Source: Candidatus Villigracilaceae bacterium (GTDB taxonomy: Bacteria > Chloroflexota > Anaerolineae > Anaerolineales > Villigracilaceae). From it: a DNA stretch of 64,000 nucleotides. Made by a program: the position numbers and the translations under genes. The notes under the pieces were generated by a model, which saw nothing but the letters and a program-made list of their open reading frames with translations, made no database searches and was not told the origin of the DNA. This document shows, piece after piece, positions 1 through 64,000 of this stretch. The DNA is taken from contig JAPKMP010000003.1 of the NCBI GenBank assembly GCA_026645935.1, positions 1 through 64,000 of the forward strand, read 5' to 3'. The first letter of the stretch is position 1. Each line of letters begins with the position of its first letter.

Positions 1-953
1 ATTCCTTCCACGTCGAGCCATTCGCTGTTGTTGTCGCTGGAGTATGAAAAACCTTCCTTGAGAATTTTACCCCTATCCTGCCAGGAATACCCGAACCAGG
101 TCGCCTCGGCAGGCTGGACGACGAACATTTTCTCCAACGCGATGGTATGCCGCGCCTCATCCTCCGAGATGAGCATTTCGTGCAGTTTCTCGCCGGGTCG
201 TATGCCGATGATCTCCAGTTTCGCATCCGGGGCTATGGCGCGCGCAAGGTCGGTCACTTTGGTGCTGGGGATCTTGGGGACGAAGACCTCGCCTCCTTCC
301 ATCTGCTCGATGCAATGGATGACGAAACGGACGCCCTGCTCCAATGAAAGCCAGAAGCGCGTCATGCGTTCGTCGGTAATGGTCACCTTGCCGTTGGAGC
401 GCTGCTTGAGGAATAACGGCACCACCGAGCCGCGAGAGCCGACGACGTTCCCGTATCGGACGCAGGAGAAGCGGGTTGCCGAGCCCCCGGCATAGGCATT
501 ACTTTGGATCGTTAATTTCTCCGCCGCAAGTTTTGTGGCTCCATATAAATTCGCCGGGCTGACGGCTTTATCGGTGCTGACGGTGAGAACCTTCATCACG
601 CCCGCATCGAGCGCAGCTTCGACCACATTCGCCGTGCCCATGATGTTGGTCTTGATGGCTTCCATCGGGTTGTACTCACAGGCAGGGACCTGTTTGAGCG
701 CGGCGGCATGGACGACCACGTCCACACCATGCATCGCGCGGATGAGTCTCTCGCGGTCGCGCACGTCGCCGATGAAATAGCGCAGGCGTTCGTCATTGAA
801 TCCGCCGACCTGCATCTCATGCTGTTTCAATTCATCGCGGCTGAAGATGATGACCTTCTTGGGCTGTTGTTCCTCGAGCAGGATCTTCGTAAATTTCTTG
901 CCGAAGGAACCGGTCCCGCCGGTGACGAGTACGACTTGATTTTTCCAATCCAT
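1..953 (-). CDS. pseB: UDP-N-acetylglucosamine 4,6-dehydratase (inverting), C-terminus cut by window
   Basis: Extended short-chain dehydrogenase, partial: the reading frame runs open from ATG at 953 to the window edge, about 317 codons, so only the last residues are missing. The N-terminus reads MDWKNQVVLVTGGTGSFGKK, a Rossmann NAD(P)-binding TGGTGSFG motif. Downstream are HAAALKQVP, STDKAVSP and the catalytic-type YGATKLAAEK, which together are typical of PseB/CapD-type dehydratases that start pseudaminic acid or related 6-deoxy-sugar synthesis. A good Shine-Dalgarno AGGAG lies just before the ATG. It is the last visible gene of the minus-strand polysaccharide operon. The subfamily is clear; the actual sugar made cannot be told because partner genes are outside the window. 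Confidence 0.9.
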   Translation of the reverse strand, partial: MDWKNQVVLVTGGTGSFGKKFTKILLEEQQPKKVIIFSRDELKQHEMQVGGFNDERLRYFIGDVRDRERLIRAMHGVDVVVHAAALKQVPACEYNPMEAIKTNIMGTANVVEAALDAGVMKVLTVSTDKAVSPANLYGATKLAAEKLTIQSNAYAGGSATRFSCVRYGNVVGSRGSVVPLFLKQRSNGKVTITDERMTRFWLSLEQGVRFVIHCIEQMEGGEVFVPKIPSTKVTDLARAIAPDAKLEIIGIRPGEKLHEMLISEDEARHTIALEKMFVVQPAEATWFGYSWQDRGKILKEGFSYSSDNNSEWLDVEG

Positions 954-986
954 GAAATCTCCTATTAACTCTTCTTTCAACAGAGT

Positions 987-2993
987 CTACTCTGATCCCT
1001 TGCAATAATCTTTATCAATAACTTGATTAACATCGTCAGACAACGGTTGTTCGATATTGCCCAAAATATCACACGCCTGCAGGCGGATGATCCTCTCGCC
1101 CACGATGCGCCGCGCCATCTGTTTCAACGATTCCGCGTCGCCGGTGATGGCGTATCCCTTGAGGAAGGGCAGCCACTCCACGCGGTCTTCGGGGGCAAAA
1201 CCCAAAGCGATGGCTTCATCCCCGAGAGCGCCAACCCGCTCCCAGTCCCCGCGTTGAGCCGCCAAATCCGCCTCCTGGAAATAATTGCACCAGCCACGTT
1301 CGGGGTCGTTTCCAAAAATACTTTCCGGCGGCGAAACAGGCTCGGATTCAACGATCACGTTTTTGATGTTTGAACGAGGCGCAACCAGCGAAACATCGAG
1401 CGGGTCGTATTCAGAGATCAATGGAGCAGCAGCATCGATTATATGCACGCATGAGTTCAAAGTTGGCTGGCTCATCACCAGAATATTTGTGTAATCGATC
1501 GTGTATGTGTGACTGCGATAACCGGATTCATTCACCTGCGTGCCGTCCAAAATACCGGGCATGTTCTCGCTGTTCAAGGTCAATCCTGCCAGGGGATAAT
1601 GCACCGGGATTTCATTCGTCGGTTCGGGGAAATACATGACGTTCGCGGCTTCGATCAACGCCAGCCCGCCGTCACCCATGCCGGGGGTTGGATAATGAAT
1701 CACAAGCGTCGCGCCGGGGCGAAGCGCAGGCGCACGCCAACTCACCTGCCGCCAGAAATTTTGCAATGCCTTTATCTCCGTCACAGCATTCGCCGCGATC
1801 GAAAAATGTGAAAGGACCGCAAAGCCGATGAGCGCATACAGGATCGTTGTCCGCGCGCGTTGAACGGAGATCAATTCGATAGCCGCCGCCATGAATACCG
1901 CCGCCGCAAGCGATGCGGGCAGACCATAATGCGAGAAGCCGGTGATATCGACATACCGATTCGCCATGACAACCGGGAGGACTCCGAAGACCATCCCCAG
2001 CCCGCCGAGGGTCAAAGCTTCTTTCACAGTTTGAGGTTGACCGTTCTCCGTCGGCACTTGCTCCGCTGAAAGTTTAATACGTCTTTCCGCATAAACAACA
2101 AGCAGGACTATCACGACAACAAGCAAAAGTCCAAACGCAACATCACGCTGGCGCATGGATTGAACGAATGGCGGAAATTGATTGATCCACGCAAGCACGC
2201 TGAGATTCAACAGGCTTTTATAAGCCTGGAAGAACCAATCCACAGAGGCGGCAACCGGGTTGGCAATGAACACGCTTAACTGTCCGCCTATATCCGTCGC
2301 TTTGCGCTCGTTGGAGAAAAAGAAGATACGCCAGATCGCAATGCCCAGCGGAATAACCACCGTCCATGCCCAGGCTTTGATTGCATTCCAAAAGGCGTTT
2401 TTCGAATTGCGTTTTATTAATAAATATACCGCGATAAACCGAAATGCTTCCATGCCGATTGCATAATCTACAAGAGCGATATAACTCCAACCTGTCAGGA
2501 TCGCGCCGGTCCCATATGCCGCTTTTTCAGCGCCTTTTTCTGACTTTACCGCTTTCAATGTGAAATAGATCGAATACACCTGCAGCGCCAAACTTGCGAT
2601 CATTGGCTGGTACTCGATGGAGCTGATCCACCAGAAGTAACCTGGGTAGATCGCAAAGAGCATCGCGGCGATGAAATTGAATTTTCGATTTTCTTTCCAG
2701 AGGAGGTTGAAGATCCACAATGCGCCGATTGCAGCTAATACCCGCCAAAAGAAAGCAAAGAGATGCCACGGCAGAGGATTCGGTCCAAAGAGCGTATAAA
2801 CCCACTCGAAGAAAAAACCGCGCGCCGGGCGGTCGATACGGAACATCTCATGGAATATCTTCGCCCCGCCCAGCATCCCATCGTAGATGTAATACCAATC
2901 GTCCTTATAATAGGTCAGGCTGCCAATGTGCGGAAGGAACACAAGGGCGGAGATGAGAAGGAGAAAAATACCGGGCTGGATATTCTTTTTCAT
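987..2993 (-). CDS. Large polytopic membrane protein with soluble C-terminal region, GT-C-like
   Basis: Unrecognised integral membrane protein of 668 residues. I start it at ATG 2993 (MKKNIQPG) rather than the longer frame to 3029, because the extra residues are encoded by a GGAGATT direct repeat. The first half holds about ten hydrophobic helices. The first extracytoplasmic loop has the acidic pair YKDDWYYI, as in GT-C polyprenyl-sugar transferases, so a glycosyltransferase role is possible but not shown. The C-terminal part of roughly 250 residues is soluble and ends in a helix-turn region resembling TPR (AQRGDWERVGALGDEAIALG). It sits in the polysaccharide operon between the methyltransferase and pseB. 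Confidence 0.75.
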   Translation of the reverse strand: MKKNIQPGIFLLLISALVFLPHIGSLTYYKDDWYYIYDGMLGGAKIFHEMFRIDRPARGFFFEWVYTLFGPNPLPWHLFAFFWRVLAAIGALWIFNLLWKENRKFNFIAAMLFAIYPGYFWWISSIEYQPMIASLALQVYSIYFTLKAVKSEKGAEKAAYGTGAILTGWSYIALVDYAIGMEAFRFIAVYLLIKRNSKNAFWNAIKAWAWTVVIPLGIAIWRIFFFSNERKATDIGGQLSVFIANPVAASVDWFFQAYKSLLNLSVLAWINQFPPFVQSMRQRDVAFGLLLVVVIVLLVVYAERRIKLSAEQVPTENGQPQTVKEALTLGGLGMVFGVLPVVMANRYVDITGFSHYGLPASLAAAVFMAAAIELISVQRARTTILYALIGFAVLSHFSIAANAVTEIKALQNFWRQVSWRAPALRPGATLVIHYPTPGMGDGGLALIEAANVMYFPEPTNEIPVHYPLAGLTLNSENMPGILDGTQVNESGYRSHTYTIDYTNILVMSQPTLNSCVHIIDAAAPLISEYDPLDVSLVAPRSNIKNVIVESEPVSPPESIFGNDPERGWCNYFQEADLAAQRGDWERVGALGDEAIALGFAPEDRVEWLPFLKGYAITGDAESLKQMARRIVGERIIRLQACDILGNIEQPLSDDVNQVIDKDYCKGSE

Positions 2994-3043
2994 GGAGATT
3001 GGAGATTGGAGATTGGTCTCATGCAACAACCAATAACCAACTA

Positions 3044-3862
3044 CTATTTATGAATTACGATCAACGGATACTGCCCATTCTCGGCAAAGAACTTCGGGAA
3101 GACGCCTTCCAGCCAGAAAACAAATTTTAGGAAAGTCCGCCCGCCGAAGGGACGCACGAACCAGCGCATAATGCGGGTGCTCATGCTGCGCCACGGCTTG
3201 ATCTCAACGGTCATCTTCGAGCCGATCTCTTTCTTCAACCATTCCGGCGTCATCTTTTGGACGAACGTCCCGGCGGGGTCTTCCTCGTTCAGCCATTCCT
3301 TCTTTTTCTTCTCGGAACGTCCGGACATCTTGCGCATCAACCCGATCAGCGGCTCTGCCATGTGGATCAGAAGCGGATTGTGCCAGCCGTTGACAATGGC
3401 AGCCGTCCGTCCCGGCACAAGGACGCGGTGAATCTCGGCGTAGGCATTGGGATGTTCAGGTAAAGCGAGGTGATGGATGGCATGCATCGAAACCGCGCCG
3501 TCGAAAGAATCTTTCTTGAAGGGCAGATTCGCCAGATCACCAACGACGAACAGACCGTGGTCACCGATGCGGTTACGTGCTTCGCGCAAGGCTTGAATGG
3601 AAATGTCCAAGCAGACACGCTTTTGGTAGCCCGCGGAATAGGTCTTGTACTCTTCATATTGGACGGGACCGGACCCGGCGTCGAGAATGAAGCGACCGGT
3701 AGAGATGAGTCCATTCATCACGCGCAGGCGGGTCTTGTGGATGTATTCGCGCGAGACCGGGCGCAGGTCTTCGTAACGGGCATTCTGGTAATGCCCGTCG
3801 TCCTCCTGCATCCAGCCGATATCATCATAAAACGCGCGGACTTTTTGTTTGGTGTCTGTCAT
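3044..3862 (-). CDS. Class I SAM-dependent methyltransferase
   Basis: Methyltransferase of 272 residues, starting at ATG 3862 (MTDTKQKVRAFYDDIGW). The upstream in-frame extension to 3982 is translation of a dispersed repeat and is rejected. SAM-binding motif I is ILDAGSGPVQY, followed by VCLDISIQALREAR (motif II) and VGDLANLPFKKDSFD with SMHAIHHL, the usual Methyltransf_11/UbiE layout. The C-terminal third is basic and carries no recognised domain. Its place between glycosyltransferase and membrane protein genes suggests that it modifies a sugar or lipid carrier of the exported glycan; the substrate is inferred only from context. Confidence 0.85.
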   Translation of the reverse strand: MTDTKQKVRAFYDDIGWMQEDDGHYQNARYEDLRPVSREYIHKTRLRVMNGLISTGRFILDAGSGPVQYEEYKTYSAGYQKRVCLDISIQALREARNRIGDHGLFVVGDLANLPFKKDSFDGAVSMHAIHHLALPEHPNAYAEIHRVLVPGRTAAIVNGWHNPLLIHMAEPLIGLMRKMSGRSEKKKKEWLNEEDPAGTFVQKMTPEWLKKEIGSKMTVEIKPWRSMSTRIMRWFVRPFGGRTFLKFVFWLEGVFPKFFAENGQYPLIVIHK

Positions 3863-3874
3863 ATTATCTCTTTT

Positions 3875-3972
3875 CATGTCGTTGCGAGGAGGACGCTCTC
3901 CCCGACGAAGCAACCTCTTATTATGAGGAGATTGCTTCGGGCAAAGAGCAAGAGCGCTCTCGCAATGACATG
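3875..3972. repeat. Dispersed REP-like palindromic repeat, copy 1
   Basis: A 98-bp unit with terminal inverted repeats CATGTCGTTGCGAG (3875-3888) and CTCGCAATGACATG (3959-3972), one mismatch. The interior has a second inverted pair, GAAGCAACCTC and GAGATTGCTTC. Related copies lie at 8925-9020, 14487-14564 and 35709-35794. It fills the gap between two operon genes and abuts the stop codon of the glycosyltransferase. It has no coding capacity of its own. Confidence 0.9.
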
Positions 3973-5613
3973 CTATTTCCACGTAAACGGCTCACCCACC
4001 AAAAAACCGAAGGTGTCTTTGAACTGTGCCATGCCTTCATCGCTCAATACTTTTTCGAGCGGATGTTCGGCAAGGTCATCCCAAAAATTCATCAAACGCC
4101 AGGGAAAGGGGCGCGGATATTCGAAAAAGAAGCGGTAGGCATAATTCCAGGCAAACTCGATCTGCTTGTCATTTAACCGATGCGAGGGAATATCTGCCAG
4201 GACTTGATCCAACACGGATAAATATTCATCCCATGTATGTACATCGAGCGTGAAACCGCGCCCGCGGTAGTGGGTCTGTCCGCACGAAATGACGGGACGC
4301 CCGTTCATCGCGGTTTCAAGACCAACAGTGGTGGTGTATGCCAATCCAACATCGGCGATCTCGATCAAATCATAAGTGTTGATCTTGTCCAATGCGCCAA
4401 TAATGTGAATATGGCTTGGCAACTCAGGCAGCGCCTCTTTCACCACCGTAGCCATCGACTTGGCTTGCGGCACCAATTTTTCGCCGGGGTGAACTCGGAT
4501 GACCAGTTGAACATCTGTCCGCTTGGCAAAATATTCGACGGTCCTAGTGATCCACTCTGTCATGGATGAGGCGAAGATGTCACGCCCGAGGGTCAGGCTA
4601 TCGCCGAGCACGTTTGCGGCGAGCATGACGACAGGGCGGTTATCCAGCCCAAGCATATTGCGGGTCGTGTCCGCACCCTGCGATGAGACATACTGCCACA
4701 ATCGCTTGGACTTGCCCCACACCCTCGCGCCGCGGCGGGCATTTTCGAGGTCCGCTACGCGTTCGAACATCGCTTCGGTGACGGGAAGCCCGCAGCGCGC
4801 CTCGACGAGATAATCCGTCTCCTGCTGCATGATGGATGAATTTTGTGCGATCCAAATTTGTTCGCGCTGGTCGTTGAATTCATACGTCACAGTGTCAATG
4901 CCGAGATAACGCGCCACGCGGAAGACAATTCCCATTTCCAAGATCAAGCCGTTCGGGATCAAAACCACATCGAGCTTATTCGCCTGCATGTATTGAAGTG
5001 CGGCTTTGGCTGCGAAAGTATTGCGTTCAACCCGCAGGTCATACAAGGCTTTGTCGCCCGCATCATTCATATCCACTTCTTCGCGCATCAGGGTGTATTG
5101 CACATCCCAAAGAGAAATCTCCTTGATGTCGGCTTGAATTTTTTCGGGCAAATCGTTCGCCGCATGAGCACGCAGAGTTCCATGCGCTGCACGAGAAGAG
5201 GATTGCATATCCATCATCGAAAGATGCTTCACCAGGGGAGACAACACCTTCAGCACATCGTGGGTATGAAGAATGCGCTGGCGCTGTGTGAACTTGTCTT
5301 TTTCTTTATGCCATTCGGAATATGGCAGGGTCAACAACGTAACATCGTGCCCCATGCCCGCCAACGCCAAACCCAGATACGCCGATTGTTCGATCCAATA
5401 GTGCAGGGTGGCAAAGAACAAAACCCTCTTGCCTTTTGGAGCCTTTTCAGCATACGGTCTCACGACCTTCGCCGCATCAGGCAAAGACTTCAACAAACGC
5501 GTCAGGTTGTAATGATCCTTGCGCGGGCGATTCTTCGACCGAAGCATCCAATCGATCTCAGCAGTGAGGGGCAGGTCGCCCAGAATTTCACGGAGTGGTT
5601 TTGATTTTGGCAT
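3973..5613 (-). CDS. Capsule/surface-polysaccharide type GT-B glycosyltransferase
   Basis: A 546-residue cytoplasmic protein starting at ATG 5613 (MPKSKPLREILG). The C-terminal half has VVMLAANVLGDSL, LVIRVHPGE and TVGLETAMNGRPVISCG followed by HYRGRGFT. This is the nucleotide-sugar-side signature of capsule-type GT-B transferases (KpsC/KpsS and related 'surface carbohydrate' enzymes). The N-terminal half begins with KRVLFFATLHYWIEQSAYLGLALAGMGH (quoted in part), a Rossmann-like opening. It lies directly downstream of the export ATPase. The donor and acceptor are unknown. The stop codon touches the repeat at 3875-3972. Confidence 0.75.
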   Translation of the reverse strand: MPKSKPLREILGDLPLTAEIDWMLRSKNRPRKDHYNLTRLLKSLPDAAKVVRPYAEKAPKGKRVLFFATLHYWIEQSAYLGLALAGMGHDVTLLTLPYSEWHKEKDKFTQRQRILHTHDVLKVLSPLVKHLSMMDMQSSSRAAHGTLRAHAANDLPEKIQADIKEISLWDVQYTLMREEVDMNDAGDKALYDLRVERNTFAAKAALQYMQANKLDVVLIPNGLILEMGIVFRVARYLGIDTVTYEFNDQREQIWIAQNSSIMQQETDYLVEARCGLPVTEAMFERVADLENARRGARVWGKSKRLWQYVSSQGADTTRNMLGLDNRPVVMLAANVLGDSLTLGRDIFASSMTEWITRTVEYFAKRTDVQLVIRVHPGEKLVPQAKSMATVVKEALPELPSHIHIIGALDKINTYDLIEIADVGLAYTTTVGLETAMNGRPVISCGQTHYRGRGFTLDVHTWDEYLSVLDQVLADIPSHRLNDKQIEFAWNYAYRFFFEYPRPFPWRLMNFWDDLAEHPLEKVLSDEGMAQFKDTFGFLVGEPFTWK

Positions 5614-5620
5614 GTTTTTC

Positions 5621-5670
5621 TGTAGGTACGTTTGTAACGTGACAGTCACGCTTCAAGCGTGGCCTACGCA
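5621..5670. repeat. Two-hairpin palindromic repeat (TGTAGG/CCTACGCA family)
   Basis: Outer arms TGTAGG (5621-5626) and CCTACGCA (5663-5670) enclose two small hairpins, ACGTTtgtAACGT and TCACGCTTcAAGCGTG. The same plan is found at 6966-7021, with simpler relatives at 17577-17600 and 30632-30660. The right arm supplies the stop codon of the ABC ATPase gene. Confidence 0.75.
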
Positions 5671-6953
5671 ATCTTCTCGATCTTCCAGTTCAATCGCGGT
5701 CGCACCGGACCCACACGCGGCTCACCCCATTGCGTGCCGGGCGCGCCGGAAATATCCACGGTGAAAGCCAGTGCGTTCTCATCCATGAAATAACGCTTCA
5801 CGCCGAACGAGCTGGCATTCACGCCCACGGTGTAACGACCTTCGTTGAAAATATCCGCGGGCAATTCCGCGCGGCTGATGTAATGACCGACATTGCGCGA
5901 GTCAAATTTTTCGTACAGTTCAGGCGTATCGGTATCGAACGAGGTGAAGACATACTCGCCGCGCATGGTGCTGACGTACAAACCAACCCGCAAGCCGGTG
6001 ACAGGCGAGGATAATTTATATTCAAACTCGACTGTGACTGGTTCAGTGGACCGAACCGTATCGACGACCTTTCCGCCTCTTTCTTTGACTTTGAGGCTGA
6101 TCGGCGTAAATGGCGCACTCGCCGCTGGTATCTCATCTGCCTCCCAAACCCGCTCCCCGGCTTGCGACTGCCCCGAGGAAAGATAAAAGTCCACCGCTTC
6201 TTGCGAGGGCGCGCGCATGATGAGCTGTCCTTTGTTCAACACGATCGCTTCTTGAGTCAATCTCAAAATCGCAGACATATTATGACTGACGAACAGAACA
6301 GTGCGTCCCTGCTGGGCAACGTCACCCATCTTGCCGAGACATTTCTTCTGGAACTCAGCATCACCCACAGCAAGCACTTCGTCCACGACGAGGATCTCCG
6401 GCTCAAGGTGAGCAGCCACTGCGAACGCAAGGCGCAAATACATACCCGATGAATAGCGTTTGACGGGTGTATCAATGAACTGATTGACTTCGGAGAAGTC
6501 CACGATCTCATCGAACTTCGAATCGATCTCGGTTCGCTTCATGCCAAGGATGGCGCCATTCATGTAGATGTTCTCGCGCCCGGTTAGTTCAGGATGAAAA
6601 CCAGTGCCCACTTCGAGCAGGGAGCCGACCCGTCCGCGCACAGTGACGGTACCCGTCGTCGGCTCGGTGACGCGGGAGAGAATCTTCAACAACGTGGATT
6701 TGCCCGCGCCATTGCGCCCCACGATGCCGAGCACCTTGCCCTCTTCCAGATCGAAAGAGACATCCTTCAACGCCCAAACGTAATTCTGGTTCATGCGGCG
6801 GTCAGATTTGCCGATCATCGCCTTGGCCAGACGAATGGGAGCCGAGACCGTATCCACGATCACGTCGCGCAGCATGTTATAGCGGAACTTCGTCTCCGCA
6901 GCGCCAATCTTGTATTGCTTGCCGAGGTTGTGTACGCTGATGGCAGTTGTCAT
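5664..6953 (-). CDS. Polysaccharide ABC exporter, ATP-binding subunit with Wzt-like C-terminal domain
   Basis: A 429-residue ATPase that powers glycan export across the cytoplasmic membrane together with the adjacent permease. Walker A GRNGAGKST lies at about 79-87, the signature RYSSGMYLR at about 166-174, Walker B ILVVDE at about 187-192, and the switch histidine is in FVSHN. Residues from about 270 to the end form an extra beta-rich domain (VTVEFEYKLSSPVTGLRVGL), the Wzt/TagH-type domain that in known systems reads the terminal sugar of O-antigen. This suggests that chain-terminated glycans are exported. ATG 6953 is well placed at the N-terminal IxVxNLGKQYK motif. The last codon overlaps the repeat at 5621-5670. 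Confidence 0.93.
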   Translation of the reverse strand: MTTAISVHNLGKQYKIGAAETKFRYNMLRDVIVDTVSAPIRLAKAMIGKSDRRMNQNYVWALKDVSFDLEEGKVLGIVGRNGAGKSTLLKILSRVTEPTTGTVTVRGRVGSLLEVGTGFHPELTGRENIYMNGAILGMKRTEIDSKFDEIVDFSEVNQFIDTPVKRYSSGMYLRLAFAVAAHLEPEILVVDEVLAVGDAEFQKKCLGKMGDVAQQGRTVLFVSHNMSAILRLTQEAIVLNKGQLIMRAPSQEAVDFYLSSGQSQAGERVWEADEIPAASAPFTPISLKVKERGGKVVDTVRSTEPVTVEFEYKLSSPVTGLRVGLYVSTMRGEYVFTSFDTDTPELYEKFDSRNVGHYISRAELPADIFNEGRYTVGVNASSFGVKRYFMDENALAFTVDISGAPGTQWGEPRVGPVRPRLNWKIEKIA

Positions 6954-6965
6954 AAATTATTTACC

Positions 6966-7021
6966 TGCGTAGGTTGCGCTCTCTAGCGCAACCGGCGACG
7001 TTAGAGAACGTCGCCTACGCA
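6966..7021. repeat. Cloverleaf-like two-hairpin palindromic repeat
   Basis: Perfect outer arms TGCGTAGG (6966-6973) and CCTACGCA (7014-7021) enclose hairpin TTGCGCT-ctct-AGCGCAA and hairpin GGCGACGTT-agag-AACGTCGCC. It sits between the permease and ATPase genes, so it will be transcribed and may act as an RNA structure between the two cistrons. Confidence 0.85.
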
Positions 7022-7022
7022 T

Positions 7023-7868
7023 TTATATCGTATCCGCAAAGGTCTTTTCCATGCTCTTGAAATAGAAGAGACCAGTCACAAAGATCAAAACCGAAATCCC
7101 AATCGAGACCCAGAGCGCGGCGTCCGGTCCGTTGCCGACGCCGAGAAGCGCCCAGCGGAATCCGTTGACCACGCCCGCCATCGGATTAAGCGAGTAGGCG
7201 AGTTGCCACTCCTCCGAGATCACAGAGGCGGAATAAGCCACAGGTGTGGCGAACAGCCAAAACTGAGTCAGAAACGGGAGGGCTTGGTTCACATCCCGAT
7301 ACTGGACGTTGATCGCTGAAAGCCAGAGTGCGACTCCCAGCGCGGTGATGATGGCGAGCAGAAGGAAGAGCGGCAGAGTCCAGACGAGATGCCAGGCGGG
7401 GGTAACTTGATAGTAAAACATCAAAATCACGAGGATGACGAAGGCGATGAGAAAGTCCACCATCCCTGCGAAGACCGAAGCGGTGGGAAGAATGAGGCGC
7501 GGGAAATATATCTTCGTCACCATGTTTTGGTGCGCGACTAGCGAGCGGCTGCCCTGATTGAGCGCTGTCACGAACAAGCCCCACGGCAACAATGCGGTGA
7601 ACGAAAAGACCGGGTACGGGACACCTTCAGTAGGAAGTTTGGCAACACGATCGAAGAGGAAGGTGAAGACCAGCATGGTCATAACGGGTTGGACAACAGC
7701 CCATGCCATGCCGAGCAAGGTCTGTTTGTATTTCACCTTCACGTCGCGCCAGACCATGAAGAAGATCAACTCGCGGAAGGTGAAAAGATCGCGCAGGTTG
7801 AGCGCCGCCAGCCCTTTGGACGGTTTGATGTAAACAGTATGGGGTTCGTGTTTGGTAAATTCGGTCAT
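7023..7868 (-). CDS. Polysaccharide ABC exporter, ABC-2 type permease
   Basis: A 281-residue membrane subunit, start ATG 7868 (MTEFTKHEPHTVYIKPSKG). The 16 extra residues of the longer frame come from a GGTTGAA tandem repeat and are rejected. The cytoplasmic N-terminus leads into LRDLFTFRELIFFMVWRDVK (20 residues), the amphipathic entry helix typical of Wzm/TagG/RfbA permeases, and then KQTLLGMAWAVVQPV. About six membrane helices follow. It is the partner of the ATPase encoded next, and together they form an O-antigen/teichoic-acid-type exporter. Confidence 0.92.
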   Translation of the reverse strand: MTEFTKHEPHTVYIKPSKGLAALNLRDLFTFRELIFFMVWRDVKVKYKQTLLGMAWAVVQPVMTMLVFTFLFDRVAKLPTEGVPYPVFSFTALLPWGLFVTALNQGSRSLVAHQNMVTKIYFPRLILPTASVFAGMVDFLIAFVILVILMFYYQVTPAWHLVWTLPLFLLLAIITALGVALWLSAINVQYRDVNQALPFLTQFWLFATPVAYSASVISEEWQLAYSLNPMAGVVNGFRWALLGVGNGPDAALWVSIGISVLIFVTGLFYFKSMEKTFADTI

Positions 7869-7870
7869 GG

Positions 7871-7938
7871 GGTTGAAGGTTGAAGGTTGAAGGTTGAAGG
7901 TCGGTCGTACTTTCAACCTTCAACTTGTACCCTGCAAC
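7871..7938. repeat. GGTTGAA tandem and inverted repeat
   Basis: Four direct copies of the heptamer GGTTGAA are followed by the inverse form TTCAACCTTCAAC. A relative sits at 47651-47704. It is too short and spacer-free to be a CRISPR array. Confidence 0.8.
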
Positions 7939-8910
7939 TTATTTGATTTTGTCTCGATTCACCTTGAACCACTCAATCGTCCGCCTCATCCCCTCCTCGA
8001 ACGGGACTTGCGCACTCCAGCCGAAGAGTTCCCTGGCGCGGGTGACGTCGAGTCCACGGCGGGGCTGACCATTGGGTTTGTCCGTCTGCCAGACGATCTT
8101 GCCCTGGAAGTCGGTTAACCTCGCGACCATCTCGGTCAGGTCCTTGATGGAAATCTCGTAACCGGAACCGAGGTTGACAGGCAGGTCGCCGTTGTATTTT
8201 TCAGCGGCGGTAACAATGCCATCGGCAGCATCCTCCACATAGAGGAATTCGCGTGTGGGAGAACCATCGCCCCAGGCGGGAAGTTCCCTATCGCCTCGTT
8301 CCTTGGCTTCAATGGCTTTGCGGATGAGGGCAGGAATGACATGCGAGGTCTGCAAATTGAAGTTATCGCGCGGGCCATACAGGTTTACCGGCAACAGGAA
8401 GACTGCGTTGAAACCGTATTGCTGGCGATACGCCTGAGCCTGTACCAGCATCATCTTCTTGGCGAGACCGTAGGGAGCATTTGTCTCTTCGGGGTAGCCG
8501 ATCCACAAATCATCTTCTTTAAATGGGACAGGCGTGAATTTGGGGTAGGCGCAGACTGTGCCGATGGCAACGAATTTGCCAATGCCGTTCTTGTACGCCT
8601 GATGCATGAGTTCGACGCCCATCATCAGGTTGTCGTAGAAAAACTCGGCGGGATGCTCGCGATTCGCGCCGATTCCGCCCACGTTGGCAGCAAGGTGGAT
8701 GACGACCACATTCTTCGGGTCGGTACCTTTAAGTGTATCTGCATAGAGACGTTTGATGTCGTTCGGACCGACAAGGTTGTAATTCTCGATGCGCGGAATG
8801 AAGATATCCGTCGCGCCGCGTTGCTTCAGTTTTTCGATGACGAACGAGCCGAGAAAGCCCGCGCCGCCGGTGACAATCACTTTTTTGTTTTGCCAGAAGT
8901 CATCTGTCAT
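7939..8910 (-). CDS. fcl: GDP-L-fucose synthase-like NAD(P)-dependent epimerase/reductase
   Basis: A 323-residue extended [14 protein letters not shown] at about residues 14-24 binds NAD(P). [20 protein letters not shown] closely follows the GDP-fucose synthase pattern, GTVCAYPK carries the catalytic Thr/Cys pair, and YGLAKKMM gives the YxxxK motif. The C-terminus has the family's [18 protein letters not shown]. The likely reaction is conversion of GDP-4-keto-6-deoxymannose to GDP-fucose, or a close variant for the exported glycan. No GMD dehydratase is visible in the window. The exact sugar is an inference. Confidence 0.87.
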
Positions 8911-8924
8911 GGTGTCTCCTTATT

Positions 8925-9020
8925 ATGTCGTTGCGAGAGCGGCGCATTTCCGTTCGAAGCAACCTCGCAGCCCATGGGGATTGCTTCGGGCGAAGAACAA
9001 GAGCGCCCTCGCAATGACAT
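8925..9020. repeat. Dispersed REP-like palindromic repeat, copy 2
   Basis: Terminal arms ATGTCGTTGCGAG (8925-8937) and CTCGCAATGACAT (9008-9020), with an interior GAAGCAACCTC / GGATTGCTTC pair. It lies in the gap between two epimerase genes of the operon. Confidence 0.9.
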
Positions 9021-9023
9021 GTT

Positions 9024-10034
9024 TCACTGCACAATAAACTGCGCATTCCGATAATGTTCATCCGTTGGGTTGCGAATCAAGCCGGACTTCAGCGCAAACA
9101 GCACTTCGCGCACGCCGTCGTCGACGGTCAGGGTCGTTTCAAAACCGAGGATGCGCTTGATCTTCTCGAACGATACGGTGATGTCGCGCATGTCGCCGCC
9201 GAAGGTCAGGTCTTTGTATTCGACGATTGTTTCAGGCATGCGCTTCAGCACAAAGCCAACGATGTCGTTCTTCGAATAGTTGCCGTTCTCGGTGCCGAGG
9301 TTGAAGACCTGCCCGCGGATTTTGTCCCGCTCCGCTTCGAGCCCCATGATGACGCCGCGCACCACGTCGCGGATGTGGACGAAGGAGCGCGAGTATCCGC
9401 GCTGGTAGATGATAAGTTGGCGTTTGGTGAAGGCTTCAAGAACAAACTGGTTGACGATCAGGTCGAAGCGCGTGCGGGGGGAAATGCCATAGAGCGTCGC
9501 AAAGCGGAAGAGCAAGGGCGCGCATAGCGAACCCTTTTGAGCAAGCAAATACTCTTCACTGGCAATCTTGGTTTCAGCATACAGAGACTGCGGATTCAAC
9601 GGTGTATCTTCGGTGACAGGTTTGCCGTTTTCAGATAAACCGTAATTGCTGTAGGTGGATGCGAACACGAATCGTTCCACGCCCAGGTCTGCGGACTGCT
9701 CGAAGACCAGTTCCGTCGCTTCGACGTTGTACTTCCACGCGACCTGCCTGCCCACCGCCTGACAAGCGGGAAAGCCGACGATCCCTGCGAGGTGAATCAC
9801 TGCGTCCGGAACCCCCCAATCTTTTTTCACCGCATCGCGGACGGCGCGGTGCTCGGTCACATCGCTTTTGATGAAATGAAAGTTGGGATGACTCATGAAC
9901 GGCAGGATGCTTTCGCCGCCGAAGAGCAAAGAGTCCAGGAGTGTGACCCGGTAATTTTGCCGCAGCAGTTCCGAGGTCAGGAGGGAGCCGATGTAGCCCG
10001 CACCGCCGGTGATGAGGATATGCTTATCCGTCAT
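9024..10034 (-). CDS. NAD-dependent sugar-nucleotide epimerase/dehydratase (extended SDR)
   Basis: A 336-residue SDR. The N-terminal HILITGGAGYIGSLLTSELL holds the cofactor loop, with DSLLFGG after the second strand. VIHLAGIVG and FASTYSNYG lead to the active-site YAETKIASEEY (YxxxK). The C-terminal RSFVHIRDVVRG is the usual family motif. The substrate is probably a nucleoside-diphosphate hexose, judged from the glycan cluster, and no narrower assignment is safe. It overlaps the upstream regulator gene by four bases (ATGA), so the two are translationally coupled. Confidence 0.85.
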   Translation of the reverse strand: MTDKHILITGGAGYIGSLLTSELLRQNYRVTLLDSLLFGGESILPFMSHPNFHFIKSDVTEHRAVRDAVKKDWGVPDAVIHLAGIVGFPACQAVGRQVAWKYNVEATELVFEQSADLGVERFVFASTYSNYGLSENGKPVTEDTPLNPQSLYAETKIASEEYLLAQKGSLCAPLLFRFATLYGISPRTRFDLIVNQFVLEAFTKRQLIIYQRGYSRSFVHIRDVVRGVIMGLEAERDKIRGQVFNLGTENGNYSKNDIVGFVLKRMPETIVEYKDLTFGGDMRDITVSFEKIKRILGFETTLTVDDGVREVLFALKSGLIRNPTDEHYRNAQFIVQ

Positions 10035-10507
10035 TCCAATCCCTCCAGCCGAATCTTGTAACCATCCACCACCAGCGCGGGCGCGGACTTATCCGTCACG
10101 ACCGTAATTCCCTGTTCCATACAGGTCAGTTTGCAGATGTCCGCCACATCGCCCGAGCCGACGATGCGAACGCGGTCAAAGCCTGCTTTGCGAACCTTTA
10201 CGAGATGATCCTTCACGCGCTGGCGGGTGCGGCGATAGACGGAAAAGGAATTCTCGACGTAATTCACAGCAAGGCGCGCGCGCAGGGCGAGACCCTCGGG
10301 CGTGATGATGTAACGCAGTTTCTTGCGTTCGGCGCGCGAGACCTTGACCGCGCCCTTTGCAATGAGACGCTTGATATGCCAGTTGACCGTGCCGACCGCC
10401 ACGCCAAGTTGAGTGGCAAGAGTGGACTGGTTGACATCCGGGTCGCTTTCGATCTGTTCGAGCAGGGTCAATTCGCGGATTTCTTCGTTTGTAGATTCGA
10501 CAGCCAT
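10031..10507 (-). CDS. Winged-helix regulator heading the polysaccharide operon
   Basis: A 158-residue protein from ATG 10507 (a TTG at 10519 would add four residues). Residues about 15-75 form a MarR/Lrp-like winged helix (NQSTLATQLGVAVGTVNWHI, then AERKKLRYIITPEG as the wing). After a linker helix, the C-terminal third reads VRIVGSGDVADICKLTCMEQ, a Rossmann-like strand-loop-helix that could bind a nucleotide or sugar nucleotide. As first gene of the operon, four bases into the next gene, it is well placed to autoregulate glycan synthesis. It resembles the winged-helix regulators often linked to exopolysaccharide loci; effector unknown. Confidence 0.8.
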   Translation of the reverse strand: MAVESTNEEIRELTLLEQIESDPDVNQSTLATQLGVAVGTVNWHIKRLIAKGAVKVSRAERKKLRYIITPEGLALRARLAVNYVENSFSVYRRTRQRVKDHLVKVRKAGFDRVRIVGSGDVADICKLTCMEQGITVVTDKSAPALVVDGYKIRLEGLE

Positions 10508-10519
10508 GATTCGTTCCAA

Positions 10520-10539
10520 AATTCAGTCACTGAATTATA
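10520..10539 (-). promoter_or_regulatory. Promoter -10 box and overlapping palindromic operator of the polysaccharide operon
   Basis: On the minus strand a TATAAT (10534-10539) overlaps a perfect palindrome AATTCAG-TCA-CTGAATT (10520-10536), just upstream of the regulator start. The arrangement fits autorepression by the winged-helix protein. I see no good -35 hexamer. Confidence 0.55.
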
Positions 10540-10572
10540 ACCCATTTGAGCGGGGCGGGATTAAATACGAAA

Positions 10573-10600
10573 GCCGCATGACCTCTAGACTTCATGCGGC
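10573..10600. other. Hairpin in the gap between operons
   Basis: Inverted repeat GCCGCATG (10573-10580) and CATGCGGC (10593-10600) with a 12-base loop. There is no clear T-run, so it is only a weak terminator candidate for the minus-strand gene at 10691. The remainder of the gap is AT-rich and shows nothing else I can name. Confidence 0.4.
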
Positions 10601-10690
10601 GGTGGTAATAAAGATAGTTCTGAAAAAGCAGGAGTTTCTATTGGGATTATTGAATTTCCTTGAACAAGCTTTACAGATCGAAACAATAAG

Positions 10691-11485
10691 TCATGGAATA
10701 GAAGGCGGCCCGCCTCCGCCTAAATCTACTTCAAAGTTATCCATGTTGGACCATGTCCCTTTTTGAAGCTCGTAATCGAAAAAATAGAAAAACAAAGTGT
10801 TCTTTTTGGCATCCTCTATTTTATACATACACATTACGATTCTGCCGTCCTGAGCGTTGACTTCGACAATTAAACTGTCTTTTGGGTAAATCAACTTGCT
10901 ACTCAAAAAACCAAACACCTTATAAGCTTCCTCTATCGATGGCGCCTCGAAGGTTATTTCCAAATATTGGCCGCCATCAATTGTGGAGACATCGATCTTT
11001 GCCTTGGTTTCCTGTATTTGGTATTCCTCAACCCATAGGTTTATCTGATCAGCCAGAATTTTCTTGGCTTCATTGTCGCTTTTTCCGGGTGACCCCATGT
11101 CTTCGATTGCCTGTTGGATATACGTTGTTCCCAAATCGGCTTTATATAGTTGTTCTCCCTTGTTGTTTCTCAAAATGCGTGTGTATCTTTCGATATAGTA
11201 GTCGTTTTTTCGGGCCACTATAAAAACTTCCCGGTCTACTTTATGTAAATTAATTGAATCTTCAGGGGTTATATAATCGCCCAGGCTTTGAACGACAATT
11301 TGAATTCGTAAGGGAGTCAATTCAATGACCTCTATATCGGTTACAGGTAAATTTGCGGACTGAAACCGCTGACGTAAATAATCCACAACCTCTTGTTTTC
11401 GAGCTTCGGCAACCGTGTAGTACCCAGATATACCACTGAGTATTGTAAGCATGCCAAGAACCAATATTATTCTTGATTTTTTCAT
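10691..11485 (-). CDS. Membrane-anchored extracytoplasmic protein of unknown function
   Basis: A 264-residue protein. I start it at ATG 11485 (MKKSRIILVLGMLTILSGIS), which has an AGAGGT ribosome site eight bases upstream; the longer frame to 11581 overlaps the previous gene. One N-terminal signal anchor is followed by a soluble domain of alternating strands and helices (ITPEDSINLHKVDREVFIVA; YLEITFEAPSIEEAYKVFGF). It ends in a short GGGGPPSIP tail. No family is recognised. Base composition is visibly more AT-rich than the flanking genes. Its start lies only 13 bases after the stop of the laminin-B-domain protein, so the two probably form one transcript. Confidence 0.7.
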   Translation of the reverse strand: MKKSRIILVLGMLTILSGISGYYTVAEARKQEVVDYLRQRFQSANLPVTDIEVIELTPLRIQIVVQSLGDYITPEDSINLHKVDREVFIVARKNDYYIERYTRILRNNKGEQLYKADLGTTYIQQAIEDMGSPGKSDNEAKKILADQINLWVEEYQIQETKAKIDVSTIDGGQYLEITFEAPSIEEAYKVFGFLSSKLIYPKDSLIVEVNAQDGRIVMCMYKIEDAKKNTLFFYFFDYELQKGTWSNMDNFEVDLGGGGPPSIP

Positions 11486-11498
11486 TTTTACCTCTTGT

Positions 11499-13346
11499 TT
11501 ATGGACCATAATTACGATATTCATAATTTTGAATTTGGTCAACAGAGTATGGGCTATCTGCGCGCCAATTTGCCTGGTCAAATAATACCCACCCAGTAGG
11601 GCTCAAGTAAAATACCTGAGAAAAAGTTGTGTTCAATTCGTTTAGTGGACTGGCGTGAACTTCAGAATATGCCAACATTGTATTTGGGGCGTATTTCTGC
11701 AAGGTGTCATAGCATTCCATATAATTGTTTCCAACTTGTCCGCACCAAGTTGTTCCACCATTCCAAATAATATAGTATTCTTCAGTCGCGCCCCACTCCT
11801 GATGACCAAAATAACTAAACTCATGTGGTTCGCTGTGACCAGGTGGAATGTAGGTAAGCTTGTATTCAAGATACTTTATAGGGAGATTTGGAATGTCACC
11901 ATAGTAATATCGCCAACCAACTTGCACCCAAGGCACACCTCCAACTACGGAAACCCAACTGGATTCTCCGCTTAATTCTTTCCCATCCCGGATGAAACTC
12001 TCTAAATATGGCGCTTGCGGCGGCGCAGAAATTACTGCTTTTACGCCATATGAATTTGTCCGATAGTTACCTGTATACCAAGTGCCGACGGTAGCTGTTG
12101 GCGTCGCTGTCACTGTCGGTGATGGGGTGAATGTTGCTGTAGGGGTCAATGTCTGAGTCGCCGTCGGCGACGGAGTAAACGTAGCAGTTGGCGTGCTTGT
12201 CGCCGGAGACATGGTGAACAAAACCTCATCCATCCCGCTGCTGTCGGGTCCAGACCTGTACTCGCCGCGGATTCTCAAAATTTGAAGGTTCGCAAGAACT
12301 GTTTGCATCTGCGCCTGCGTCGGCGCAGTCCCCGTGGCTTGGTTGATCCAGCCTGCATTTTCGCGGAGAGTCACAGAATAGGCAGTCCATGTCAGATCGG
12401 GATTGTAAGGCGTGTCATAGTTCAAGGTGATACCCCCGCCGATCAGAACGATATCCGTCCGGTTGCTTTGAACCGATGTGTTGGTCTGGTACAGGTAAAA
12501 ACTCAAGCCGCCGTTGTAATACGCTGATTTATCCCCAAGAAATTTTGCCGGGGCGTTCCAATACCAGTATTGACCGGTTCCGAGATCGCTCCCGAAGATA
12601 TATCCGCCGCTCACCCCGCCCGCGGGATAATAAACCGGTCCCGAGCCATCATCATAGATCGTCCAGCCGTCCGGGTCCGAATCAAAGGAACTGCCGGTCG
12701 TTCCGGGAATGGGCGTCGAAGTCGGGATGGCAGGACCAGAAGAGGTCAATACCACGCTGTCGATTCCGCCAATATCCGAACCGGAGCGATATTCCCCGCG
12801 TATTCTCAAGGTTTCAAGGTTCGCCAGGACGGTTTGCATCTGCGCCTGCGAAGCAATCAGCCCGGTGGCTTTGTCTTTCCAGCCGTAGGATTCTTGCAGG
12901 GGAACGTCGTACGAAGTCCAACTAATGCCGGGGTTGTAGGCGGTGTTGAAGACCAGAGTGATGCCTCCGCCGATCAATATCAGATCATCTTTGTTCGATT
13001 GGAGGTTCGTGTAGTTCTGGCGCAAATAAAAGGTGAGATGGCCGTTGTATGCCGCTGATTTGTCCCCAAGAAAACCTGCCGGGGCGTTCCAGTACCAGTA
13101 AGTCCCCTGCCCGAGGTCATAGGATTCAATGAACCCGCTATTGTTCAAGCCGCCGCTCGAAAAGTGAACAGGCGCGGAGCCGTCGCCGAAGACCGTCCAG
13201 CCTTCCAAGCCTGATTCGAAATGGCTTTCGGCAAGGATGGTCGGGGTCTGCAAAGCGCTGCCCTCCGCCTTAGCGCGGTTGAAACTGCCAAGGATCAGAA
13301 AACCGGTCAATAACATGCTCAGGATGGTTTTGGGATGGCCATTCAT
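11499..13346 (-). CDS. Secreted protein with two laminin-B-like domains and an unknown C-terminal domain
   Basis: A 615-residue exported protein. A signal peptide (residues 1-28, ending AKA) is followed by two copies, at about 38-205 and 220-380, of a module containing GWTVFGDGS, YWYWNAPAGFLGDKSA, LILIGGGITL, MQTVLANLETLRIRGEYRSG and a terminal IDSVVL. This is the laminin domain IV (laminin B) pattern, usually a sugar- or protein-binding beta-sandwich. A Thr/Pro linker (TPTATFTPSPTAT repeated) then leads to a 190-residue C-terminal domain with WVQVGWRYYYGD and TTWCGQVGNNYMEC, which I do not recognise. DNA for that last domain is markedly more AT-rich than for the first two. GGAGGG precedes the ATG. 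Confidence 0.8.
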   Translation of the reverse strand: MNGHPKTILSMLLTGFLILGSFNRAKAEGSALQTPTILAESHFESGLEGWTVFGDGSAPVHFSSGGLNNSGFIESYDLGQGTYWYWNAPAGFLGDKSAAYNGHLTFYLRQNYTNLQSNKDDLILIGGGITLVFNTAYNPGISWTSYDVPLQESYGWKDKATGLIASQAQMQTVLANLETLRIRGEYRSGSDIGGIDSVVLTSSGPAIPTSTPIPGTTGSSFDSDPDGWTIYDDGSGPVYYPAGGVSGGYIFGSDLGTGQYWYWNAPAKFLGDKSAYYNGGLSFYLYQTNTSVQSNRTDIVLIGGGITLNYDTPYNPDLTWTAYSVTLRENAGWINQATGTAPTQAQMQTVLANLQILRIRGEYRSGPDSSGMDEVLFTMSPATSTPTATFTPSPTATQTLTPTATFTPSPTVTATPTATVGTWYTGNYRTNSYGVKAVISAPPQAPYLESFIRDGKELSGESSWVSVVGGVPWVQVGWRYYYGDIPNLPIKYLEYKLTYIPPGHSEPHEFSYFGHQEWGATEEYYIIWNGGTTWCGQVGNNYMECYDTLQKYAPNTMLAYSEVHASPLNELNTTFSQVFYLSPTGWVLFDQANWRADSPYSVDQIQNYEYRNYGP

Positions 13347-13486
13347 ATTCTATCCCTCCTTGTGACGGAAATTCAATATTCGGTTGAATGAATTAAATAC
13401 TACCCCCCCCCAATATGATTTGTCAAGACAAATTCGGGAAAACATTGCTGGAATAATTTGCAATCAAAACATGTGCCAAGTGGGGT

Positions 13487-13492
13487 TATAAT
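13487..13492 (+). promoter_or_regulatory. Candidate -10 box for panB
   Basis: TATAAT at 13487-13492 precedes panB with a leader of about 110 bases. No convincing -35 hexamer lies 16-18 bases upstream. The rest of the 13347-13607 gap shows only a run of C (13404-13411) and the minus-strand leader of the laminin-B gene. Confidence 0.4.
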
Positions 13493-13607
13493 GGAACCAC
13501 AGCGCGTATCCTTGTGAACGCGACGGCGTTAATCCTTATCAACCGAACTCGTGTGCGCATTATCGGGACGGCACACTTAGCGGACTCTACCTTTACCGGA
13601 GGGTACC

Positions 13608-14525
13608 ATGTCAACCACGACAATCTCAACCAACACGTCACAAAGAAAAAAAGTGACGACTCTCACGTTCCGCCAGAAGAAGGAACGCGGCGAGCCGATC
13701 ACCATGCTGACCGCCTACGACTACCCCGCCGCTTCGGCGATGGACAAGGCGGGTATTGACTGCATCCTCGTCGGCGATTCGCTGGCGATGGTGGTGCTTG
13801 GCTATGAAAACACTCTGCCTGTAACAATGGAAGAAATGCTGCACCATGCGCGGGCAGTGGCTCGCGGCGCAAAGACCGCCCTGCTTGTCGGCGATATGCC
13901 TTTCATGTCCTACCAGGTCAACGCGGACGAAGCCCTGCGCAACGCCGGACGCTTCCTGCAGCAGGGCGGCATGGATGCGGTCAAACTCGAAGGCGGACGT
14001 GAACGAGCCGACGCGGTCAGGGCGATCACCGGCGCGGGTATTCCCGTCATGGGGCACCTTGGATTGACGCCGCAGTCCATTCATCAACTCGGCGGCTTCC
14101 GCGCACAGGGCAAAACAGCAAGCGCGGCGAAGCGCCTGCTCGAAGATGCAAAGATCCTCGAAGAAGCCGGCGCGTTCAGCCTTGTGCTTGAGTCGGTCCC
14201 GGCGCGGCTTGCGGAACACATCTCCAAACATATTTCGATTCCCACCATCGGCATCGGCGCGGGCGCGGGCTGTGACGGTCAAGTGCTGGTCACGCACGAC
14301 CTGCTCGGTCTGTTCGACCGATTCACGCCGAAGTTCGTCAAGAAGTATGCCAGCCTGCATGAAATCATGAACAAGGCTTTCGCGGAATATATCGACGAAG
14401 TGGAGACGAAACGCTTCCCTACGATGGAGCATACGGTCGAGATGAGCGATGAAGAGTGGGATGAGTTTATGAAACAAAGTGATTTGATGTCGTTGCGAGC
14501 CAGAGGCGAAGCAATCTCCTTATAA
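13608..14525 (+). CDS. panB: 3-methyl-2-oxobutanoate hydroxymethyltransferase
   Basis: Ketopantoate hydroxymethyltransferase, the first committed step of pantothenate and CoA synthesis: adds a hydroxymethyl group from 5,10-methylene-THF to 2-oxoisovalerate. A short Thr/Ser-rich N-terminus leads to the TIM barrel with MLTAYDYPAASAMDKAGID, ILVGDSLAMVVLGYENTLPV (20), VGDMPFMSYQ, KLEGG and GIGAGAGCDGQVLV, all PanB hallmarks including the metal-binding Asp residues. GGAGGG precedes the ATG. The last 11 residues (SLRARGEAISL) are encoded by a dispersed repeat (14487-14564) that also provides the stop codon, so the native C-terminus has been replaced or extended. panE follows. Confidence 0.95.
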   Translation: MSTTTISTNTSQRKKVTTLTFRQKKERGEPITMLTAYDYPAASAMDKAGIDCILVGDSLAMVVLGYENTLPVTMEEMLHHARAVARGAKTALLVGDMPFMSYQVNADEALRNAGRFLQQGGMDAVKLEGGRERADAVRAITGAGIPVMGHLGLTPQSIHQLGGFRAQGKTASAAKRLLEDAKILEEAGAFSLVLESVPARLAEHISKHISIPTIGIGAGAGCDGQVLVTHDLLGLFDRFTPKFVKKYASLHEIMNKAFAEYIDEVETKRFPTMEHTVEMSDEEWDEFMKQSDLMSLRARGEAISL

Positions 14526-14564
14526 CTCGTAGATTGCTTCGTCGTTCCACTCCTCGCAATGACA
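14487..14564. repeat. Dispersed REP-like palindromic repeat, copy 3, overlapping the panB 3' end
   Basis: Arms ATGTCGTTGCGAG (14487-14499) and CTCGCAATGACA (14553-14564), with interior GAAGCAATCTCC / AGATTGCTTCG. The left 40 bases are translated as the end of PanB. Confidence 0.88.
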
Positions 14565-14580
14565 GAAAAAGGATATTGAA

Positions 14581-15477
14581 ATGAAAGAAGATATCTTATT
14601 GGTTGGCACGGGCGCGCTTTCCACGCTGTTCGCCGCGCGGCTGAGCGCAGCGGGTCACAACGTCTCCATGCTGGGAACGTGGAAGGACGGCTTGCAAGCC
14701 TTGAACGAAAACGGTGCGCGCATTACAGACGCAGACGGCTGCGAACGCACGTTTCGCGTCCGTGCGACGAGCGACCCGGATGAAGTGAAAGGAAGTAAAC
14801 ACGCGATCGTGCTTGTCAAATCGTGGCAGACGAAGCGCGCGGCGGATCAGCTCAAAGGGATTCTTGCGCCGGACGGAATCGCCCTCACCCTCCAAAACGG
14901 CCTCGGCAACCGCGAACGGCTCGCGCAGGACCTCGGTCCCCGCCGCGTTGCCCTTGGCATTACCACCACCGGAGCCACTTTACTTGGACCCGGGCTGGTC
15001 AAGGTCGGCGGCGAGGGAATCATCTCATTGGAAAGCAATCCGGTTCTTGCTCCCATCGAAGCGGCTTTGCGTTCCTCGAACTTCAATTTGCAGATCGTAA
15101 GCGATACCCGCTCGTTGATGTGGGGCAAACTCGTCATCAACGCAGCAATCAACCCGTTGACCGCTTTGCTGAGAGTCCCAAACGGCGAGTTGTTGAACCA
15201 TCCCTGGGCGCGCAAGGTGATGTCTGCTTTGGCGCGTGAGACCGCGCAAGTTGCTGAAGCGGAACGCGTCAGCCTGCCGTTCGACGATCCGATTCAAGCG
15301 GCTGAAGAAGTGGCGCGCAAGACGGCGAAGAACCTTTCGTCCATGTTCCAGGATGTGCGGCGCGGCGCTCCCACCGAGATCGACGCGATCTGCGGTGCAG
15401 TGACCAGGCGCGGCGAAAAACACGGCATCGACACGCCGTACAACCGTTCATGCTGGCAGTTGGTGAAATCGATCTAA
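14581..15477 (+). CDS. panE: 2-dehydropantoate 2-reductase
   Basis: Ketopantoate reductase of 298 residues, which uses NADPH to make pantoate from PanB's product. The N-terminal Rossmann loop is LLVGTGALSTLFAARLS, and HAIVLVKSWQT and LTLQNGLGN form the substrate-side loop. The C-terminal helical domain has LMWGKLVINAAINPLTALL, with the conserved catalytic Lys and Asn, then SSMFQDVRRGAPTEIDAICG. It lies 56 bases after panB across the repeat and is followed by a terminator, giving a two-gene pantothenate unit. panC and panD are not in the window. Confidence 0.93.
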   Translation: MKEDILLVGTGALSTLFAARLSAAGHNVSMLGTWKDGLQALNENGARITDADGCERTFRVRATSDPDEVKGSKHAIVLVKSWQTKRAADQLKGILAPDGIALTLQNGLGNRERLAQDLGPRRVALGITTTGATLLGPGLVKVGGEGIISLESNPVLAPIEAALRSSNFNLQIVSDTRSLMWGKLVINAAINPLTALLRVPNGELLNHPWARKVMSALARETAQVAEAERVSLPFDDPIQAAEEVARKTAKNLSSMFQDVRRGAPTEIDAICGAVTRRGEKHGIDTPYNRSCWQLVKSI

Positions 15478-15511
15478 TGCGTGATGCGTAAAGAACGAAT
15501 CGAGAAGTAAT

Positions 15512-15548
15512 AAAACGCCGCGGAATTTGACCGACTCTGCGGCGTTTT
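15512..15548. terminator. Bidirectional intrinsic terminator between panE and the DUF4173-like gene
   Basis: Stem AAAACGCCGC (15512-15521) and GCGGCGTTTT (15539-15548) with a 17-base loop; A-tract and T-tract flank the GC stem, so it can serve the convergent genes on both strands. Confidence 0.85.
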
Positions 15549-15565
15549 GGGTTAAGCAATCTTTG

Positions 15566-17161
15566 CTAATCGTAATAATACGGCGAACAGTAGTATTCCT
15601 CGCCGCCGGGCATGACGGCTTTGGTGGGATATTCTGAAGCGTCGATCACTATGGCATCCATTTCAGATTTGACGGACTCGAGAGCGCGGTCCGCGTTGAT
15701 GCGGGAGAAATGGAAGGCTTGCCACGAGTATTCACGATCATTCAGTCGCAGGTCTCGTTGATGGCGGATACAAGCCAGGGCGGCGGTTACTTTCTCATGG
15801 ACAGAATCAGGCAGGGAGGGAGTCTGAAGCGCTTTGACAAGGGGAGGGATGGCGTCATCGGAGAGTTGGGTGAAATACGGAGAATCCAAATCCTCGACGG
15901 CGGTCCCGTTCAGTTCGCGCCTGATGTTTTGATCCACGATGAAGGCGTCTACATTTAGGATGGGAAGGGAGGCGGCGAATCCAAATGAAGCGATGAGCAT
16001 GGCGAAAGCGAACATCCGCTCCTTGCGAAGGATCTCAAGGCCGATGGTCGTGATTAGTAATAATCCGATCCAGATCAGGAAGACGTGGGTGTAGGTACGC
16101 AGGCGCGAAAAACCGTACGCCGCTTCGTAGAGATTCAACCGTTGATATGCAGAAACAAGCATGACAAGCAGGAGGGCGACGAGTGCGATGCCAAGACCGG
16201 AATAGATTTTGCGCTGGCTTTCGGTCTCGCGTTTGGTCACGCCGCTCAAAGTCAGCAGCATCATCAGGGCGAAGAACGCCACAGCAACGAGTTCGCCAAA
16301 ACCTTTGCGGGCATATTCGGCGTAGGTGTAACCTTCCACGTTGATATTTGTCTCGCCGCCGAAGAAGTATTGGAATTGAATGACGACAAAAGCCGCAAAG
16401 AGGGCGACAACACTGCCAAGCACGATCGAGGATTCGATGAAGCCAAGAAACAGCGGGACGACCGGCTTTTCCCCGCCGGTCAGTTTCTCGTCCTTCGATT
16501 CGGTCGATGCATGAAGGAAAATCCCTGCGAGCGCATATCCGATGATGAGGATGTAGATCATGCGGAAGATGTATTCAGGCAGGTTCTCGAGTCTGAAAGC
16601 TTCGATGAAATCCTCCAGCCGTTGGTTGAAAACAACATCCGCAGAGGCGAGTAGGGAGGCGAAGATCATCACGATGGGAACGGCAATGACCAGTCCGCGC
16701 AGGATGGGCATGAAATTGTATTTGGAGCCTTGAACGCCCGCTTCAGACCGGATTTTACGAGCTTCAGCAGCGAAGCCAATGGGGCGGAGCAGGATGCTTC
16801 CCACCAGCGATAGCATTCTGGTCACGAAATCGGCAAATGTGTATTGGATCCAACGGCCGCCAAGGTATGTGACGGTGAAGATCGTCAGCGTGAACATCGT
16901 GAAGGTATAGGCGAGAAAGGTCGTCATCGGCTCGGCGCGGATGAAGGTAACAGCGGCGAAAAAGCCGAAGAGCGGAATCAGAAAAAGGGTGTTGCGATGC
17001 GGACGCAGTCCTTCACCAAAAAGCAGGAAGAACCCGCCAATGAGACAGGCCGTCCAAAAGATGGCGAAGTTTATCCCGGGGGCGTTCTTCCAAAAAAGAA
17101 AATCGAACAGCCAGCCAAGGACGAGAACGAGAATCCAAAGTTTGTTGGGGTTGGTTTTCAT
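15566..17161 (-). CDS. DUF4173/DUF4153-like polytopic membrane protein
   Basis: A 531-residue membrane protein, start ATG 17161 (MKTNPNKLWILVLVLGWLFD) with AGGAG nine bases upstream; the frame extends further but without a better start. About twelve hydrophobic helices fill residues 5-400. They include FRMIYILIIGYALAGIFLHA (20) and the YTYAEYARKGFGELVAVAFF motif, which is characteristic of the DUF4173 family. A hydrophilic C-terminal tail of about 130 residues ends in a Tyr-rich EEYYCSPYYYD. The function of the family is not established. It stands alone, convergent to panE across a shared terminator. Confidence 0.8.
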   Translation of the reverse strand: MKTNPNKLWILVLVLGWLFDFLFWKNAPGINFAIFWTACLIGGFFLLFGEGLRPHRNTLFLIPLFGFFAAVTFIRAEPMTTFLAYTFTMFTLTIFTVTYLGGRWIQYTFADFVTRMLSLVGSILLRPIGFAAEARKIRSEAGVQGSKYNFMPILRGLVIAVPIVMIFASLLASADVVFNQRLEDFIEAFRLENLPEYIFRMIYILIIGYALAGIFLHASTESKDEKLTGGEKPVVPLFLGFIESSIVLGSVVALFAAFVVIQFQYFFGGETNINVEGYTYAEYARKGFGELVAVAFFALMMLLTLSGVTKRETESQRKIYSGLGIALVALLLVMLVSAYQRLNLYEAAYGFSRLRTYTHVFLIWIGLLLITTIGLEILRKERMFAFAMLIASFGFAASLPILNVDAFIVDQNIRRELNGTAVEDLDSPYFTQLSDDAIPPLVKALQTPSLPDSVHEKVTAALACIRHQRDLRLNDREYSWQAFHFSRINADRALESVKSEMDAIVIDASEYPTKAVMPGGEEYYCSPYYYD

Positions 17162-17368
17162 GGGCGCTCCTGATGCGTTTTGCCACAAGGGTCTCAAAGG
17201 GTTTTTCAAAGCATAGTCCTGCGGGGCTCGCGGAGACTCTCAAAAGGTATCAGAACTTTGAAAATAATATCCCCCTTTGCAAAATTGCGCTTTGAAAGCG
17301 GACTGGAGAGCCCGTTTTGTGCTCAATGCGGCTGAATTACAAATTTGTGAGAATCCAAAATCGGGCTA

Positions 17369-17397
17369 TTGACATCCATTTTGAATTGGGGCATACT
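17369..17397 (+). promoter_or_regulatory. Near-consensus sigma-70-type promoter before the 18-codon ORF
   Basis: TTGACA (17369-17374), a 17-base spacer, then CATACT (17392-17397). This is the best -35/-10 match in the window. Transcription would begin near 17404 and give a leader of about 55 bases before the small ORF. Upstream, 17162-17368 holds no gene that I can support, only the minus-strand leader of the DUF4173-like gene. Confidence 0.7.
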
Positions 17398-17457
17398 TTC
17401 GCCATCGCAGACGGGGCAAACAAATTGAATTCGCCATCCTTATGAAAGGAGGAGGTG

Positions 17458-17514
17458 ATGTCTAACATGGATAGTAGTAACAAACCCAGCGCTGTGGCAT
17501 CCCTCCTCAAGTAA
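17458..17514 (+). CDS. 18-residue peptide ORF with very strong ribosome-binding site
   Basis: ATG 17458 to TAA 17514 encodes MSNMDSSNKPSAVASLLK. Just upstream is GAAAGGAGGAGGTGATG, which matches nearly the whole anti-Shine-Dalgarno region with a three-base duplication; an internal ATG four codons in is a second possible start. A near-consensus promoter lies 60 bases upstream. The last codons and the stop lie in the left arm and loop of a perfect 10-bp hairpin (17489-17530), so translation would affect folding. It may be a leader peptide, a small secreted or regulatory peptide, or a dual-function small RNA. I recognise no family. It is far too short to be judged by coding statistics alone. Confidence 0.55.
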   Translation: MSNMDSSNKPSAVASLLK

Positions 17515-17564
17515 AAGGAAGCCACAGCGCCCCACCAGCGCCGTCCGAAAGGGCGGCAGTCTGG
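17489..17564 (+). ncRNA. Two-hairpin structured RNA overlapping the 18-codon ORF
   Basis: Hairpin 1 is a perfect 10-bp stem GCGCTGTGGC (17489-17498) / GCCACAGCGC (17521-17530). Hairpin 2 is GCCGTCC-GAAA-GGGCGGC (17540-17557), a GNRA-type tetraloop with one G-T wobble, extended by CCAG/CTGG. A very similar hairpin with a GCAA loop occurs at 59928-59945. No T-run follows directly, so simple termination is unlikely. Confidence 0.5.
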
Positions 17565-17576
17565 TTAATAAAGTAA

Positions 17577-17600
17577 GTCACGCTTCAAGCGTGACCTACA
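17577..17600. repeat. Short palindromic repeat (CACGCTT family)
   Basis: GTCACGCTT-c-AAGCGTGAC followed by CTACA; related to the hairpins at 5621-5670 and 30632-30660. It lies just before the rhodanese stop codon. Confidence 0.75.
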
Positions 17601-17605
17601 ATGTT

Positions 17606-17950
17606 TTAGTAGAAACCGACGGATTGGTCCACCTTTCTTGCGTAGTCGTCGATCCCACCGCGCACATTGAAGATATTCTTGTATCCCTGCTTTATCAGCC
17701 ACATCGCAACCTGCATGCTGCGGTTGCCGTGGTGACATAAGATGTAAACAGGGATTACGCCCGACTGAACCGACTCGGACAAAACAGTCGGTCCTTCGGA
17801 AGCCAGCCGGCTCGTGGGCATGACCTCGAGCCTGGGGTCTTCGATCCTTGCCTGGCCCAACTCCGGCAGTTCGCGCACGTCGAGCAGGATGAACGTTTCA
17901 TCCGATTTAAGCTTTTCACCGAGTTGGGTTACCGTTATTTCAGGCAGCAT
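17606..17950 (-). CDS. Single-domain rhodanese (sulfurtransferase-like)
   Basis: A 114-residue rhodanese domain. FILLDVRELPELGQARI and the active-site loop CHHGNRSMQVAMWL (catalytic-type Cys near residue 73) are followed by GYKNIFNVRGGIDDYA, the canonical C-terminal motif. Such domains carry a persulfide on Cys and pass sulfane sulfur to an acceptor; the target here is unknown. The start codon lies inside the last codons of glgP (11-base overlap), so it is translated from the glgP transcript. The functional link to glycogen breakdown is unclear. Confidence 0.9.
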   Translation of the reverse strand: MLPEITVTQLGEKLKSDETFILLDVRELPELGQARIEDPRLEVMPTSRLASEGPTVLSESVQSGVIPVYILCHHGNRSMQVAMWLIKQGYKNIFNVRGGIDDYARKVDQSVGFY

Positions 17951-20117
17951 TTTTCAATCCTTGATAATCGGGCGCTTCATGCGCCTCCCCTGCGAGCGCC
18001 GGAAGATAGAATTTCTCCACATATTCCTTGACCATTCGGCGCGTGGAGAACTGCGGGATGACCGTCTTCATCGAGCTCTTCATAAAGGCGATCCACGCGC
18101 TCGACCTTTCCTTGGGGTCACGGTCGTAGAATTTCGGGATGATCTGATGTTCGAGCGTGCTATACAGGCTTTCAGCATCGGCGGCATCCTGCGCTTCAGT
18201 GGATTCATATTCCTTTTCCTCGCCGATAGCCCAGCCGTTCCTGCCATTGTATGCTTCGCGCCACCAGCCGTCGAGTATGGAAAAGTTGGGCACGCCGTTG
18301 ATGGCGGCTTTCATGCCTGAAGTCCCGCTGGCTTCATACGGACGGCGTGGGGTGTTCATCCACACGTCCACGCCCTGGACGAGATAGCGCGCAAGATTCA
18401 TATCGTAATCTTCGAGGAAGACGATTCGTCCGCCGGTCTCGGCTTTCTTGACTGTGCGATAAACCTGCTGGATCAACTTCTTGCCGGGGTCATCGGCGGG
18501 ATGCGCCTTGCCCGCAAAGATGATCTGCACGGGATGGTTCGGACGGTTGATGAGTTCGAGCAAACGTTCCACATCCGAGAGAATGATACTGGCGCGTTTG
18601 TAGGTGGCGAAGCGGCGCGCGAAACCGATGGTCAATGCATACGGATTGATGAGCACTCCCGAGGCAATGACTTGGACAGGATGAAATCCTCCGTGAGTCC
18701 AGCGGTCTCGGACGCGCTCGGTAAGATAAAACGCCATCTTGCGCTTGAGGTGGAGATGAACTTCCCACAATTCCTTATCGGGGATCTGGTCGATCTTTTC
18801 AATCAACCTGCGATCGTCGAGGTTATCGTACCAATCCGCGCCGAGATATTTTTCGAGCAGGATGTTCATGCGGCGCGCCAGCCAGTTGCGGGTGTGGACT
18901 CCGTTCGTGACATGCTGGATGGGCACATCCTTCACGTCGCGGTCGCTCCAGAGAAACTTCCACATATCGCGCGAGACTTCGCCGTGCAATTCGGAGACCC
19001 CGTTCGAACTGCCGGAAAGCTTGAGCGCCAGCACCGGCATGGAGTAGGTCTCGCCGTGGGGGTGCTGCTGTTTGGCAACCTCCACGAATTGTTCGCGCGT
19101 CAGGCCGAGTTCGCCCCAATAGTTTGCGAGATACTTGTCGATGAGCCAGAGCGGGAATTCATCGTTCCCGGCGGGGACGGGAGTATGGGTCGTGAAGATA
19201 TTCTGCGGCCGCGTCTTTTCGGCGGCATCGGCAAAGGCGAAGCCCCCGGCTACGAGTTCGCGAATCCGCTCGAGGGTCAGGAAAGAGGCGTGGCCTTCGT
19301 TCATGTGCCAGACAGCCGGGTCGTATCCCAATGCTCTTAGTGCGCGGACTCCGCCAATTCCCAAGAGGACTTCCTGCATGACACGGCGGTCAAGGTCAGA
19401 CCAGTAGAGGCGGGCAGTGAGCAGGCGATCATAGTCGTCGTTGCCTTCGAGGTTGGAGTCAAGCAAATAGAGGGGCACGCGCCCAACACGGACTTCCCAA
19501 ATTTGGGCGGTGAGTCTTCTATCGGGGAGGTCGAACGAGATGGTAACGGGCTTGGCGTTTTTCTTGACGAGCGAAACGGGAAGATGCTCGAATTTGAGGG
19601 GGTTGTTGACCGCTTCCTGCCAGCCGTCCTCCGTGATGCGCTGGGAGAAGTAGCCTTGCGCATACATGAAGCCAACCGCAATGAACGGCAGACCGAGGTC
19701 GGAGGCTTCTTTGAGATGATCGCCAGAGAGCACACCCAAACCACCGGAGTAAATGGGCAGGGTTTCGTGCAAGCCGTATTCCATCGAGAAATACGCGACC
19801 GGTTTTTTCAGGTCTTTTTGATTCTTTTGCGACCAGGATTCTTTGGTGAAGTAGGCGTCGAAACCTTTGAACAACTCGTCGTAATGTTCCAGATATTCCC
19901 TGTCGTTGGCAACCTGATTTAGGCGTGCGCGTCCGACCTCGTTCAACAAGCGGATCGGGTTATGACCGAGGCGTTCCCATAGGTCATAATCCAACCGACC
20001 AAATAGATGCGACGCTTCGGGGTGCCAGGTCCACCAAAGGTTGGTGGCAAGTTCGCCCAGACGCTCGATGCGCTTGGGCAGGTCGAATTGTTGAGTGGGG
20101 GAAGTTAGGAATTCCAT
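17940..20117 (-). CDS. glgP: Alpha-glucan phosphorylase (glycogen/maltodextrin phosphorylase)
   Basis: A large PLP enzyme that releases glucose-1-phosphate from alpha-1,4-glucans. I start it at ATG 20117 (MEFLTSPTQQFDLPKRIERL), which gives 725 residues; a TTG at 20153 is a weaker option. The N-terminal NLWWTWHPEASHLFGRLDYD (20) and PVAYFSMEYGLHETLPIYSG (20) mark the short, GT35 'Thermotoga-type' subfamily. IFTTHTPVPAGNDEF follows, and the C-terminal GTSGMKAAINGVPNFSILDG (20) carries the PLP lysine region. It stands with the overlapping rhodanese; no other glycogen genes are in view. Confidence 0.94.
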   Translation of the reverse strand: MEFLTSPTQQFDLPKRIERLGELATNLWWTWHPEASHLFGRLDYDLWERLGHNPIRLLNEVGRARLNQVANDREYLEHYDELFKGFDAYFTKESWSQKNQKDLKKPVAYFSMEYGLHETLPIYSGGLGVLSGDHLKEASDLGLPFIAVGFMYAQGYFSQRITEDGWQEAVNNPLKFEHLPVSLVKKNAKPVTISFDLPDRRLTAQIWEVRVGRVPLYLLDSNLEGNDDYDRLLTARLYWSDLDRRVMQEVLLGIGGVRALRALGYDPAVWHMNEGHASFLTLERIRELVAGGFAFADAAEKTRPQNIFTTHTPVPAGNDEFPLWLIDKYLANYWGELGLTREQFVEVAKQQHPHGETYSMPVLALKLSGSSNGVSELHGEVSRDMWKFLWSDRDVKDVPIQHVTNGVHTRNWLARRMNILLEKYLGADWYDNLDDRRLIEKIDQIPDKELWEVHLHLKRKMAFYLTERVRDRWTHGGFHPVQVIASGVLINPYALTIGFARRFATYKRASIILSDVERLLELINRPNHPVQIIFAGKAHPADDPGKKLIQQVYRTVKKAETGGRIVFLEDYDMNLARYLVQGVDVWMNTPRRPYEASGTSGMKAAINGVPNFSILDGWWREAYNGRNGWAIGEEKEYESTEAQDAADAESLYSTLEHQIIPKFYDRDPKERSSAWIAFMKSSMKTVIPQFSTRRMVKEYVEKFYLPALAGEAHEAPDYQGLKNAA

Positions 20118-20290
20118 AGCGGCGAATAATACCTCATAGTTTATTTGATTCAAACTATTGTAAGGTGAATTAGTTTGCTGGTCAAACTAATTCTGCCCAC
20201 GCGATGGTTTATGAGTTGAGAATGTGAACCATTAAGAGGTGGATAAAAAAGATAAGAATGATAGATTTATGAGAGGTTGTACAAATGCCA

Positions 20291-20318
20291 TTGACTATCT
20301 GTGCAAAATATATACAAT
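20291..20318 (+). promoter_or_regulatory. Promoter of the FAS1 lipoprotein gene
   Basis: TTGACT (20291-20296), a 16-base spacer, then TACAAT (20313-20318). The predicted start near 20325 gives a leader of about 67 bases. Confidence 0.6.
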
Positions 20319-20328
20319 ATCGACATTA

Positions 20329-20351
20329 CATTTGCAAAACCTTTGCAAATG
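20329..20351. promoter_or_regulatory. Perfect operator-like palindrome in the FAS1 leader
   Basis: CATTTGCAAA-acc-TTTGCAAATG, a perfect 10-bp inverted repeat centred a few bases downstream of the predicted transcription start, a position suited to a repressor. The remaining gap between glgP and this gene shows nothing else. Confidence 0.55.
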
Positions 20352-20391
20352 ACGGTATAAAAAATCTAACCAAAAATGGAGTAAAAGAGCT

Positions 20392-21372
20392 ATGAAACGC
20401 AATTCCCTGTTCGTCGGACTGCTCGTTGCAGTCTCAATGGTGCTGGCAGCCTGTGCCCCCGCCGCCACCCCCACCCCGGCGCCCGAGCCGACCGCCATGC
20501 CCGAACCCACCGCCACCCCCGAACCCGAACTGGCGGATATCGTCGACACCGCTGTAGCGGATGGTCGCTTCACTACTCTGGTTGCCGCAGTCGAAGCCGG
20601 CGGTTTGGTGGATACCCTCAAGGGTGAAGGTCCCTTCACCGTCTTCGCCCCCACCGATGACGCTTTCGCCGCGCTGCCTGAAGGCACTGTCGAAAGCCTG
20701 CTCCTGCCTGAAAACAAGCAGCAACTCACCGACATCCTGCTTTACCATGTCGTCTCCGGCAAGGTGATGGCTGCGGATGTGACCGGTCTTGAGAACGCCG
20801 CCACCGTGCTCGGCAAGGACATCGCCATCAAGGTTGATATGGGCAACGTCTACATCAACGAGGCCAAGGTTATCATCACCGACATCGAGACCTCCAACGG
20901 CGTGATCCATGTCATCGATGCGGTCCTCCTTCCGCCCTCTGATGAAGCCGCTGAATCCAACACCATTGTGGATGTCGCTGTTGCTGACGGCCGCTTCACC
21001 ACACTGGTTGCCGCTGTGCAGGCCGCGGGTCTGGTCGAGACGTTGAGCGGGGAAGGTCCCTTCACGGTCTTTGCTCCCACCGATGACGCTTTCGCGGCGC
21101 TTCCCGCCGGAACCGTGGAAAACCTGCTCAAGCCTGAGAACAAGCAAGCCCTCACCGACATCCTGCTTTACCATGTCGTCTCCGGCAAGGTCATGGCTGC
21201 GGACGTGGTCAATCTGACCAGCGCTCCCACCGTGCTTGGCAAGGACATTACCATCACCGTCAAAGATGGCAAGGTCTTCCTGAACGATACCGTTCAAGTC
21301 ATCATCACAGACGTCGAAGCCTCGAACGGTGTGATCCATGTGATTGACGCGGTTCTCCTGCCGCCTCAATAA
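20392..21372 (+). CDS. Lipoprotein with two tandem FAS1 (fasciclin) domains
   Basis: A 326-residue surface lipoprotein. The signal peptide ends in lipobox VLAAC (Cys at about residue 21), followed by a Pro/Thr/Glu linker and two FAS1 domains at about 47-180 and 190-325. Each domain has the family's [37 protein letters not shown] and [15 protein letters not shown] blocks. The two copies are almost identical in protein and very similar in DNA, so they arose by a recent internal duplication. FAS1 domains mediate adhesion to glycans or neighbouring cells. It has its own promoter and terminator and is monocistronic. Confidence 0.93.
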
Positions 21373-21403
21373 ATACTCTCCTCTTTGTTGTGTGTGCAAG
21401 AAG

Positions 21404-21440
21404 AAAGGACGGGCGTGAGACGCCCGTCCTTTCTCTTATT
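21404..21440 (+). terminator. Intrinsic terminator after the FAS1 gene
   Basis: Stem AAAGGACGGGCG (21404-21415) / CGCCCGTCCTTT (21421-21432) with a 5-base loop and trailing T-rich tract. Confidence 0.9.
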
Positions 21441-21521
21441 ACAATGTCGTCTTTGAGAGAATCGTTGCGAGAGGGCTGTTTATCTCCGGCAGGGGCGAAG
21501 GTGAGATAAAATTTATCGAAC

Positions 21522-22997
21522 ATGAAACGCATCTTTATCTCCGCCGATCACGGCATGGCAATCATCTACTTCCTGCAAAGCGATGTCGTTCCGACCCTGC
21601 TCGAGGCGGGCGTCGAAGTCATCCTATTAACCGACGACGAGATCGTTGCGCGGCTTCGATCGCGTTTCACGCATCATGGATTAACCATCGAAGGTTTGCG
21701 CCTCAAACAAGCGAACGAATACGGAAAAATATTTCAACCAAGAATTCAATGGCTGCTCGCCTACCTGCGCCGCGTCGGCGGTTCGCGCCGCATCAACACC
21801 GAAGCCATGGATAGCCACATCTGGGAAGTCTGGGCGGAGAACTCGTGGAAGTTCCGTTTGGGAATATGGATTCCCACCGCGCTGATGATTCTCCTGCTGC
21901 GGAATTTTTCGTGGGCGCGCAGATTGCTGGTGCGGATGCAGAACCGCTTCACCCCTGACCCCGGGCTGTATACCGACCTCTTCGACAAATACCACCCTGA
22001 CATGGTCATCGCTTCGACTCCCGGCTGGCGCATGGATCGTTATCTCCTGCGCGAATCCGCGCGTCGGGGCATCCCGAACATGACCGTCATCGTCGGCTGG
22101 GACAATTCATCGTCGTATAACGTCTCCGGCGCGGACGTGCAGTGGGCCACATGCTGGTCGCAACTGCAAAAAGATGAACTTGTCAAAGGCTCCGATTGGG
22201 ACCCTGAGCATGTCAACATCGGCGGCATCCCTTCTTATGACGGGTATTTCCGCAGGCAGTGGCTCATGCCGCGCGATGAGTATTTCAAACTGCACGGGCT
22301 CGACCCGAAGCGCAAGTTGATCTCATACGCCAGCAGTTTTGTCCATTTCGCGCCGAACTTCCCGAACATCGAAGCGCTGGCAAAGTTGGTTTCATCGGAC
22401 GCATTGGTAGAACCTTCTCAGTTGCTGATCCGTTTACATCCAAGCCATTTTCAAGACAAACCGAAGATCTTTGCAGAAGAACGTGCGCGTGTTTTCGAGT
22501 TGGAGAAGAAATATCCGCACGTGCATGTTGTCCAACCTGTGGCGTTGGGCGGATCGCTTGGCTACTACGGCGGCGAAGATATGGACGAGAAATCGTCCGT
22601 GATGGCGTACTCGGATGTGGTGGTGACGGTCTATTCGACGATGCTGGTCGAAACCGCTGTCCACGATACACCGATGATCGCCGCGACAATCGATGTCCCT
22701 GGCGGGTGGAACAGGAAGAATAAGTTTTCGCTGTCGCTGAAAGAGATCGGCAATTGGCCCACGCACAAACGCTTCCGTGAGGCGAAGGCGGGACGAGTCG
22801 CTGCGGATGAAAATCAACTACGGGAAGCGCTGAACATGTACCTACGGGATCGAAGCGTCGATTCCATCGAGAGAAGGAAATTCGTCGAGAGTGAGATCAC
22901 GTTCACCGATGCGTCATCCGGCAAACGCACGGCGGAGTTTATTTTGAACGTGCTGGATGGATTCAACCGCAAAGAGCGCGAAGCACGACAGGAATAA
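21522..22997 (+). CDS. GT-B/CDP-glycerol-transferase-like surface glycan protein
   Basis: A 491-residue protein with a Rossmann-like opening (MKRIFISADHGMAIIYFLQS, 20) and a central basic region with one hydrophobic stretch (WIPTALMILLLRNFSWARRL, 20). The second half contains IASTPGWRMDRYLLRESARR, LLIRLHPSHF and SDVVVTVYSTMLVETAVHDT. The His-Pro motif and the final E-TA block are typical of GT-B polymer transferases of the CDP-glycerol/capsule type. No donor can be assigned. It opens a plus-strand run of surface-modification genes up to 26245. A TAAAAT box lies nine bases before the ATG. Confidence 0.65.
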   Translation: MKRIFISADHGMAIIYFLQSDVVPTLLEAGVEVILLTDDEIVARLRSRFTHHGLTIEGLRLKQANEYGKIFQPRIQWLLAYLRRVGGSRRINTEAMDSHIWEVWAENSWKFRLGIWIPTALMILLLRNFSWARRLLVRMQNRFTPDPGLYTDLFDKYHPDMVIASTPGWRMDRYLLRESARRGIPNMTVIVGWDNSSSYNVSGADVQWATCWSQLQKDELVKGSDWDPEHVNIGGIPSYDGYFRRQWLMPRDEYFKLHGLDPKRKLISYASSFVHFAPNFPNIEALAKLVSSDALVEPSQLLIRLHPSHFQDKPKIFAEERARVFELEKKYPHVHVVQPVALGGSLGYYGGEDMDEKSSVMAYSDVVVTVYSTMLVETAVHDTPMIAATIDVPGGWNRKNKFSLSLKEIGNWPTHKRFREAKAGRVAADENQLREALNMYLRDRSVDSIERRKFVESEITFTDASSGKRTAEFILNVLDGFNRKEREARQE

Positions 22998-23074
22998 GTC
23001 ATCGATCTTCGCGACCATGTCGTGCTTCGCGGTTAAAAGATATTTCATGGTAAAAATGAGGGCTGGAGAAACAA

Positions 23075-23677
23075 ATGAAACAGAAATTCCTGATTGCTAT
23101 TTCGATTTTAGCGATTCTCGCCCTGTCTGCCTGCGGAGGCGGGGATGCCACGCCTGAGTTCAGCGCAGAAGACCTCGCATCCACCGCCGTCGCCGAAGCG
23201 TGGCTCGTCGTCACCCAAACCGCGGCGGCCGCACCGACATCCACACCCGTCCCACCGACGTTTACCCCGCAGCCGATCAATACCATCCCCGCTACACTGG
23301 CTTTGCTCCCAACGCTCCCGCCCGCAACCATCGCGGTTGCAGTATCGCCAACGCCCGAATGCAATCAAATTCCGCAGGTCGAACCGAAAGGCACGCTGAC
23401 CAGCATCGAGTTCTACAATGAATCCGGGGGGAGCGTCAACCTGGCGTTCGGCATGCTGTCGCCCAACGATGAGGGAGAGTGCTATACGTATTCCTTTACC
23501 ATCAGCGATAACAAAACAGAGTCTGCCAAGGTGCTGACAGGTTGTTATTGGGGTTGGGCTTGGGTTGGCGGAAACGAAGGTTCCATTGCGAAATCCGGCG
23601 ATAAGGTCTTATGTCTCACCGACCCGGCGTTCGTTCACAAGATCGTGATCACCGAAGAACGGGTGGATTTCAAATAA
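23075..23677 (+). CDS. Lipoprotein of unknown function
   Basis: A 200-residue lipoprotein. The signal sequence MKQKFLIAISILAILALSAC ends in lipobox LSAC, and a Thr/Pro-rich spacer covers residues about 50-95. The C-terminal domain (about 100 residues, with LTSIEFYNESGGSVNLAFGM and two or three cysteines in CYTYSF, TGCYWGWAWVGG and VLCLTDPAF) is probably a small disulfide-stabilised beta domain. I do not recognise it. GGAGAAAC precedes the ATG. It is followed after six bases by the EamA-like gene. Confidence 0.75.
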   Translation: MKQKFLIAISILAILALSACGGGDATPEFSAEDLASTAVAEAWLVVTQTAAAAPTSTPVPPTFTPQPINTIPATLALLPTLPPATIAVAVSPTPECNQIPQVEPKGTLTSIEFYNESGGSVNLAFGMLSPNDEGECYTYSFTISDNKTESAKVLTGCYWGWAWVGGNEGSIAKSGDKVLCLTDPAFVHKIVITEERVDFK

Positions 23678-23683
23678 TATTCA

Positions 23684-24133
23684 ATGACAAAAACCGGTTC
23701 GATGTTCCTGTTTTATTTTTCGATCACGCTCGCCATCGCCTCCAGCGCGTTGTATCACTTCGTCGCCAAGAGCACGCCCGCGAACGTCAACTTTACGGTT
23801 TCGCTGCTGGTGACATACACAGCCGCCTTCGTCGTTACACTCATCACTTTCTTTTTCTTCCCGGTCGAAAACGGTCTCGGCGCGGAAATTAAAAATTTGA
23901 ATTTGGCGAGCATCGGGCTGGCGGTTGCCATCGTGGGCATAGAATTCGGCTTTTTGCTCGTTTACCGTTCAGGTTGGAATTTGGGCATCGCGGCTGTGCT
24001 GGTTAATGTCGTCGCCTCTCTCATCCTCGTCCCTGTGGCGGTTTTTGTGTTCAAAGATAAAATCTCGTGGGTCAATATTGCCGGGATATTCGTCTGTCTT
24101 TTGGGCTTGTTGATGTTGAATTGGAAAAGATAG
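23684..24133 (+). CDS. Small EamA/DMT-like membrane protein (five helices)
   Basis: A 149-residue hydrophobic protein, about half the size of a normal DMT transporter. The final two helices contain NLGIAAVLVNVVASLILVPV (20), FKDKISWVNIAGIFVCLLGL (20) and LMLNWKR, which match the last part of an EamA repeat, as in EmrE-like or ArnE/F-like half-size transporters. It may work as a homodimer; the substrate is unknown, though flippase roles for lipid-linked sugars are known in this superfamily. It starts six bases after the lipoprotein and ends three bases before the sulfotransferase gene, so it is co-transcribed. Confidence 0.75.
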   Translation: MTKTGSMFLFYFSITLAIASSALYHFVAKSTPANVNFTVSLLVTYTAAFVVTLITFFFFPVENGLGAEIKNLNLASIGLAVAIVGIEFGFLLVYRSGWNLGIAAVLVNVVASLILVPVAVFVFKDKISWVNIAGIFVCLLGLLMLNWKR

Positions 24134-24136
24134 ATC

Positions 24137-25165
24137 ATGTTCTCCCGTTTCAAATCCGCCGCGCGCATCCTTCTCAAGGGTGAACCGAATAAGAAAAACC
24201 GCAATCCCATCCCCGCCATTACAAGGGAAGAATTGGCTGAGGTTAAACAATTCTTTCCGCGCGAGAAATTCTTCATTCTCGGTCACGCCCGCTCCGGCAC
24301 CACCCTGCTGATGCGCCTCCTGCGATTGCATCCCGAAATTCATTGTAACTATCAGGCACACTTCTTCACGCGCAAGCCGCTGCTTAAATCGCTGGTTGAT
24401 TCGGCTGAGATCGAGGAATGGCTCGCGCGCAAATCGAACCGTTGGAATCACGGGCGCGACCTTTCACCCCTCGTTCTGCGTGCCGCAGCCGATTTCATCA
24501 TGGAGCGCGACGCCGCCCGCAAAGGCAAGAACATCGTCGGCGATAAAAGTCCTTCGAGCGTAATCCATGGTCAGGTCGTGCGCGATATGCATTCCCTGTA
24601 TCCCGATGCGAAGGTTGTCAACATCGTCCGCGACGGGCGGGATGTTCTGATCTCGGAACGATTCCGAAATTTTGTGGAGGATTCAAAATTCCTGACAGCG
24701 GAGGATAAACGCATCATTGCGGACCTCAAAACGGATCCGGCCCCATTCAGCGACGGGCGCCGCTCGCTCTTTACCGAGACTTTCATCCGCAACATCGCCA
24801 AACGCTGGGCGGACGATCTGACCGAGATCGATTCCGAAGGCAAACGGTTGTATGGAAATAAATATATCTTTTTGCGCTACGAAGATATGCTCGCAAAGCC
24901 TTACGTCGAATTATCCCGCCTTTGGAAATTTCTCGGTGTAAAGAAGATTAGCAATACATTGGAGAAAAAACTGCTGGCGGAAATGTCCTCGAACCCGGAT
25001 GAAGAATGGCAGACAAAACGCAACGAAGGTGTCGCCTCCCTCCTCTCGAAGGGACAGGCAGGCAATTGGCAACGATTGTTCACCTCACGCGATAAAGCAT
25101 TATACAAAGAAATTGCGGGTGATGTTTTGGTCAAGTGGGGGTATGAGAAGGATGGTAATTGGTAA
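24137..25165 (+). CDS. PAPS-dependent sulfotransferase
   Basis: A 342-residue cytoplasmic enzyme that would move a sulfuryl group from PAPS to a hydroxyl, probably on a glycan. The 5'-phosphosulfate loop FILGHARSGTTLLMRLLRLH (20) lies at about 48-67, and the 3'-phosphate motif is VVNIVRDGRDVLISERFRNF (20). YIFLRYEDMLAKPYVELSRL (20) and a terminal KGQAGNWQRLFT complete the usual sulfotransferase layout (KxGxxxxWK-like). The last codons (DGNW) are formed by a GGTAATTGGTAATT repeat, so the C-terminus may have been altered. The gene context (glycosyltransferase-like, Gfo/Idh/MocA) fits sulfation of a surface polymer. Confidence 0.88.
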   Translation: MFSRFKSAARILLKGEPNKKNRNPIPAITREELAEVKQFFPREKFFILGHARSGTTLLMRLLRLHPEIHCNYQAHFFTRKPLLKSLVDSAEIEEWLARKSNRWNHGRDLSPLVLRAAADFIMERDAARKGKNIVGDKSPSSVIHGQVVRDMHSLYPDAKVVNIVRDGRDVLISERFRNFVEDSKFLTAEDKRIIADLKTDPAPFSDGRRSLFTETFIRNIAKRWADDLTEIDSEGKRLYGNKYIFLRYEDMLAKPYVELSRLWKFLGVKKISNTLEKKLLAEMSSNPDEEWQTKRNEGVASLLSKGQAGNWQRLFTSRDKALYKEIAGDVLVKWGYEKDGNW

Positions 25166-25168
25166 TTC

Positions 25169-25196
25169 GTAGGGACACGATATATCGTGTCCCTAC
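25169..25196. repeat. Perfect 28-bp palindrome between sulfotransferase and oxidoreductase genes
   Basis: GTAGGGACACGATA-TATCGTGTCCCTAC is a perfect inverted repeat of 14-bp arms with no loop. It lies only a few bases after a stop codon and is preceded by a GGTAATT direct repeat. It is probably a mobile palindromic module rather than a gene-specific operator. Confidence 0.85.
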
Positions 25197-25213
25197 AGTT
25201 AAGGATGGAAACA

Positions 25214-26245
25214 ATGAAAACCCTGATCGCTGGTCTTGGCTCTGTCGGACGACGCCATATGCGCAACCTGGTAGCGCTTGGTGAAACGGATATTGTCTTA
25301 TACCGAACTCATAAAGCGACATTGCCCGATGATGAACTCGCAGGTTATCCCGTCGAAACGGACTTGACCGAAGCGTTGAAGAATCACAAACCGGATGCGG
25401 TCATCGTTTCGAATCCCACGTCCATGCATTTGGATGTCGCCATTCCTGCCGCCGAGACGGGATGCGCCATTTTGCTCGAAAAGCCGATTGCCGCCTCGAT
25501 GGAACGGGTGGATGTTCTTCAAAAAACTGTTCAGAAAAACGGATCGAAAGTTCTCGTGGCGTTTCAATTTCGGTTTCATCCCGGCATGGTAAAAGCAAAA
25601 GAACTCATCCAAAACGGAGAGATCGGGCGGGTGGTTTCCGCTTCTGTCCATTTCGGAGAGTATCTTCCTGCCTGGCACCCCTGGGAGGACTACCGCCAGG
25701 GCTATGCAGCTCGATCCGACATGGGCGGTGGCGTGGTGGCAACTCAATGTCACTCGCTGGATTATCTTCCATGGCTGGTTGGGAAAAAGGTCGACTCCGC
25801 TTGGGGATTTGCCGCCAAACTCAGCGACCTCGAAGTGACCGCGGATGACACGTCCAAGATCGGACTGCGCTTCGAGGGCGGTGCATTCGGAAGCCTGCAT
25901 CTCGATTACAACCAGCAGCCGCCGGAGCATGAATTCCGCATCATCGGCACGAATGGAACCATAAAATGGAATCTCGCCGACGGCGCGGCTCGAATTTATC
26001 GCCCTCACCCCAACCCCTCTCCCTCAGGGAGAGAGGCGGGGGGTGAGGGACATTGGGACGTATTTCCCTTACCGGCTGGGTGGGAGCGAAATGTCATGTT
26101 CCAGGAACAAACAAGACATTTTATCGATATCGTCAAAGGGAAGGCTGCGCCATCCTGCACCCTGGAGGATGGCGTTCAGGTGCAAAAGATCATTTCTTCA
26201 GTCCATGAATCTCAGAAGACTGGCAGATTGATTGTGTTGAAGTAA
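25214..26245 (+). CDS. Gfo/Idh/MocA family oxidoreductase
   Basis: A 343-residue NAD(P)-dependent sugar or inositol dehydrogenase. It starts at ATG 25214 (MKTLIAGLGSVGRRHMRNLV, 20), preceded by AAGGATGGA; the extra N-terminal residues of the longer frame come from the 28-bp palindrome. The cofactor loop GLGSVGRRH is followed by NPTSMHLDVAI and LLEKPIAASM (the E-K-P signature with catalytic-type Lys), then the C-terminal GFO_IDH_MocA_C sheet. Residues RPHPNPSPSGREAGGEG, near position 270, are encoded by an inserted C/G-rich palindromic repeat (26002-26049) yet keep frame. Substrate inferred as an activated or free sugar. Confidence 0.88.
   Translation: MKTLIAGLGSVGRRHMRNLVALGETDIVLYRTHKATLPDDELAGYPVETDLTEALKNHKPDAVIVSNPTSMHLDVAIPAAETGCAILLEKPIAASMERVDVLQKTVQKNGSKVLVAFQFRFHPGMVKAKELIQNGEIGRVVSASVHFGEYLPAWHPWEDYRQGYAARSDMGGGVVATQCHSLDYLPWLVGKKVDSAWGFAAKLSDLEVTADDTSKIGLRFEGGAFGSLHLDYNQQPPEHEFRIIGTNGTIKWNLADGAARIYRPHPNPSPSGREAGGEGHWDVFPLPAGWERNVMFQEQTRHFIDIVKGKAAPSCTLEDGVQVQKIISSVHESQKTGRLIVLK
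26002..26049. repeat. In-frame C/G-rich palindromic repeat inside the Gfo/Idh/MocA gene
   Basis: CCCTCACC (26002-26009) and GGTGAGGG (26042-26049) are outer arms; CTCTCCCTCAGGGAGAG forms an inner palindrome. Its 48 bases are exactly divisible by three, so the reading frame is kept. Confidence 0.8.
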
Positions 26246-26274
26246 AAAAACGGCGATGTACCCGCCGTTTTTTT
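26244..26274. terminator. Bidirectional intrinsic terminator
   Basis: A-tract, CGGCG (26251-26255), 7-base loop, CGCCG (26263-26267), T-tract to 26274. It serves the convergent oxidoreductase and GT-C-like genes. Confidence 0.88.
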
Positions 26275-27892
26275 AAGGAAGCGTGTCCCATTTAATGTTG
26301 GAAGAGTCTGTTCTCAGAAATACTTTGACCCCGGGGGCGATCGCCCTGAAAACGTAATCGGTCATGTAAGGGGCGGCTTCTTCGCTGGTGTTTTCCCATA
26401 ACGAAACGATCACATCCGGTTTGAGTTTGCCGATGGTATGTGCGTAGTCCCACTTCATGTGACCAGGTCGCATGTTCGGGATGTCGGGAATCCCCATCGG
26501 CGTGCGGACGTTTTGGTGTGCGATGTACGGGTCTGCTTTGCCAAGGATGTCGATGGCGTATCGGTCTGGGAGAAGGTAGGGAATCGTCCCTGCGCCGACG
26601 ACGGCAATGGACGCTCCCGGCTTTGCGACCTTTTCAAGAGAGATGGCAATCTGCAAATTGCGGTCATTGCCTGCGACATAATCAGGACGGCGGGTGAAGT
26701 TCCAGCGCTCGATGGACTTCCACTCGCCAAGCAGGGCGTTGAAGGTTAATAAGGAAAAAGCGAATAGGATGAGATAAACCGCGCGCCAGCCCACTTCAAA
26801 TACTTGCCTGCTCCCGCCGCCATCCTCGGCGGCGGGGACGCCGCCTTGAGCTAGGGAATCACCCGCGCGTTTTATCCACTCGACAACCGCCCAACTGAAA
26901 CCGATGAAATACAAGGGCATGGCGATGACGATATAGCGGTTCGCCCCGCCGTGATTCTCCCAGGCGTCGCCCCCGACATAAACGGAGTAGGCGACCTGCC
27001 CGACAAGCAAGAGGAAGAGGAGGATTACTTTCCAATCCCGGCGGAAGAGGAAGATGGTTAGAGGGAGGAGGAATAGAACCCAGTTATGAAAGTAGGCAAA
27101 TTGAACAAAGGCGTACATCCCGCGCAGAAGGCGCAGGGTGGTATTCCAGCCTTCCACTTTGAGATAGTACGTGTTCGGAAGCCATTCGCCGTAAAAGGCG
27201 TAACGCGCAAGAGTCTGCCCGCCGAGAAAGAGGATCAAAAGGCTCAGTCCCCAGATGAGATGAGGTTTGCGGTTTTCCCTTTGCGTCCAGACTAACACGG
27301 CAAGGATAACAAGATACGGTACTGCCATATCAAACCGGACAAGGGTGGAGACGGCAAGCAATATGTAAATCCAGATGTTGAATCGTCCGTCGCTTTTAAC
27401 AGCCAGTAAAACCGCGGCGGTCAGAATCAATGTTAACAAACTGACTTCCATGCCGAGCAAGCCGAAGGAATTGAGTGGCGCGTAGAACGCGGTCAACGCC
27501 ACAGCAGAGAGCATGATGAAGAGGTCATCGCTGAAGTGTTCGACCAGTTTCTTAACGAGGAACAGGTTCAAGATCAAGAGAGAGGCGCCGAGAATTTGGA
27601 TGTAGAGTCCCGTTTGGTTGAGTCCGATCGGCAGGAGATGAATCAACGCCATGACCCCCGTCCATAAAGGATTCGTGATCCCCTCCACCCGCTCACCGGG
27701 ATTCCAGACCAGCCCGTTCCCGTGCGCGAGGTTGTAGGCATAGCGCATCGAGATCATCGCGTCGTCGAAGAGGACGTAATACGTTTTGCCTTCGATCTCG
27801 AAACTGGTCGCTGCGATGTAACGCTGACAATAAAAAATATATACTAGCACAAGCAGGGCAAAGAGAATATTTCGCAGAGTCTTGGAGTTCAT
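26273..27892 (-). CDS. GT-C type membrane glycosyltransferase-like protein (arabinofuranosyltransferase-like)
   Basis: A 539-residue integral membrane protein with about ten to eleven helices. The first extracytoplasmic loop has [20 protein letters not shown] (20) followed by [16 protein letters not shown]. This acidic-pair and GERVEG pattern is shared with AftB-type mycobacterial arabinofuranosyltransferases and other GT-C enzymes using polyprenyl-phosphate sugars. The C-terminal part is a soluble extracytoplasmic domain. A glycine-rich stretch near residue 350 ([12 protein letters not shown]), encoded by a GCCGCC palindromic tract, looks like another inserted repeat. The ATG lies eight bases from a TATAAT box, so the mRNA may be leaderless. 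Substrate unknown. Confidence 0.75.
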
Positions 27893-27900
27893 CGCGTGGG

Positions 27901-27906
27901 ATTATA
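27901..27906 (-). promoter_or_regulatory. -10 box immediately before the GT-C-like gene
   Basis: Minus-strand TATAAT ends eight bases before ATG 27892, implying a leaderless or nearly leaderless transcript. Confidence 0.5.
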
Positions 27907-27926
27907 TCCCAGGGACGATGGTTCTT

Positions 27927-28499
27927 TTATGCAAACTGTTCCAAATTAACCGCCACAAGCGGATATGCCTCGTCTACGAATTTTTCGAGGGCGGGGCGTT
28001 TTTTCATGTGGCTGTAGTGCGTGGCAAGTCCGTAAATTGCCCAGGTGGCAACGGTGGCAGGAATTTCGGTGGGGACTTTTGATTTTCGCAGCCAATACGA
28101 AAGCAGATCGAATATCTGCTTCTTGATCGTCCCTTCAATAAGGGACTCGAATTGCTGATGCGGTTGAAAACAATCGCCATGCAAATGCACTAAAAACTCC
28201 ATCACTGCCAGAATCAAGTTGCGCAGATTATCGGGGGAATAGCTACACACATTCAATGTCCGTTTTTCGATCTCGGTCTTGAACGCCTTTTGGATCAAAT
28301 AATCAAGCAAAGCATATTTATCGGGGAAATGAGCGTAGAACGTAGCGCGGTTGATCTGGGCTTTGTCGGTTACATCCTGAACTGAGATGGTTTCGAATCC
28401 CTTCTCAGCGAGGAGAGTCTCAAAGGATTGCAAGATCAAGCCTCGGGTCCGTTTGACCCGGGGGTCTAGTTTTTCTTCTTCTTTTGGGTTAGGCAACAT
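27927..28499 (-). CDS. TetR/AcrR family repressor
   Basis: A 190-residue regulator. The N-terminal helix-turn-helix contains ILQSFETLLAEKGFETISVQ (20), DVTDKAQINRATFYAHFPDK (20) and YALLDYLIQKAF, a textbook TetR_N domain at about residues 18-64. The all-helical C-terminal ligand domain has no close assignment. It is divergent from the DoxX/F420-reductase/VOC operon and the 135-base gap has repeated TTAGTCAACA-like boxes, so it very likely represses that operon and itself. By analogy with catDE-type operons the inducer may be a quinone, catechol or aldehyde; this is inference. Confidence 0.9.
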   Translation of the reverse strand: MLPNPKEEEKLDPRVKRTRGLILQSFETLLAEKGFETISVQDVTDKAQINRATFYAHFPDKYALLDYLIQKAFKTEIEKRTLNVCSYSPDNLRNLILAVMEFLVHLHGDCFQPHQQFESLIEGTIKKQIFDLLSYWLRKSKVPTEIPATVATWAIYGLATHYSHMKKRPALEKFVDEAYPLVAVNLEQFA

Positions 28500-28516
28500 T
28501 TTTACTCCTTTGTTGC

Positions 28517-28585
28517 TTAGTCAACATTTGAAAATCTTTGTTGGTTGACTTTCAATTGAGGGATTGGTAAATTAGTCGACATCTG
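28517..28585. promoter_or_regulatory. Candidate TetR operators in the divergent gap
   Basis: TTAGTCAACATTTG (28517-28530) is repeated as TTAGTCGACATCTG (28572-28585). AGTCAAC (28519-28525) and GTTGACT (28544-28550) form an inverted pair. Two similarly spaced sites between divergent genes fit autoregulation plus operon control. Confidence 0.5.
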
Positions 28586-28634
28586 TTGTTTATCCAACGG
28601 ATGTATATTAACAAACAACTCAAGGAGAGTCAAG

Positions 28635-29006
28635 CTGAACATCGCATTATGGATCATACAAGTTTTGCTAGCAGGCATGTACGGTATGGCAGGTAGTATG
28701 AAAGCCTTCACACCAGATAAAGTGCGCACGAATCCGCAAATGACCTGGGCTCATGACAAACAGGATGGATACATCCGTTTTGTTGGGGTCTCTGAACTGC
28801 TAGGCGCCGTGGGGCTGATCATTCCTGCCGTTACCGGCATTCTGCCCTGGCTCACGCCGTTGGCGTCTGTTGGGCTTGCCCTTATTCAGGTCCTTGCCAT
28901 TTTCACCGTACACCTTCCAAAGAAAGAATATCAGGTCATTCCTGTGAACATTGTTCTTTTGGTGCTGGCAATCGTTGCAGCATACGGTCGCTTTAGATTG
29001 TCATAA
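28635..29006 (+). CDS. DoxX family membrane protein, probable CTG start
   Basis: A small membrane protein with four helices. The first conventional in-frame start is TTG 28665, but the family normally begins about ten residues earlier with a hydrophobic helix. In-frame CTG at 28635 gives MNIALWIIQVLLAGMYGMAG (20), an ordinary DoxX N-terminus, and has AAGGAGAG seven bases upstream, while TTG 28665 has no ribosome site. GVSELLGAVGLIIPAVTGIL (20) and the C-terminal helices fit DoxX/CatD. In Bacillus catDE, the DoxX partner and a catechol dioxygenase protect against quinones; the same pairing occurs here. It is the first gene of the operon. Confidence 0.82.
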   Translation: MNIALWIIQVLLAGMYGMAGSMKAFTPDKVRTNPQMTWAHDKQDGYIRFVGVSELLGAVGLIIPAVTGILPWLTPLASVGLALIQVLAIFTVHLPKKEYQVIPVNIVLLVLAIVAAYGRFRLS

Positions 29007-29033
29007 TCAAATTTCAATTAGGAGATATAAAAC

Positions 29034-29651
29034 ATGAACATCACAATCATTGGTGCAGGTAACATGGGACGCGGGATCGCAACTCGCGCCATCGCAGGCG
29101 GACACAAGGTGACCTTTGTGGATGCCCACCCCGAAACCGCGCAGAAAGCCGCCGCAGATCTGAAAGCCGAAGTCGGCACGCTCGATACCCCACTCGGTGA
29201 CGTAGTCGTGCTCGCCGTTTGGTACGGCACCAACATTGAAATTGCCAAGCAACTCGGCAATAAACTCGCCGGCAAAGTCGTGGTGGATATTGCCAACCCG
29301 CTCAATGCCACCTACGATGGTCTCGCCACCGCGCCGGATTCCTCCTCTGCAGAAGATCTCGCCAAGGCACTCGTCGCTGGTACAAAGGTCGTCAAGGCTT
29401 TCAACACCACCTTCGCGGGCACACTCCTCGCCGGTGAAGCAGGTGGACAGAAACTCGATGTCTTCATTGCTGGTGACGACGCTGATGCCAAAGCCAAGGT
29501 TGCTCAGATCGTCACCGATGGTGGCATGCGCGCTGTGGATGCAGGTCCGCTGAGCCGTGCCCGCCAGATCGAAGGCATGCAGTTGCTGCACATCGTCTTG
29601 CAAGGATCTCTTGGCACAAATTGGGGCAGCGCGCTTAAGATCCTCGCGTAA
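29034..29651 (+). CDS. NADPH:F420 oxidoreductase-like NAD(P)-binding protein
   Basis: A 205-residue protein. The N-terminal MNITIIGAGNMGRGIATRAI (20) binds NAD(P). DVVVLAVWYGTNIEIAKQLG (20), VVDIANPLNATYDGL and VVKAFNTTFAGTLL are the core blocks of the F420_oxidored (NADP-binding) family, and the C-terminal DAGPLSRARQIEGMQLLHIV (20) matches Fno-like enzymes. Whether it uses F420 is not shown; many relatives are general NADPH-dependent reductases. It lies between DoxX and the VOC dioxygenase with 27- and 64-base gaps, in the TetR-controlled operon, suggesting a redox step in detoxification. Confidence 0.85.
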   Translation: MNITIIGAGNMGRGIATRAIAGGHKVTFVDAHPETAQKAAADLKAEVGTLDTPLGDVVVLAVWYGTNIEIAKQLGNKLAGKVVVDIANPLNATYDGLATAPDSSSAEDLAKALVAGTKVVKAFNTTFAGTLLAGEAGGQKLDVFIAGDDADAKAKVAQIVTDGGMRAVDAGPLSRARQIEGMQLLHIVLQGSLGTNWGSALKILA

Positions 29652-29715
29652 TTCCAAATCATGTAAAATGGAGAGCAATCTCTGGAGATTGCTCTCCGAA
29701 AGTTAAAGGTACAAA

Positions 29716-30627
29716 ATGATGACGCAACCAAACACAACTCATGAATATTCGGTTCATCCCGCCACACGAATGGGACACGTCTCCCTAAATGTTGCCAACA
29801 TTGAGAATCAGATTCTATTTTACGAAAAAGCAATGGGCTTCAAAGTCCACTGGCGCGAAGGGAATAAAGCCGGTCTCGGCGCGGGCGGCGCGGACCTGCT
29901 TCAACTCACCGAAGAACCGAACCTCAAACGTTATCAACGCACAACCGGTTTGTATCACTTTGCCATCCTCTTCCCAAATCGCCGCGAGCTCGCCATTGCC
30001 ATGGCGCGTTTGTTTGCGTTGAAGGTTCCCAACTCGCCCACCGATCATGTGATGACCAAGACCACCTACCTCAGCGACCCCGAAGGCAACGGCATCGAAC
30101 TATATTGCGAATCGCCCGAAGATGGTTCGTGGACGATCAAAGACGGCAACTACGAAGCCCGCTGGGCAGACGGACGCTGGAGCGATGGACGCGAAGCGCT
30201 CGATGTGGATGCGCTTTTCAAACACCTCAACCAAGATGATCGAATCGATTCTCCCATCCCCGCCGAAACTCGTATGGGTCATGTCCACTTGCACGTGCGC
30301 GATATTCCCGAAGCTGTCGATTTTTATCATGGTGTGCTCGGCTTCGACGTGATGGGTATTTCAAAAGGGATCGGGATGGCATTCGTCTCGGCTGGCGGAT
30401 ACCACCACCACATCGGACTCAACACCTGGAATGGACACGGCGCGCCTCCTCCCCCGCCCAATGCGGTGGGACTGCGCTTCATGACCGTGGACTACCCGAA
30501 TCCTTCCGCCCTCGCCGAAGTAACCGCCCGCGTGGAAGCAGCTGGTATCTCCTATAACAAGACGGACGATGGCTATCTGCTTCACGACCCTTTCCAAAAC
30601 GGAGTTTTGTTACGCTCAGTTGGTTAG
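29716..30627 (+). CDS. catE: Two-domain VOC protein, catechol-2,3-dioxygenase-like (CatE-like)
   Basis: A 303-residue protein made of two VOC (glyoxalase/extradiol) domains. Domain 1 spans about residues 15-135 (MGHVSLNVANIENQILFYEK, 20; GLYHFAILFP; GNGIELYCESPED). Domain 2 spans about 185-300 (MGHVHLHVRDIPEAVDFYHG, 20; GGYHHHIGLNTW; LHDPFQNGVLL). The His and Glu positions suited to metal binding in extradiol dioxygenases are visible. Size and layout match CatE-type catechol-2,3-dioxygenases, which open catechol rings with O2; glyoxalase-like or other ring-cleaving activity cannot be excluded. It is the last gene of the TetR-controlled operon, followed by a strong terminator. Confidence 0.85.
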   Translation: MMTQPNTTHEYSVHPATRMGHVSLNVANIENQILFYEKAMGFKVHWREGNKAGLGAGGADLLQLTEEPNLKRYQRTTGLYHFAILFPNRRELAIAMARLFALKVPNSPTDHVMTKTTYLSDPEGNGIELYCESPEDGSWTIKDGNYEARWADGRWSDGREALDVDALFKHLNQDDRIDSPIPAETRMGHVHLHVRDIPEAVDFYHGVLGFDVMGISKGIGMAFVSAGGYHHHIGLNTWNGHGAPPPPPNAVGLRFMTVDYPNPSALAEVTARVEAAGISYNKTDDGYLLHDPFQNGVLLRSVG

Positions 30628-30631
30628 AGAC

Positions 30632-30660
30632 TGTAGGTCAGGCTTTTAGCCTGACAACCT
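30632..30660. repeat. Short palindromic repeat (TGTAGGTCA family)
   Basis: TGTAGG then GTCAGGCT-ttt-AGCCTGAC and a degenerate right arm. It belongs with the elements at 5621, 6966 and 17577. Confidence 0.7.
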
Positions 30661-30670
30661 CAAAAACACA

Positions 30671-30704
30671 GACCGTGGACGAACCGTCCGCGGTCCTTTT
30701 ATTT
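30671..30704 (+). terminator. Intrinsic terminator of the catDE-like operon
   Basis: GACCG-t-GGACG (30671-30681), loop aac, CGTCC-g-CGGTC (30685-30695), then CTTTTATTT. Confidence 0.88.
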
Positions 30705-30796
30705 CTCATAAAGTTCTGTGTTTTCTTTGGCAAAACTCCCGGTACGAATTTCAAAACCCGTGTCGTCTCTACCGAAACGAAAGAGAGACTTCATCC

Positions 30797-31219
30797 ATGT
30801 ACGCCCAATTTTCCGACCCACCTTTCAAGATCGTCTTCAACCCAGAAGGCAACGAACCGGCTGATGTCTGCATTCCCAACATCAGCCCAAAAGAACGCCA
30901 AAAACGGATGCGCTTTGGCATCATCCAGTTGGCGGCCACTTTCATCATCCTCGCCATCCTGCTCCTGGTCGGCGCGGATAAACTCTGGCGCTCGCCGCTC
31001 TTCGCCTTGTTCTCCGCTGGGGCAGTTTCCATCTTTCAAGCCCTCGACAAGACCTGAGTAGCCCTGGCTGCGCGTCGTGTACGCCGCACATCTGAAAAAT
31101 ATGAACGCGTCAAAGATGACAAAGAAAATGCCCAGATCACACATCAGGCGATGATAGTCATCCTCAAGGGGACACTGGTTGGGCTTGCAATCACCGCCCT
31201 GATCATGCTAATCCCATAA
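30797..31219 (+). CDS. Small membrane protein with one in-frame TGA at codon 87 (selenocysteine candidate or nonsense mutation)
   Basis: Codons 1-86 (MYAQFSDPPFKIVFNPEGNE...) end at TGA 31055-31057, but the same frame continues with no frameshift for 53 more codons to TAA 31217. The second part (VALAARRVRRTSEKYERVKD, 20) has normal codon use and ends in a clear membrane helix (LKGTLVGLAITALIMLI). The first part has two helices (residues about 40-60 and 66-80). So a 140-residue protein with three helices is broken only by TGA. Eighteen bases after the TGA a 7-bp hairpin with loop CGTGT fits loose bacterial SECIS rules. Alternatives are a point nonsense mutation (pseudogene) or a genuine 86-residue protein. 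Family unknown. Confidence 0.55.
31055..31088 (+). promoter_or_regulatory. Possible bacterial SECIS-like hairpin after the in-frame TGA
   Basis: TGA 31055-31057; stem TGCGCGT (31069-31075) with ACGCCGCA (31081-31088), one bulged C; apical loop CGTGT (31076-31080) with G as second base. The TGA-to-loop distance is 18 bases. Short GC-rich hairpins arise by chance, so this is only suggestive. Confidence 0.3.
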
Positions 31220-31230
31220 ATCAAATAAGG

Positions 31231-31257
31231 CGCCCTGCATCAAAGCAGGGCGTTTTT
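31231..31257 (+). terminator. Intrinsic terminator after the TGA-interrupted gene
   Basis: CGCCCTGC (31231-31238), 6-base loop, GCAGGGCG (31245-31252), TTTTT. Its position after the distal TAA, rather than after the TGA, supports the longer unit. Beyond it, 31258-31452 holds an AATCGTAAATC repeat pair and a possible -10 TATAAT (31378-31383). Confidence 0.9.
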
Positions 31258-31452
31258 ATTTGCCAACCCAAAGCGCGTCGAACCAAACGGATGGATTTTT
31301 TCTGATTAATGAGAAGAGTTTACGGGTTGGCTTATCTCATTAAGTCTGGTGAGACGCACCACCGTAACCGCTTGGCGTATAATTCAATCACCAATCGTAA
31401 ATCCAAAACTTGTATTGAGCTTGTTGAAATATCGTAAATCGGAAATCAACCC

Positions 31453-32217
31453 ATGCACATCCTTGTAACCAACGACGACGGCGTAACCGCCCCCGGTCTC
31501 CTCGCACTCGCGCAGGAAATGCGCAAACTCGGCAAAGTGACCGTCTTTGCGCCGGATAAGAACTGGTCTGCCTCGGGTCATGTCAAAACCATGGAGCGAC
31601 CCCTGCGTGTAAAGGAAGTGGCTCTCGCGGATGGCACCTCCGCCTTTGCCTCAGACGGTGCACCTTCGGATTGCGTCGCGTTGCCCTTGCTTGGGCTTGT
31701 CGACGAAGCCATTGACATTGTCGTTTCAGGCATCAATCCCAACGCCAATATCGGGCACGACATCACCTATTCCGGCACGGTCACGGCCGCGATGGAAGCC
31801 GTAATTGCAGGTGTTAGCGGCGTAGCCGTTTCATTGGATTCGCCTGAGGGGCACAAAGGCTTACTCGACTACTCAACTTCTGCCGTGGTCGCGAGGCGCG
31901 TCGTCGAACAAGTCATCGCGGATGGTTTGCCCGAAGGCGTCGTCTTGAATGTCAATGTGCCATATCTCACCGAATCCGAACTCAAGGGATACATGATCAC
32001 CCGTCAGGGACTCCGCGTCTATCGCGACGCACTCGACGTGCGCAGTGACCCGCGCGGCAAACCGTATTACTGGATCGGCGGCGAAGCCCCCACCGGCGTG
32101 GACGAACCCGGCACCGATTTTGGCGCTTTACGCGCTGGCTATGTGTCCATCACGCCATTGCATTTGGATTTGACCCACCTCAAGGCGATGGATGTGTTGA
32201 AGAAGTGGAATTTTTAG
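31453..32217 (+). CDS. surE: 5'/3'-nucleotidase SurE
   Basis: A 254-residue metal-dependent phosphatase that hydrolyses nucleoside 5'- and 3'-monophosphates, a survival and repair function. The N-terminal MHILVTNDDGVTAPGLLALA (20) holds the metal-binding Asp pair. NWSASGHVKTMERPLRV, SDGAPSDCVALPL and VSGINPNANIGHDITYSGTV (20) are the other SurE signature blocks; the Ser and Asn in SGINPNAN complete the active site. Length and motif order are normal. It is followed closely by a small gene of unknown function. Confidence 0.96.
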   Translation: MHILVTNDDGVTAPGLLALAQEMRKLGKVTVFAPDKNWSASGHVKTMERPLRVKEVALADGTSAFASDGAPSDCVALPLLGLVDEAIDIVVSGINPNANIGHDITYSGTVTAAMEAVIAGVSGVAVSLDSPEGHKGLLDYSTSAVVARRVVEQVIADGLPEGVVLNVNVPYLTESELKGYMITRQGLRVYRDALDVRSDPRGKPYYWIGGEAPTGVDEPGTDFGALRAGYVSITPLHLDLTHLKAMDVLKKWNF

Positions 32218-32277
32218 ACCATGGGCTATCGCAAATCAACGGTCAATGGTCCATCGTCCACGGGTAGAAAGGCAATC

Positions 32278-32559
32278 ATGAACTTTCTCAAAAAACTTTT
32301 CGCACCCCGTCCTGCCTACACCAAAAGCTATTACACCTTCACCGTAAAATGCAAACGCTGCGGCGAGACCATCACCGGGCGCGTGGACCTCGATAACGAC
32401 CTCAGCGTGGAATACGAAGCAGGCGGCGATGTCTTCCACGCCCGCAAGGTTCTGATGGGAGAGAACAAATGCTTCCAGCGTGTGGAGGTGATCTTCAAAT
32501 TCAATTCAGAGCGGCAGGTCGTCGAAAAAGAAATCATCGGTGGAGAATTCGTCGGGTGA
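32278..32559 (+). CDS. Small conserved-looking protein with Cys pair
   Basis: A 93-residue protein. I start it at ATG 32278 (MNFLKKLFAPRPAYTKSYYT, 20), because the upstream 19 codons are translation of a GGTCAATGGTCCATCG repeat. FTVKCKRCGETITGRVDLDN (20) gives a CxxC that suggests half a zinc ribbon, with a further Cys in GENKCFQRVEVIF. The remainder alternates strands. I do not recognise a named family. It may be a small metal-binding protein. Sixty bases separate it from surE. Confidence 0.7.
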   Translation: MNFLKKLFAPRPAYTKSYYTFTVKCKRCGETITGRVDLDNDLSVEYEAGGDVFHARKVLMGENKCFQRVEVIFKFNSERQVVEKEIIGGEFVG

Positions 32560-32569
32560 TTGAAATGAT

Positions 32570-32636
32570 TTAACGCAAAAACCCGGAAGCGCAAAGGAAA
32601 GGCTTTGAATCCTGGCGCCTGGCGACTTTGCGTTAA
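32570..32636. repeat. Inverted repeat of the AACGCAAA family
   Basis: Perfect 10-bp arms TTAACGCAAA (32570-32579) and TTTGCGTTAA (32627-32636) enclose GCGCAAAGG-type sequence. It fills the gap before the next lipoprotein gene. Confidence 0.75.
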
Positions 32637-32702
32637 CAAATCTTGACTTTCTTATTCAACGACTAGTGGAAATAACCTGGTTTATATCCTTGTGAGGTTG
32701 TC

Positions 32703-33398
32703 ATGAAACGACCATTCATCCTTCTGCTTGCACTTTCCATATCATTCTCCATCCTTGCCTGCGGACGAGGCATCATCCCACAGGATCCATCCGTCAACGC
32801 CGAAGCGCCAGAACCCCCCAAACCTGTCGAAAAGACTCTCTCCACCTTCAATCCCATCCAGGGGACAGATTACCTCATGGCGGGAATTGTCCCGATCGAA
32901 TTAACGCGCGACGCCAGCCTCAATCCGTTCGAGTGGATCAGCAGCAGCGGCTATTCGGGATATTCCGCCTACGCAACCTACAACTACGTTTTCTTCGACA
33001 CCCAAACCGAGGAATATCACCGCCTCTTGCCGGACAACAATTCCATCATCTTTCAAACCGCCGGGTTTCCGCAACTGGTCTACGACCCCAACGACCCTGA
33101 AAAACCCGCGCCTGTCATCGAATTCTGGATGTTCAACATCATCAAAGCCGACACCAACGGCGACGGCTACTTCGATTACCGCGACAAACTCACCATTGGC
33201 ATCGCCGATGTCAGTGGCGCAAATTACACCGAACTGATCGCCAATGTGGATGCCATTCAATCGCAATACTACAAAGACACATCCAACTTCTTCATCATCT
33301 ACAACGTCAACGACAAGAACTTCATCGCCAAGGTCAACCCCATCACGCGCGCGATCGTCTCCACCACCGAAATGGACCTCGGAGAAGATGTCAAATAA
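32703..33398 (+). CDS. Lipoprotein with EF-hand/dockerin-like loop
   Basis: A 231-residue lipoprotein. The signal sequence has lipobox SILAC (Cys at about residue 20). The main domain contains PIELTRDASLNPFEWISSSG (20) and, near residue 150, DTNGDGYFDYRDKL, a calcium-binding EF-hand-like loop with Asp/Asn at the usual positions. The C-terminal region (NFFIIYNVNDKNFIAKVNPI, 20) looks like a beta-propeller blade or immunoglobulin-like strand set. The function is not recognised. It overlaps the next membrane protein gene by 11 bases, so the two are coupled. Confidence 0.78.
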   Translation: MKRPFILLLALSISFSILACGRGIIPQDPSVNAEAPEPPKPVEKTLSTFNPIQGTDYLMAGIVPIELTRDASLNPFEWISSSGYSGYSAYATYNYVFFDTQTEEYHRLLPDNNSIIFQTAGFPQLVYDPNDPEKPAPVIEFWMFNIIKADTNGDGYFDYRDKLTIGIADVSGANYTELIANVDAIQSQYYKDTSNFFIIYNVNDKNFIAKVNPITRAIVSTTEMDLGEDVK

Positions 33399-34953
33399 TC
33401 TTCAACGCATCACAACCTTCTTCCTCATCCTGCTTGCCGCCTTACTCATTGCACAGGCGGCATTCTCGCTCCAATGGCCCATCGCACACGACTCCGCGCC
33501 GCTCCTCTATGAAGCCTTCCTCATGCAGAGCGGAGTAGTTCCTTACAAAGACTTCTTCGACTTCCAAATGCCTGGCAGTTACATCGCCTACTACCTGCTC
33601 GGTATCCTCAGCAGCTTCAACGCATATCGCATCCGCATTCTCGACATCGTCATCCTCACCGCCCTCGTCACCATCACCCACCTCGCCATGAGGCGCTTTG
33701 GCAACCTTCCCTCTCTCGCCGCGCCGATTCTTTTCGCATTGAAATATCTCGAAGGTGGTCCCGCCCTGTCACTTCAACGCGAATATCTCATCCTCATCTT
33801 CATCTCTCTTTCTATTTGGATCGGCGTGACCGACTCCCTGACACTTCGCAAACGCCTCATGCTGGGACTCCTTTACGGACTCGCCGCCACGCTCAAACCT
33901 CACGCCGCGCTCGGACTCCTCCCTTTCCTGCTCTTTGACATTGCAGACCTGAGAGAACGCCGGGAACTTTCTCTGTCATCGGCTGCAAGGCAAATTTTCC
34001 TACCCATAACAATTGGCTTCGCAATTCCCGTTTCACTCATCACTCTTTACCTAACGATTACTCATTCCTTATTCCCTTTAATCGACATCATCCTCAACTA
34101 CGTCCCCCTCTACACCCAGATCAACGGCGAGATGGTGATCATGCCTTCATCAGAACGGCTGACATATTTATTTAACCAGGTCTGGCGTTTGGGAGGAAGC
34201 GCTCTCTGGTTACTCCCCGCCGCCTTTGGCATCTATCTCAATCGCAATCGTCAAGCCTATCTCCTCGCCAGCCTCGCCCTTATCTACGCCCTCTATCCTG
34301 CGATGACAGGACAATTCTTCCCCTATCACTATATCCCATTCATCTACGCCATCATCCTCGTTGCATCGTTATCACTTTCCACTCACCAGCGCGAAGCCTC
34401 CCTGCGGGACTTTCCACTTTCCAATCCACCTTCTTTCCTCCCTTCGACCCTGCTCAGGGCAAGCTCTCCTCTTTCATCCTTCATCCTAATAATCACCATC
34501 CTCCTCACCATCCGCCCCTCCCAAACTTTCAACCGCCAACTCCAGGGCAGAGAGATCGCCACCTCATCCGACCGCGCCGCGCAAATTTCATCCTTCCTTG
34601 AAAAGAACCTCGAGCCCGGCGACCAAGTCCAGCCACTCGACTGGACCGGCGGCTCACTGCTCGCCATGTTGGAAAATCGCGCGCCAATTGCCACCCCATA
34701 CATCTTTGATTTTTATTTCTATCATCACGTATCCAATCCCTACATCCAATCTCTGCGCGCAGACTTCATGAGCCAAATGCAAGACTCCGAACCGCGCTTT
34801 ATCATCGAAGTGACCGCGGTTGACAAACCCTGGGTCTCCGGAGAAGACACATCACGAGACTTCACGGAACTCCGCGCATTTTTAACCGACCATTATTCCG
34901 TTACAATGGAACGCAAAGATTACATAATCTACGAATTAGACGATGGACAATAG
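33388..34953 (+). CDS. Polytopic membrane protein, GT39/PMT-like (GT-C)
   Basis: A 521-residue membrane protein, start ATG 33388 (MSNNLQRITTFFLILLAALL, 20) inside the end of the lipoprotein gene. After the first helix, WPIAHDSAPLLYEAFLMQSG (20) and VVPYKDFFDFQMPGSYIAYY (20) form the first outer loop with Asp pairs, as in GT39-type glycosyltransferases that use polyprenyl-phosphate sugars. About ten helices follow and a soluble C-terminal region of about 150 residues ends the protein. Codons around 34381-34464 are derived from a CCCTTCGAC/CTCAGGGCAAGC repeat inserted in frame. Substrate unknown. Confidence 0.75.
   Translation: MSNNLQRITTFFLILLAALLIAQAAFSLQWPIAHDSAPLLYEAFLMQSGVVPYKDFFDFQMPGSYIAYYLLGILSSFNAYRIRILDIVILTALVTITHLAMRRFGNLPSLAAPILFALKYLEGGPALSLQREYLILIFISLSIWIGVTDSLTLRKRLMLGLLYGLAATLKPHAALGLLPFLLFDIADLRERRELSLSSAARQIFLPITIGFAIPVSLITLYLTITHSLFPLIDIILNYVPLYTQINGEMVIMPSSERLTYLFNQVWRLGGSALWLLPAAFGIYLNRNRQAYLLASLALIYALYPAMTGQFFPYHYIPFIYAIILVASLSLSTHQREASLRDFPLSNPPSFLPSTLLRASSPLSSFILIITILLTIRPSQTFNRQLQGREIATSSDRAAQISSFLEKNLEPGDQVQPLDWTGGSLLAMLENRAPIATPYIFDFYFYHHVSNPYIQSLRADFMSQMQDSEPRFIIEVTAVDKPWVSGEDTSRDFTELRAFLTDHYSVTMERKDYIIYELDDGQ
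34440..34464. repeat. CCCTTCGAC...GCTCAGGGCAAG repeat inside a membrane protein gene
   Basis: A 25-bp module with CCCT and AGGG inner arms. A second copy lies at 35134-35157 and a related TTCGACAGGCTCAGCG form at 63101 in mobA. Confidence 0.7.
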
Positions 34954-34995
34954 ACCACAGACCATGGTTCACTGTCCACCGTCCACTGTCCACCA

Positions 34996-36555
34996 ATGAA
35001 ACGCCTCTCATACATCTACCTCCTTCTTCCTTTCATCCTCTTCCTCTTCGGCTGGGTTCGTCTCACCATAGCACTTCCGTTTGCCCTCATCCTCCTCTTC
35101 GCCCTCTACAAATTACTATTTACCAATTACCAACCCTTCGACTTCGCTCAGGGCAAGTCTCCACTTTCCACTTTCCACTTTTCACTCCCCACTGTTTACT
35201 GGTTACTGGCTACTGCCCTCTGGCTCCTCCTCTCCGGCATCGGCGGCTATGCTTTCCAAAACTGGGACCACAACTGGCGCAACGTCGTCTTGCGCGACCT
35301 GATGAACTTCGACTGGCCCGTCTACTACGCCCAACCCAAAAGCGGACCAATCAAAATGCTCGTCTACTACGTCGGCTATTGGCTGCCTTCCGCTCTCATC
35401 GCCAAATTCACCAACTGGCAAGCTGCCAATTTCGTTCTCTTCCTTTGGTCTCTATTCGGCTTGTTACTTGTCACTCATCACCTCGCCTCTGCACTCAAAA
35501 CCTCGCCACTCAAAGCCGCCCTGTTTTTCATCTTCTTTAGTGGACTTGACTTCCTAGGCCCGCTTTTATTCCCGAAAGACTACCCAACCATTCTTCCGCC
35601 CATTACCCACCTCGAAACCTGGGCAGGGAACTTGCAATATTCGTCCTTCACTACGCAATTGTTTTGGGTTTTTAATCAAGCCATCCCGGCCTGGTTGTGT
35701 ATTATTGCCATTGCGAGGAGCGGAGCGATGAAGCAATCCCCATCGAATACGGGGATTGCTTCGGACAAAGAGAAAGAGCATCCTCGCAATGACATTATCC
35801 TTCTCTGGTCTCTCTGCTTCTTCTTCGCCCCCCTCGTCTCGGTGGGACTCCTCCCATATGTTCTCATCGAACTCGTCAAACAAACCGACTTTAAATCTCC
35901 CTTCAAGCACCTCAATCCTGTCATTATCCTCACTGCTCTCATCATCTTTCTCCTTTCCTTTTTCTTCTTCACTTCAAACACCGCCGCCCAACAACGCGGA
36001 TTCCAATCCCTGCCCCTCGATAAATTCCTCGCCTTCTTCCTGCTCGAAGGCGGCATTCTCTGGCTGGCTCTCGCGCCATCCAAATTCCGCGATTTGCGCT
36101 GGATTGCCACCGGCGTTCTTCTCGCCATCATCCCCTTCATCCAACTCGGCAGCGACCGTGACTTCGTCATGCGCGCCTCGATCGCCCCGCTCTTTTATCT
36201 GATGCTCCTAACCGGCGAAATCATCTTTAACAAAGAAACAAATCACCCTTCACTCATCGCTCGTTACTCAATCCTTGCCCTCTTTGCTCTTGGCACATTC
36301 ACCCCCATCTACGAAATCAACCGCTCCATCTATCGCACCTTCGATTATTATTTCATCTCACAAGATTGCGCCTGTGACTTTCCAACCGATCCTGTCACCA
36401 AACTGGATCAACCCAGCAAACCGGAAGAAGAACATCCCGGTTCTCTGACTGCGGATGCCCTGCCCACGCTCCAATTCATGGCCGATGAACTCTCACAGAA
36501 TTTCATCGCCAATGTTCGGCAAACATTCTTCTATAAATTTCTCGCTTCCCGATAA
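34996..36555 (+). CDS. Polytopic membrane protein carrying two in-frame repeat insertions
   Basis: A 519-residue integral membrane protein with about ten helices. The family is not recognised, though gene order and size suggest a relative of the preceding GT-C-like protein. The first outer loop contains GYAFQNWDHNWRNVVLRDLM (20), with acidic residues. Residues about 38-75 are encoded by CCCTTCGAC and ACTTTCCACTTTCC repeats. Residues about 239-264 (IARSGAMKQSPSNTGIAS, then KEKEHPRND) are encoded by a complete REP-like element, yet the frame stays open and hydrophobic helices resume on both sides. The insertions probably sit in loops. ATG 34996 follows a GTCCACC repeat. Confidence 0.75.
   Translation: MKRLSYIYLLLPFILFLFGWVRLTIALPFALILLFALYKLLFTNYQPFDFAQGKSPLSTFHFSLPTVYWLLATALWLLLSGIGGYAFQNWDHNWRNVVLRDLMNFDWPVYYAQPKSGPIKMLVYYVGYWLPSALIAKFTNWQAANFVLFLWSLFGLLLVTHHLASALKTSPLKAALFFIFFSGLDFLGPLLFPKDYPTILPPITHLETWAGNLQYSSFTTQLFWVFNQAIPAWLCIIAIARSGAMKQSPSNTGIASDKEKEHPRNDIILLWSLCFFFAPLVSVGLLPYVLIELVKQTDFKSPFKHLNPVIILTALIIFLLSFFFFTSNTAAQQRGFQSLPLDKFLAFFLLEGGILWLALAPSKFRDLRWIATGVLLAIIPFIQLGSDRDFVMRASIAPLFYLMLLTGEIIFNKETNHPSLIARYSILALFALGTFTPIYEINRSIYRTFDYYFISQDCACDFPTDPVTKLDQPSKPEEEHPGSLTADALPTLQFMADELSQNFIANVRQTFFYKFLASR
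35110..35214. repeat. Composite repeat block within a membrane protein gene
   Basis: Successive short modules: ATTTACCAATTACC, then CCCTTCGACTTCGCTCAGGGCAAG (35134-35157, in two overlapping parts), then CCACTTTCCACTTTCC, then TTACTGGTTACTGGC. Each also occurs elsewhere in the window in intergenic or genic positions. Confidence 0.65.
35709..35794. repeat. REP-like palindromic repeat, copy 4, in frame inside a gene
   Basis: Arms CATTGCGAG (35709-35717) and CTCGCAATG (35783-35791), interior GAAGCAATCCCC / GGGGATTGCTTC. Same family as 3875, 8925 and 14487, but here it is translated. Confidence 0.9.
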
Positions 36556-36568
36556 CAAAGGAAATCGT

Positions 36569-36934
36569 ATGTCTGAAATCCCATCTCTTCCAAACCCACA
36601 GACATTTTATGCAGAGGTTTGGAACATTGTCACATTGATCCCCCGTGGAAAAGTCGCTTCGTATGGGCAGATCGCCAAGATGCTGCGTCCTCCTGCGGGT
36701 GTGGATGCGGATACGTTTGCAGAATTTGGCGCGTTATTGGTCAGCAACGCCGTCGCTGCCAGCCCGGATGAGATTCCGTGGCAGCGTGTGGTCAACTCAA
36801 AGGGGCAGATCAAAGAACGGGATGGGTTGGAGGCGAAGCGTCACAAATTGATGTTGGAAGACGAAGGCGTCTTTTTCAATCCAAGAGGTCGTATAAATAT
36901 GAAAAAATACGGCTGGTCTGGCAAACGTAAATAG
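36569..36934 (+). CDS. Alkyltransferase-like (ATL) protein, first of a tandem pair
   Basis: A 121-residue MGMT C-terminal-like DNA-binding domain, start ATG 36569 (MSEIPSLPNPQTFYAEVWNI, 20). IPRGKVASYGQIAKML is the helix-turn-helix with arginine finger. The methyl-acceptor motif PCHR of true O6-alkylguanine transferases is here PWQR (Trp at residue 71), so it cannot accept alkyl groups. Such ATL proteins bind O6-alkylguanine and hand the lesion to nucleotide excision repair. Nine bases separate it from a second, clearly related ATL gene. Confidence 0.9.
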   Translation: MSEIPSLPNPQTFYAEVWNIVTLIPRGKVASYGQIAKMLRPPAGVDADTFAEFGALLVSNAVAASPDEIPWQRVVNSKGQIKERDGLEAKRHKLMLEDEGVFFNPRGRINMKKYGWSGKRK

Positions 36935-36943
36935 GAGATTCTT

Positions 36944-37333
36944 ATGCCGCCCTTTTCCTCTCCTCCCAATCAACAAGCATTTTATGAAAAGGTCTGGGCG
37001 ATTACCCGCATGATTCCCCGTGGAAAAGTCGCCACCTATGGGCAGATCGCAAAGATGATTCCCCCGCCCAACGGCGTGGAGATCGAAGCCTATGCCGCGT
37101 TCGCTCCGCGTTGGGTGGGGGGCGCGATGGCAAATTGTCCCGACGACGTGCCATGGCAAAGGGTCATCAACTCGCAGGGCAGGATCAGTGAAAGACCCGG
37201 GGCGGAGAAACAGCGCCAATTGCTGGAACAGGAAGGGGTGGAGTTCGATGCGAAAGGTCGGGTCAATCTGAAAAAATATGGCTGGAGCGGCAAGAGCGGG
37301 GAGGAGATCTCGGAACAGCCATCCTTGTTTTGA
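36944..37333 (+). CDS. Alkyltransferase-like (ATL) protein, second of a tandem pair
   Basis: A 129-residue paralogue of the upstream gene. IPRGKVATYGQIAKMI and PWQRVINSQGRISERPG, with Trp 71 in place of the acceptor Cys, place it in the ATL group; the ending NLKKYGWSGK matches NMKKYGWSGK of its neighbour. It carries an additional tail EEISEQPSLF. The two copies differ enough (for example FAPRWVGGAMANCPDD against FGALLVSNAVAASPDE) to suggest an old duplication with divergence in lesion-pocket residues. GGAGATTCTT precedes the ATG. Confidence 0.9.
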   Translation: MPPFSSPPNQQAFYEKVWAITRMIPRGKVATYGQIAKMIPPPNGVEIEAYAAFAPRWVGGAMANCPDDVPWQRVINSQGRISERPGAEKQRQLLEQEGVEFDAKGRVNLKKYGWSGKSGEEISEQPSLF

Positions 37334-37373
37334 CCCGCATCTCCATCGATGATATGGGCGGGTTTGAAAATGG

Positions 37374-37379
37374 TAGAAT
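37374..37379 (+). promoter_or_regulatory. -10 box just before the lipoprotein start
   Basis: TAGAAT ends seven bases before ATG 37387, a leaderless arrangement seen at several other genes in this window. Confidence 0.4.
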
Positions 37380-37386
37380 GATTGCG

Positions 37387-37995
37387 ATGTTTGAATCTCT
37401 TCGCTCGCCGAAAACATCCCTTGTTCTTTTCGCGGGAATTTTTCTTGCAATCCTACTGGCTTGTTCAAGTTTTGGCGGAACGCCCGCCCCCACGCTGGAA
37501 CCGGTTTCCATCGGTTATTGCGGCGCGCGAATGACGGAGCTATGCGTCGTATCGTTCGGGCGCGATGCCCTCGGCAATGCCGTGGTGAATTTGTTCGTGC
37601 CGCGCATGAGATATCCTGCTTTTTACATGAATATCATCAGAAGATCGGGGACGGATCCCTACGAATGCACGTGGAGCAAGATCGAAGAAACGAGTGTATA
37701 TTGCATCGGAAAACCGCTCATTCTCGGTGAGGGAATCGAGATCCAACTTCTCGCAAAACTGGATGACCGCGTGCTGGCAAAGGGAACGTTTACGGTGAAT
37801 GCGTTCCTTGTCAAGACGCCTTTCGTGGAAGAAGGGATCGAAAGGGAAGAATCGGGCAGCGGGTCCGGCACAGGCGGAGGCGCGACATCGACCCCCGAAG
37901 TTTTTCAAGAAACCGAAACCGTTGAACCAACAAATGAACCGTCGAGCGCTGAGGGAACGATAACACCCTCAGACTCGTACCCAAATTACCCGTAA
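37387..37995 (+). CDS. Lipoprotein of unknown function
   Basis: About 202 residues from ATG 37387 (MFESLRSPKTSLVLFAGIFL, 20); ATG 37378 is an alternative three codons upstream. The lipobox is ILLAC. The domain after it contains SIGYCGARMTELCVVSFGRD (20) and SGTDPYECTWSKIEETSVYC (20), four cysteines likely to form disulfides. The C-terminus is a low-complexity Ser/Gly/Thr/Glu tail ending PNYP. Function not recognised. The next gene begins immediately after the stop codon, so the two are co-translated. Confidence 0.72.
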   Translation: MFESLRSPKTSLVLFAGIFLAILLACSSFGGTPAPTLEPVSIGYCGARMTELCVVSFGRDALGNAVVNLFVPRMRYPAFYMNIIRRSGTDPYECTWSKIEETSVYCIGKPLILGEGIEIQLLAKLDDRVLAKGTFTVNAFLVKTPFVEEGIEREESGSGSGTGGGATSTPEVFQETETVEPTNEPSSAEGTITPSDSYPNYP

Positions 37996-39759
37996 ATGAA
38001 TCCCTGGCGTGATGGTCTTGCAGCTCTGGCAGATCATGCCGGAGACGCGTTCATTTTATTTTTCGTCATCGCGTGGGGAATTTTCATTATGCGCGGAATC
38101 CTGTTGCGTTTTTTCGGTGATTTGCTGGATGAAGCAGATGTTCTTTCGCTCAGCTCAGCAGGGTGGGTCATGCCTGTTCTCCTGCTCTCCCTGCTTTATC
38201 TTGGAATATCCTTTCTTACCAGCGTGGCGATCGGTGTTGTTCTTACGCTTGTATTGATCCTCATCCCTGTTTTCTTTTTTGCCTGGAGAAGACCTGATCC
38301 TTTCCCTTTATTTGCCTCATTTGCCGTTTTGATTCCAGCCATTATTTTGCGATTTGCCTTCATCCGCGACCTGGTTCTGCCCTCCTACTTCGACTCGGCG
38401 CAGCATTACCGTTTAATCAATTCCTTCATCGAATCCCATCGAACCGGAGTCCCTGTCATTCGCATCGAAGGCGGATACTTTCATCTCGGTTTCCATTCCG
38501 TCATCGCAGGCATCGCCCAATTCACAGGCAAAGATGTGATCGACCTTATGCTTGTCGCGGGTCCGTTATTTCTGGCGTTCCTCCCCTTCACATTCTTTTT
38601 CATCGTCAAACGTGAAACCAATTCCTTGCCTGCCGCAATTCTTGCCTGCCTGCTGGCAGGGTTTGGTTTTCACATGCCCGCACATTTAATGAACTGGGGC
38701 AAGTATCCCGCCTTGCTGGGTTCGTTCTGCATGTCTTTTGTGCTCATCCTTGCATATCTTGCATATCGTAACAATTCGAACCTTTTTCGCAAAGCCGCCC
38801 TGGTCTTATTGGGATTCACCCTTCCCGCATCGATCCTGATCCATTCACGGACGTTGATCGTCTACGGTTTGGCTCTCATCGCCGCCCTCCTAACCGCTGC
38901 ATGGGATCGTTTACAGATGCCATACCGAATAGCCGGTTTTATTATCCTCGTCTTCCTGCTTCTCGTTGAAATATTCGCGCTTCAAAACAACCCCGCGCTC
39001 GAAACCCTGCTCGGCGGCTATCTCAAGAACGATTCCTGGATTCTCGTCCTTGTCTTCCTGCTTGCCTTCCTCTCCGCCGCCCATTTCACCGAACCCACAT
39101 TCTTTCTCACCGCATTCCTTGCACTTTGCGCACTCTGCCTTTTCTTCCCCGTACCACTCCCGGAGATCGGTGTTCAAACCCTGCTCGACCGTCCCTTTGT
39201 GCAGATGCTGGCATTCATCCCCTTATCCCTTTTGGGAGGATTAGGATTCGCAGGGTTGATTCGCACGACAGCGCGCCTCTTCCTTAAATCGAAACTGATT
39301 CAGCCCTTCGTAATCTTTTTTGTCTTTGGCTTGGTTCTTCTTAATACCTCCCTGCATTACGACTTCCATCCCTCCGATTGCTGCCGTTTCGTCAATCGCG
39401 ACGATCTCGCCGCCTTCTCCTGGATGGACGAATTTCTTCCCCGTGATGCGACCGTCCTGATCGCTTCCACAGGTTTGTATGTCACTGCATTTGAATCCCC
39501 GCAGGCGCAGACCGGTGTGGATGCGGGGATCTGGATTCAGCCCCTGCTTTCCAGGAACGTCGAACTCACCGACTCGAATATTCGCTTCGATCAGGAAGAT
39601 TCCCACCAAACCTTGTGCAACCGCGGAATCGATTACATCTACGTCGGCTCGACATTGCAAAGCTTCGACGCCTCGCAACTCGAAAGCCAGCCCGAGCGAT
39701 ACCTGCCATCCTTCATCCTGCCTTCCGCCAGGATTTATCGATTGGCAGGATGCAGCTAA
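37996..39759 (+). CDS. Large polytopic membrane protein of unknown function
   Basis: A 587-residue protein with about twelve helices, starting directly after the upstream stop. After four helices an outer region reads LPSYFDSAQHYRLINSFIES (20) and FHLGFHSVIAGIAQFTGKDV (20), and later HMPAHLMNWGKYPALLGSF. The His/Asp-containing first large loop and the C-terminal soluble domain (about 130 residues, DDLAAFSWMDEFLPRDATVL, 20) recall GT-C glycosyltransferase relatives with C-terminal periplasmic domains. I cannot assign a family with confidence. Coupling to a lipoprotein suggests a cell-envelope role. Confidence 0.72.
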   Translation: MNPWRDGLAALADHAGDAFILFFVIAWGIFIMRGILLRFFGDLLDEADVLSLSSAGWVMPVLLLSLLYLGISFLTSVAIGVVLTLVLILIPVFFFAWRRPDPFPLFASFAVLIPAIILRFAFIRDLVLPSYFDSAQHYRLINSFIESHRTGVPVIRIEGGYFHLGFHSVIAGIAQFTGKDVIDLMLVAGPLFLAFLPFTFFFIVKRETNSLPAAILACLLAGFGFHMPAHLMNWGKYPALLGSFCMSFVLILAYLAYRNNSNLFRKAALVLLGFTLPASILIHSRTLIVYGLALIAALLTAAWDRLQMPYRIAGFIILVFLLLVEIFALQNNPALETLLGGYLKNDSWILVLVFLLAFLSAAHFTEPTFFLTAFLALCALCLFFPVPLPEIGVQTLLDRPFVQMLAFIPLSLLGGLGFAGLIRTTARLFLKSKLIQPFVIFFVFGLVLLNTSLHYDFHPSDCCRFVNRDDLAAFSWMDEFLPRDATVLIASTGLYVTAFESPQAQTGVDAGIWIQPLLSRNVELTDSNIRFDQEDSHQTLCNRGIDYIYVGSTLQSFDASQLESQPERYLPSFILPSARIYRLAGCS

Positions 39760-39773
39760 AGTTCCCCCCTCCC

Positions 39774-40235
39774 CTATTTTGGCGCGCCTTCGATGGGATA
39801 ACCTTTCGCATACCACTCTGACAAGCCGCCCGCCATGCTGGTTGCGTTGAAGCCCGCCGCAAGGAGGATATCTCGTCCCTGCTGGCTGCGGTTCCCGGAA
39901 CGGCACACGACAACGATCTCGCGGTCTTTTGGCAATTCACTCAATCGGTTGGGTAACTGATCCAAAGGGATGAGGGTGGTGTTCGGCGCATGATATTCGT
40001 CCCATTCCTCCTGGGTTCGCACGTCCAATACGAACGTCCCAGCCTGATACAACTCGTGTGCCTGGTCCACGCTGATTTCCTCTGCCAGGGTGGTGGGAGC
40101 GTTTCCCCCTGCGCTGGCGGCGATCAAATAGATGATTAATCCCACCAAGGCAACGGCGGTCAACTGACCGGCGGGTGTCCGCAAAAATCCGGAGAGTCCG
40201 CTACGATTTTGACCCGATCTTCTTCTTTTCGACAT
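39774..40235 (-). CDS. Membrane-anchored rhodanese
   Basis: A 153-residue protein. A basic N-terminus (MSKRRRSGQNRSG) and one helix (LTAVALVGLIIYLIAASAGG, 20) anchor a rhodanese domain outside or at the membrane. TFVLDVRTQEEWDEYHAPNT (20) and the active-site loop CRSGNRSQQG (Cys near 111) are followed by AGFNATSMAGGLSEWYAKGY (20), the complete rhodanese pattern. The role is probably sulfane-sulfur transfer or thiol chemistry at the cell surface. It faces the opposite way to the membrane gene before it. Confidence 0.9.
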   Translation of the reverse strand: MSKRRRSGQNRSGLSGFLRTPAGQLTAVALVGLIIYLIAASAGGNAPTTLAEEISVDQAHELYQAGTFVLDVRTQEEWDEYHAPNTTLIPLDQLPNRLSELPKDREIVVVCRSGNRSQQGRDILLAAGFNATSMAGGLSEWYAKGYPIEGAPK

Positions 40236-40340
40236 TCTATCCTCACATGAAAAATATTGACGACGACGGTTCGGATGCCCCCACCCCGCTTTTGCTTACC
40301 GGAGGAATGTCATTTAAATCCCGGATGGGTCTCCCTCATT

Positions 40341-40745
40341 TCAGGCGAATGATTTGACGCCCGTATCCAGATCCGTATGGATCTCGAAAAATTGCTTCAA
40401 ACCGATCACGTCCAGAACCTGCTCCACCGGCGCCTGCGGATTAAGCAGTTTGAAGCGTTCGCGCGCGGAGGCATCCTCCTTCGGGTTGATCGAGCGGAAG
40501 ACGGGTCTGCTGCCTTCCTTGCCCTGGATGGAATGCCCCGCAAAGATGCGCGCAATGGTATGGAACGCCATCAGCCCGGCGCTGCTCACATAGGGGACCT
40601 TTCCTAGGTCAAGCAGCAAATTACGCGATCCATCGTCGTAGACCGCCTGCGCTCTGACAATGACCTCTGTATAGTTGGACGAGTCCACTTCCCCCACGAC
40701 GTGCATGACGGTTACATTTCCGTGTTTCGAAAAAGAGATTTGCAT
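40341..40745 (-). CDS. STAS-domain anti-sigma factor antagonist-like protein, copy 2
   Basis: A 134-residue STAS protein. VTVMHVVGEVDSSNYTEVIV (20) opens the fold and VPYVSSAGLMAFHTIARI holds the serine usually phosphorylated by a partner kinase in SpoIIAA/RsbV-type antagonists. An inserted loop of about 25 residues (GKEGSRPVFRSINPKEDASA, 20) before the last strand-helix is longer than in RsbV. It is 12 bases after the flavocytochrome gene and shares its unusual loop with the STAS protein on the other side of that gene. No kinase or sigma factor is in the window. Confidence 0.88.
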   Translation of the reverse strand: MQISFSKHGNVTVMHVVGEVDSSNYTEVIVRAQAVYDDGSRNLLLDLGKVPYVSSAGLMAFHTIARIFAGHSIQGKEGSRPVFRSINPKEDASARERFKLLNPQAPVEQVLDVIGLKQFFEIHTDLDTGVKSFA

Positions 40746-40757
40746 GAAGGTCTCCTC

Positions 40758-42035
40758 TTACCTGAAATTGAATTCCTCGTAGTGAATGTTCTCGGCGTTT
40801 GCCCCCGCTTCGAGAAATTTCTTTTCGAAGGCTTGCACCATGGGCAGGGGTCCGCACATGTAAATGTGATGAGAGGCGATGCCGCCTCCGGCGTTCTTTA
40901 CGATCTCATCCACCGTCAGGGATCCATGGGCGGCGGAATGTCGGATGTGCGTTTTCAAACGCGGATGTTTTTTGGCGATCGCTTCGATCTCATCGGAGAA
41001 AACCGCCTCCTCGGGATGCCTCACCGTGTAATAAAAATGCACATCGAAGGCAAGCTCGGTCTTGAGGTCCCGCAGGAACGAAAGGAAAGGGGTGATCCCG
41101 ATCCCGCCCGCGACCCAGATCTGTTTGTCTCCGCCGTTCTTGTAATTGAACAAACCATACGCACCTTCCACGACGGCGTCCATGCCGGGTTTGAGGTTGG
41201 CAAACAAATGCCGGGTGAAATCGCCAACAGCTTTGATGGTGACCCGCAGTTCGCCTTCGTGCGGCGCGCTGGATATTGTGAACGGATGCGCCTCATCCAG
41301 CATCCTGTCGCCTTTGAAACGCACGAACAGGAACTGTCCCGCATGAGCGTGTTGAATGGTTTTGCCTTTTGGCTTCATGACCACTTCGGTGACGCTATTG
41401 TTGGGATGATTTACGGCTGTGACCGTATATGGCAGATATTTGCCCACACAGCCGCCGAGGAATTCCGTATAGACATAGGAAACCGTGCCAAGAATGAAGA
41501 AGAGCTGCACCCAGTTGATTGCAATGAAGGCGCTCAGCGCGTCAATGGTCAGGGCATGGATGTACCCGGCGATGAAAAATATGCCGATGAAGCGATGCAG
41601 TTTCTTCCAGCCGTCGTAGGTGGCGTTGGTAAGTTTGCTCAAAAAGGGAATGCGCGGCGCAAGCGTCGGCAGGACGATGGCGACGATGCCCAGAAAGGCA
41701 ACATACGCCAGATAATTCCCCAACCGCAAATTAACCAGGGTAATCGGCACCACCAGTAAATGCACGAGCATCAACAAAAAAGCGCTGGTGGCCACGTTGC
41801 GATGCGTCACGTACATCTTATCCAGGCCGCCGAAATATGGTTCCGCCCAGCGCGGGCGTGTGGAAAGGAACAATGCGAACGACATCAAGACAATCAACAG
41901 CGAGCCAAGCACTTCTCCCAGATATGTGCGGATGAAATCTTCGCGCCCGTCATTGATGGGCGGGAAGACCGCCCACACCACCACCGTGGCCAGGATCAAA
42001 ACAATAAAGACGATATTTCCAATATTGCGTTTCAT
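40758..42035 (-). CDS. Ferric-reductase-like transmembrane flavocytochrome with FAD/NAD(P) domain
   Basis: A 425-residue protein, start ATG 42035 (AGGTG seven bases upstream). Residues 1-200 form about six helices of the ferric reductase-like domain, with His in YVTHRNVATSAFLLMLVHLL (20) and WKKLHRFIGIFFIAGYIHAL (20) suitable as haem ligands. Residues about 205-425 form a ferredoxin-reductase-like domain: HPFTISSAP binds FAD, GGIGITPFLSFLRDL the nucleotide pyrophosphate, and HIYMCGPLPMVQAFEKKF closes it. It would pass electrons from NAD(P)H across the membrane to a metal or other acceptor. STAS genes on both sides suggest shared regulation. Confidence 0.88.
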   Translation of the reverse strand: MKRNIGNIVFIVLILATVVVWAVFPPINDGREDFIRTYLGEVLGSLLIVLMSFALFLSTRPRWAEPYFGGLDKMYVTHRNVATSAFLLMLVHLLVVPITLVNLRLGNYLAYVAFLGIVAIVLPTLAPRIPFLSKLTNATYDGWKKLHRFIGIFFIAGYIHALTIDALSAFIAINWVQLFFILGTVSYVYTEFLGGCVGKYLPYTVTAVNHPNNSVTEVVMKPKGKTIQHAHAGQFLFVRFKGDRMLDEAHPFTISSAPHEGELRVTIKAVGDFTRHLFANLKPGMDAVVEGAYGLFNYKNGGDKQIWVAGGIGITPFLSFLRDLKTELAFDVHFYYTVRHPEEAVFSDEIEAIAKKHPRLKTHIRHSAAHGSLTVDEIVKNAGGGIASHHIYMCGPLPMVQAFEKKFLEAGANAENIHYEEFNFR

Positions 42036-42102
42036 CGGGTGCACCTGCGAGGAATGGAATCAACAGCGATGCAGTCACTTCCGCATCGCTGTCGTGGGAA
42101 TC

Positions 42103-42516
42103 CTATGAAAATGATTCGAGCGCTTTCTTGCGGTCGGTGAAGATCGCAAAGAAGGATGAAAAACCGACCATGTCCAGAACATTCAAGACTTCGACGCGCG
42201 GATTAAGAAGTTTGACGTGCTCCTGCATGCCGCTCTCGCGCGACTTGTTCACCGACCTCAACGCCGCCCAGCCATTCTCAAGGTCGGGCATGGCTTCGCC
42301 GCGCACAAGGAGGGCGATGACATGCAGGGCGACCAATCCCGCGCTCGAGATGAACGTCAGGTCTTCGAGGTCAAGCAGAATGCTCTTTGTGCCGCCCGCG
42401 ATGGCTTCCTGCGCAGCAGTGATCAGGGATTGGTAGGATTGACCGTCCAACTGCCCGGATACCTTTACCACCGTGACCGGCACACTCCCCTTTTCCTGTG
42501 AAATGTTGATATCCAT
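42103..42516 (-). CDS. STAS-domain anti-sigma factor antagonist-like protein, copy 1
   Basis: A 137-residue STAS protein, start ATG 42516 (GAGGAG seven bases upstream). VTVVKVSGQLDGQSYQSLIT (20), LTFISSAGLVALHVIALLV with the phospho-acceptor-type Ser, and VLNVLDMVGFSSFFAIFTDR (20) give the full fold. Like its paralogue at 40341 it has an extended loop with many charged residues (MPDLENGWAALRSVNKSRES, 20) before the C-terminal helix. It is transcribed ahead of the flavocytochrome. The two STAS proteins probably descend from one gene duplicated around the redox gene. Confidence 0.88.
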   Translation of the reverse strand: MDINISQEKGSVPVTVVKVSGQLDGQSYQSLITAAQEAIAGGTKSILLDLEDLTFISSAGLVALHVIALLVRGEAMPDLENGWAALRSVNKSRESGMQEHVKLLNPRVEVLNVLDMVGFSSFFAIFTDRKKALESFS

Positions 42517-42546
42517 GATACTCCTCTTCAAGCATTAATTGCCCAA

Positions 42547-43794
42547 TTATAAACCCGCTTTACGCGCCAGCCGTTCCAGCCTGTGGTCGATTTCCTTCAA
42601 CCAATGCTTGCGAACATAGGCAGGCAGGTCGGCTTTTTCGGCTTGAGCCCGCGCAGACTTCGCCCACCTGAGCGACTTCTTTACATCGCGCATCTTATGT
42701 TCGTAATACTTCGCGAGTTCGATGTGAGCATAGATATGACCCTGCTTCGCCGCCGCCTTCCACAACTCGACTGCGCGTTCCATCTCTCCGCGCTTCTTTT
42801 GCAGGATGGAGATGCGCTTCACCGCCACGCCGAAATCTGCCTCATCCAACCCGGGTGCCGATTCCGCCGAATGGGCAAGTTCGAGTCCGCGCTCGAACAA
42901 ACGCGCCGCCTCATCCCAATGACCGAGGTCCTCGAACAACTTGCCGAGGGCGATGAAATCGAGCCCGTGCTCCACGCGTCCGTTGTATGGGTCTGCAAGA
43001 ATCTCGCTGACGTGAGCGAGCAAAGCCGCCATCGCCACCACATCCATCGCATTATGATAGAAAACGCCGCCCAATGGACGGGCATCGCCGGTCCGCAGAT
43101 AATCGAAATACAGCCAGGGAATTTCATAACCGGGCACTTCTTCCGAAGCCCGCGTAAAACCCATCACGTGTTCTTCGAGATATTTCAACGCGCGCGAAGG
43201 CAGGCGGTCTCGCCATAGGCGCCGCGCCAGCGGAAGCAGATCGATATGGGCATGATCCTTGAACGGGACCGGGATGCGGTGCAGTTTGTAACGCGTAGCG
43301 AGCAGCGGGGCATCGAAGGCTTTGCCGTTGAATGTGACCAGCCCATCACAGGGCGCAAGGAAGTGGATCAGCGCATCGAGCATGGTCGGTTCCTCCGCCG
43401 GGTCGCGCATGAAGAACTGCTTGAGGGTGAACCTCCCTTCGACGAATCGCGCCGCGCCGACGAGGAAGGCAAATGTGCCCGTGCCGCCGGAAACGCCGGA
43501 AGTTTCGGTATCGAGAAATGCAAACTTATGGATGGGCATATCCGCAATGCGAGGGTCGCTCGCCCATTGCGAGATGACGGAGAGTGGAAACTGGGAATAC
43601 GGGGATGTATTGCCGTGCAGATAGTCCGGGTCGTAAATCTGCTCGGCGACAAAGGTCTCGCCGCCGTTTGGAGAGGAGATGAATCTCCCGGCGACGACCG
43701 AGTCTATCGAGCGCGATTCAGGCTTCGGCTGGGGTTGAAGCGTGTTTGCCGTCTTGACGCCGAGCGACTTTAATTTATCCGCCAGGGATGTCAT
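42547..43794 (-). CDS. YprB-like RNase H-fold exonuclease with TPR tail
   Basis: A 415-residue protein. The central domain (about residues 85-265) is a DnaQ-like 3'-5' exonuclease: FAFLDTETSGVSGGTGTFAF (20) supplies the Asp-x-Glu pair, LVTFNGKAFDAPLLATRYKL (20) the second Asp, and YHNAMDVVAMAALLAHV the terminal His/Asp. This matches the YprB family (RNase H-like). Residues about 270-400 are helical repeats of TPR/Sel1 type (LGHWDEAARLFERGLELAHS, 20; ELAKYYEHKMRDVKKSLRWA, 20). Substrate is likely a nucleic acid end; no in vivo role is assigned. A TATAAT lies six bases before the ATG. Confidence 0.85.
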   Translation of the reverse strand: MTSLADKLKSLGVKTANTLQPQPKPESRSIDSVVAGRFISSPNGGETFVAEQIYDPDYLHGNTSPYSQFPLSVISQWASDPRIADMPIHKFAFLDTETSGVSGGTGTFAFLVGAARFVEGRFTLKQFFMRDPAEEPTMLDALIHFLAPCDGLVTFNGKAFDAPLLATRYKLHRIPVPFKDHAHIDLLPLARRLWRDRLPSRALKYLEEHVMGFTRASEEVPGYEIPWLYFDYLRTGDARPLGGVFYHNAMDVVAMAALLAHVSEILADPYNGRVEHGLDFIALGKLFEDLGHWDEAARLFERGLELAHSAESAPGLDEADFGVAVKRISILQKKRGEMERAVELWKAAAKQGHIYAHIELAKYYEHKMRDVKKSLRWAKSARAQAEKADLPAYVRKHWLKEIDHRLERLARKAGL

Positions 43795-43800
43795 ACGGGT

Positions 43801-43806
43801 ATTATA
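43801..43806 (-). promoter_or_regulatory. -10 box for the YprB-like gene (leaderless type)
   Basis: Minus-strand TATAAT with a 6-base gap to ATG 43794. Confidence 0.5.
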
Positions 43807-43840
43807 TCCATGTTACACTTGCGCGGATATTCGCGGTCTT

Positions 43841-45268
43841 ATGAGTAAAAGACTTCCATTCTGGCTGAAAGCTTTTTATGGTTCGGGGGATTGGGGCATC
43901 GCCAGCATCAGCATGATGCGTTCCATTTTTTACGCAATTTATCTTACCGATGTGGTCGGCATCGAGCCGCGTCTGGCATCTCTGGGTGCGTTGGTTGGTA
44001 TCGTGTGGGATGCTGTCAATGATCCGCTGATTGGAATGTTGAGCGATCGTGTAAAGTCGAGACTCGGCAGGCGCAGACCCTTCCTGTTATGGTTTGCCTT
44101 CCCGTTCGGGTTGAGTTTTGTGATGTTGTGGTCCGCGCCAAATTGGGAGAGCCAGGTCGGGCTGCTTATCTATGTAACATTGGCGTTCATGATCTCGGAC
44201 ACGCTCACGACCCTTGTGGCTGTGCCGTATCTTTCGTTGACCCCCGAACTGACCCAGAATTACGACGAGCGCACATCGCTTTCGAGTTTTCGCACCGTGT
44301 TCCAACTCGCATCGGCGATGGTGGTGGTGATCGCCGCGCCCATGATCGTGGACTCGGTGATGCTCGGCGGCGGCACACAGCAGCAGGGATTCATGACGGC
44401 GGGCGCGGTCTTCGGCGCGATCGGCTCGCTTCCTTTGTTTTTGATCGGTCTGTTCGTGCGCGAACGGTTTGCATCCGCAACGGCGGAACAGGAATCGCTT
44501 TCCTTCCGCGAGACCCTGAAACTGGCATGGCAGAATGTACCCTTTCGCTATGCTGTTGGCATTTACATGTTTAACTGGTCGGCGGTGGATATGGTTGCCA
44601 TCACCTTCCCATTCTTTTTGTTATATTGGGTGGCGCAAGGCAACCTGTTGGCGAAGATCACCCTCTTCGGCGTGGACCTTGCGTTGGAGTCCGCTTTCTT
44701 TGGGGTATTGATGGGGGCATGTGTGTTGTTCGTGCCGTTCTGGTTATGGGTTTCCAAAAGACAGAATAAGATTCGAGCATACATTGCTGGTATGGCAGCG
44801 TGGATCGTGGTGCAGCTACTCATCTTCACCATTCAACCCGGTGAAACGAGTTACATGCTCACCCTTGCCGCTTTTGCCGGCATTGGCGTTTCGGCGGCGT
44901 ATATTCTGCCCGACTCCATTTTGCCCGACGTGATCGAATGGGATGAACTGCGCACAGGCAGGCGGCAGGAGGGGATCTATTACGGCATCCGCACCCTGAT
45001 CCGCAAACTGACAGGGGCGGGGGTTATCTTTGTTACATTGCAGATTCTAGGCTGGTCGGGGTATCAGGCTCCGCCGGAAGGCGCACTACAATTTCAACAA
45101 TCGGAGTCAGCCCTGTTCATGATTCGCATGATGGACTCGTTCATCGGCGCAGTGATCCTAATGGGGACGATCGCCATCGCATGGTCATATCCGCTGACGC
45201 GCGAGCGTTATCAAAAGATCCAAAAGTTGTTGGCGGTCCGCCGAAATAAAAACGCGGAAACGATATAA
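43841..45268 (+). CDS. GPH-type (MelB-like) sugar:cation symporter, MFS superfamily
   Basis: A 475-residue transporter with twelve helices, start ATG 43841 (MSKRLPFWLKAFYGSGDWGI, 20). DAVNDPLIGMLSDRVKSRLG (20) and RRRPFLLWF form the MFS loop 2-3 signature, and the early WDAVNDP Asp is a cation-site residue in MelB relatives. TLVAVPYLSLTPELTQNYDE (20), RTSLSSFR and the later LPDVIEWDELRTGRRQEGIY (20) are distinctive GPH-family blocks. It probably imports a glycoside with Na+ or H+. It stands alone, divergent from the YprB-like gene with a 46-base gap. Confidence 0.9.
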   Translation: MSKRLPFWLKAFYGSGDWGIASISMMRSIFYAIYLTDVVGIEPRLASLGALVGIVWDAVNDPLIGMLSDRVKSRLGRRRPFLLWFAFPFGLSFVMLWSAPNWESQVGLLIYVTLAFMISDTLTTLVAVPYLSLTPELTQNYDERTSLSSFRTVFQLASAMVVVIAAPMIVDSVMLGGGTQQQGFMTAGAVFGAIGSLPLFLIGLFVRERFASATAEQESLSFRETLKLAWQNVPFRYAVGIYMFNWSAVDMVAITFPFFLLYWVAQGNLLAKITLFGVDLALESAFFGVLMGACVLFVPFWLWVSKRQNKIRAYIAGMAAWIVVQLLIFTIQPGETSYMLTLAAFAGIGVSAAYILPDSILPDVIEWDELRTGRRQEGIYYGIRTLIRKLTGAGVIFVTLQILGWSGYQAPPEGALQFQQSESALFMIRMMDSFIGAVILMGTIAIAWSYPLTRERYQKIQKLLAVRRNKNAETI

Positions 45269-45301
45269 CCACCGCTTCCACATTAACTTGAAGCCTGAAA
45301 C

Positions 45302-46981
45302 TCAAATCATCGTCGGCTCTTCGTACTTTCCAAAGACCTTCGTCATCACACCGATAATCTCCCCAAGCGTGCAATACGCGCGCACACAGTCCAAAATATA
45401 AGGCATCGTGTTCTCGGTGCCTTCGCAGGCAATGCGCAGGGCGTCCAATGTTTGTCCCACGCGTCCGCCGTCACGCGTTTTGCGGACTTCGTTCAAACGA
45501 TCCAACTGACGGTTGTACCCGTTCGGGTCCATCTTCAAGATGGGAATGGCGGCAGGCTTTTCATCGAGATAGGCATTGACGCCGACGATCTTCCTGCGCC
45601 CTTCGTCGATCTCGCGCTGATAGCGATACGCGGCGTCGGAAATTTCGCTTTGCATAAAGCCCTTTTCCAATGCGGGGATAACCCCACCCAGGTCTTCGAT
45701 GCGTTGGAAGTAGGCGTACGCATCCTTCTCCATTCGGTCTGTTTGCGCTTCGACGAAGAAACTACCCCCAAGCGGATCCACCGTATTCGTCACGCCGGAT
45801 TCTTCTGCGATGACCTGCTGCGTGCGCAACGCCACTTTGACCGCATGTTCGGAAGGAAGCGCGAGAGCTTCATCCATTGAGTTCGTATGCAAGGATTGCG
45901 TCCCGCCGAGGACGGCGGCAAGCGCTTGTATCGCCACACGGACGATGTTGTTCTCCGGCTGCTGCGCGGTGAGTGAGACTCCCGCCGTCTGTGTGTGGAA
46001 GCGCATCAGCCACGAGCGCGGATTCTTTGCCTTGAAGGTCTCGCGCATTTCACGCGCCCAGATTCTCCGCGCGGCGCGGTATTTGGCGATCTCTTCGAAG
46101 AAGTCGTTGTGGGCGTTGAAGAAGAACGATAAACGCGGCGCGAACTCGTCCACGTCCATGCCGCGCGCGATTCCCCATCTCACGTATTCCATGCCGTCCG
46201 CGAGGGTGAACGCCAGTTCCTGCGCGGCTGTCGAACCGGCTTCACGGATGTGGTAGCCCGAAATGGAAATCGTATTCCACTGCGGGACGTGTTTCGAGCC
46301 GAACTCCATCGTATCCACCACGAGGCGCATGGACGGTTCCGGCGGGAAGATGAATTCCTTTTGCGCGATGAATTCCTTCAAGATGTCGTTTTGGATCGTT
46401 CCGCGTAATTGATCGAGCCGCACACCCTGTTTTTCGGCAGCGACAAGATACATCGCCCAAATGATGGCGGCAGGCGAATTTATGGTCATGCTGGAGGAAA
46501 CTTTATCGAGCGGAATGCCATCGAGCAAAATCTCCATGTCTTTCAAAGAAGAAACCGCCACACCGCACTTACCGAATTCACCAAGAGCTTCGGGTTGATC
46601 GGTGTCGTAACCCATCAACGTGGCGAGATCGAAGGCGATGCTTAAACCGGTCTGACCCTGCTCGAGCAGATACTTGAAGCGCTGATTGGTCTCCTCCGCC
46701 GTGCCGAAGCCCGCGAACATGCGCATCGTCCACAGTTTGGAGCGGTGAAGCGTCGGGTGGACTCCTCTTGTGTACGGGTATTCTCCCGGAAGTCCAAGCG
46801 AGGCGGCGTAATCCAAATCCGCGGTATCGAGCGGCGTATAAAGTCTGTTGATCAGTTCGGAGGAGGTAGTGATAAATTCGTCGTTGCGTTCGGGAAGTTG
46901 GGTCAACGCTTTTTTCAGGGAGGTCTGCTCCCATTTGGAAAGCGATTGCTGTAACTCATCGAGTTTCTGTTTATCGTACAT
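45302..46981 (-). CDS. Methylmalonyl-CoA mutase large (catalytic) subunit without B12-binding domain
   Basis: A 559-residue alpha subunit that interconverts methylmalonyl-CoA and succinyl-CoA with adenosylcobalamin bound by a separate small subunit. [20 protein letters not shown] (20), [15 protein letters not shown] and [17 protein letters not shown] contain the CoA-channel residues and the active-site Tyr region. [20 protein letters not shown] (20) and [20 protein letters not shown] (20) complete the barrel motifs. It ends at about residue 559, before any cobalamin DxHxxG motif. No small subunit, MeaB or epimerase lies nearby. It has an AGGAG ribosome site. Confidence 0.94.
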
Positions 46982-47112
46982 GGCATCTCCTTTGGCGAAT
47001 TGATGGGATTATACCTTCTTGAACGGTGGACGACAGACCGTTAGCCGTCGCTGATCATCCATCGTCAATGGTCAATGGTCTCTTCTGGTATACTCTCAAA
47101 AAAGGTAACACC

Positions 47113-47640
47113 ATGCCCCGCACCGATATTGACGTTGACCCCTGCGACCACATCACCGCTGATGCCATTGGGAAACCCGGTCAGCGTGTTTTTTATCTGC
47201 ACGCCTACTCAGATCGCCGCACGTTCACCATCATCATCGAAAAAGCGCAGTTGATCTCGCTTGCCATCGGCATCGAACAATTCCTCGGGCAGTTGAGCCA
47301 GCAATATCCCGACCTTGAAGAAGCCTCCGCCGATTACGTCGAAGACGTGATGCGCATCAACCCGCCCGTCGACCCGCTCTTCCGCGCCGGGGAAATCGGT
47401 CTCGGCTACGATAAAGACCGCGACCGCGTCGTCGTTTTCGCGAAAGAACTCATCACAGAAGAGCAAGACCCGAATGAAGCATCGCAGATACGCTTTTGGG
47501 CAACTCGCACCCAGTTACGCCAGCTTGCGCGTTGGGGGCAGGAAGTCTCCTCGCGCGGACGCCCCATCTGCCCGCAGTGCGGCCAGCCCATGGAGCCGAC
47601 CGGGCATTTCTGCCCGAAGAAGAATGGGCATTTACATTGA
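47113..47640 (+). CDS. DUF3090 family protein
   Basis: A 175-residue protein, start ATG 47113 (MPRTDIDVDPCDHITADAIG, 20), with AAAGGTAAC upstream; the longer frame runs through a CAATGGTCAATGG repeat. QRVFYLHAYSDRRTFTIIIE (20), KAQLISLAIGIEQFL and WATRTQLRQLARWGQEVSSR (20) match the DUF3090 (TIGR03847-type) family. The C-terminus is a zinc ribbon, CPQCGQPMEPTGHFCPKKNG (20). Function unknown. In actinobacteria this family is found beside the SCO1664 family, which is exactly the next gene here. Confidence 0.85.
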   Translation: MPRTDIDVDPCDHITADAIGKPGQRVFYLHAYSDRRTFTIIIEKAQLISLAIGIEQFLGQLSQQYPDLEEASADYVEDVMRINPPVDPLFRAGEIGLGYDKDRDRVVVFAKELITEEQDPNEASQIRFWATRTQLRQLARWGQEVSSRGRPICPQCGQPMEPTGHFCPKKNGHLH

Positions 47641-47650
47641 TCCGTTGGCA

Positions 47651-47704
47651 GGTTGAAGGTTGCAAGTTACAGGTTTAGCGTTCGACCTTCAACTTGCAAC
47701 TTTC
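47651..47704. repeat. GGTTGAAGGT/ACCTTCAAC inverted repeat
   Basis: Arms GTTGAAGGT and ACCTTCAAC flank TTGCAAGTT/AACTTGCAA modules. It is the same family as 7871-7938 and separates the DUF3090 and SCO1664-type genes. Confidence 0.75.
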
Positions 47705-47710
47705 ACTTTC

Positions 47711-48412
47711 ATGATCTCTCCCCGCGTAAAAAACGCCCTCGTCCTTGGCGACTACGAACTTCGTGGTCAGTTCATGCTCGGTTCGAACTACACTTTTCTC
47801 GTCGACGTGCATCACGAAGGTGAAATCATCAAGGCTGTGTACAAGCCAAGCAAAGGCGAACAACCCCTTTGGGATTTTCCCGATAACACGCTTGCCCTGC
47901 GCGAGGTAGCCGCATACGAATTGAGCGAAGCCCTCGGTTTTCACATTGTGCCGGTCACTGTCTATCGCGATGACGGTCCGCACGGTCCCGGCTCGCTCCA
48001 GCAATATCTCGACTACGACATCGAATACCATTACTTCAACTTCACGCCCGAAGACAAGCACAAACTCCGCCCTGTTGTGCTCTTCGATCTCCTTGCCAAC
48101 AACGCCGACCGCAAAGGCAGTCATGTTTTCTTTGAAGAGGAAACCCGGCACCTTTACGCCATCGATCACGGGATCTGTTTTCACGAGGAGCCAAAACTCC
48201 GCACCGTGATCTGGGACTTTGCCAGTCTGCCCATCTCCGACGAATTGCTCGCGCCTCTTTCCTCCACCCGAAGCTGGTCCGGCGTACTCGAGTCTTATCT
48301 CAGCCCGAAGGAGATTCGCGCCCTCATCCGCCGCGCGGATGAATTATGCAAAACGAAGATTTTCCCCCGCCCCGCGCAGGGACGCAGGATGTATCCATAT
48401 CCGCCGATTTAA
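47711..48412 (+). CDS. SCO1664 family protein (PI3/4-kinase-like fold)
   Basis: A 233-residue protein, start ATG 47711 (MISPRVKNALVLGDYELRGQ, 20). EIIKAVYKPSKGEQPLWDFP (20), LALREVAAYELSEAL, VLFDLLANNADRKGSHVFFE (20) and LYAIDHGICFHEE carry the Lys, Asp-Asn and D-H-G residues of the lipid-kinase-like ATP-grasp of this family, with DLLANNADRK as catalytic-type loop. The substrate is unknown; a phosphotransferase role is plausible. The next usual partner, a histidine-phosphatase gene, is not adjacent. A perfect inverted repeat follows the stop codon. Confidence 0.85.
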   Translation: MISPRVKNALVLGDYELRGQFMLGSNYTFLVDVHHEGEIIKAVYKPSKGEQPLWDFPDNTLALREVAAYELSEALGFHIVPVTVYRDDGPHGPGSLQQYLDYDIEYHYFNFTPEDKHKLRPVVLFDLLANNADRKGSHVFFEEETRHLYAIDHGICFHEEPKLRTVIWDFASLPISDELLAPLSSTRSWSGVLESYLSPKEIRALIRRADELCKTKIFPRPAQGRRMYPYPPI

Positions 48413-48414
48413 GT

Positions 48415-48456
48415 GTCAGGTATCAGGTGCGTGACACTTCGCACCTGATACCTGAC
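48415..48456. repeat. Perfect 17-bp inverted repeat after the SCO1664-type gene
   Basis: GTCAGGTATCAGGTGCG (48415-48431), 8-base loop TGACACTT, CGCACCTGATACCTGAC (48440-48456). There is no T-run. It could act as a transcript-stabilising stem, but the sequence resembles mobile repeat modules. Confidence 0.85.
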
Positions 48457-48480
48457 ATCTGATACCGGAGAACCTATCCC

Positions 48481-49527
48481 ATGCACTACAACCTCTGCTT
48501 TATCGGTTTCGGCAATGTTGCCCGGTCGCTCGTCCGTTTGTTGGAACGCAAACGTGATTTGCTGAAATCAAAATATGATGTCACATATTCGATCACGAGC
48601 ATCGCAACCGGGAGCCATGGCTTTGCGGTGAACCCAACTGGGCTCGATGTTCAACAAGCTTTGGAGAAAGCGGAAAGCGGAAAGTCCATTTCCCCACTTT
48701 CCACTTTCCAGGTCGAAGATTCCATTGCTGTTATTCAGAAATCAGCCGCAAATGTCATGTTCGAAAACTCGCCCGTCAACACACAGACCGGTCAGCCCGC
48801 GCTGGATCACATCCGCCTGGCGCTGAACCTGGGGATGCACACCATCACCGCGAACAAGGGTCCGGTGGTGCATGGCTATCGTGAATTGACCGCATTGGCG
48901 GAATCGAAGGGAAAAAAGTTCCGGTTTGAATCTGCGGTTCTGGGAGGCGCACCCGTCTTCTCGGTCATGCGCGAGGCGTTCCCGCTCGCAGAGTTGGAGT
49001 CCTTCAAAGGCATCCTCAACGCCACGACCAACGTCATCCTTTCGAGGATGGAAAACGGCGAGACCTACGAACAGGCGCTCGCGTACACGCAAAAGATCGG
49101 ACTAGCTGAAACCGACCCCACCAATGATGTGGACGGCTGGGACGCGGCGATCAAAGTTGCGGCACTGGTGACCGTGTTATGGGATGAGCCGATAACGCCC
49201 CAGCAGGTGAATCCCACCGGCATTCGCGGCATCACGTCCGGGATGATCGACAAGGCAAAGGCTGAAGGGAAACGTTATAAGCTTATTTGTTCCGCAGAAA
49301 AAAGGGATGGAAGAATCGTCGCCGGCGTTTCGCCCCAATTGGTCGATTCATCCTCGTCGCTGTACGGCATGATGAACTCAAGCACCGGTGTGACGTTTCG
49401 GACGGATGTAATTCTCGATTATTCGATATCTCTCTCCGAAAAACCCAGCATGACGGGCGGTCCTGAAGAAACCGCATACGGCCTTTTTGCAGATTTTGTG
49501 AGCATTTGTGAAGACGCCGTTCAATAA
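48481..49527 (+). CDS. hom: Homoserine dehydrogenase (no ACT domain)
   Basis: A 348-residue enzyme reducing aspartate semialdehyde to homoserine for threonine and methionine synthesis. LCFIGFGNVARSLVRLLERK (20) is the NAD(P) loop. TITANKGPVVHGYRELTALA (20) holds the conserved Lys-Gly. FESAVLGGAPVFSVMREAF, FKGILNATTNVILSRMENGE (20) and LAETDPTNDVDGWDAAIKVA (20) complete the catalytic domain with its catalytic-type Asp and Lys. It lacks the C-terminal ACT domain, so it may escape threonine feedback. Residues about 65-77 (SGKSISPLSTFQV) are encoded by a GGAAAGT/ACTTTCC repeat inserted in the loop after the second strand. Confidence 0.92.
   Translation: MHYNLCFIGFGNVARSLVRLLERKRDLLKSKYDVTYSITSIATGSHGFAVNPTGLDVQQALEKAESGKSISPLSTFQVEDSIAVIQKSAANVMFENSPVNTQTGQPALDHIRLALNLGMHTITANKGPVVHGYRELTALAESKGKKFRFESAVLGGAPVFSVMREAFPLAELESFKGILNATTNVILSRMENGETYEQALAYTQKIGLAETDPTNDVDGWDAAIKVAALVTVLWDEPITPQQVNPTGIRGITSGMIDKAKAEGKRYKLICSAEKRDGRIVAGVSPQLVDSSSSLYGMMNSSTGVTFRTDVILDYSISLSEKPSMTGGPEETAYGLFADFVSICEDAVQ
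48672..48709. repeat. GGAAAGT/ACTTTCC repeat in frame inside hom
   Basis: GGAAAGCGGAAAGT and ACTTTCCACTTTCC arms around CCATTTCCCC; also seen in the membrane protein gene at 35160-35190. Confidence 0.7.
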
Positions 49528-49572
49528 CCCCCGGGGATTTGGGTTCTGAAAATTTAAACGACAGGCGTTGGA

Positions 49573-50538
49573 TCAATCCCCCACGACCCAGCGGTCGCGT
49601 CCCAAGTTCTTGGCTTCGAACATGGCATTATCCGCCCGCTTGAGCAGGCTGTGCCACGAATCCTCGCCGATGCGGAATTCCGCGATGCCGATGCTGATGG
49701 TCACCTGCAATTCGAGTTCCTTCACAAGCAATTTTTTATCGCGGAGTCCCCGGCAAAGGCGCGCGGCTTGCTCGACGGCGGCGTTCCGGTCTGAATTGGG
49801 CAGGAGGATGATGAACTCCTCGCCTCCGTATCGACCGACCACATCCGGGTGGCGGATTCCATCCCGCAGGTGGATCGCCACATGCCGCAGGACCTCGTCA
49901 CCGACCGGATGGCCGTACGTGTCGTTGATCAGCTTGAAGTTGTCGATATCCACGACCGATATGGAAAACAAGGTGCGGTAACGCTCCGCCCGCATGACTT
50001 CGTTCTGCATGTCCTTTATGATGGTGCGGCGGTTCGGAAGGAAGGTCAGCGGGTCCACATGCGCCACTTCCTCAGCCTGGGCAATGACCGCCTCCATTTC
50101 GATCTGCTTGTTGCGCGCCAGTTTCTTCGAATATTCGCTTTCCACCTGGAAGAGCCTCACCTGTTTGCGCAATTTTTCCACCATGTCCTCGGCGTCCGCC
50201 TCCGACTCGATGCGCTCGGCAATGAAGAGCATATGCCTGTCGTCAATCGGCACCAGCCAGAAATCACAAAGCACAGCCGCATCCGTTTCGGTGACCGCAA
50301 ACTCGCCCGCCCAGTGATCCTTGATCCCCTCCGCAAGTTTTGAGCGGATCACGCCCGCATCCTTTTGCAGGAATAATTCCTTTAGATTGTTTGCTTTTGG
50401 AAACTGGCTTTTACCCGCCTCGAACGCGGAATTCCATGAGATCAACTCCCCTTCTCGATCCACGAGCGCGATGGCAGCCTGGATGTGATCGAACAGTATT
50501 TTGAGATCCCGTTTGGATAGGTCCGTCAGATTCTTCAT
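49573..50538 (-). CDS. PAS-GGDEF diguanylate cyclase
   Basis: A 321-residue signalling protein. Residues about 10-115 form a PAS-like sensor (ILFDHIQAAIALVDREGELI, 20; SWNSAFEAG). A coiled coil at about 125-158 leads into a GGDEF domain: DPLTFLPNRRTIIKDMQNEV (20), VVDIDNFKLINDTYGHPVGD (20) and YGGEEFIILLP, an active-site GGEEF variant that is normally catalytic. An RxxD inhibitory site (RGLR) is not clearly present. It makes c-di-GMP in response to an unknown cytoplasmic cue. No transmembrane helix. A TAAAAT box six bases before the ATG suggests a leaderless mRNA. Confidence 0.92.
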   Translation of the reverse strand: MKNLTDLSKRDLKILFDHIQAAIALVDREGELISWNSAFEAGKSQFPKANNLKELFLQKDAGVIRSKLAEGIKDHWAGEFAVTETDAAVLCDFWLVPIDDRHMLFIAERIESEADAEDMVEKLRKQVRLFQVESEYSKKLARNKQIEMEAVIAQAEEVAHVDPLTFLPNRRTIIKDMQNEVMRAERYRTLFSISVVDIDNFKLINDTYGHPVGDEVLRHVAIHLRDGIRHPDVVGRYGGEEFIILLPNSDRNAAVEQAARLCRGLRDKKLLVKELELQVTISIGIAEFRIGEDSWHSLLKRADNAMFEAKNLGRDRWVVGD

Positions 50539-50544
50539 GAGATA

Positions 50545-50550
50545 ATTTTA
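50545..50550 (-). promoter_or_regulatory. -10 box for the GGDEF gene (leaderless type)
   Basis: Minus-strand TAAAAT with a 6-base gap to ATG 50538. Confidence 0.4.
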
Positions 50551-50619
50551 GCGTATCCACTTGAAAAAAGAATTCAACCTTACAAAATTAGCAACCCCGG
50601 CGCCTTGCAATTTGATCGG

Positions 50620-52401
50620 CTATCTTGCGCCTTTGCGCCCGAACTGACGCTCCAGCATATCCACGCTGAGATGGATCATCGTGGGCCTGCCATGCGGGCA
50701 TGTCCGCGGGGATTGGCATGCCTCCAGGTCGTTCAACAGACTCCTTTGCTCTTCGGAGGTGAGCGCTTGCCCGGCTTTGACCGCCAGCCGTTTGCAGACT
50801 CTCGCCGCAAGCCGCGCCTCCACCTCCGCCGCAAGCGGACTCTCGTCCTCTTCGAAATCCTCCACCAGAGACTTGAGCGCCAGAGCCGGGCTTCCGCCGG
50901 CGAATAAGATCGGCATCGCGCGCACCTGAAATGTATTCGTCCCAAACTCCTCCACCTCGAATCCAAAATGGTTCAGGAAAACCAACTGCTCGATCAATGC
51001 CTTCGATGACTGCGGCGGCAGGGTCACGATCTCCGGAGTTAACAACGATTGCGCTGGAATGCTTTTATTTTCATGCTGGGCCATCAACTTCTCGAACAAA
51101 ACCCGTTCATGCGCCGCATGTTGATCGACAAGATACAGCCCGTCCGGTCCCTCCGCCACCAGATACGTCGCGCCGATCTGACCGATGAGACGGAGCAAGG
51201 GAACGCCGGTGGAGAAAGCAGATTGAGAATTGGGAGATTGGAGACTGGAGACTGGAGACTCGTCACTCGCCGACTCCATACTCGTCAACCCGCCACTCTC
51301 CACTTTCAACTCTTCATCATGCCCAATACTCCAATCGATTCCCACTTCTCTTCTTGGAAGTTCATCCGTCCGCGACCTTGATCCCCACAACTGCGGTGAA
51401 ACAGCCGGGACGGGGGTATATGCCAGCAAAGCTTTTCTCACCGAACGCTGAACAAAACTAAAAACCTTGTCTTGCGCCCTAAATCTCACCTCCGCCTTCG
51501 TCGGGTGGACGTTCACATCCACCTCTTCGGGAGCCATCTCCAGGAACAAGGCCGTGAGCGGATAACGTCCCACCATCAAGAGCGTGTGATAGGCCTGCAG
51601 CAAGGCTGAGTTGAGTGAAATCTCCTGCACCCAGCGCCCGTTGATGAAGAAAGTGATCTCCTTGCGATTCGAACGGGTCAGCGAAACGGGGCTTATAAAA
51701 CCTGCGAGCGTCATACCCTCTTCGCCAGCCATCACCTCCAGCATTTGTTTGGCGACGTCCACGCCATACAAAGCCGCGAGGATCGCCCGCCTGTCACCAT
51801 CTCCCGCCGTTTGCAATGTGGTTTGCTTTCCATCCATCACTTTGAAGCGGGCAGTCGGATACGCCAGGGCATAACGCGTCACCAAAGAATCGATCGCGCG
51901 GCGTTCGGTCACATCGGTCTTCAGGAATTTCAAACGCGCGGGCACGTTGTAAAAAAGATTCTCCACGCGCACCACGGTCCCTTTCGGCGCGCCCGCCTTT
52001 TCGACCTTTCCCGACACGCCTCCCTCCACTTTCAAGCGCGCGCCTTCTTTGGCGGATTCCACTCGCGACGTGATCGTCATGTGCGAGACCGAGCCTATCG
52101 AAGCCAGGGCTTCGCCCCGGAAGCCAAGGGTCCGGATGTGGAACAAGTCCCCGGACTGGACCAGTTTCGAGGTCGCATGACGCGAGGCGGCTAATGCCAA
52201 TTCATCCGCTGGTATTCCGGTGCCGTCATCCGCCACCTCGACCAGAGTCCGCCCCGCATCCATTATCGAAATGGAAATATAGTTCGCGCCCGCATCCAAT
52301 GCATTTTCCGTCAGTTCTTTAACCACAGAAGCGGGTCTCTCCACCACTTCACCGGCGGCGATCTGCGACGAGACTTCGGATGAAAGCAATCGAATGGGCA
52401 T
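50620..52401 (-). CDS. mutL: DNA mismatch repair protein MutL
   Basis: A 593-residue MutL. The N-terminal GHKL ATPase has IAAGEVVERPASVVKELTEN (20), ADDGTGIPADELALAASRHA (20) and TLGFRGEALASIGSVS. The transducer domain follows (FFINGRWVQ; VDVNVHPTKAEVRFR). The C-terminal endonuclease domain has the DQHAAHERVLFE metal-binding motif and the terminal TCPHGRPTMIHL, so it is of the nicking type found in organisms without MutH. The linker near residue 385-395 is encoded by a GGAGACT tandem repeat (51221-51262). The divergent HAD gene shares the same TATAAT box. mutS is not in the window. Confidence 0.96.
   Translation of the reverse strand: MPIRLLSSEVSSQIAAGEVVERPASVVKELTENALDAGANYISISIMDAGRTLVEVADDGTGIPADELALAASRHATSKLVQSGDLFHIRTLGFRGEALASIGSVSHMTITSRVESAKEGARLKVEGGVSGKVEKAGAPKGTVVRVENLFYNVPARLKFLKTDVTERRAIDSLVTRYALAYPTARFKVMDGKQTTLQTAGDGDRRAILAALYGVDVAKQMLEVMAGEEGMTLAGFISPVSLTRSNRKEITFFINGRWVQEISLNSALLQAYHTLLMVGRYPLTALFLEMAPEEVDVNVHPTKAEVRFRAQDKVFSFVQRSVRKALLAYTPVPAVSPQLWGSRSRTDELPRREVGIDWSIGHDEELKVESGGLTSMESASDESPVSSLQSPNSQSAFSTGVPLLRLIGQIGATYLVAEGPDGLYLVDQHAAHERVLFEKLMAQHENKSIPAQSLLTPEIVTLPPQSSKALIEQLVFLNHFGFEVEEFGTNTFQVRAMPILFAGGSPALALKSLVEDFEEDESPLAAEVEARLAARVCKRLAVKAGQALTSEEQRSLLNDLEACQSPRTCPHGRPTMIHLSVDMLERQFGRKGAR
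51221..51262. repeat. GGAGATT/GGAGACT tandem repeat in the mutL linker
   Basis: Four to five copies of a 7-mer GGAGA(T/C)T with spacer variation, translated in frame in the flexible linker. The same module occurs before the gene ending at 2993. Confidence 0.75.
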
Positions 52402-52407
52402 GGCACG

Positions 52408-52415
52408 ATTATAAT
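52408..52415. promoter_or_regulatory. Shared bidirectional -10 box for mutL and the HAD gene
   Basis: ATTATAAT reads as TATAAT on both strands. It is six bases from the mutL ATG (52401) and six bases from the HAD ATG (52422), so both transcripts would be leaderless. Confidence 0.6.
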
Positions 52416-52421
52416 CATCAA

Positions 52422-53057
52422 ATGCGCTTTACCACCATCTTCTTCGACCTCGACGACACGCTCTACCCGCCAGGCACAGGGTTGTGGAATGCCATCAAGG
52501 AACGCATGAACACTTATATGCGCGAGCGCATGGGCTTTCCTGAAGAACAGATCGCGCGCATCCGGGAAAAATATTATCTGCAATATGGAACGACCCTGCG
52601 CGGCTTGCAAGCCAATCACGATATCGATCCGCAGGATTTTCTCGCTTATGTGCATGACCTGCCTCTGAAGGATTATCTGACTCCGAATCCGACCCTGCGC
52701 TCGGTCATCGCTTCGCTCCCGACCCGTAACCTGATCTTCACGAACGCAGACATTCCCCACGCCGAAAGAGTCCTGACCGCTCTCGACCTGCGCGATTTGT
52801 TCGACGTCATTGTAGACATCAATGCCATCTCACCCTATTGCAAACCCATGCCTGAGTCATTTCGGGTCGCAATGAAAGCGGCAGGGGAAAAAGACCCTGC
52901 TAATTGCGTGATGATCGACGACATCCATCGCACCACCAGCGCGGCGAGCCAGGCGGGCTTGTTCAGCATCCTGTACAACGAAACCTTCCCCGTCGAAAGC
53001 GCCGACGCTCACCTGACGGATTGGAACGAATTAAAGAACATTCTGGAAAGGCAGTGA
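52422..53057 (+). CDS. HAD-family phosphatase, pyrimidine 5'-nucleotidase (SDT1)-like
   Basis: A 211-residue HAD hydrolase, start ATG 52422. The N-terminal TTIFFDLDDTLYPPGTGLWN (20) carries the Asp nucleophile (D9) and acid/base Asp (D11). LPTRNLIFTNADIPHAERVL (20) is motif II, CKPMPESF motif III with Lys, and VMIDDIHRTTSAASQAGL motif IV. The early GTGLWNAIKERMNTYMRERM (20) cap region matches the pyrimidine 5'-nucleotidase (SDT1/PPA) subgroup. It dephosphorylates a small phosphate ester, possibly UMP/CMP. It is followed four bases later by a small membrane gene. Confidence 0.87.
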   Translation: MRFTTIFFDLDDTLYPPGTGLWNAIKERMNTYMRERMGFPEEQIARIREKYYLQYGTTLRGLQANHDIDPQDFLAYVHDLPLKDYLTPNPTLRSVIASLPTRNLIFTNADIPHAERVLTALDLRDLFDVIVDINAISPYCKPMPESFRVAMKAAGEKDPANCVMIDDIHRTTSAASQAGLFSILYNETFPVESADAHLTDWNELKNILERQ

Positions 53058-53060
53058 CCC

Positions 53061-53303
53061 ATGGAAGAAAACAAGATCCTCATCGGCGCGTTGATCTTCT
53101 TCGGGCTGATCCTTGGCTCGAACTTCGTCATGTACGCCATCGCGCGCGGAGCGGCGCGCCCCGGCGGGGGGCATTGGCTGGATGTGATCGCCAAATCCCT
53201 GACGGCGAATCCGGCGAAAAAAAGGGACGATATGGATGAACTGCGGCGCTCGGTCCGGGAATTGAGCGAAGGCGGGAAGGAATCAGGCAAAGAACCCGAA
53301 TAA
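53061..53303 (+). CDS. Small single-helix membrane protein
   Basis: An 80-residue protein. After a short N-terminus, ILIGALIFFGLILGSNFVMY (20) forms one membrane helix. The cytoplasmic tail contains RPGGGHWLDVIAKSLTANPA (20) and a charged, Glu/Lys-rich end. No family recognised. The ATG lies four bases after the HAD stop, so it is co-translated with it. Confidence 0.7.
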   Translation: MEENKILIGALIFFGLILGSNFVMYAIARGAARPGGGHWLDVIAKSLTANPAKKRDDMDELRRSVRELSEGGKESGKEPE

Positions 53304-53456
53304 AAAGCCGTTCTTACACAAATCGTATAATTCATTCAGCAATCCTTAATAACCAATTGGTATCTTTCCGCGTAAAGGTAGACATGGGCGGCTCGTCAAT
53401 ATACGCGAATTGTCAGCCGACCTTTTATTGATGAAAAAGCCGAATTGGAGGCACTT

Positions 53457-54725
53457 GTGAATAAAACTTTAAAGGCAGTCCTGCTCGTCCTGGCTGTCCT
53501 AATCGTGGCGCTTGGTTCGTTTGCCGGGGGCTTTGTAACGGGTCATCTCCTGCCTTTCGGGACCTTCCCGATGGCTGGGATTACCGATGTCCCCACCGAA
53601 GCCCCGCCTTCGACCGCTTCGCCTGAACAGCTTGCCGCCACCCCGGAAGAACTGCAAACCCTCTTCGCCCCGTTCTGGCAGGCATGGAACCTCATCCATG
53701 AAAATTATGTCGACCAGCCCGTGGACGACGTTGCGCTCATGCGCGGCGCCATCGACGGCATGATGCAGGCTCTCGGCGATGAGCACTCCACGTACATGAA
53801 CCCGGAGGAATACCAACAGGCAAATGAAAGCCTCGAAGGTTCTTATGAAGGCATCGGCGCATATGTGGATACGACGACAGATTACCTGACCATCACCAGT
53901 CCCATCCCCGGTTCTCCCGCAGAGGCGGCAGGGCTGCTTCCAGGCGATAAGATCGTCGCCATCGACGGCGAAGACATGACCGGAATCGACGCCGAACTTG
54001 CCCGGCGCAAGGTGCTCGGTCCAGCCGGGTCGAAGGTCGTGCTCACGATCGTGCGCGAAGGCGCAGAATCACCGCTCGAATTCACCATTGTCCGGGCGCG
54101 CATTACCATCGCTTCAGCCGATGGCGAAATGCTCGAAGGGAATATTGCCTATATCCAGGTGACGACATTTGGTCCCAACACCATGCCCGAGTTAAACTCG
54201 GTCCTGGAAGAACTGATGCCGCAAAAGCCCAAAGCCATTATCCTCGACCTGCGCAACAATGGCGGGGGTTTTCTGCAGACCTCTGTGGATGTCACCTCGC
54301 AGTTCCTCGAGCAGGGAGTCGTCCTTTACGAACAATATGGAGACGGGAATCGCATTACGTTTGAAGTCGTTCCGGGCGGCGGCGCCACCGATGCGGACAT
54401 CCCAATGATCGTGCTCATCAACGAAGGCTCCGCCTCCGCTTCCGAGATCGTGGCGGGTGCGTTACAGGATTCAGGACGCGCCAAACTCCTTGGCACGGTA
54501 TCCTATGGCAAGGGCTCGGTGCAAATTTGGTATCCCCTTTCGGAGGAAAACGGCGCAGTGCGCGTCACCATTGCGAAATGGCTCACACCGAATGGAAATA
54601 CCATCCATGATATTGGCCTCACCCCCGATTATCCGGTGGAACTCACAGAGGACGACCGGATAGCGGACCGCGACCCGCAATTGGACGAAGCCGTTCGTAT
54701 TTTGTTGGAAATGATCGGACAATAA
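53457..54725 (+). CDS. S41 family carboxy-terminal processing protease (CtpA/Tsp-like)
   Basis: A 422-residue secreted or membrane-anchored protease. I use GTG 53457, which has GGAGG seven bases upstream; the TTG at 53445 is part of that ribosome site. One N-terminal helix anchors it. HENYVDQPVDDVALMRGAID (20) is the N-terminal cap, PDZ spans about 135-210 (ITSPIPGSPAEAAGLLPGDK, 20), and the S41 core has ILDLRNNGGGFLQTSVDVTS (20), EGSASASEIVAGALQDSGRA (20) and SYGKGSVQ. Catalytic-type Ser 327 and Lys 352 are 25 residues apart, as in Tsp. It trims or degrades extracytoplasmic proteins. Confidence 0.94.
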   Translation: MNKTLKAVLLVLAVLIVALGSFAGGFVTGHLLPFGTFPMAGITDVPTEAPPSTASPEQLAATPEELQTLFAPFWQAWNLIHENYVDQPVDDVALMRGAIDGMMQALGDEHSTYMNPEEYQQANESLEGSYEGIGAYVDTTTDYLTITSPIPGSPAEAAGLLPGDKIVAIDGEDMTGIDAELARRKVLGPAGSKVVLTIVREGAESPLEFTIVRARITIASADGEMLEGNIAYIQVTTFGPNTMPELNSVLEELMPQKPKAIILDLRNNGGGFLQTSVDVTSQFLEQGVVLYEQYGDGNRITFEVVPGGGATDADIPMIVLINEGSASASEIVAGALQDSGRAKLLGTVSYGKGSVQIWYPLSEENGAVRVTIAKWLTPNGNTIHDIGLTPDYPVELTEDDRIADRDPQLDEAVRILLEMIGQ

Positions 54726-54739
54726 CGAAAGGATTGAAA

Positions 54740-55432
54740 ATGTTTTTCTTCGACCCCACCTATTTGATCTTTATGATCCCCGCCTTTATCCTCATGGCGC
54801 TCACATCGTGGTATGTGAAGGCGGCGTACAACAAATGGAGCCGGGTGGCTGCCGGCAGTCGTTTCAGCGGCCATGAAGCCACCAGAAGACTGATCGCCTC
54901 CGTCGGGCTTCCTGGTGTGAAGATTCAAGGCACACCGGGCGAAATGACGGACCATTATGACCCGCGCGACAAGACCGTGTATCTTTCGCAGGGCGTGGCA
55001 AACAGCCCTTCGGTCGCCGCATTGGCGATCGCCGCGCACGAACTCGGTCATGCCCAGCAGGACGCCGAGGATTATTTCCCGCTCAAGTTCCGCGGCACGC
55101 TCGTTCCGTTGGTGAACATCGGATCGAATCTCGGCTGGATTCTGATCCTCATCGGCTTGATCCTGCAATGGACACAGCTGGCATGGATCGGCGTGCTGGT
55201 CTTCTCCGGAGGCGCGCTCTTTGCGTTGATCACCCTGCCCGTGGAATTCGACGCCTCAGCCCGCGCCCGCCGCATGCTTGCCGAAAGCGGCATCATCCAG
55301 ACCGACGCGGAGATGCGCGGCGTCAGCAATGTGCTCAATGCCGCGGCATTGACTTACGTGGCAGGCCTGGTCACGGCGATCCTGCAATTACTGTATTACG
55401 TCTCGCTCGTCAGCGGAAGAAGCCGCGACTGA
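54740..55432 (+). CDS. Zinc metallopeptidase, YugP-like, membrane-bound
   Basis: A 230-residue peptidase, start ATG 54740 (MFFFDPTYLIFMIPAFILMA, 20). The catalytic motif AIAAHELGHAQQD lies at about 98-110, with a distal glutamate-rich segment LPVEFDASARARRMLAESGI (20) that is typical of YugP-type proteases. Four membrane helices surround the active-site domain. YugP family members are putative membrane peptidases without a fixed substrate. It is 14 bases downstream of the CtpA-like gene, suggesting a joint role in envelope proteolysis. Confidence 0.9.
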   Translation: MFFFDPTYLIFMIPAFILMALTSWYVKAAYNKWSRVAAGSRFSGHEATRRLIASVGLPGVKIQGTPGEMTDHYDPRDKTVYLSQGVANSPSVAALAIAAHELGHAQQDAEDYFPLKFRGTLVPLVNIGSNLGWILILIGLILQWTQLAWIGVLVFSGGALFALITLPVEFDASARARRMLAESGIIQTDAEMRGVSNVLNAAALTYVAGLVTAILQLLYYVSLVSGRSRD

Positions 55433-55599
55433 TAAAATATAATTAACCCCGAATCTATTCGGAGTAACACAAATCACCATACAAATTGTCACCCTTCGCG
55501 GCGCTAAGACAATCGTTGAGATGCTCCGCTCCGCTTAGCATGACGCCTAAAAGCGTCAGGCAATTAATGTTATCCTGAATAACTGCTTTTAAAAACAAA

Positions 55600-55630
55600 C
55601 TCACCCACGAAACCTAAATTTCGGGGTGAG
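55600..55630 (+). terminator. Candidate terminator between convergent genes
   Basis: CTCACC (55600-55605) pairs with GGTGAG (55625-55630), and GAAA with TTTC inside. A short T-containing tract follows. The rest of 55433-55650 holds a degraded CGCGGCGCTAAG/CTTAGCATG repeat-like piece and no gene. Confidence 0.5.
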
Positions 55631-55650
55631 TAATGTTTTGTCACATACTT

Positions 55651-56976
55651 TTATCTTGGAGCCTCAACCTGTTCCCCTTCGAACAGATGCTCCGCCTCCA
55701 TGCCGGGCAACGGCTTCGGCAATCGCATCGCCTGGACAACCAGGTCCGTCAGCGCTGTAACATGAATGTTCAAGTTGTAATGTTCGTTCAGGTCGCCGAT
55801 CTGCAAACGGCAGTTCTCGCAAGCCGCGACCACGGTACGCGCGCCAGTACTTTTGATTTGATCCGCCTTGGGTTTGCCAGCCGCAATCCTCCGCTCGGCA
55901 TATTCGGCGAGGGCGACGATCCCGCCTCCGCCGCCGCAACATAAGGCTTCGGCTTTGTTGGGCGTCATCTCGCGGAAGTCCCTGACAATACTTTTCAATA
56001 CATAACGCGGCTCTTCCAACAGCCCGCCATTGCGCGCCAGATTGCACGAATCGTGATAGGTCACAGAGCCGGGAATTCCCGTCGGGTCTACCTTGATCTT
56101 CCCGTCCGAGATATACCCGGCAAGCACCTCAATCAACGAACGGACTTTGAAATCGAATTGACCCGCAAACCAGTTCGGCACGTCCCAGCGGTAACATGAA
56201 TAGGCATGTCCGCATTCGGAGATGACGATTTCCTCCACGCCCAGCCGGTTGGCTTCATCCACGATCCGTTTGGCAACCTGCTTGGCGCGGTTCACATCCG
56301 CCAGAAACACCCCGTAGTTGGAAGCTTCGAAGATCGAGAGAGTCCAATCCTCCTTTGCGGCATTGAATACAACGGCGGGCGGCAGGATGGTATGCGCACC
56401 AGCCAACGGAACGTATAGAATCTTCGCGCCCTGCTTTTCCACAGGAATGGTCGCATTCTCATCGCCTGTGATATCGCGCAACTGCTTTTCCATGTCCGCG
56501 ATCTGCTCGAGGAACATTTCCTTGTAGAACGAAGGATCGTTTCCCTTTTCGATGGCGGCATCGGCAAGCATGACAAGAATTTCAGGAGCAGTTCCGCCCG
56601 CAGTCGCCATGGCGCGGATGGCGCGCATCATCAACGGCGTATCCACACCCAGCGGACAGTTGACCGTGCATCGCCGACATAAGGTGCATTGGCTGAATGC
56701 AATTTCAGTCAAATTTGCAAGTGTCGTTTCGTCAAGTTTTTTCGCGCGCGTCCAAACGGGGAACAGCCTGCTGATGAAATCGTGTTCGTAGCGGTACACA
56801 TTCCGCAACTGCTCGGCGCGATATGCCGGGATGTGTTCCACTTTCGGTTCGGCGCGGTAATAGTGACAAGCCTCCGCGCAAATACCGCAGCGGGCGCAGG
56901 CTTCGAGTGCGGTCTCCAACGGCTGATTGAGCTGCGCTTCGAGGGTTTTCAAGGCAAGTTCGATCGTTTCGGTCAT
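55651..56976 (-). CDS. HdrD/DsrK-like iron-sulfur oxidoreductase
   Basis: A 441-residue cytoplasmic protein with two 4Fe-4S sites and two CCG domains. CARCGICAEACHYYRAEP and CTLCRRCTVNCPLGVD bind clusters near the N-terminus. The C-terminal CCG motifs are YHDSCNLARNGG and LCCGGGGGIVALAEYAERRI (20), the thiol-disulfide catalytic site of the heterodisulfide-reductase family, with ISECGHAYSCYRWDVP as first CCG-type block. It has a GAGG ribosome site and starts seven bases after the stop of the membrane cytochrome-like gene. Together the two resemble DsrMK/HdrDE cores, so it probably reduces or oxidises a protein or small-molecule di-/persulfide. Confidence 0.9.
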   Translation of the reverse strand: MTETIELALKTLEAQLNQPLETALEACARCGICAEACHYYRAEPKVEHIPAYRAEQLRNVYRYEHDFISRLFPVWTRAKKLDETTLANLTEIAFSQCTLCRRCTVNCPLGVDTPLMMRAIRAMATAGGTAPEILVMLADAAIEKGNDPSFYKEMFLEQIADMEKQLRDITGDENATIPVEKQGAKILYVPLAGAHTILPPAVVFNAAKEDWTLSIFEASNYGVFLADVNRAKQVAKRIVDEANRLGVEEIVISECGHAYSCYRWDVPNWFAGQFDFKVRSLIEVLAGYISDGKIKVDPTGIPGSVTYHDSCNLARNGGLLEEPRYVLKSIVRDFREMTPNKAEALCCGGGGGIVALAEYAERRIAAGKPKADQIKSTGARTVVAACENCRLQIGDLNEHYNLNIHVTALTDLVVQAMRLPKPLPGMEAEHLFEGEQVEAPR

Positions 56977-56983
56977 GGCAGCC

Positions 56984-57610
56984 TCATTTCAGCGGTTCGG
57001 GATGGGGAAATACGGCGCGCCGCCCGAAGAATTTCCCAAAGAAAGTACGCGAAAAGAAGAAATACAGGCAGTGACGAATCTTTCCGAGCGGAATGTACGC
57101 GAACGTCACCGCGCTGACGATATACATCGGAACGACAAACGCTTCAAAGACCAAACCCAAGCCTGTTACTGCGATAAAAAGCGTCGTCAGCCAGACGGCA
57201 AAATGGTCGTCAGGCAGGGACAAACCGCGCAGGTTGTGTTCGGCGAGTCGCATGACTCCGCCCGCGGCGCCGAGCAAGGCTCCGAGGATCAGGACCCAGA
57301 ACAAAGTCGAGGAAAGAAGCGGGGGAAGGAATCCCCGTAACGGGCTGAGGATCACCGTTCCAATGGCAGCAAAGATCCCGATATGAAATCCTATCCCGCG
57401 CAGGTATGCGATCAAGTGAATGCGCGTGGATTCTTTTGCCCAGGGCATCATGCCTGTTGTGAACGCGTAGGCGATCCCGTGCGGGATGTTTCCCTTGACC
57501 GGGGATTTGTCGATGGGCAGAGCGCGGCGTTTGGTCTCGGCGTAGCGAAGGTAGATTCCGAAGAGACCGGCAGCAAGTCCCGCGAGAGCGAGCAGTTGGA
57601 AGATGAGCAT
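56984..57610 (-). CDS. Membrane cytochrome b-type subunit, DsrM/NarI/HdrE-like
   Basis: A 208-residue protein with about five helices. RIHLIAYLRGIGFHIGIFAA (20) and RLAEHNLRGLSLPDDHFAVW (20) carry histidines at positions suited to haem b ligation, as in the NarI/DsrM family, and YIPLGKIRHCLYFFFSRTFF (20) is the standard closing motif. It would pass quinone-pool electrons to or from the HdrD-like partner. GGAGG precedes the ATG. In its C-terminus the basic FGRRAVFPHPEPLK is unremarkable. Confidence 0.87.
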   Translation of the reverse strand: MLIFQLLALAGLAAGLFGIYLRYAETKRRALPIDKSPVKGNIPHGIAYAFTTGMMPWAKESTRIHLIAYLRGIGFHIGIFAAIGTVILSPLRGFLPPLLSSTLFWVLILGALLGAAGGVMRLAEHNLRGLSLPDDHFAVWLTTLFIAVTGLGLVFEAFVVPMYIVSAVTFAYIPLGKIRHCLYFFFSRTFFGKFFGRRAVFPHPEPLK

Positions 57611-57665
57611 CTGGATTCCTCCGTTATGACAGGACTCTCTTAATCAGTCCCATCATGACACCGAT

Positions 57666-57902
57666 CTACTTGAGTCTCTTCACTACGAACTTGAAGATCT
57701 TGTCCTGTTTTTCGAGCGTGACCAATTCATGGCCGGTGGAACGCGCCCAGGCTGGGATGTCTGCCATGACGCCGGGGTCGGTGGCGATGGCTTCGATCAA
57801 TTCGCCGACCTGCACCTGTTTGATCGCCTGCGCGATCTTGACGACGGGCATCGGGCACAACAAACCTTTGAAATCGAGGGTGAGTTTTGGGGTCTCGGTC
57901 AT
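57666..57902 (-). CDS. TusA/SirA-like sulfur carrier protein
   Basis: A 78-residue TusA-fold protein. DFKGLLCPMPVVKIAQAIKQ (20) holds the persulfide-bearing Cys in the CPxP motif, here CPMP, near residue 16. VGELIEAIATDPGVMADIPA (20) and WARSTGHELVTLEK follow as in YedF/TusA carriers. It receives sulfane sulfur and hands it on, probably between the DsrE-like protein encoded upstream and the HdrD-like enzyme downstream. AAGGAA precedes the ATG. Confidence 0.93.
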   Translation of the reverse strand: MTETPKLTLDFKGLLCPMPVVKIAQAIKQVQVGELIEAIATDPGVMADIPAWARSTGHELVTLEKQDKIFKFVVKRLK

Positions 57903-57981
57903 TTTGAATTCCTTTTGATTATGCGTAGCAGGCTTTCCCTAATGCTGATGACGCCGAAGAGGGCGCACATTACGCAGCAGG

Positions 57982-58464
57982 TTAGATGAAGAACTGGATG
58001 CTGGATTCCTTCGCGTGTTCCAGCATGGTGGCCACTCCGACGGGTTCGGTCGTTTCGGGGATCAGATGATCGCAGTTGATCTCCATGACGTCCATGCTCA
58101 TCTGGCAGGGCATCAATTTAACCCCGAGATCGATCGCCGCCTGACGAAGTTCGGGCAACTGCGTGACGCCCTTCTGCTTCATCATCAGTTTGAACATCCA
58201 GCGCCCCATGCCGCCCATGTTCAGGCGGGAGGGACCGATGGCGTTGAGTCCGCCGCGGTTCATCACACCGAGCATACGGCCGAACAAGCCCTTGCCGGTG
58301 AATACGCCGTCGCGTTGAATGGCTTTCAATCCCCAAAAGGTGAAGAACATGACTACTTCCATGCCCGCCGCCGCCGCGCCGGATGCTATGATGTATGAAG
58401 CCATCACCTTGTCCAGGTCGCCGCTCAGGACAACCAATGTAAGTTTTTCCTTCTTCTCGAACAT
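57982..58464 (-). CDS. DsrE/DsrF-like (DsrE2-type) sulfur-relay protein
   Basis: A 160-residue protein, start ATG 58464, which has GGAGG five bases upstream. LTLVVLSGDLDKVMASYIIA (20), GMEVVMFFTFWGLKAI and the C-terminal LGVKLMPCQMSMDVMEINCD (20) match the DsrE2 branch, with the conserved Cys in PCQMSMDV as likely persulfide carrier. Several Met-rich helices in the middle are usual for this branch. It follows the ArsR gene and precedes tusA-like, so sulfur transfer within one operon is likely. Confidence 0.88.
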   Translation of the reverse strand: MFEKKEKLTLVVLSGDLDKVMASYIIASGAAAAGMEVVMFFTFWGLKAIQRDGVFTGKGLFGRMLGVMNRGGLNAIGPSRLNMGGMGRWMFKLMMKQKGVTQLPELRQAAIDLGVKLMPCQMSMDVMEINCDHLIPETTEPVGVATMLEHAKESSIQFFI

Positions 58465-58511
58465 TTCAGCCTCCATTTGATTTGATCGCGCTCCCGCGAA
58501 CACGGGGCGCG

Positions 58512-58844
58512 TTATGCCAGCGCTTCGACCAGTTCTGCGCGCTTTGCCAGCCCGTCGCGCATCACTGCCCGCAACAGATCCAGAGCCTGGATCAAACGTA
58601 TATCGGCAAGGAAATACTGGATGACCGTTCCCTGGCGTTTGAAGACCACCATGCCGCGCTCGCGCAAAACCTTCAGGTGTCGCGAAACCAGCGGTTGCGG
58701 CATATTCAACTCGTTGCACAGTTCGGTCACGTTGCGGGGACTCTGCGACAGTGCGTAGAGGATCAAGATGCGGTTCGGGTCTGCCAAGCCAGCGCAGATT
58801 TCGGCATGTAATTGGGTGATTTCGCTTTCAAGAGTTGAGTTCAT
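58512..58844 (-). CDS. ArsR/SmtB family repressor of the sulfur-relay operon
   Basis: A 110-residue regulator, start ATG 58844 (MNSTLESEITQLHAEICAGL, 20). LADPNRILILYALSQSPRNV (20) and LNMPQPLVSRHLKVLRERGM (20) form the winged helix. It lacks the ELCVCDL metal site of classic ArsR; its two cysteines (AEICAGL and TELCNEL) might sense persulfides, as in SqrR/BigR, but their spacing is different and this is only a guess. It is the first gene of the minus-strand DsrE-TusA-cytochrome-HdrD operon. Confidence 0.9.
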   Translation of the reverse strand: MNSTLESEITQLHAEICAGLADPNRILILYALSQSPRNVTELCNELNMPQPLVSRHLKVLRERGMVVFKRQGTVIQYFLADIRLIQALDLLRAVMRDGLAKRAELVEALA

Positions 58845-58882
58845 ACGTTCACCTTGGCATCTATCCGGATATTCATATATTC

Positions 58883-58911
58883 TTGTGAAAATTGTAACAA
58901 TCAGGTTATAC
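58883..58911 (+). promoter_or_regulatory. Promoter in the ArsR/membrane-protein divergent gap
   Basis: TTGTGA (58883-58888), 17-base spacer, TTATAC (58906-58911), reading towards the gene at 59023. ATATTCATATATTC just upstream (58868-58882 area) is an AT-rich direct repeat that might be the ArsR site. A hairpin ATCACC/GGGTGAT follows near 58925-58945. Confidence 0.5.
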
Positions 58912-59022
58912 CCTTTCAAGTATGTTCAATCACCTTATCAGGGTGATGGATGTAACAGGAGTATTTTTGTGATATTCGTCATCGATCAGAACTGGTCAAA
59001 CTATTCCAACAGGAGGTGAGCA

Positions 59023-59880
59023 ATGGTTCTGCAAGGATTCCCCATTGACAAATTAGAACAAGTGTTCTATATTTATAGTCAGACACCCGTTCCGTATCTG
59101 GTTCCAAAATGGAGTGATCCCATGATCCGTTCCTTCCAAATCCAACTGACGCCATTCTTGAAGAACATGTCGCTTAAGCGCGGCGCGATCTTTGGCGGTT
59201 TGATTCTCTGCGCCCTGTTCGCGTTCGAGATCTTCAACTTCGGCACCACCTCGTTCGCCTTGCGCGATGTGTTGGGCGATCTGAAATTCGGGGGCGTGTA
59301 TTGGTATTCGGTGCTGGCATTTGCATTTTGCGCCATCGACTTTGCCGGCATCGCCCGTATATTCACTCCGGAGCAGGGACGCGATGAACCGGCTGAGGTC
59401 TGGTATCTCTTTGGAGCATGGATCCTTGCCGCCGCGTTCAACGCCATGCTCACCTGGTGGGGTGTGTCGGTCGCCATTCAAAACCACAATGCATTGGGCG
59501 GCTCCCTGGTCGGCCAGGAAGCGATGACGAAACTCGTCCCCATCTTTGTCGCGTGCATGGTCTGGCTGATCCGTGTGCTGTTGATCGGTACTTTCTCGCT
59601 GGCTGGCGAGCGTCTCTTTACGCTTGCGGATATTTATGACCGGAACTCGGCCTATCGCAACGCCCCGGCATCTTCGTACCCCGCGCCTCAACCGCGGACC
59701 GTTCAACCCTTCCCGCGGCAGGAAGTGAATCCTCCCCCAGCTAATTATCCACGCCCCGCGCCCAAGCCGCGTCCTGCGCCCATGCCGTCCTACGGCGTCA
59801 ACCACCCCGAACCGACGTATCATCCCGTCGGCATGGCAGCAATGAGCAACCGCGAAAACAATCCTTCCGTTCGGAGGTAA
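59023..59880 (+). CDS. Membrane protein with Pro-rich C-terminal tail
   Basis: A 285-residue protein. The ATG 59023 has an excellent AGGAGGTGAG. Residues about 50-205 contain four hydrophobic segments (GAIFGGLILCALFAFEIFNF, 20; VYWYSVLAFAFCAIDFAGIA, 20; AWILAAAFNAMLTWWGVSVA, 20; LVPIFVACMVWLIRVLLIGT, 20). The last 75 residues are rich in Pro, Arg and Asn, with PAPKPRPAPMPS, and would be disordered. I do not recognise a family. It has its own promoter and is followed by a terminator. Confidence 0.72.
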   Translation: MVLQGFPIDKLEQVFYIYSQTPVPYLVPKWSDPMIRSFQIQLTPFLKNMSLKRGAIFGGLILCALFAFEIFNFGTTSFALRDVLGDLKFGGVYWYSVLAFAFCAIDFAGIARIFTPEQGRDEPAEVWYLFGAWILAAAFNAMLTWWGVSVAIQNHNALGGSLVGQEAMTKLVPIFVACMVWLIRVLLIGTFSLAGERLFTLADIYDRNSAYRNAPASSYPAPQPRTVQPFPRQEVNPPPANYPRPAPKPRPAPMPSYGVNHPEPTYHPVGMAAMSNRENNPSVRR

Positions 59881-59881
59881 T

Positions 59882-59904
59882 CCTTGCAAAGCAAGGTTTC
59901 GTTT
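59882..59904 (+). terminator. Intrinsic terminator after the Pro-rich membrane protein gene
   Basis: CCTTGC (59882-59887), AAA loop, GCAAGG (59891-59896), then TTTCGTTT. Confidence 0.75.
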
Positions 59905-59927
59905 CCTCTCCCCCATCCAACCGCTGG

Positions 59928-59945
59928 GCCGTCCGCAAGGGCGGC
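59928..59945. other. GNRA-tetraloop hairpin resembling the one at 17540
   Basis: GCCGTCC-GCAA-GGGCGGC, identical in stem, including the single G-T wobble, to the hairpin at 17540-17557 where the loop is GAAA. Confidence 0.6.
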
Positions 59946-59962
59946 TCATGCGTTTAATGACG

Positions 59963-60841
59963 TTACTCGAACTCGTCCAGCGTGCTTTCCCCATGCGTCA
60001 ACACATACATCCCGCGCGGATGTTCCCCGGTGCTGTCGTACACAAAATCGGTGACGATGTATCCCTTGGCAAAAGCGTTCTCGAAAAGTTCGCGGCTGAA
60101 GAAACGCCAATCGCGGGCGAGGGCAAAATCCTTTGCTTTGAGTCCGATGAAATCGTGAGGAATCTCCGCCAGCAGGATGCGCTCCTCGAACGGCGGGAGA
60201 TGCTCGGGTGGGCGGACCAGTCCTGCGTCCGAAAATTGAGGCGGGTAAAAAGGGCGGAGTCCGCTTTTGGATACATGGGTCATTGTGAGCGTGGGGCGCG
60301 GATTCTTACTGAGCCGCTTGTCCACGCGGCGCGAATTGATCCACCAATCCACTTGAAAACGATCGGAGGGGAGCCCGGCATTAAGACCATCGCGCATCTC
60401 GCCGTATTCGGAGCGGCGGTAGGTGCTGCAGACCGCGCCGAGCTTGGAGATGTTGAGACGCGCATTGCGGCTGAGCAATGGATCGTACGTCCACGTGATG
60501 TGGTCGAGTCCCTGATGCCGCACCATCTGCCATTGCGCGCGTTTCAGCGCGAAGCCGATTCCCCCGTCGCGATATTCGGGATGAATGCCCATCATGTGCG
60601 AACAATGTTTCGCGCGGGGTCCGTCGGGCGTTTCCTCCAAACCTGGGAAGCCGAAAACAAAACCGATGATCTTCTCTTCTTCAAATGCGCCAAACACCAG
60701 CCCGCCGTTATGGACGGCGGTGATGAGCATGTGCATGGGCACGATGTCCGTTTCCGAGCCGGGCCATACCGCGCGTTGAAGTTCCTCTACAAGGCGGAGG
60801 TCTTCCGGCGTTTCAAGCAGGCGAATGTTCGGCAGCGCCAT
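59963..60841 (-). CDS. GNAT-type acetyltransferase (COG3375-like)
   Basis: A 292-residue protein, start ATG 60841 (MALPNIRLLETPEDLRLVEE, 20). The N-terminal GNAT fold includes VFGAFEEEKIIGFVFGFPGL (20) and HPEYRDGGIGFALKRAQWQM (20), where RDGGIG acts as the acetyl-CoA loop. The long C-terminal half (LLSRNARLNISKLGAVCSTY, 20; WWINSRRV) matches the larger COG3375 'predicted acetyltransferase' family. The substrate is unknown. Its start is one base from the stop of the next upstream gene, so it is co-transcribed with the NAD-binding protein. Confidence 0.87.
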   Translation of the reverse strand: MALPNIRLLETPEDLRLVEELQRAVWPGSETDIVPMHMLITAVHNGGLVFGAFEEEKIIGFVFGFPGLEETPDGPRAKHCSHMMGIHPEYRDGGIGFALKRAQWQMVRHQGLDHITWTYDPLLSRNARLNISKLGAVCSTYRRSEYGEMRDGLNAGLPSDRFQVDWWINSRRVDKRLSKNPRPTLTMTHVSKSGLRPFYPPQFSDAGLVRPPEHLPPFEERILLAEIPHDFIGLKAKDFALARDWRFFSRELFENAFAKGYIVTDFVYDSTGEHPRGMYVLTHGESTLDEFE

Positions 60842-60842
60842 C

Positions 60843-61796
60843 TTAATTCGTTTTCTGAGGGGAAAGGCGTTCCGTGATCGCGCTCCACAAGCGCTCATAC
60901 CAGCGTTTATGTTTGAGATATTCGAGCCGGTAGGAGAAGCGCGCCGGCATCAAGCCGAAGTAGCGCGGCATCGAATCGACGGCGGTGGTGCGATTGACGG
61001 CGAAATAATCGAGAAAGAAGGACGAGATGGGGAAACGCGGTAGGGCATTTTCGAGAAAAACGGTTATGGCGCGCAGAGTGATTGGCGATAACGGCACAAG
61101 ATACCGCCTTCTGCGCGTCACGTCCATGATGGTCTCGATGACCTGTTGAATGGTGAAGAATTCGTTGCCGCCGACTTCATAGACCTGGTGCAGCGTGGAT
61201 TCGTTTTGGAGAGCCCAGATCATGCAGGTGACGAGGTCTTCGACCCAGACCGGCTGTACGACGACACGTCCGCCGGTGGGAATGGGAAAGAATCCAACCG
61301 AAGAACGGATGAGCCGCGCGATGTTGTTGGTGAAGTGGTCCTCGGGTCCGTACACCAATGAAGTGCGGATGATGGTATAGGGTGTTTTCCCCGCGCGGAT
61401 GCTTTCCTCGGCGATCCCCTTTGCCTTGAAGGCGGGATATCCCGATGCGCGCGCCGCCCCGAGATGGCTGAGATAAACGATTCGATTCACGCCCGCATCT
61501 GCCGCGGCATCGACGAGATTTTGCGTCCCCTGAATATCTGTGGCGAGAAGATTGCCGCGCGACCCTTGATTCTCCGCGCTGGCAAGATGGAAGATGGACT
61601 CCACATCGCGCATGGCAGCGCGCAGACCGCGCGTATCGGCGAGAGAAACCACCGCCACTTCCACTGGAACGCCTTTCGGTAAACGCGGAGTCCGTGCCGA
61701 TGGACGGATGAGCGCGCGTACCGGATAGCCCGTCGAAGATAACTGCCGCACAAGGGTGCGCCCGATAAACCCGGTGGCGCCGGTGATGAGAATCAT
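60843..61796 (-). CDS. NAD(P)-binding epimerase-like protein, NDUFA9-like atypical SDR
   Basis: A 317-residue atypical SDR. MILITGATGFIGRTLVRQLS (20) binds the cofactor. GVNRIVYLSHLGAARASGYP (20), FKAKGIAEESIRAGKTPYTI (20), IRTSLVYGPEDHFTNNIARL (20) and VQPVWVEDLVTCM are the blocks seen in the complex I NDUFA9-like group. The classical Tyr-x-x-x-Lys is replaced by FKAKGIAEE, so it may not catalyse an SDR reaction. It could be a quinone- or complex-assembly-related protein or a regulatory NAD(P) sensor. A TATAAT lies seven bases from the ATG. Confidence 0.85.
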   Translation of the reverse strand: MILITGATGFIGRTLVRQLSSTGYPVRALIRPSARTPRLPKGVPVEVAVVSLADTRGLRAAMRDVESIFHLASAENQGSRGNLLATDIQGTQNLVDAAADAGVNRIVYLSHLGAARASGYPAFKAKGIAEESIRAGKTPYTIIRTSLVYGPEDHFTNNIARLIRSSVGFFPIPTGGRVVVQPVWVEDLVTCMIWALQNESTLHQVYEVGGNEFFTIQQVIETIMDVTRRRRYLVPLSPITLRAITVFLENALPRFPISSFFLDYFAVNRTTAVDSMPRYFGLMPARFSYRLEYLKHKRWYERLWSAITERLSPQKTN

Positions 61797-61803
61797 GGAA
61801 AAG

Positions 61804-61809
61804 ATTATA
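61804..61809 (-). promoter_or_regulatory. -10 box for the NDUFA9-like gene (leaderless type)
   Basis: Minus-strand TATAAT with a 7-base gap to ATG 61796. Confidence 0.45.
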
Positions 61810-61841
61810 AAAGATTTGGGCGCTTTATAGGCTGCCGAGAC

Positions 61842-62906
61842 CTATCGTTTCGACCACACACCGGGGATGGCTTCGCCGCACTTCGGGCATTTCCCCTCCC
61901 CCGTCAATCGATTTTCCAGGATGAAATATCCGCGCCTCTTGACCAGCCGATGACTGCAATTCGGGCAGACGGTATCCTCGTACTCCCCGACCGTGCCGGG
62001 CAAATTTCCCGCGTACACGAATTTGAGTCCCGCCTCGCGCCCGATCTCCGCCGCGCGGATGAGAGTCCTCGCATCGGTGTTATCCGGATCGGTCATTTTG
62101 TAATCCTTATGGAATGCCGTCACATGCCAGGGAATATCCCTTGAAACCTCCGAGAGGAAACGCGCCGCATCCCACAACTCTTCATTCGAATCATTGAAGC
62201 CGGGGATGACCAACGTGACCACCTCCACCCAGAGTCCATGTTGCCTTGCCCGTTTGATCCCGTCCAGCGTGCTTTGCAGGGTCCCGCCGAGTTTGCGGTA
62301 GTTCTTGTCGTCCATGCACTTGAGATCGACCTTATAGGCGGAAAGATACGGCGCAAGGTAATCCATTACTTCAGCGGTGTTGTTCCCGTTGGAGACATAG
62401 GCGCACATCAAACCGTTAGCCTTCGCCACCTTGAAGATATCCACCGCCCATTCGCTGGTGATCAGCGGTTCGTTATACGAGGAAACCACCACCGAGGCAT
62501 TCACCCTGCGGGCATGGTCCGCAATCGCCTGGGGAGTCACTTCGCGTACGAATTGAGCCGAAATATCCGATGCCGGGTCGCGCATGGCTTGCGAGGTGAG
62601 CCAGTTCTGGCAGTAACCACAATGGTAGTCGCAACCAAGCATTCCGAAGGTCAATGCATTTGCGCCGGGTAATACATGCGCGAACGGCTTTTTCTCGATG
62701 GGGTCGTTCTGCAGTGCGGCGACGTAACCGTGCGGAACCATCAACCTCCCGCCCTTGTTGAAGCGCACCTGGCAGATTCCCCGTTTCCCCTCGCGGATGA
62801 GACAGCGATGCCCGCATGCGAAACAGCGCACGGAATCGTCGGCAAGTTTCTCATACAGCTCGCCTTCGATGGTCAATCGGTCAAGTAGGGTAGCCAGAGG
62901 ACTCAT
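61842..62906 (-). CDS. amrS: AmmeMemoRadiSam system radical SAM enzyme
   Basis: A 354-residue radical SAM protein. An N-terminal Cys cluster (CFACGHRCLIREGKRGICQV, 20) precedes the radical SAM CDYHCGYC motif (Cys 92, 96, 99), which binds the 4Fe-4S cluster. VSSYNEPLITSEWAVDIFKV (20), GLMCAYVSNGNN and VDLKCMDDKNYRKLGG match PflA-like AmrS proteins. The C-terminal zinc ribbon is CPNCSHRLV and CPKCGEAI. AmrS usually sits beside AmmeMemoRadiSam A and B proteins; neither is present here, so it is an orphan in this window. It is divergent to mobA with 18 bases between starts. Confidence 0.9.
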   Translation of the reverse strand: MSPLATLLDRLTIEGELYEKLADDSVRCFACGHRCLIREGKRGICQVRFNKGGRLMVPHGYVAALQNDPIEKKPFAHVLPGANALTFGMLGCDYHCGYCQNWLTSQAMRDPASDISAQFVREVTPQAIADHARRVNASVVVSSYNEPLITSEWAVDIFKVAKANGLMCAYVSNGNNTAEVMDYLAPYLSAYKVDLKCMDDKNYRKLGGTLQSTLDGIKRARQHGLWVEVVTLVIPGFNDSNEELWDAARFLSEVSRDIPWHVTAFHKDYKMTDPDNTDARTLIRAAEIGREAGLKFVYAGNLPGTVGEYEDTVCPNCSHRLVKRRGYFILENRLTGEGKCPKCGEAIPGVWSKR

Positions 62907-62912
62907 TTCATC

Positions 62913-62919
62913 TATAATA
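62913..62919. promoter_or_regulatory. Shared -10 region of amrS and mobA
   Basis: TATAAT (62913-62918) is six bases from the mobA ATG. On the other strand TATTAT (62919-62914) is seven bases from the amrS ATG. Both transcripts would be leaderless. Confidence 0.55.
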
Positions 62920-62924
62920 TACCC

Positions 62925-63566
62925 ATGTTATCGGTTGTAATTCAAGCCGGCGGGCAGTCCTCCCGCATGGGCGAGGACAAGGCGCTCAAGCCGTTTTTGA
63001 GAAGGCCGCTCATCCAGCGGGTGATCGAACGGCTTGCGTCCATCGCGGACGAATTGATTGTAACGACGAATCGCCCCGCAGACTATGAATTCCTTAACGC
63101 TTCGACAGGCTCAGCGCAACCCGTGCGCCTCATGCCGGACCTCAAACCGGGCCGCGGCGCCCTGGGCGGACTCTACACCGCCATCGCATCCGCCAGTCAT
63201 CCATTCGTCGCAGTGGTCGCTTGCGACATGCCCTTCGCGAGTAAAAATTTCTTCGAAAGCGCGCACAGGCTCATCGTTGCGGAAGAGGCGGATGTGGTCA
63301 TCGCCCGCGTCGAGGCGGAAAACGAAAAAAGCGCAGGGTACGAGCCGCTCCATGCGTTATATCGAAAAGAGACCTGCCTGCCGGCCATCGAAAACGCAAT
63401 CGAAAAAGACCTGTGGAAAGTGATCGTCTGGTTTCCACAGGTCAGGGTGCGGACAGTAACCGAAGAAGAATTGAAAATTCTTGACCCATCCGGTTTGTGT
63501 TTTTGGAATGTCAACACCTCCGGGGAATTTCAAAAAGCCGAACTACTTGCCGGACTAAACGACTGA
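62925..63566 (+). CDS. mobA: Molybdenum cofactor guanylyltransferase
   Basis: A 213-residue nucleotidyltransferase that attaches GMP to molybdopterin, giving the bis-MGD cofactor of DMSO-reductase-type enzymes. VVIQAGGQSSRMGEDKALKP (20) is the N-terminal GTP-binding loop with catalytic Lys. RGALGGLYTAIASASHPFVA (20) and VVACDMPFASKNFF contain the metal-binding Asp. Residues ASTGSAQPV near position 59-67 are encoded by a TTCGACAGGCTCAGCGCAAC repeat inserted in frame (63101-63120). The mRNA is probably leaderless. No molybdoenzyme gene is nearby. Confidence 0.9.
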   Translation: MLSVVIQAGGQSSRMGEDKALKPFLRRPLIQRVIERLASIADELIVTTNRPADYEFLNASTGSAQPVRLMPDLKPGRGALGGLYTAIASASHPFVAVVACDMPFASKNFFESAHRLIVAEEADVVIARVEAENEKSAGYEPLHALYRKETCLPAIENAIEKDLWKVIVWFPQVRVRTVTEEELKILDPSGLCFWNVNTSGEFQKAELLAGLND

Positions 63567-63578
63567 CCGACTCTTCGA

Positions 63579-64000
63579 CTATCTGACTATCAATACCGGG
63601 CAGGGCGCATGCGAGACGACCTTCTGACTCGTGCTTCCCAGCAGCAAACCTGCCAGCCTACCCAGGCCGCGCGAACCCATCACGATCACATCACTTTTGC
63701 AGACGTTCGCCACTTCGATGATCGCGCCGGCTGCGTCGCCTTCGATGATCTCGGTGTGGATCCCGCAGGGCACCTCGCCGATTTCCTTGACGGCCATGTT
63801 CAATATTTCCTCGGCTTCACCTTTGCGGTTGGTGATCGCGATCTGCATATTCGGTTCGCCGAGATACATCGGGATGGGATCGTACGCAACAACGATGCGA
63901 AACTCTTTGGGTTTCATGCAGCGCGCCAGTTCGGCGGCTTTGCGGGTGGCATGGAGGGCGTGCTCGGAACCGTCCACAGCAAGCAGGATTCTCTCGAACA
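63579..64000 (-). CDS. Universal stress protein (UspA family), start one base beyond the window
   Basis: A UspA-fold protein of about 140 residues. The frame is open to the window edge and reads FERILLAVDGSEHALHATRK (20); the likely ATG uses base 64001. The GTG at 63977 is inside the first beta strand and is not a good start. The C-terminus has the nucleotide-binding VMGSRGLGRLAGLLLGSTSQ (20) followed by KVVSHAPCPVLIV, the usual G-2x-G-9x-G(S/T) motif of ATP-binding UspA proteins. It lies downstream of and convergent to mobA. Confidence 0.92.
   Translation of the reverse strand, partial: FERILLAVDGSEHALHATRKAAELARCMKPKEFRIVVAYDPIPMYLGEPNMQIAITNRKGEAEEILNMAVKEIGEVPCGIHTEIIEGDAAGAIIEVANVCKSDVIVMGSRGLGRLAGLLLGSTSQKVVSHAPCPVLIVR

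Follow-up and report, generated by a model that had tools for sequence, protein, structure and literature searches.

We describe a family of structured small RNA genes, absent from release 15 of Rfam, and tentatively propose that its transcripts are switches gated by translation and locked through their own Shine–Dalgarno (SD) sequence. The locus studied lies in a 64,000-nucleotide stretch of Candidatus Villigracilaceae DNA (hereafter the window), where positions 17369–17567 of the + strand look like an autonomous gene of ~160 nt consisting of a promoter, an extended SD, a short ORF, a hairpin (H1), and a terminator hairpin (H2; Table 1). The original prediction had named a promoter, an SD, an ATG, a stop codon, and two hairpins, and all of these are present on the + strand where it had placed them. 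Comparison settles the question and confirms the observation: DNA matches, class-wide matches to covariance models, covarying stems, and the scores of a conserved promoter show a signal cluster that is real and larger than first described. Our confidence that the RNA family is real is much greater than our confidence in the switch reading.

Results

Anatomy of the Locus

In the window, H1 is a perfect 10-bp stem that covers the last codons of the ORF and holds the stop codon within its loop, and H2 is followed by a T tail that is weak here and clear in some other members. The 16S tail GGATCACCTCCTTTC was read in three genomes of the same genus, and its duplex with the window SD has an energy of −19.6 kcal/mol. 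The covariance model R2 matches positions 17418–17568 with 108.7 bits, the window sequence being 1 of the 67 rows on which that model was trained. Taken alone, the signals in the single sequence are suggestive only: the folding z score of the locus is −5.16, and promoter-like sites number 2 in 500 bases vs. 0.6 in shuffles.

Table 1. Features of the small RNA gene and their positions in the window
Feature	Position	Strand	Details or basis
Sigma70-type promoter TTGACA-17-CATACT	17369–17397	+	−35 TTGACA 17369–17374, 17-nt spacer, −10 CATACT 17392–17397
Predicted transcript, ~164 nt	17404–17567	+	5′ end inferred from the −10 element, 3′ end from H2
GCCATC, window copy of the class-wide GCYAUC box	17433–17438	+	8–13 nt 5′ of GGAGG; comparison of 67 loci
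Extended SD GAAAGGAGGAGGTGAT	17444–17459	+	~12 bp with 16S tail GGATCACCTCCTTTC
Short ORF MDSSNKPSAVASLLK	17467–17514	+	Stop TAA 17512–17514; frame conservation
Alternative start ATG 17458, product MSNMDSSNKPSAVASLLK	17458–17514	+	Read from the sequence
Two AGU serine codons	17473–17478	+	Enriched codon of the family; codon counts
H1 5′ arm GCGCTGTGGC	17489–17498	+	Within the ORF; 10/10 pairs with compensatory changes in A3
Anti-SD segment GCATCCCTCCTC	17497–17508	+	Head of the H1 loop, able to pair with the SD and start region; covariation and permutation tests
H1 3′ arm GCCACAGCGC	17521–17530	+	Compensatory changes in A3
H2 terminator hairpin GCCGTCC-GAAA-GGGCGGC	17540–17557	+	Stem 17540–17546/17551–17557, loop GAAA; 7/7 pairs with compensatory changes

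Further sequence elements lie around the gene. A REP-like repeat around the palindrome TCACGCTTCAAGCGTGACCTACA lies directly 3′ of H2 (17567–17600), and in a whole-genome DNA search with the query, 12 of the 13 matches were short and confined to the query's REP-like end. Immediately 5′ of the −35 element, ATTACAAATTTGTGAGAA (17336–17353) is common to most of the genus members displayed and may be a regulator site for the small RNA. Upstream of the divergent gene, another sequence, CTCTCAAAAGGTATCA (17237–17252), is found again in several members of the genus.

Distribution across Chloroflexota and Beyond

DNA matches to a 206-base stretch were found in 34 of 37 genus-level genomes, the three genomes without a match being 71–79% complete, and in 42 of 61 genomes overall (both counts include the own genome); the conserved core (17432–17509) is also matched by DNA in further families of the order. 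Within the class, the covariance model R1, which was built from 32 sequences, gave matches in 244 of 396 genomes, mostly one in each. Matches to it were present in 148 of 234 good-quality genomes and in 146 of the 222 genera of the class, and some near-complete genomes of the class, such as G309 and G387, had none. The model R2, built from 67 sequences, identified relatives in other Chloroflexota classes: of the 400 genomes of the phylum, 133 matched at E ≤ 0.01, namely 46 of the 55 from the own class and 87 of the 345 from elsewhere in the phylum. Forty-four of these 87 reached E ≤ 1e-5; chance may account for the weak matches beyond the class, some of which are very short. The 40 distant loci of the class, the 20 loci of the phylum, and 11 of the 14 Armatimonadota loci considered below were picked by hand from the match lists.

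A pattern scan of species genomes gave at least 119 loci, 101 of which passed a family filter requiring a stop codon within 45 nt in the H1 frame together with the hairpin pattern; of the 18 that failed, two (L109 and L117) were restored by hand and 16 were excluded. Among the matches listed, 80 of the 119 having titles, the members were Chloroflexota and included Anaerolinea thermolimosa (L102). A viral origin was rejected, the pattern having no match in viral contigs.

Outside the phylum, none of 15 non-Chloroflexota control genomes gave a match below 0.001 and two gave one below 0.1, and none of 198 Actinomycetota genomes had a model match. Five of 199 Bacillota genomes did, with a best E value of 4.6e-4, and on reading none showed the layout of H1 and anti-SD: three were starts of ordinary genes, and two (L298 and L299) were ORFs of 5–6 codons without that layout. 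As the Bacillota matches failed on reading, we distrust matches near 27 bits or lower elsewhere. We also calibrated a DNA pattern for use in other phyla and abandoned it because it was either insensitive or unspecific. A look-alike was found in 14 of 151 Armatimonadota genomes, in four of them below 1e-4, and the 11 loci read contain, as judged by eye and from single folds, GGAGGTGGTG, a mini-ORF with its stop in a hairpin region, and then a terminator-like hairpin. We regard it as a look-alike that possibly shares its origin with the Chloroflexota RNA. The same loci (L285–L295) have a further recurring pair of hairpin motifs, about GGUUUUAGC and AUGAAC, and the peptide ends in GF in 6 of the 10 that were tabulated for codon usage (10 of the 11 chosen).

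Covariation of the Stems and Conservation of the Promoter

A covariation search in related genomes, called for by the original prediction, found that all 17 modeled stem pairs change on both sides. This count comes from the alignment A3, in which 67 distinct rows were fitted to the model and 98.3% of the cells are paired (99.4% for H2). None of 500 shuffles scored as high, and neither the shuffle nor the slid control comes near. A3 was obtained from 79 rows (A2) by an E-value cut that removed 11 short matches on the opposite strand and one chance match. With MAFFT and no structure fitting, 12 of the 17 pairs still change on both sides among 32 rows (A1). In A3, H1 and H2 are separate covarying helices, and we found no mutually exclusive antiterminator/terminator arrangement between them.

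In 62 of the 67 class-level loci, the promoter scored at least 9 out of a possible 12, compared with 7% of mononucleotide shuffles. Judged by sequence, the promoter scores and the pairing of H2 point to an independent transcription unit. Where the original prediction had allowed for a lack of conservation of peptide, promoter, or stem in relatives, the opposite was found for promoter, stem, and frame.

Reading Frame, Start Codon, and Peptide

Read from the ATG, the frame is open to a stop at H1 in 66 of the 67 class rows, the other two frames being open in 5 and 0 rows; L238 has the only broken frame. The stop lies in the H1 loop in 59 of these 66 rows and reaches into the 3′ arm in 7, and 65 of the 67 rows have 19, 22, 25, 28, or 31 nt between the ATG and H1. 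Among 114 members, the ATG was always in frame with the H1 motif and the stop always 21–30 nt 3′ of the start of the motif, 101 members having been prefiltered for a stop within 45 nt; this set excludes L036, which failed the pattern, and a few of its members are one genome reached by two routes. In 11 of the 114, the distance between SD and motif is off by a number that is not a multiple of three, and the ATG is nevertheless in frame. Such comparisons are strong evidence that the ORF is translated.

The 18-codon ORF originally proposed to begin at ATG 17458 stands as an ORF, with a correction to its start: translation probably begins at the second ATG (17467), giving 15 codons. The ATG nearest the ideal spacing is 8 nt 3′ of GGAGG in 37 of 67 loci (11 nt in the window), and the codon overlapping the SD is an ATG in only 44 of 67. 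Since the ORFs mostly have 13–20 codons across the family, gene callers probably miss them.

The residues encoded before H1 are dominated by S, D, K, R, and N, giving a polar N-terminal half rich in Ser and Asp, and they vary widely except for Ser and Asp. The bases that encode the C-terminal AVAS(L/P) also take part in H1 and in the pairing with the SD; the C-terminal residues track the RNA pairing, with V, A, G, L, and T exchanged along with the stem partner. No hydrophobic segment was seen by eye. The earlier suggestion of a secreted or regulatory small protein is weak, as the peptide sequence is not conserved and shows no such segment on inspection.

Pairing between the SD and the H1 Loop

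The H1 loop can pair with the segment that contains the SD and the start: in distant families, the segment GGAGGUGAUGC faces the loop GCAUCACCUCC, and in the window's relatives the loop is one A shorter (GCAUC-CCUCC). This pairing would act as a built-in lock. It follows the variants of the SD: UGUUG pairs with CAAC or CAGC in the loop in 4 of 4 cases, and UGGUG occurs with CACC, CACU, CGCC, or CGCU in 13 of 19. The variable position of the SD is paired in 67 of 67 loci, compared with a mean of 50.3 and a maximum of 58 under permutations, which ignore relatedness. SDs and loops of the same locus pair at −18.25 kcal/mol, compared with −16.70 (standard deviation 0.19) for permuted partners, and none of 20,000 permutations, again with relatedness ignored, reached that energy; the test also holds inside each of the two loop types. 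Computed for isolated duplexes and not as a pseudoknot, the mean energies are −23.3 kcal/mol for SD:anti-SD and −20.3 kcal/mol for SD:16S tail, and their similarity suggests that the lock and the ribosome compete in near balance.

In Anaerolineae, the loop does the pairing, so H1 is compatible with it. Several members of other classes instead carry the anti-SD (e.g., GGGCAUCACC) in the 5′ arm of H1 and repeat the SD segment, GGUGAUGCCC, as the 3′ arm, which makes a triple of SD, anti-SD, and anti-anti-SD. Because the anti-SD is in the loop in one case and in an arm in the other, the exact switch may differ between classes. Two distant Chloroflexota loci (L279 and L280) have an ORF ending in ...EVTSS and carry there GGAGGTGACCTCCTCCTAA, in which an SD copy and the anti-SD are adjacent at the stop codon.

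All 67 class-level rows contain the SD core GGAGGTG, as does the model with which they were found, and 66 of the 67 loci have the upstream GCYAUC box when one mismatch is allowed. RNAalifold pairs the box with the SD in the 32 rows of A1, where the changes at its SD-facing positions are almost all C/U opposite G. These changes agree with an extra hairpin covering the SD (H0) that GCYAUC and GGAGGUG may form, a pairing that stays tentative, as the SD shows no variation. We dropped a pairing between GCYAUC and GAUGC, which by eye does not follow the TTG variants.

Enrichment of AGU Codons

AGU makes up 97 of the 418 codons before H1 (23.2%), a 41-fold enrichment over the 0.56% in 187 flanking genes, where it accounts for 15 of 1,309 codons at positions 2–8. 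The enrichment is confined to the reading frame, the other two frames having 3 of 416 and 1 of 351. Of the 118 serine codons before H1, 97 are AGU and 11 are UCN; in the genes of the window, AGU is the rarest serine codon (65 of 995; 65 of 17,572 codons in all). UGU is raised as well (21 codons before H1, 16-fold). Other classes show the AGU bias too (29 of 140 codons, two of their 20 ORF starts having been chosen poorly), as do Armatimonadota (10 of 70). Stops crowd the +2 frame (120 in 351 triplets), so the bias may reflect a motif in the RNA and not slow decoding.

Genomic Context

In the window, the gene lies between a divergent ORF starting at 17209 (− strand) and a convergent ORF at 17606–17950 (− strand) that reads as rhodanese-like. 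The downstream gene is on the opposite strand in 97 of 151 loci and in 18 of 40 distant loci; in the remaining 22 of 40 it is codirectional and varies in identity. Eleven loci of one cluster have a common codirectional downstream gene, apparently AIR-synthase-like in the two loci read. In 1 of 20 loci (L275, 2240–2602), a tmRNA gene lies ~600 bases downstream of the RNA.

The original prediction had also suggested an attenuator. Of three features tested for an attenuator or leader peptide, repeated regulatory codons were found, in the form of AGU, and a regulated gene following in the same direction and mutually exclusive hairpins were not. H1 and H2 are separate helices, and the neighbors vary without a fixed orientation, which speaks against this role. 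The independent promoter, H2, and unrelated neighbors of no fixed orientation favor a free-standing RNA acting in trans; in the distant loci with a codirectional neighbor, an effect on the following gene may occur.

Comparison with Known Families and Systems

No family of Rfam release 15 reached its gathering score in the window, and none reached threshold on the RNA in 37 related loci, where elsewhere only two tRNAs and one tmRNA were found. The RNA was therefore not assigned to a known family. Below threshold, Plasmid_R1162 scored 17.6 bits on the window (cutoff 55), and Leu_leader scored 30.3 bits (cutoff 50; E = 1.3e-4) on L263. We found no description of the RNA in the open-access literature, searched by title and start of abstract, which does not prove its absence from print.

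The original prediction's remaining suggestion, a dual-function small RNA, agrees with the anatomy, namely an own promoter, a terminator, a covarying structure, and a conserved reading frame. SgrS and SR1 are dual-function small RNAs, that is, stand-alone small RNAs that also carry an ORF. Our RNA resembles them in this, the comparative frame tests pointing to a translated ORF, but its ORF is shorter, its protein is not conserved, its structure is centered on the ribosome site, and the own genome has no match to Hfq. The distal face of Hfq binds A-R-N-like motifs, and a codon run of this kind suggested Hfq binding; we rejected it, the own genome having no Hfq match (the control was positive in 5 of 14 genomes). 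The standing of the RNA among dual-function small RNAs awaits a target. In hok-type toxin mRNAs, the ribosome site of a small mRNA is locked by internal pairing that sequesters the SD. The likeness to our RNA ends at the peptide, which is polar here, mostly 13–20 codons long, and by eye no membrane toxin; a type I toxin mRNA was rejected, as inspection of the residues before H1 showed no hydrophobic membrane peptide.

Sinorhizobium meliloti rnTrpL is reportedly an attenuator-derived small RNA with a mini-ORF and a terminator. Both it and our RNA are short and have these two elements, and its leader peptide peTrpL acts in trans. peTrpL comes from a transcription attenuator (PMC7298713), whereas here there is no following operon, the peptide drifts, and the SD lock covaries. 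Short ORFs conserved in structured intergenic RNAs also occur in the sORF/uORF motifs and in the Downstream-peptide and yfr6 RNAs (PMC6429828 and PMC2864571). The excerpt of the former does not name Chloroflexi among the motifs of its intergenic screen (PMC6429828), and that of the latter lists Chloroflexi-1 (RF01698; PMC2864571), a family in Rfam that gave no match in the window or related loci. The choice between AGY and UCN serine codons also matters in the serine-codon sensor of Bacillus subtilis sinR; serine starvation slows UCN and not AGC/AGU there, and the slow UCN codons lie inside a protein gene (PMC3862929).

Discussion

Comparison across the family shows a gene with a predicted promoter and terminator of its own, a long SD, an in-frame ORF, H1 over the end of that ORF, and an anti-SD covarying with the SD. 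The explanation we favor, held with somewhat less than even confidence, is an autonomous and usually single-copy small RNA gene whose transcript is a translation-gated, SD-locked switch acting in trans. Without a ribosome, the H1 loop would pair with the SD and start region in a pseudoknot and lock the RNA, and a 30S subunit would compete for the same SD bases at similar energy. After initiation, slow reading of the rare AGU codons just behind the start would keep the site occupied; the ribosome would then open H1 and stop inside it. The peptide would most likely be a by-product. The putative output would most likely be exerted in trans by the RNA itself, the anti-SD loop pairing with other SDs or the RNA buffering free 30S subunits.

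An unlikely alternative is that the long SD simply binds and holds free 30S subunits, with the mini-ORF only recycling them, the anti-SD setting the affinity, and no specific mRNA targets. The complementarity to ~12 nt of the 16S tail and the GGAGGTG of all 67 class-level rows (with the caveat that the search model contains it) agree with such a sponge, and an AGU-rich start region would lengthen occupancy, but a pure sponge has no need of a covarying lock. The AGU bias itself could mark a codon sensor acting in trans: with charged tRNA-Ser(GCU) in short supply, a ribosome stalled on AGU would leave the SD covered, H1 folded, and the anti-SD loop free for other mRNAs. The 41-fold enrichment, the scarcity of UCN, the rarity of AGU among the serine codons of the window genes, and the recurrence of the bias in other classes and Armatimonadota all point this way; the codons slowed by serine starvation in B. 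subtilis are the other ones (PMC3862929), and we consider the sensor decidedly improbable.

That the peptide is the product, a small protein acting by itself, would explain the strong conservation of the frame and the polar, Ser- and Asp-rich N-terminal half. Yet the residues before H1 are variable apart from Ser and Asp, the C-terminal ones follow the RNA pairing, and peptide constraint does not require serine to be written mainly as AGU; we give this possibility little credence. The leader ORF, alternative pairing, and terminator do resemble an attenuator of the next gene, and the downstream gene is codirectional in 22 of 40 distant loci and in the 11-locus cluster. With the downstream gene on the other strand in the window and most often elsewhere (97 of 151), neighbors that differ between families, and two helices that are separate, such a role is very improbable. 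A chance cluster of signals without function, with which the low promoter count of the single sequence would agree, is refuted by the class-wide conservation, covariation, and frame, and we attach next to no weight to it.

Extending the favored switch reading, the RNA could be an ancient, stand-alone reader of ribosomes, Chloroflexota-wide and possibly shared with Armatimonadota: a leader-ORF device freed from any operon, locked by pairing with its own ribosome site, opened by translation, timed by rare AGU codons, and reporting the state of translation in trans. We consider this broader view speculative and rather unlikely. The finding adds a widespread RNA gene without an Rfam 15 entry to a large and poorly studied phylum, with A. 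thermolimosa as a cultured member available for tests. If the reading is true, the RNA would show that the logic of leader peptides can work in a regulator that stands alone, and nature would provide in it a system for the study of competition between SD and anti-SD and of pausing specific to AGU codons.
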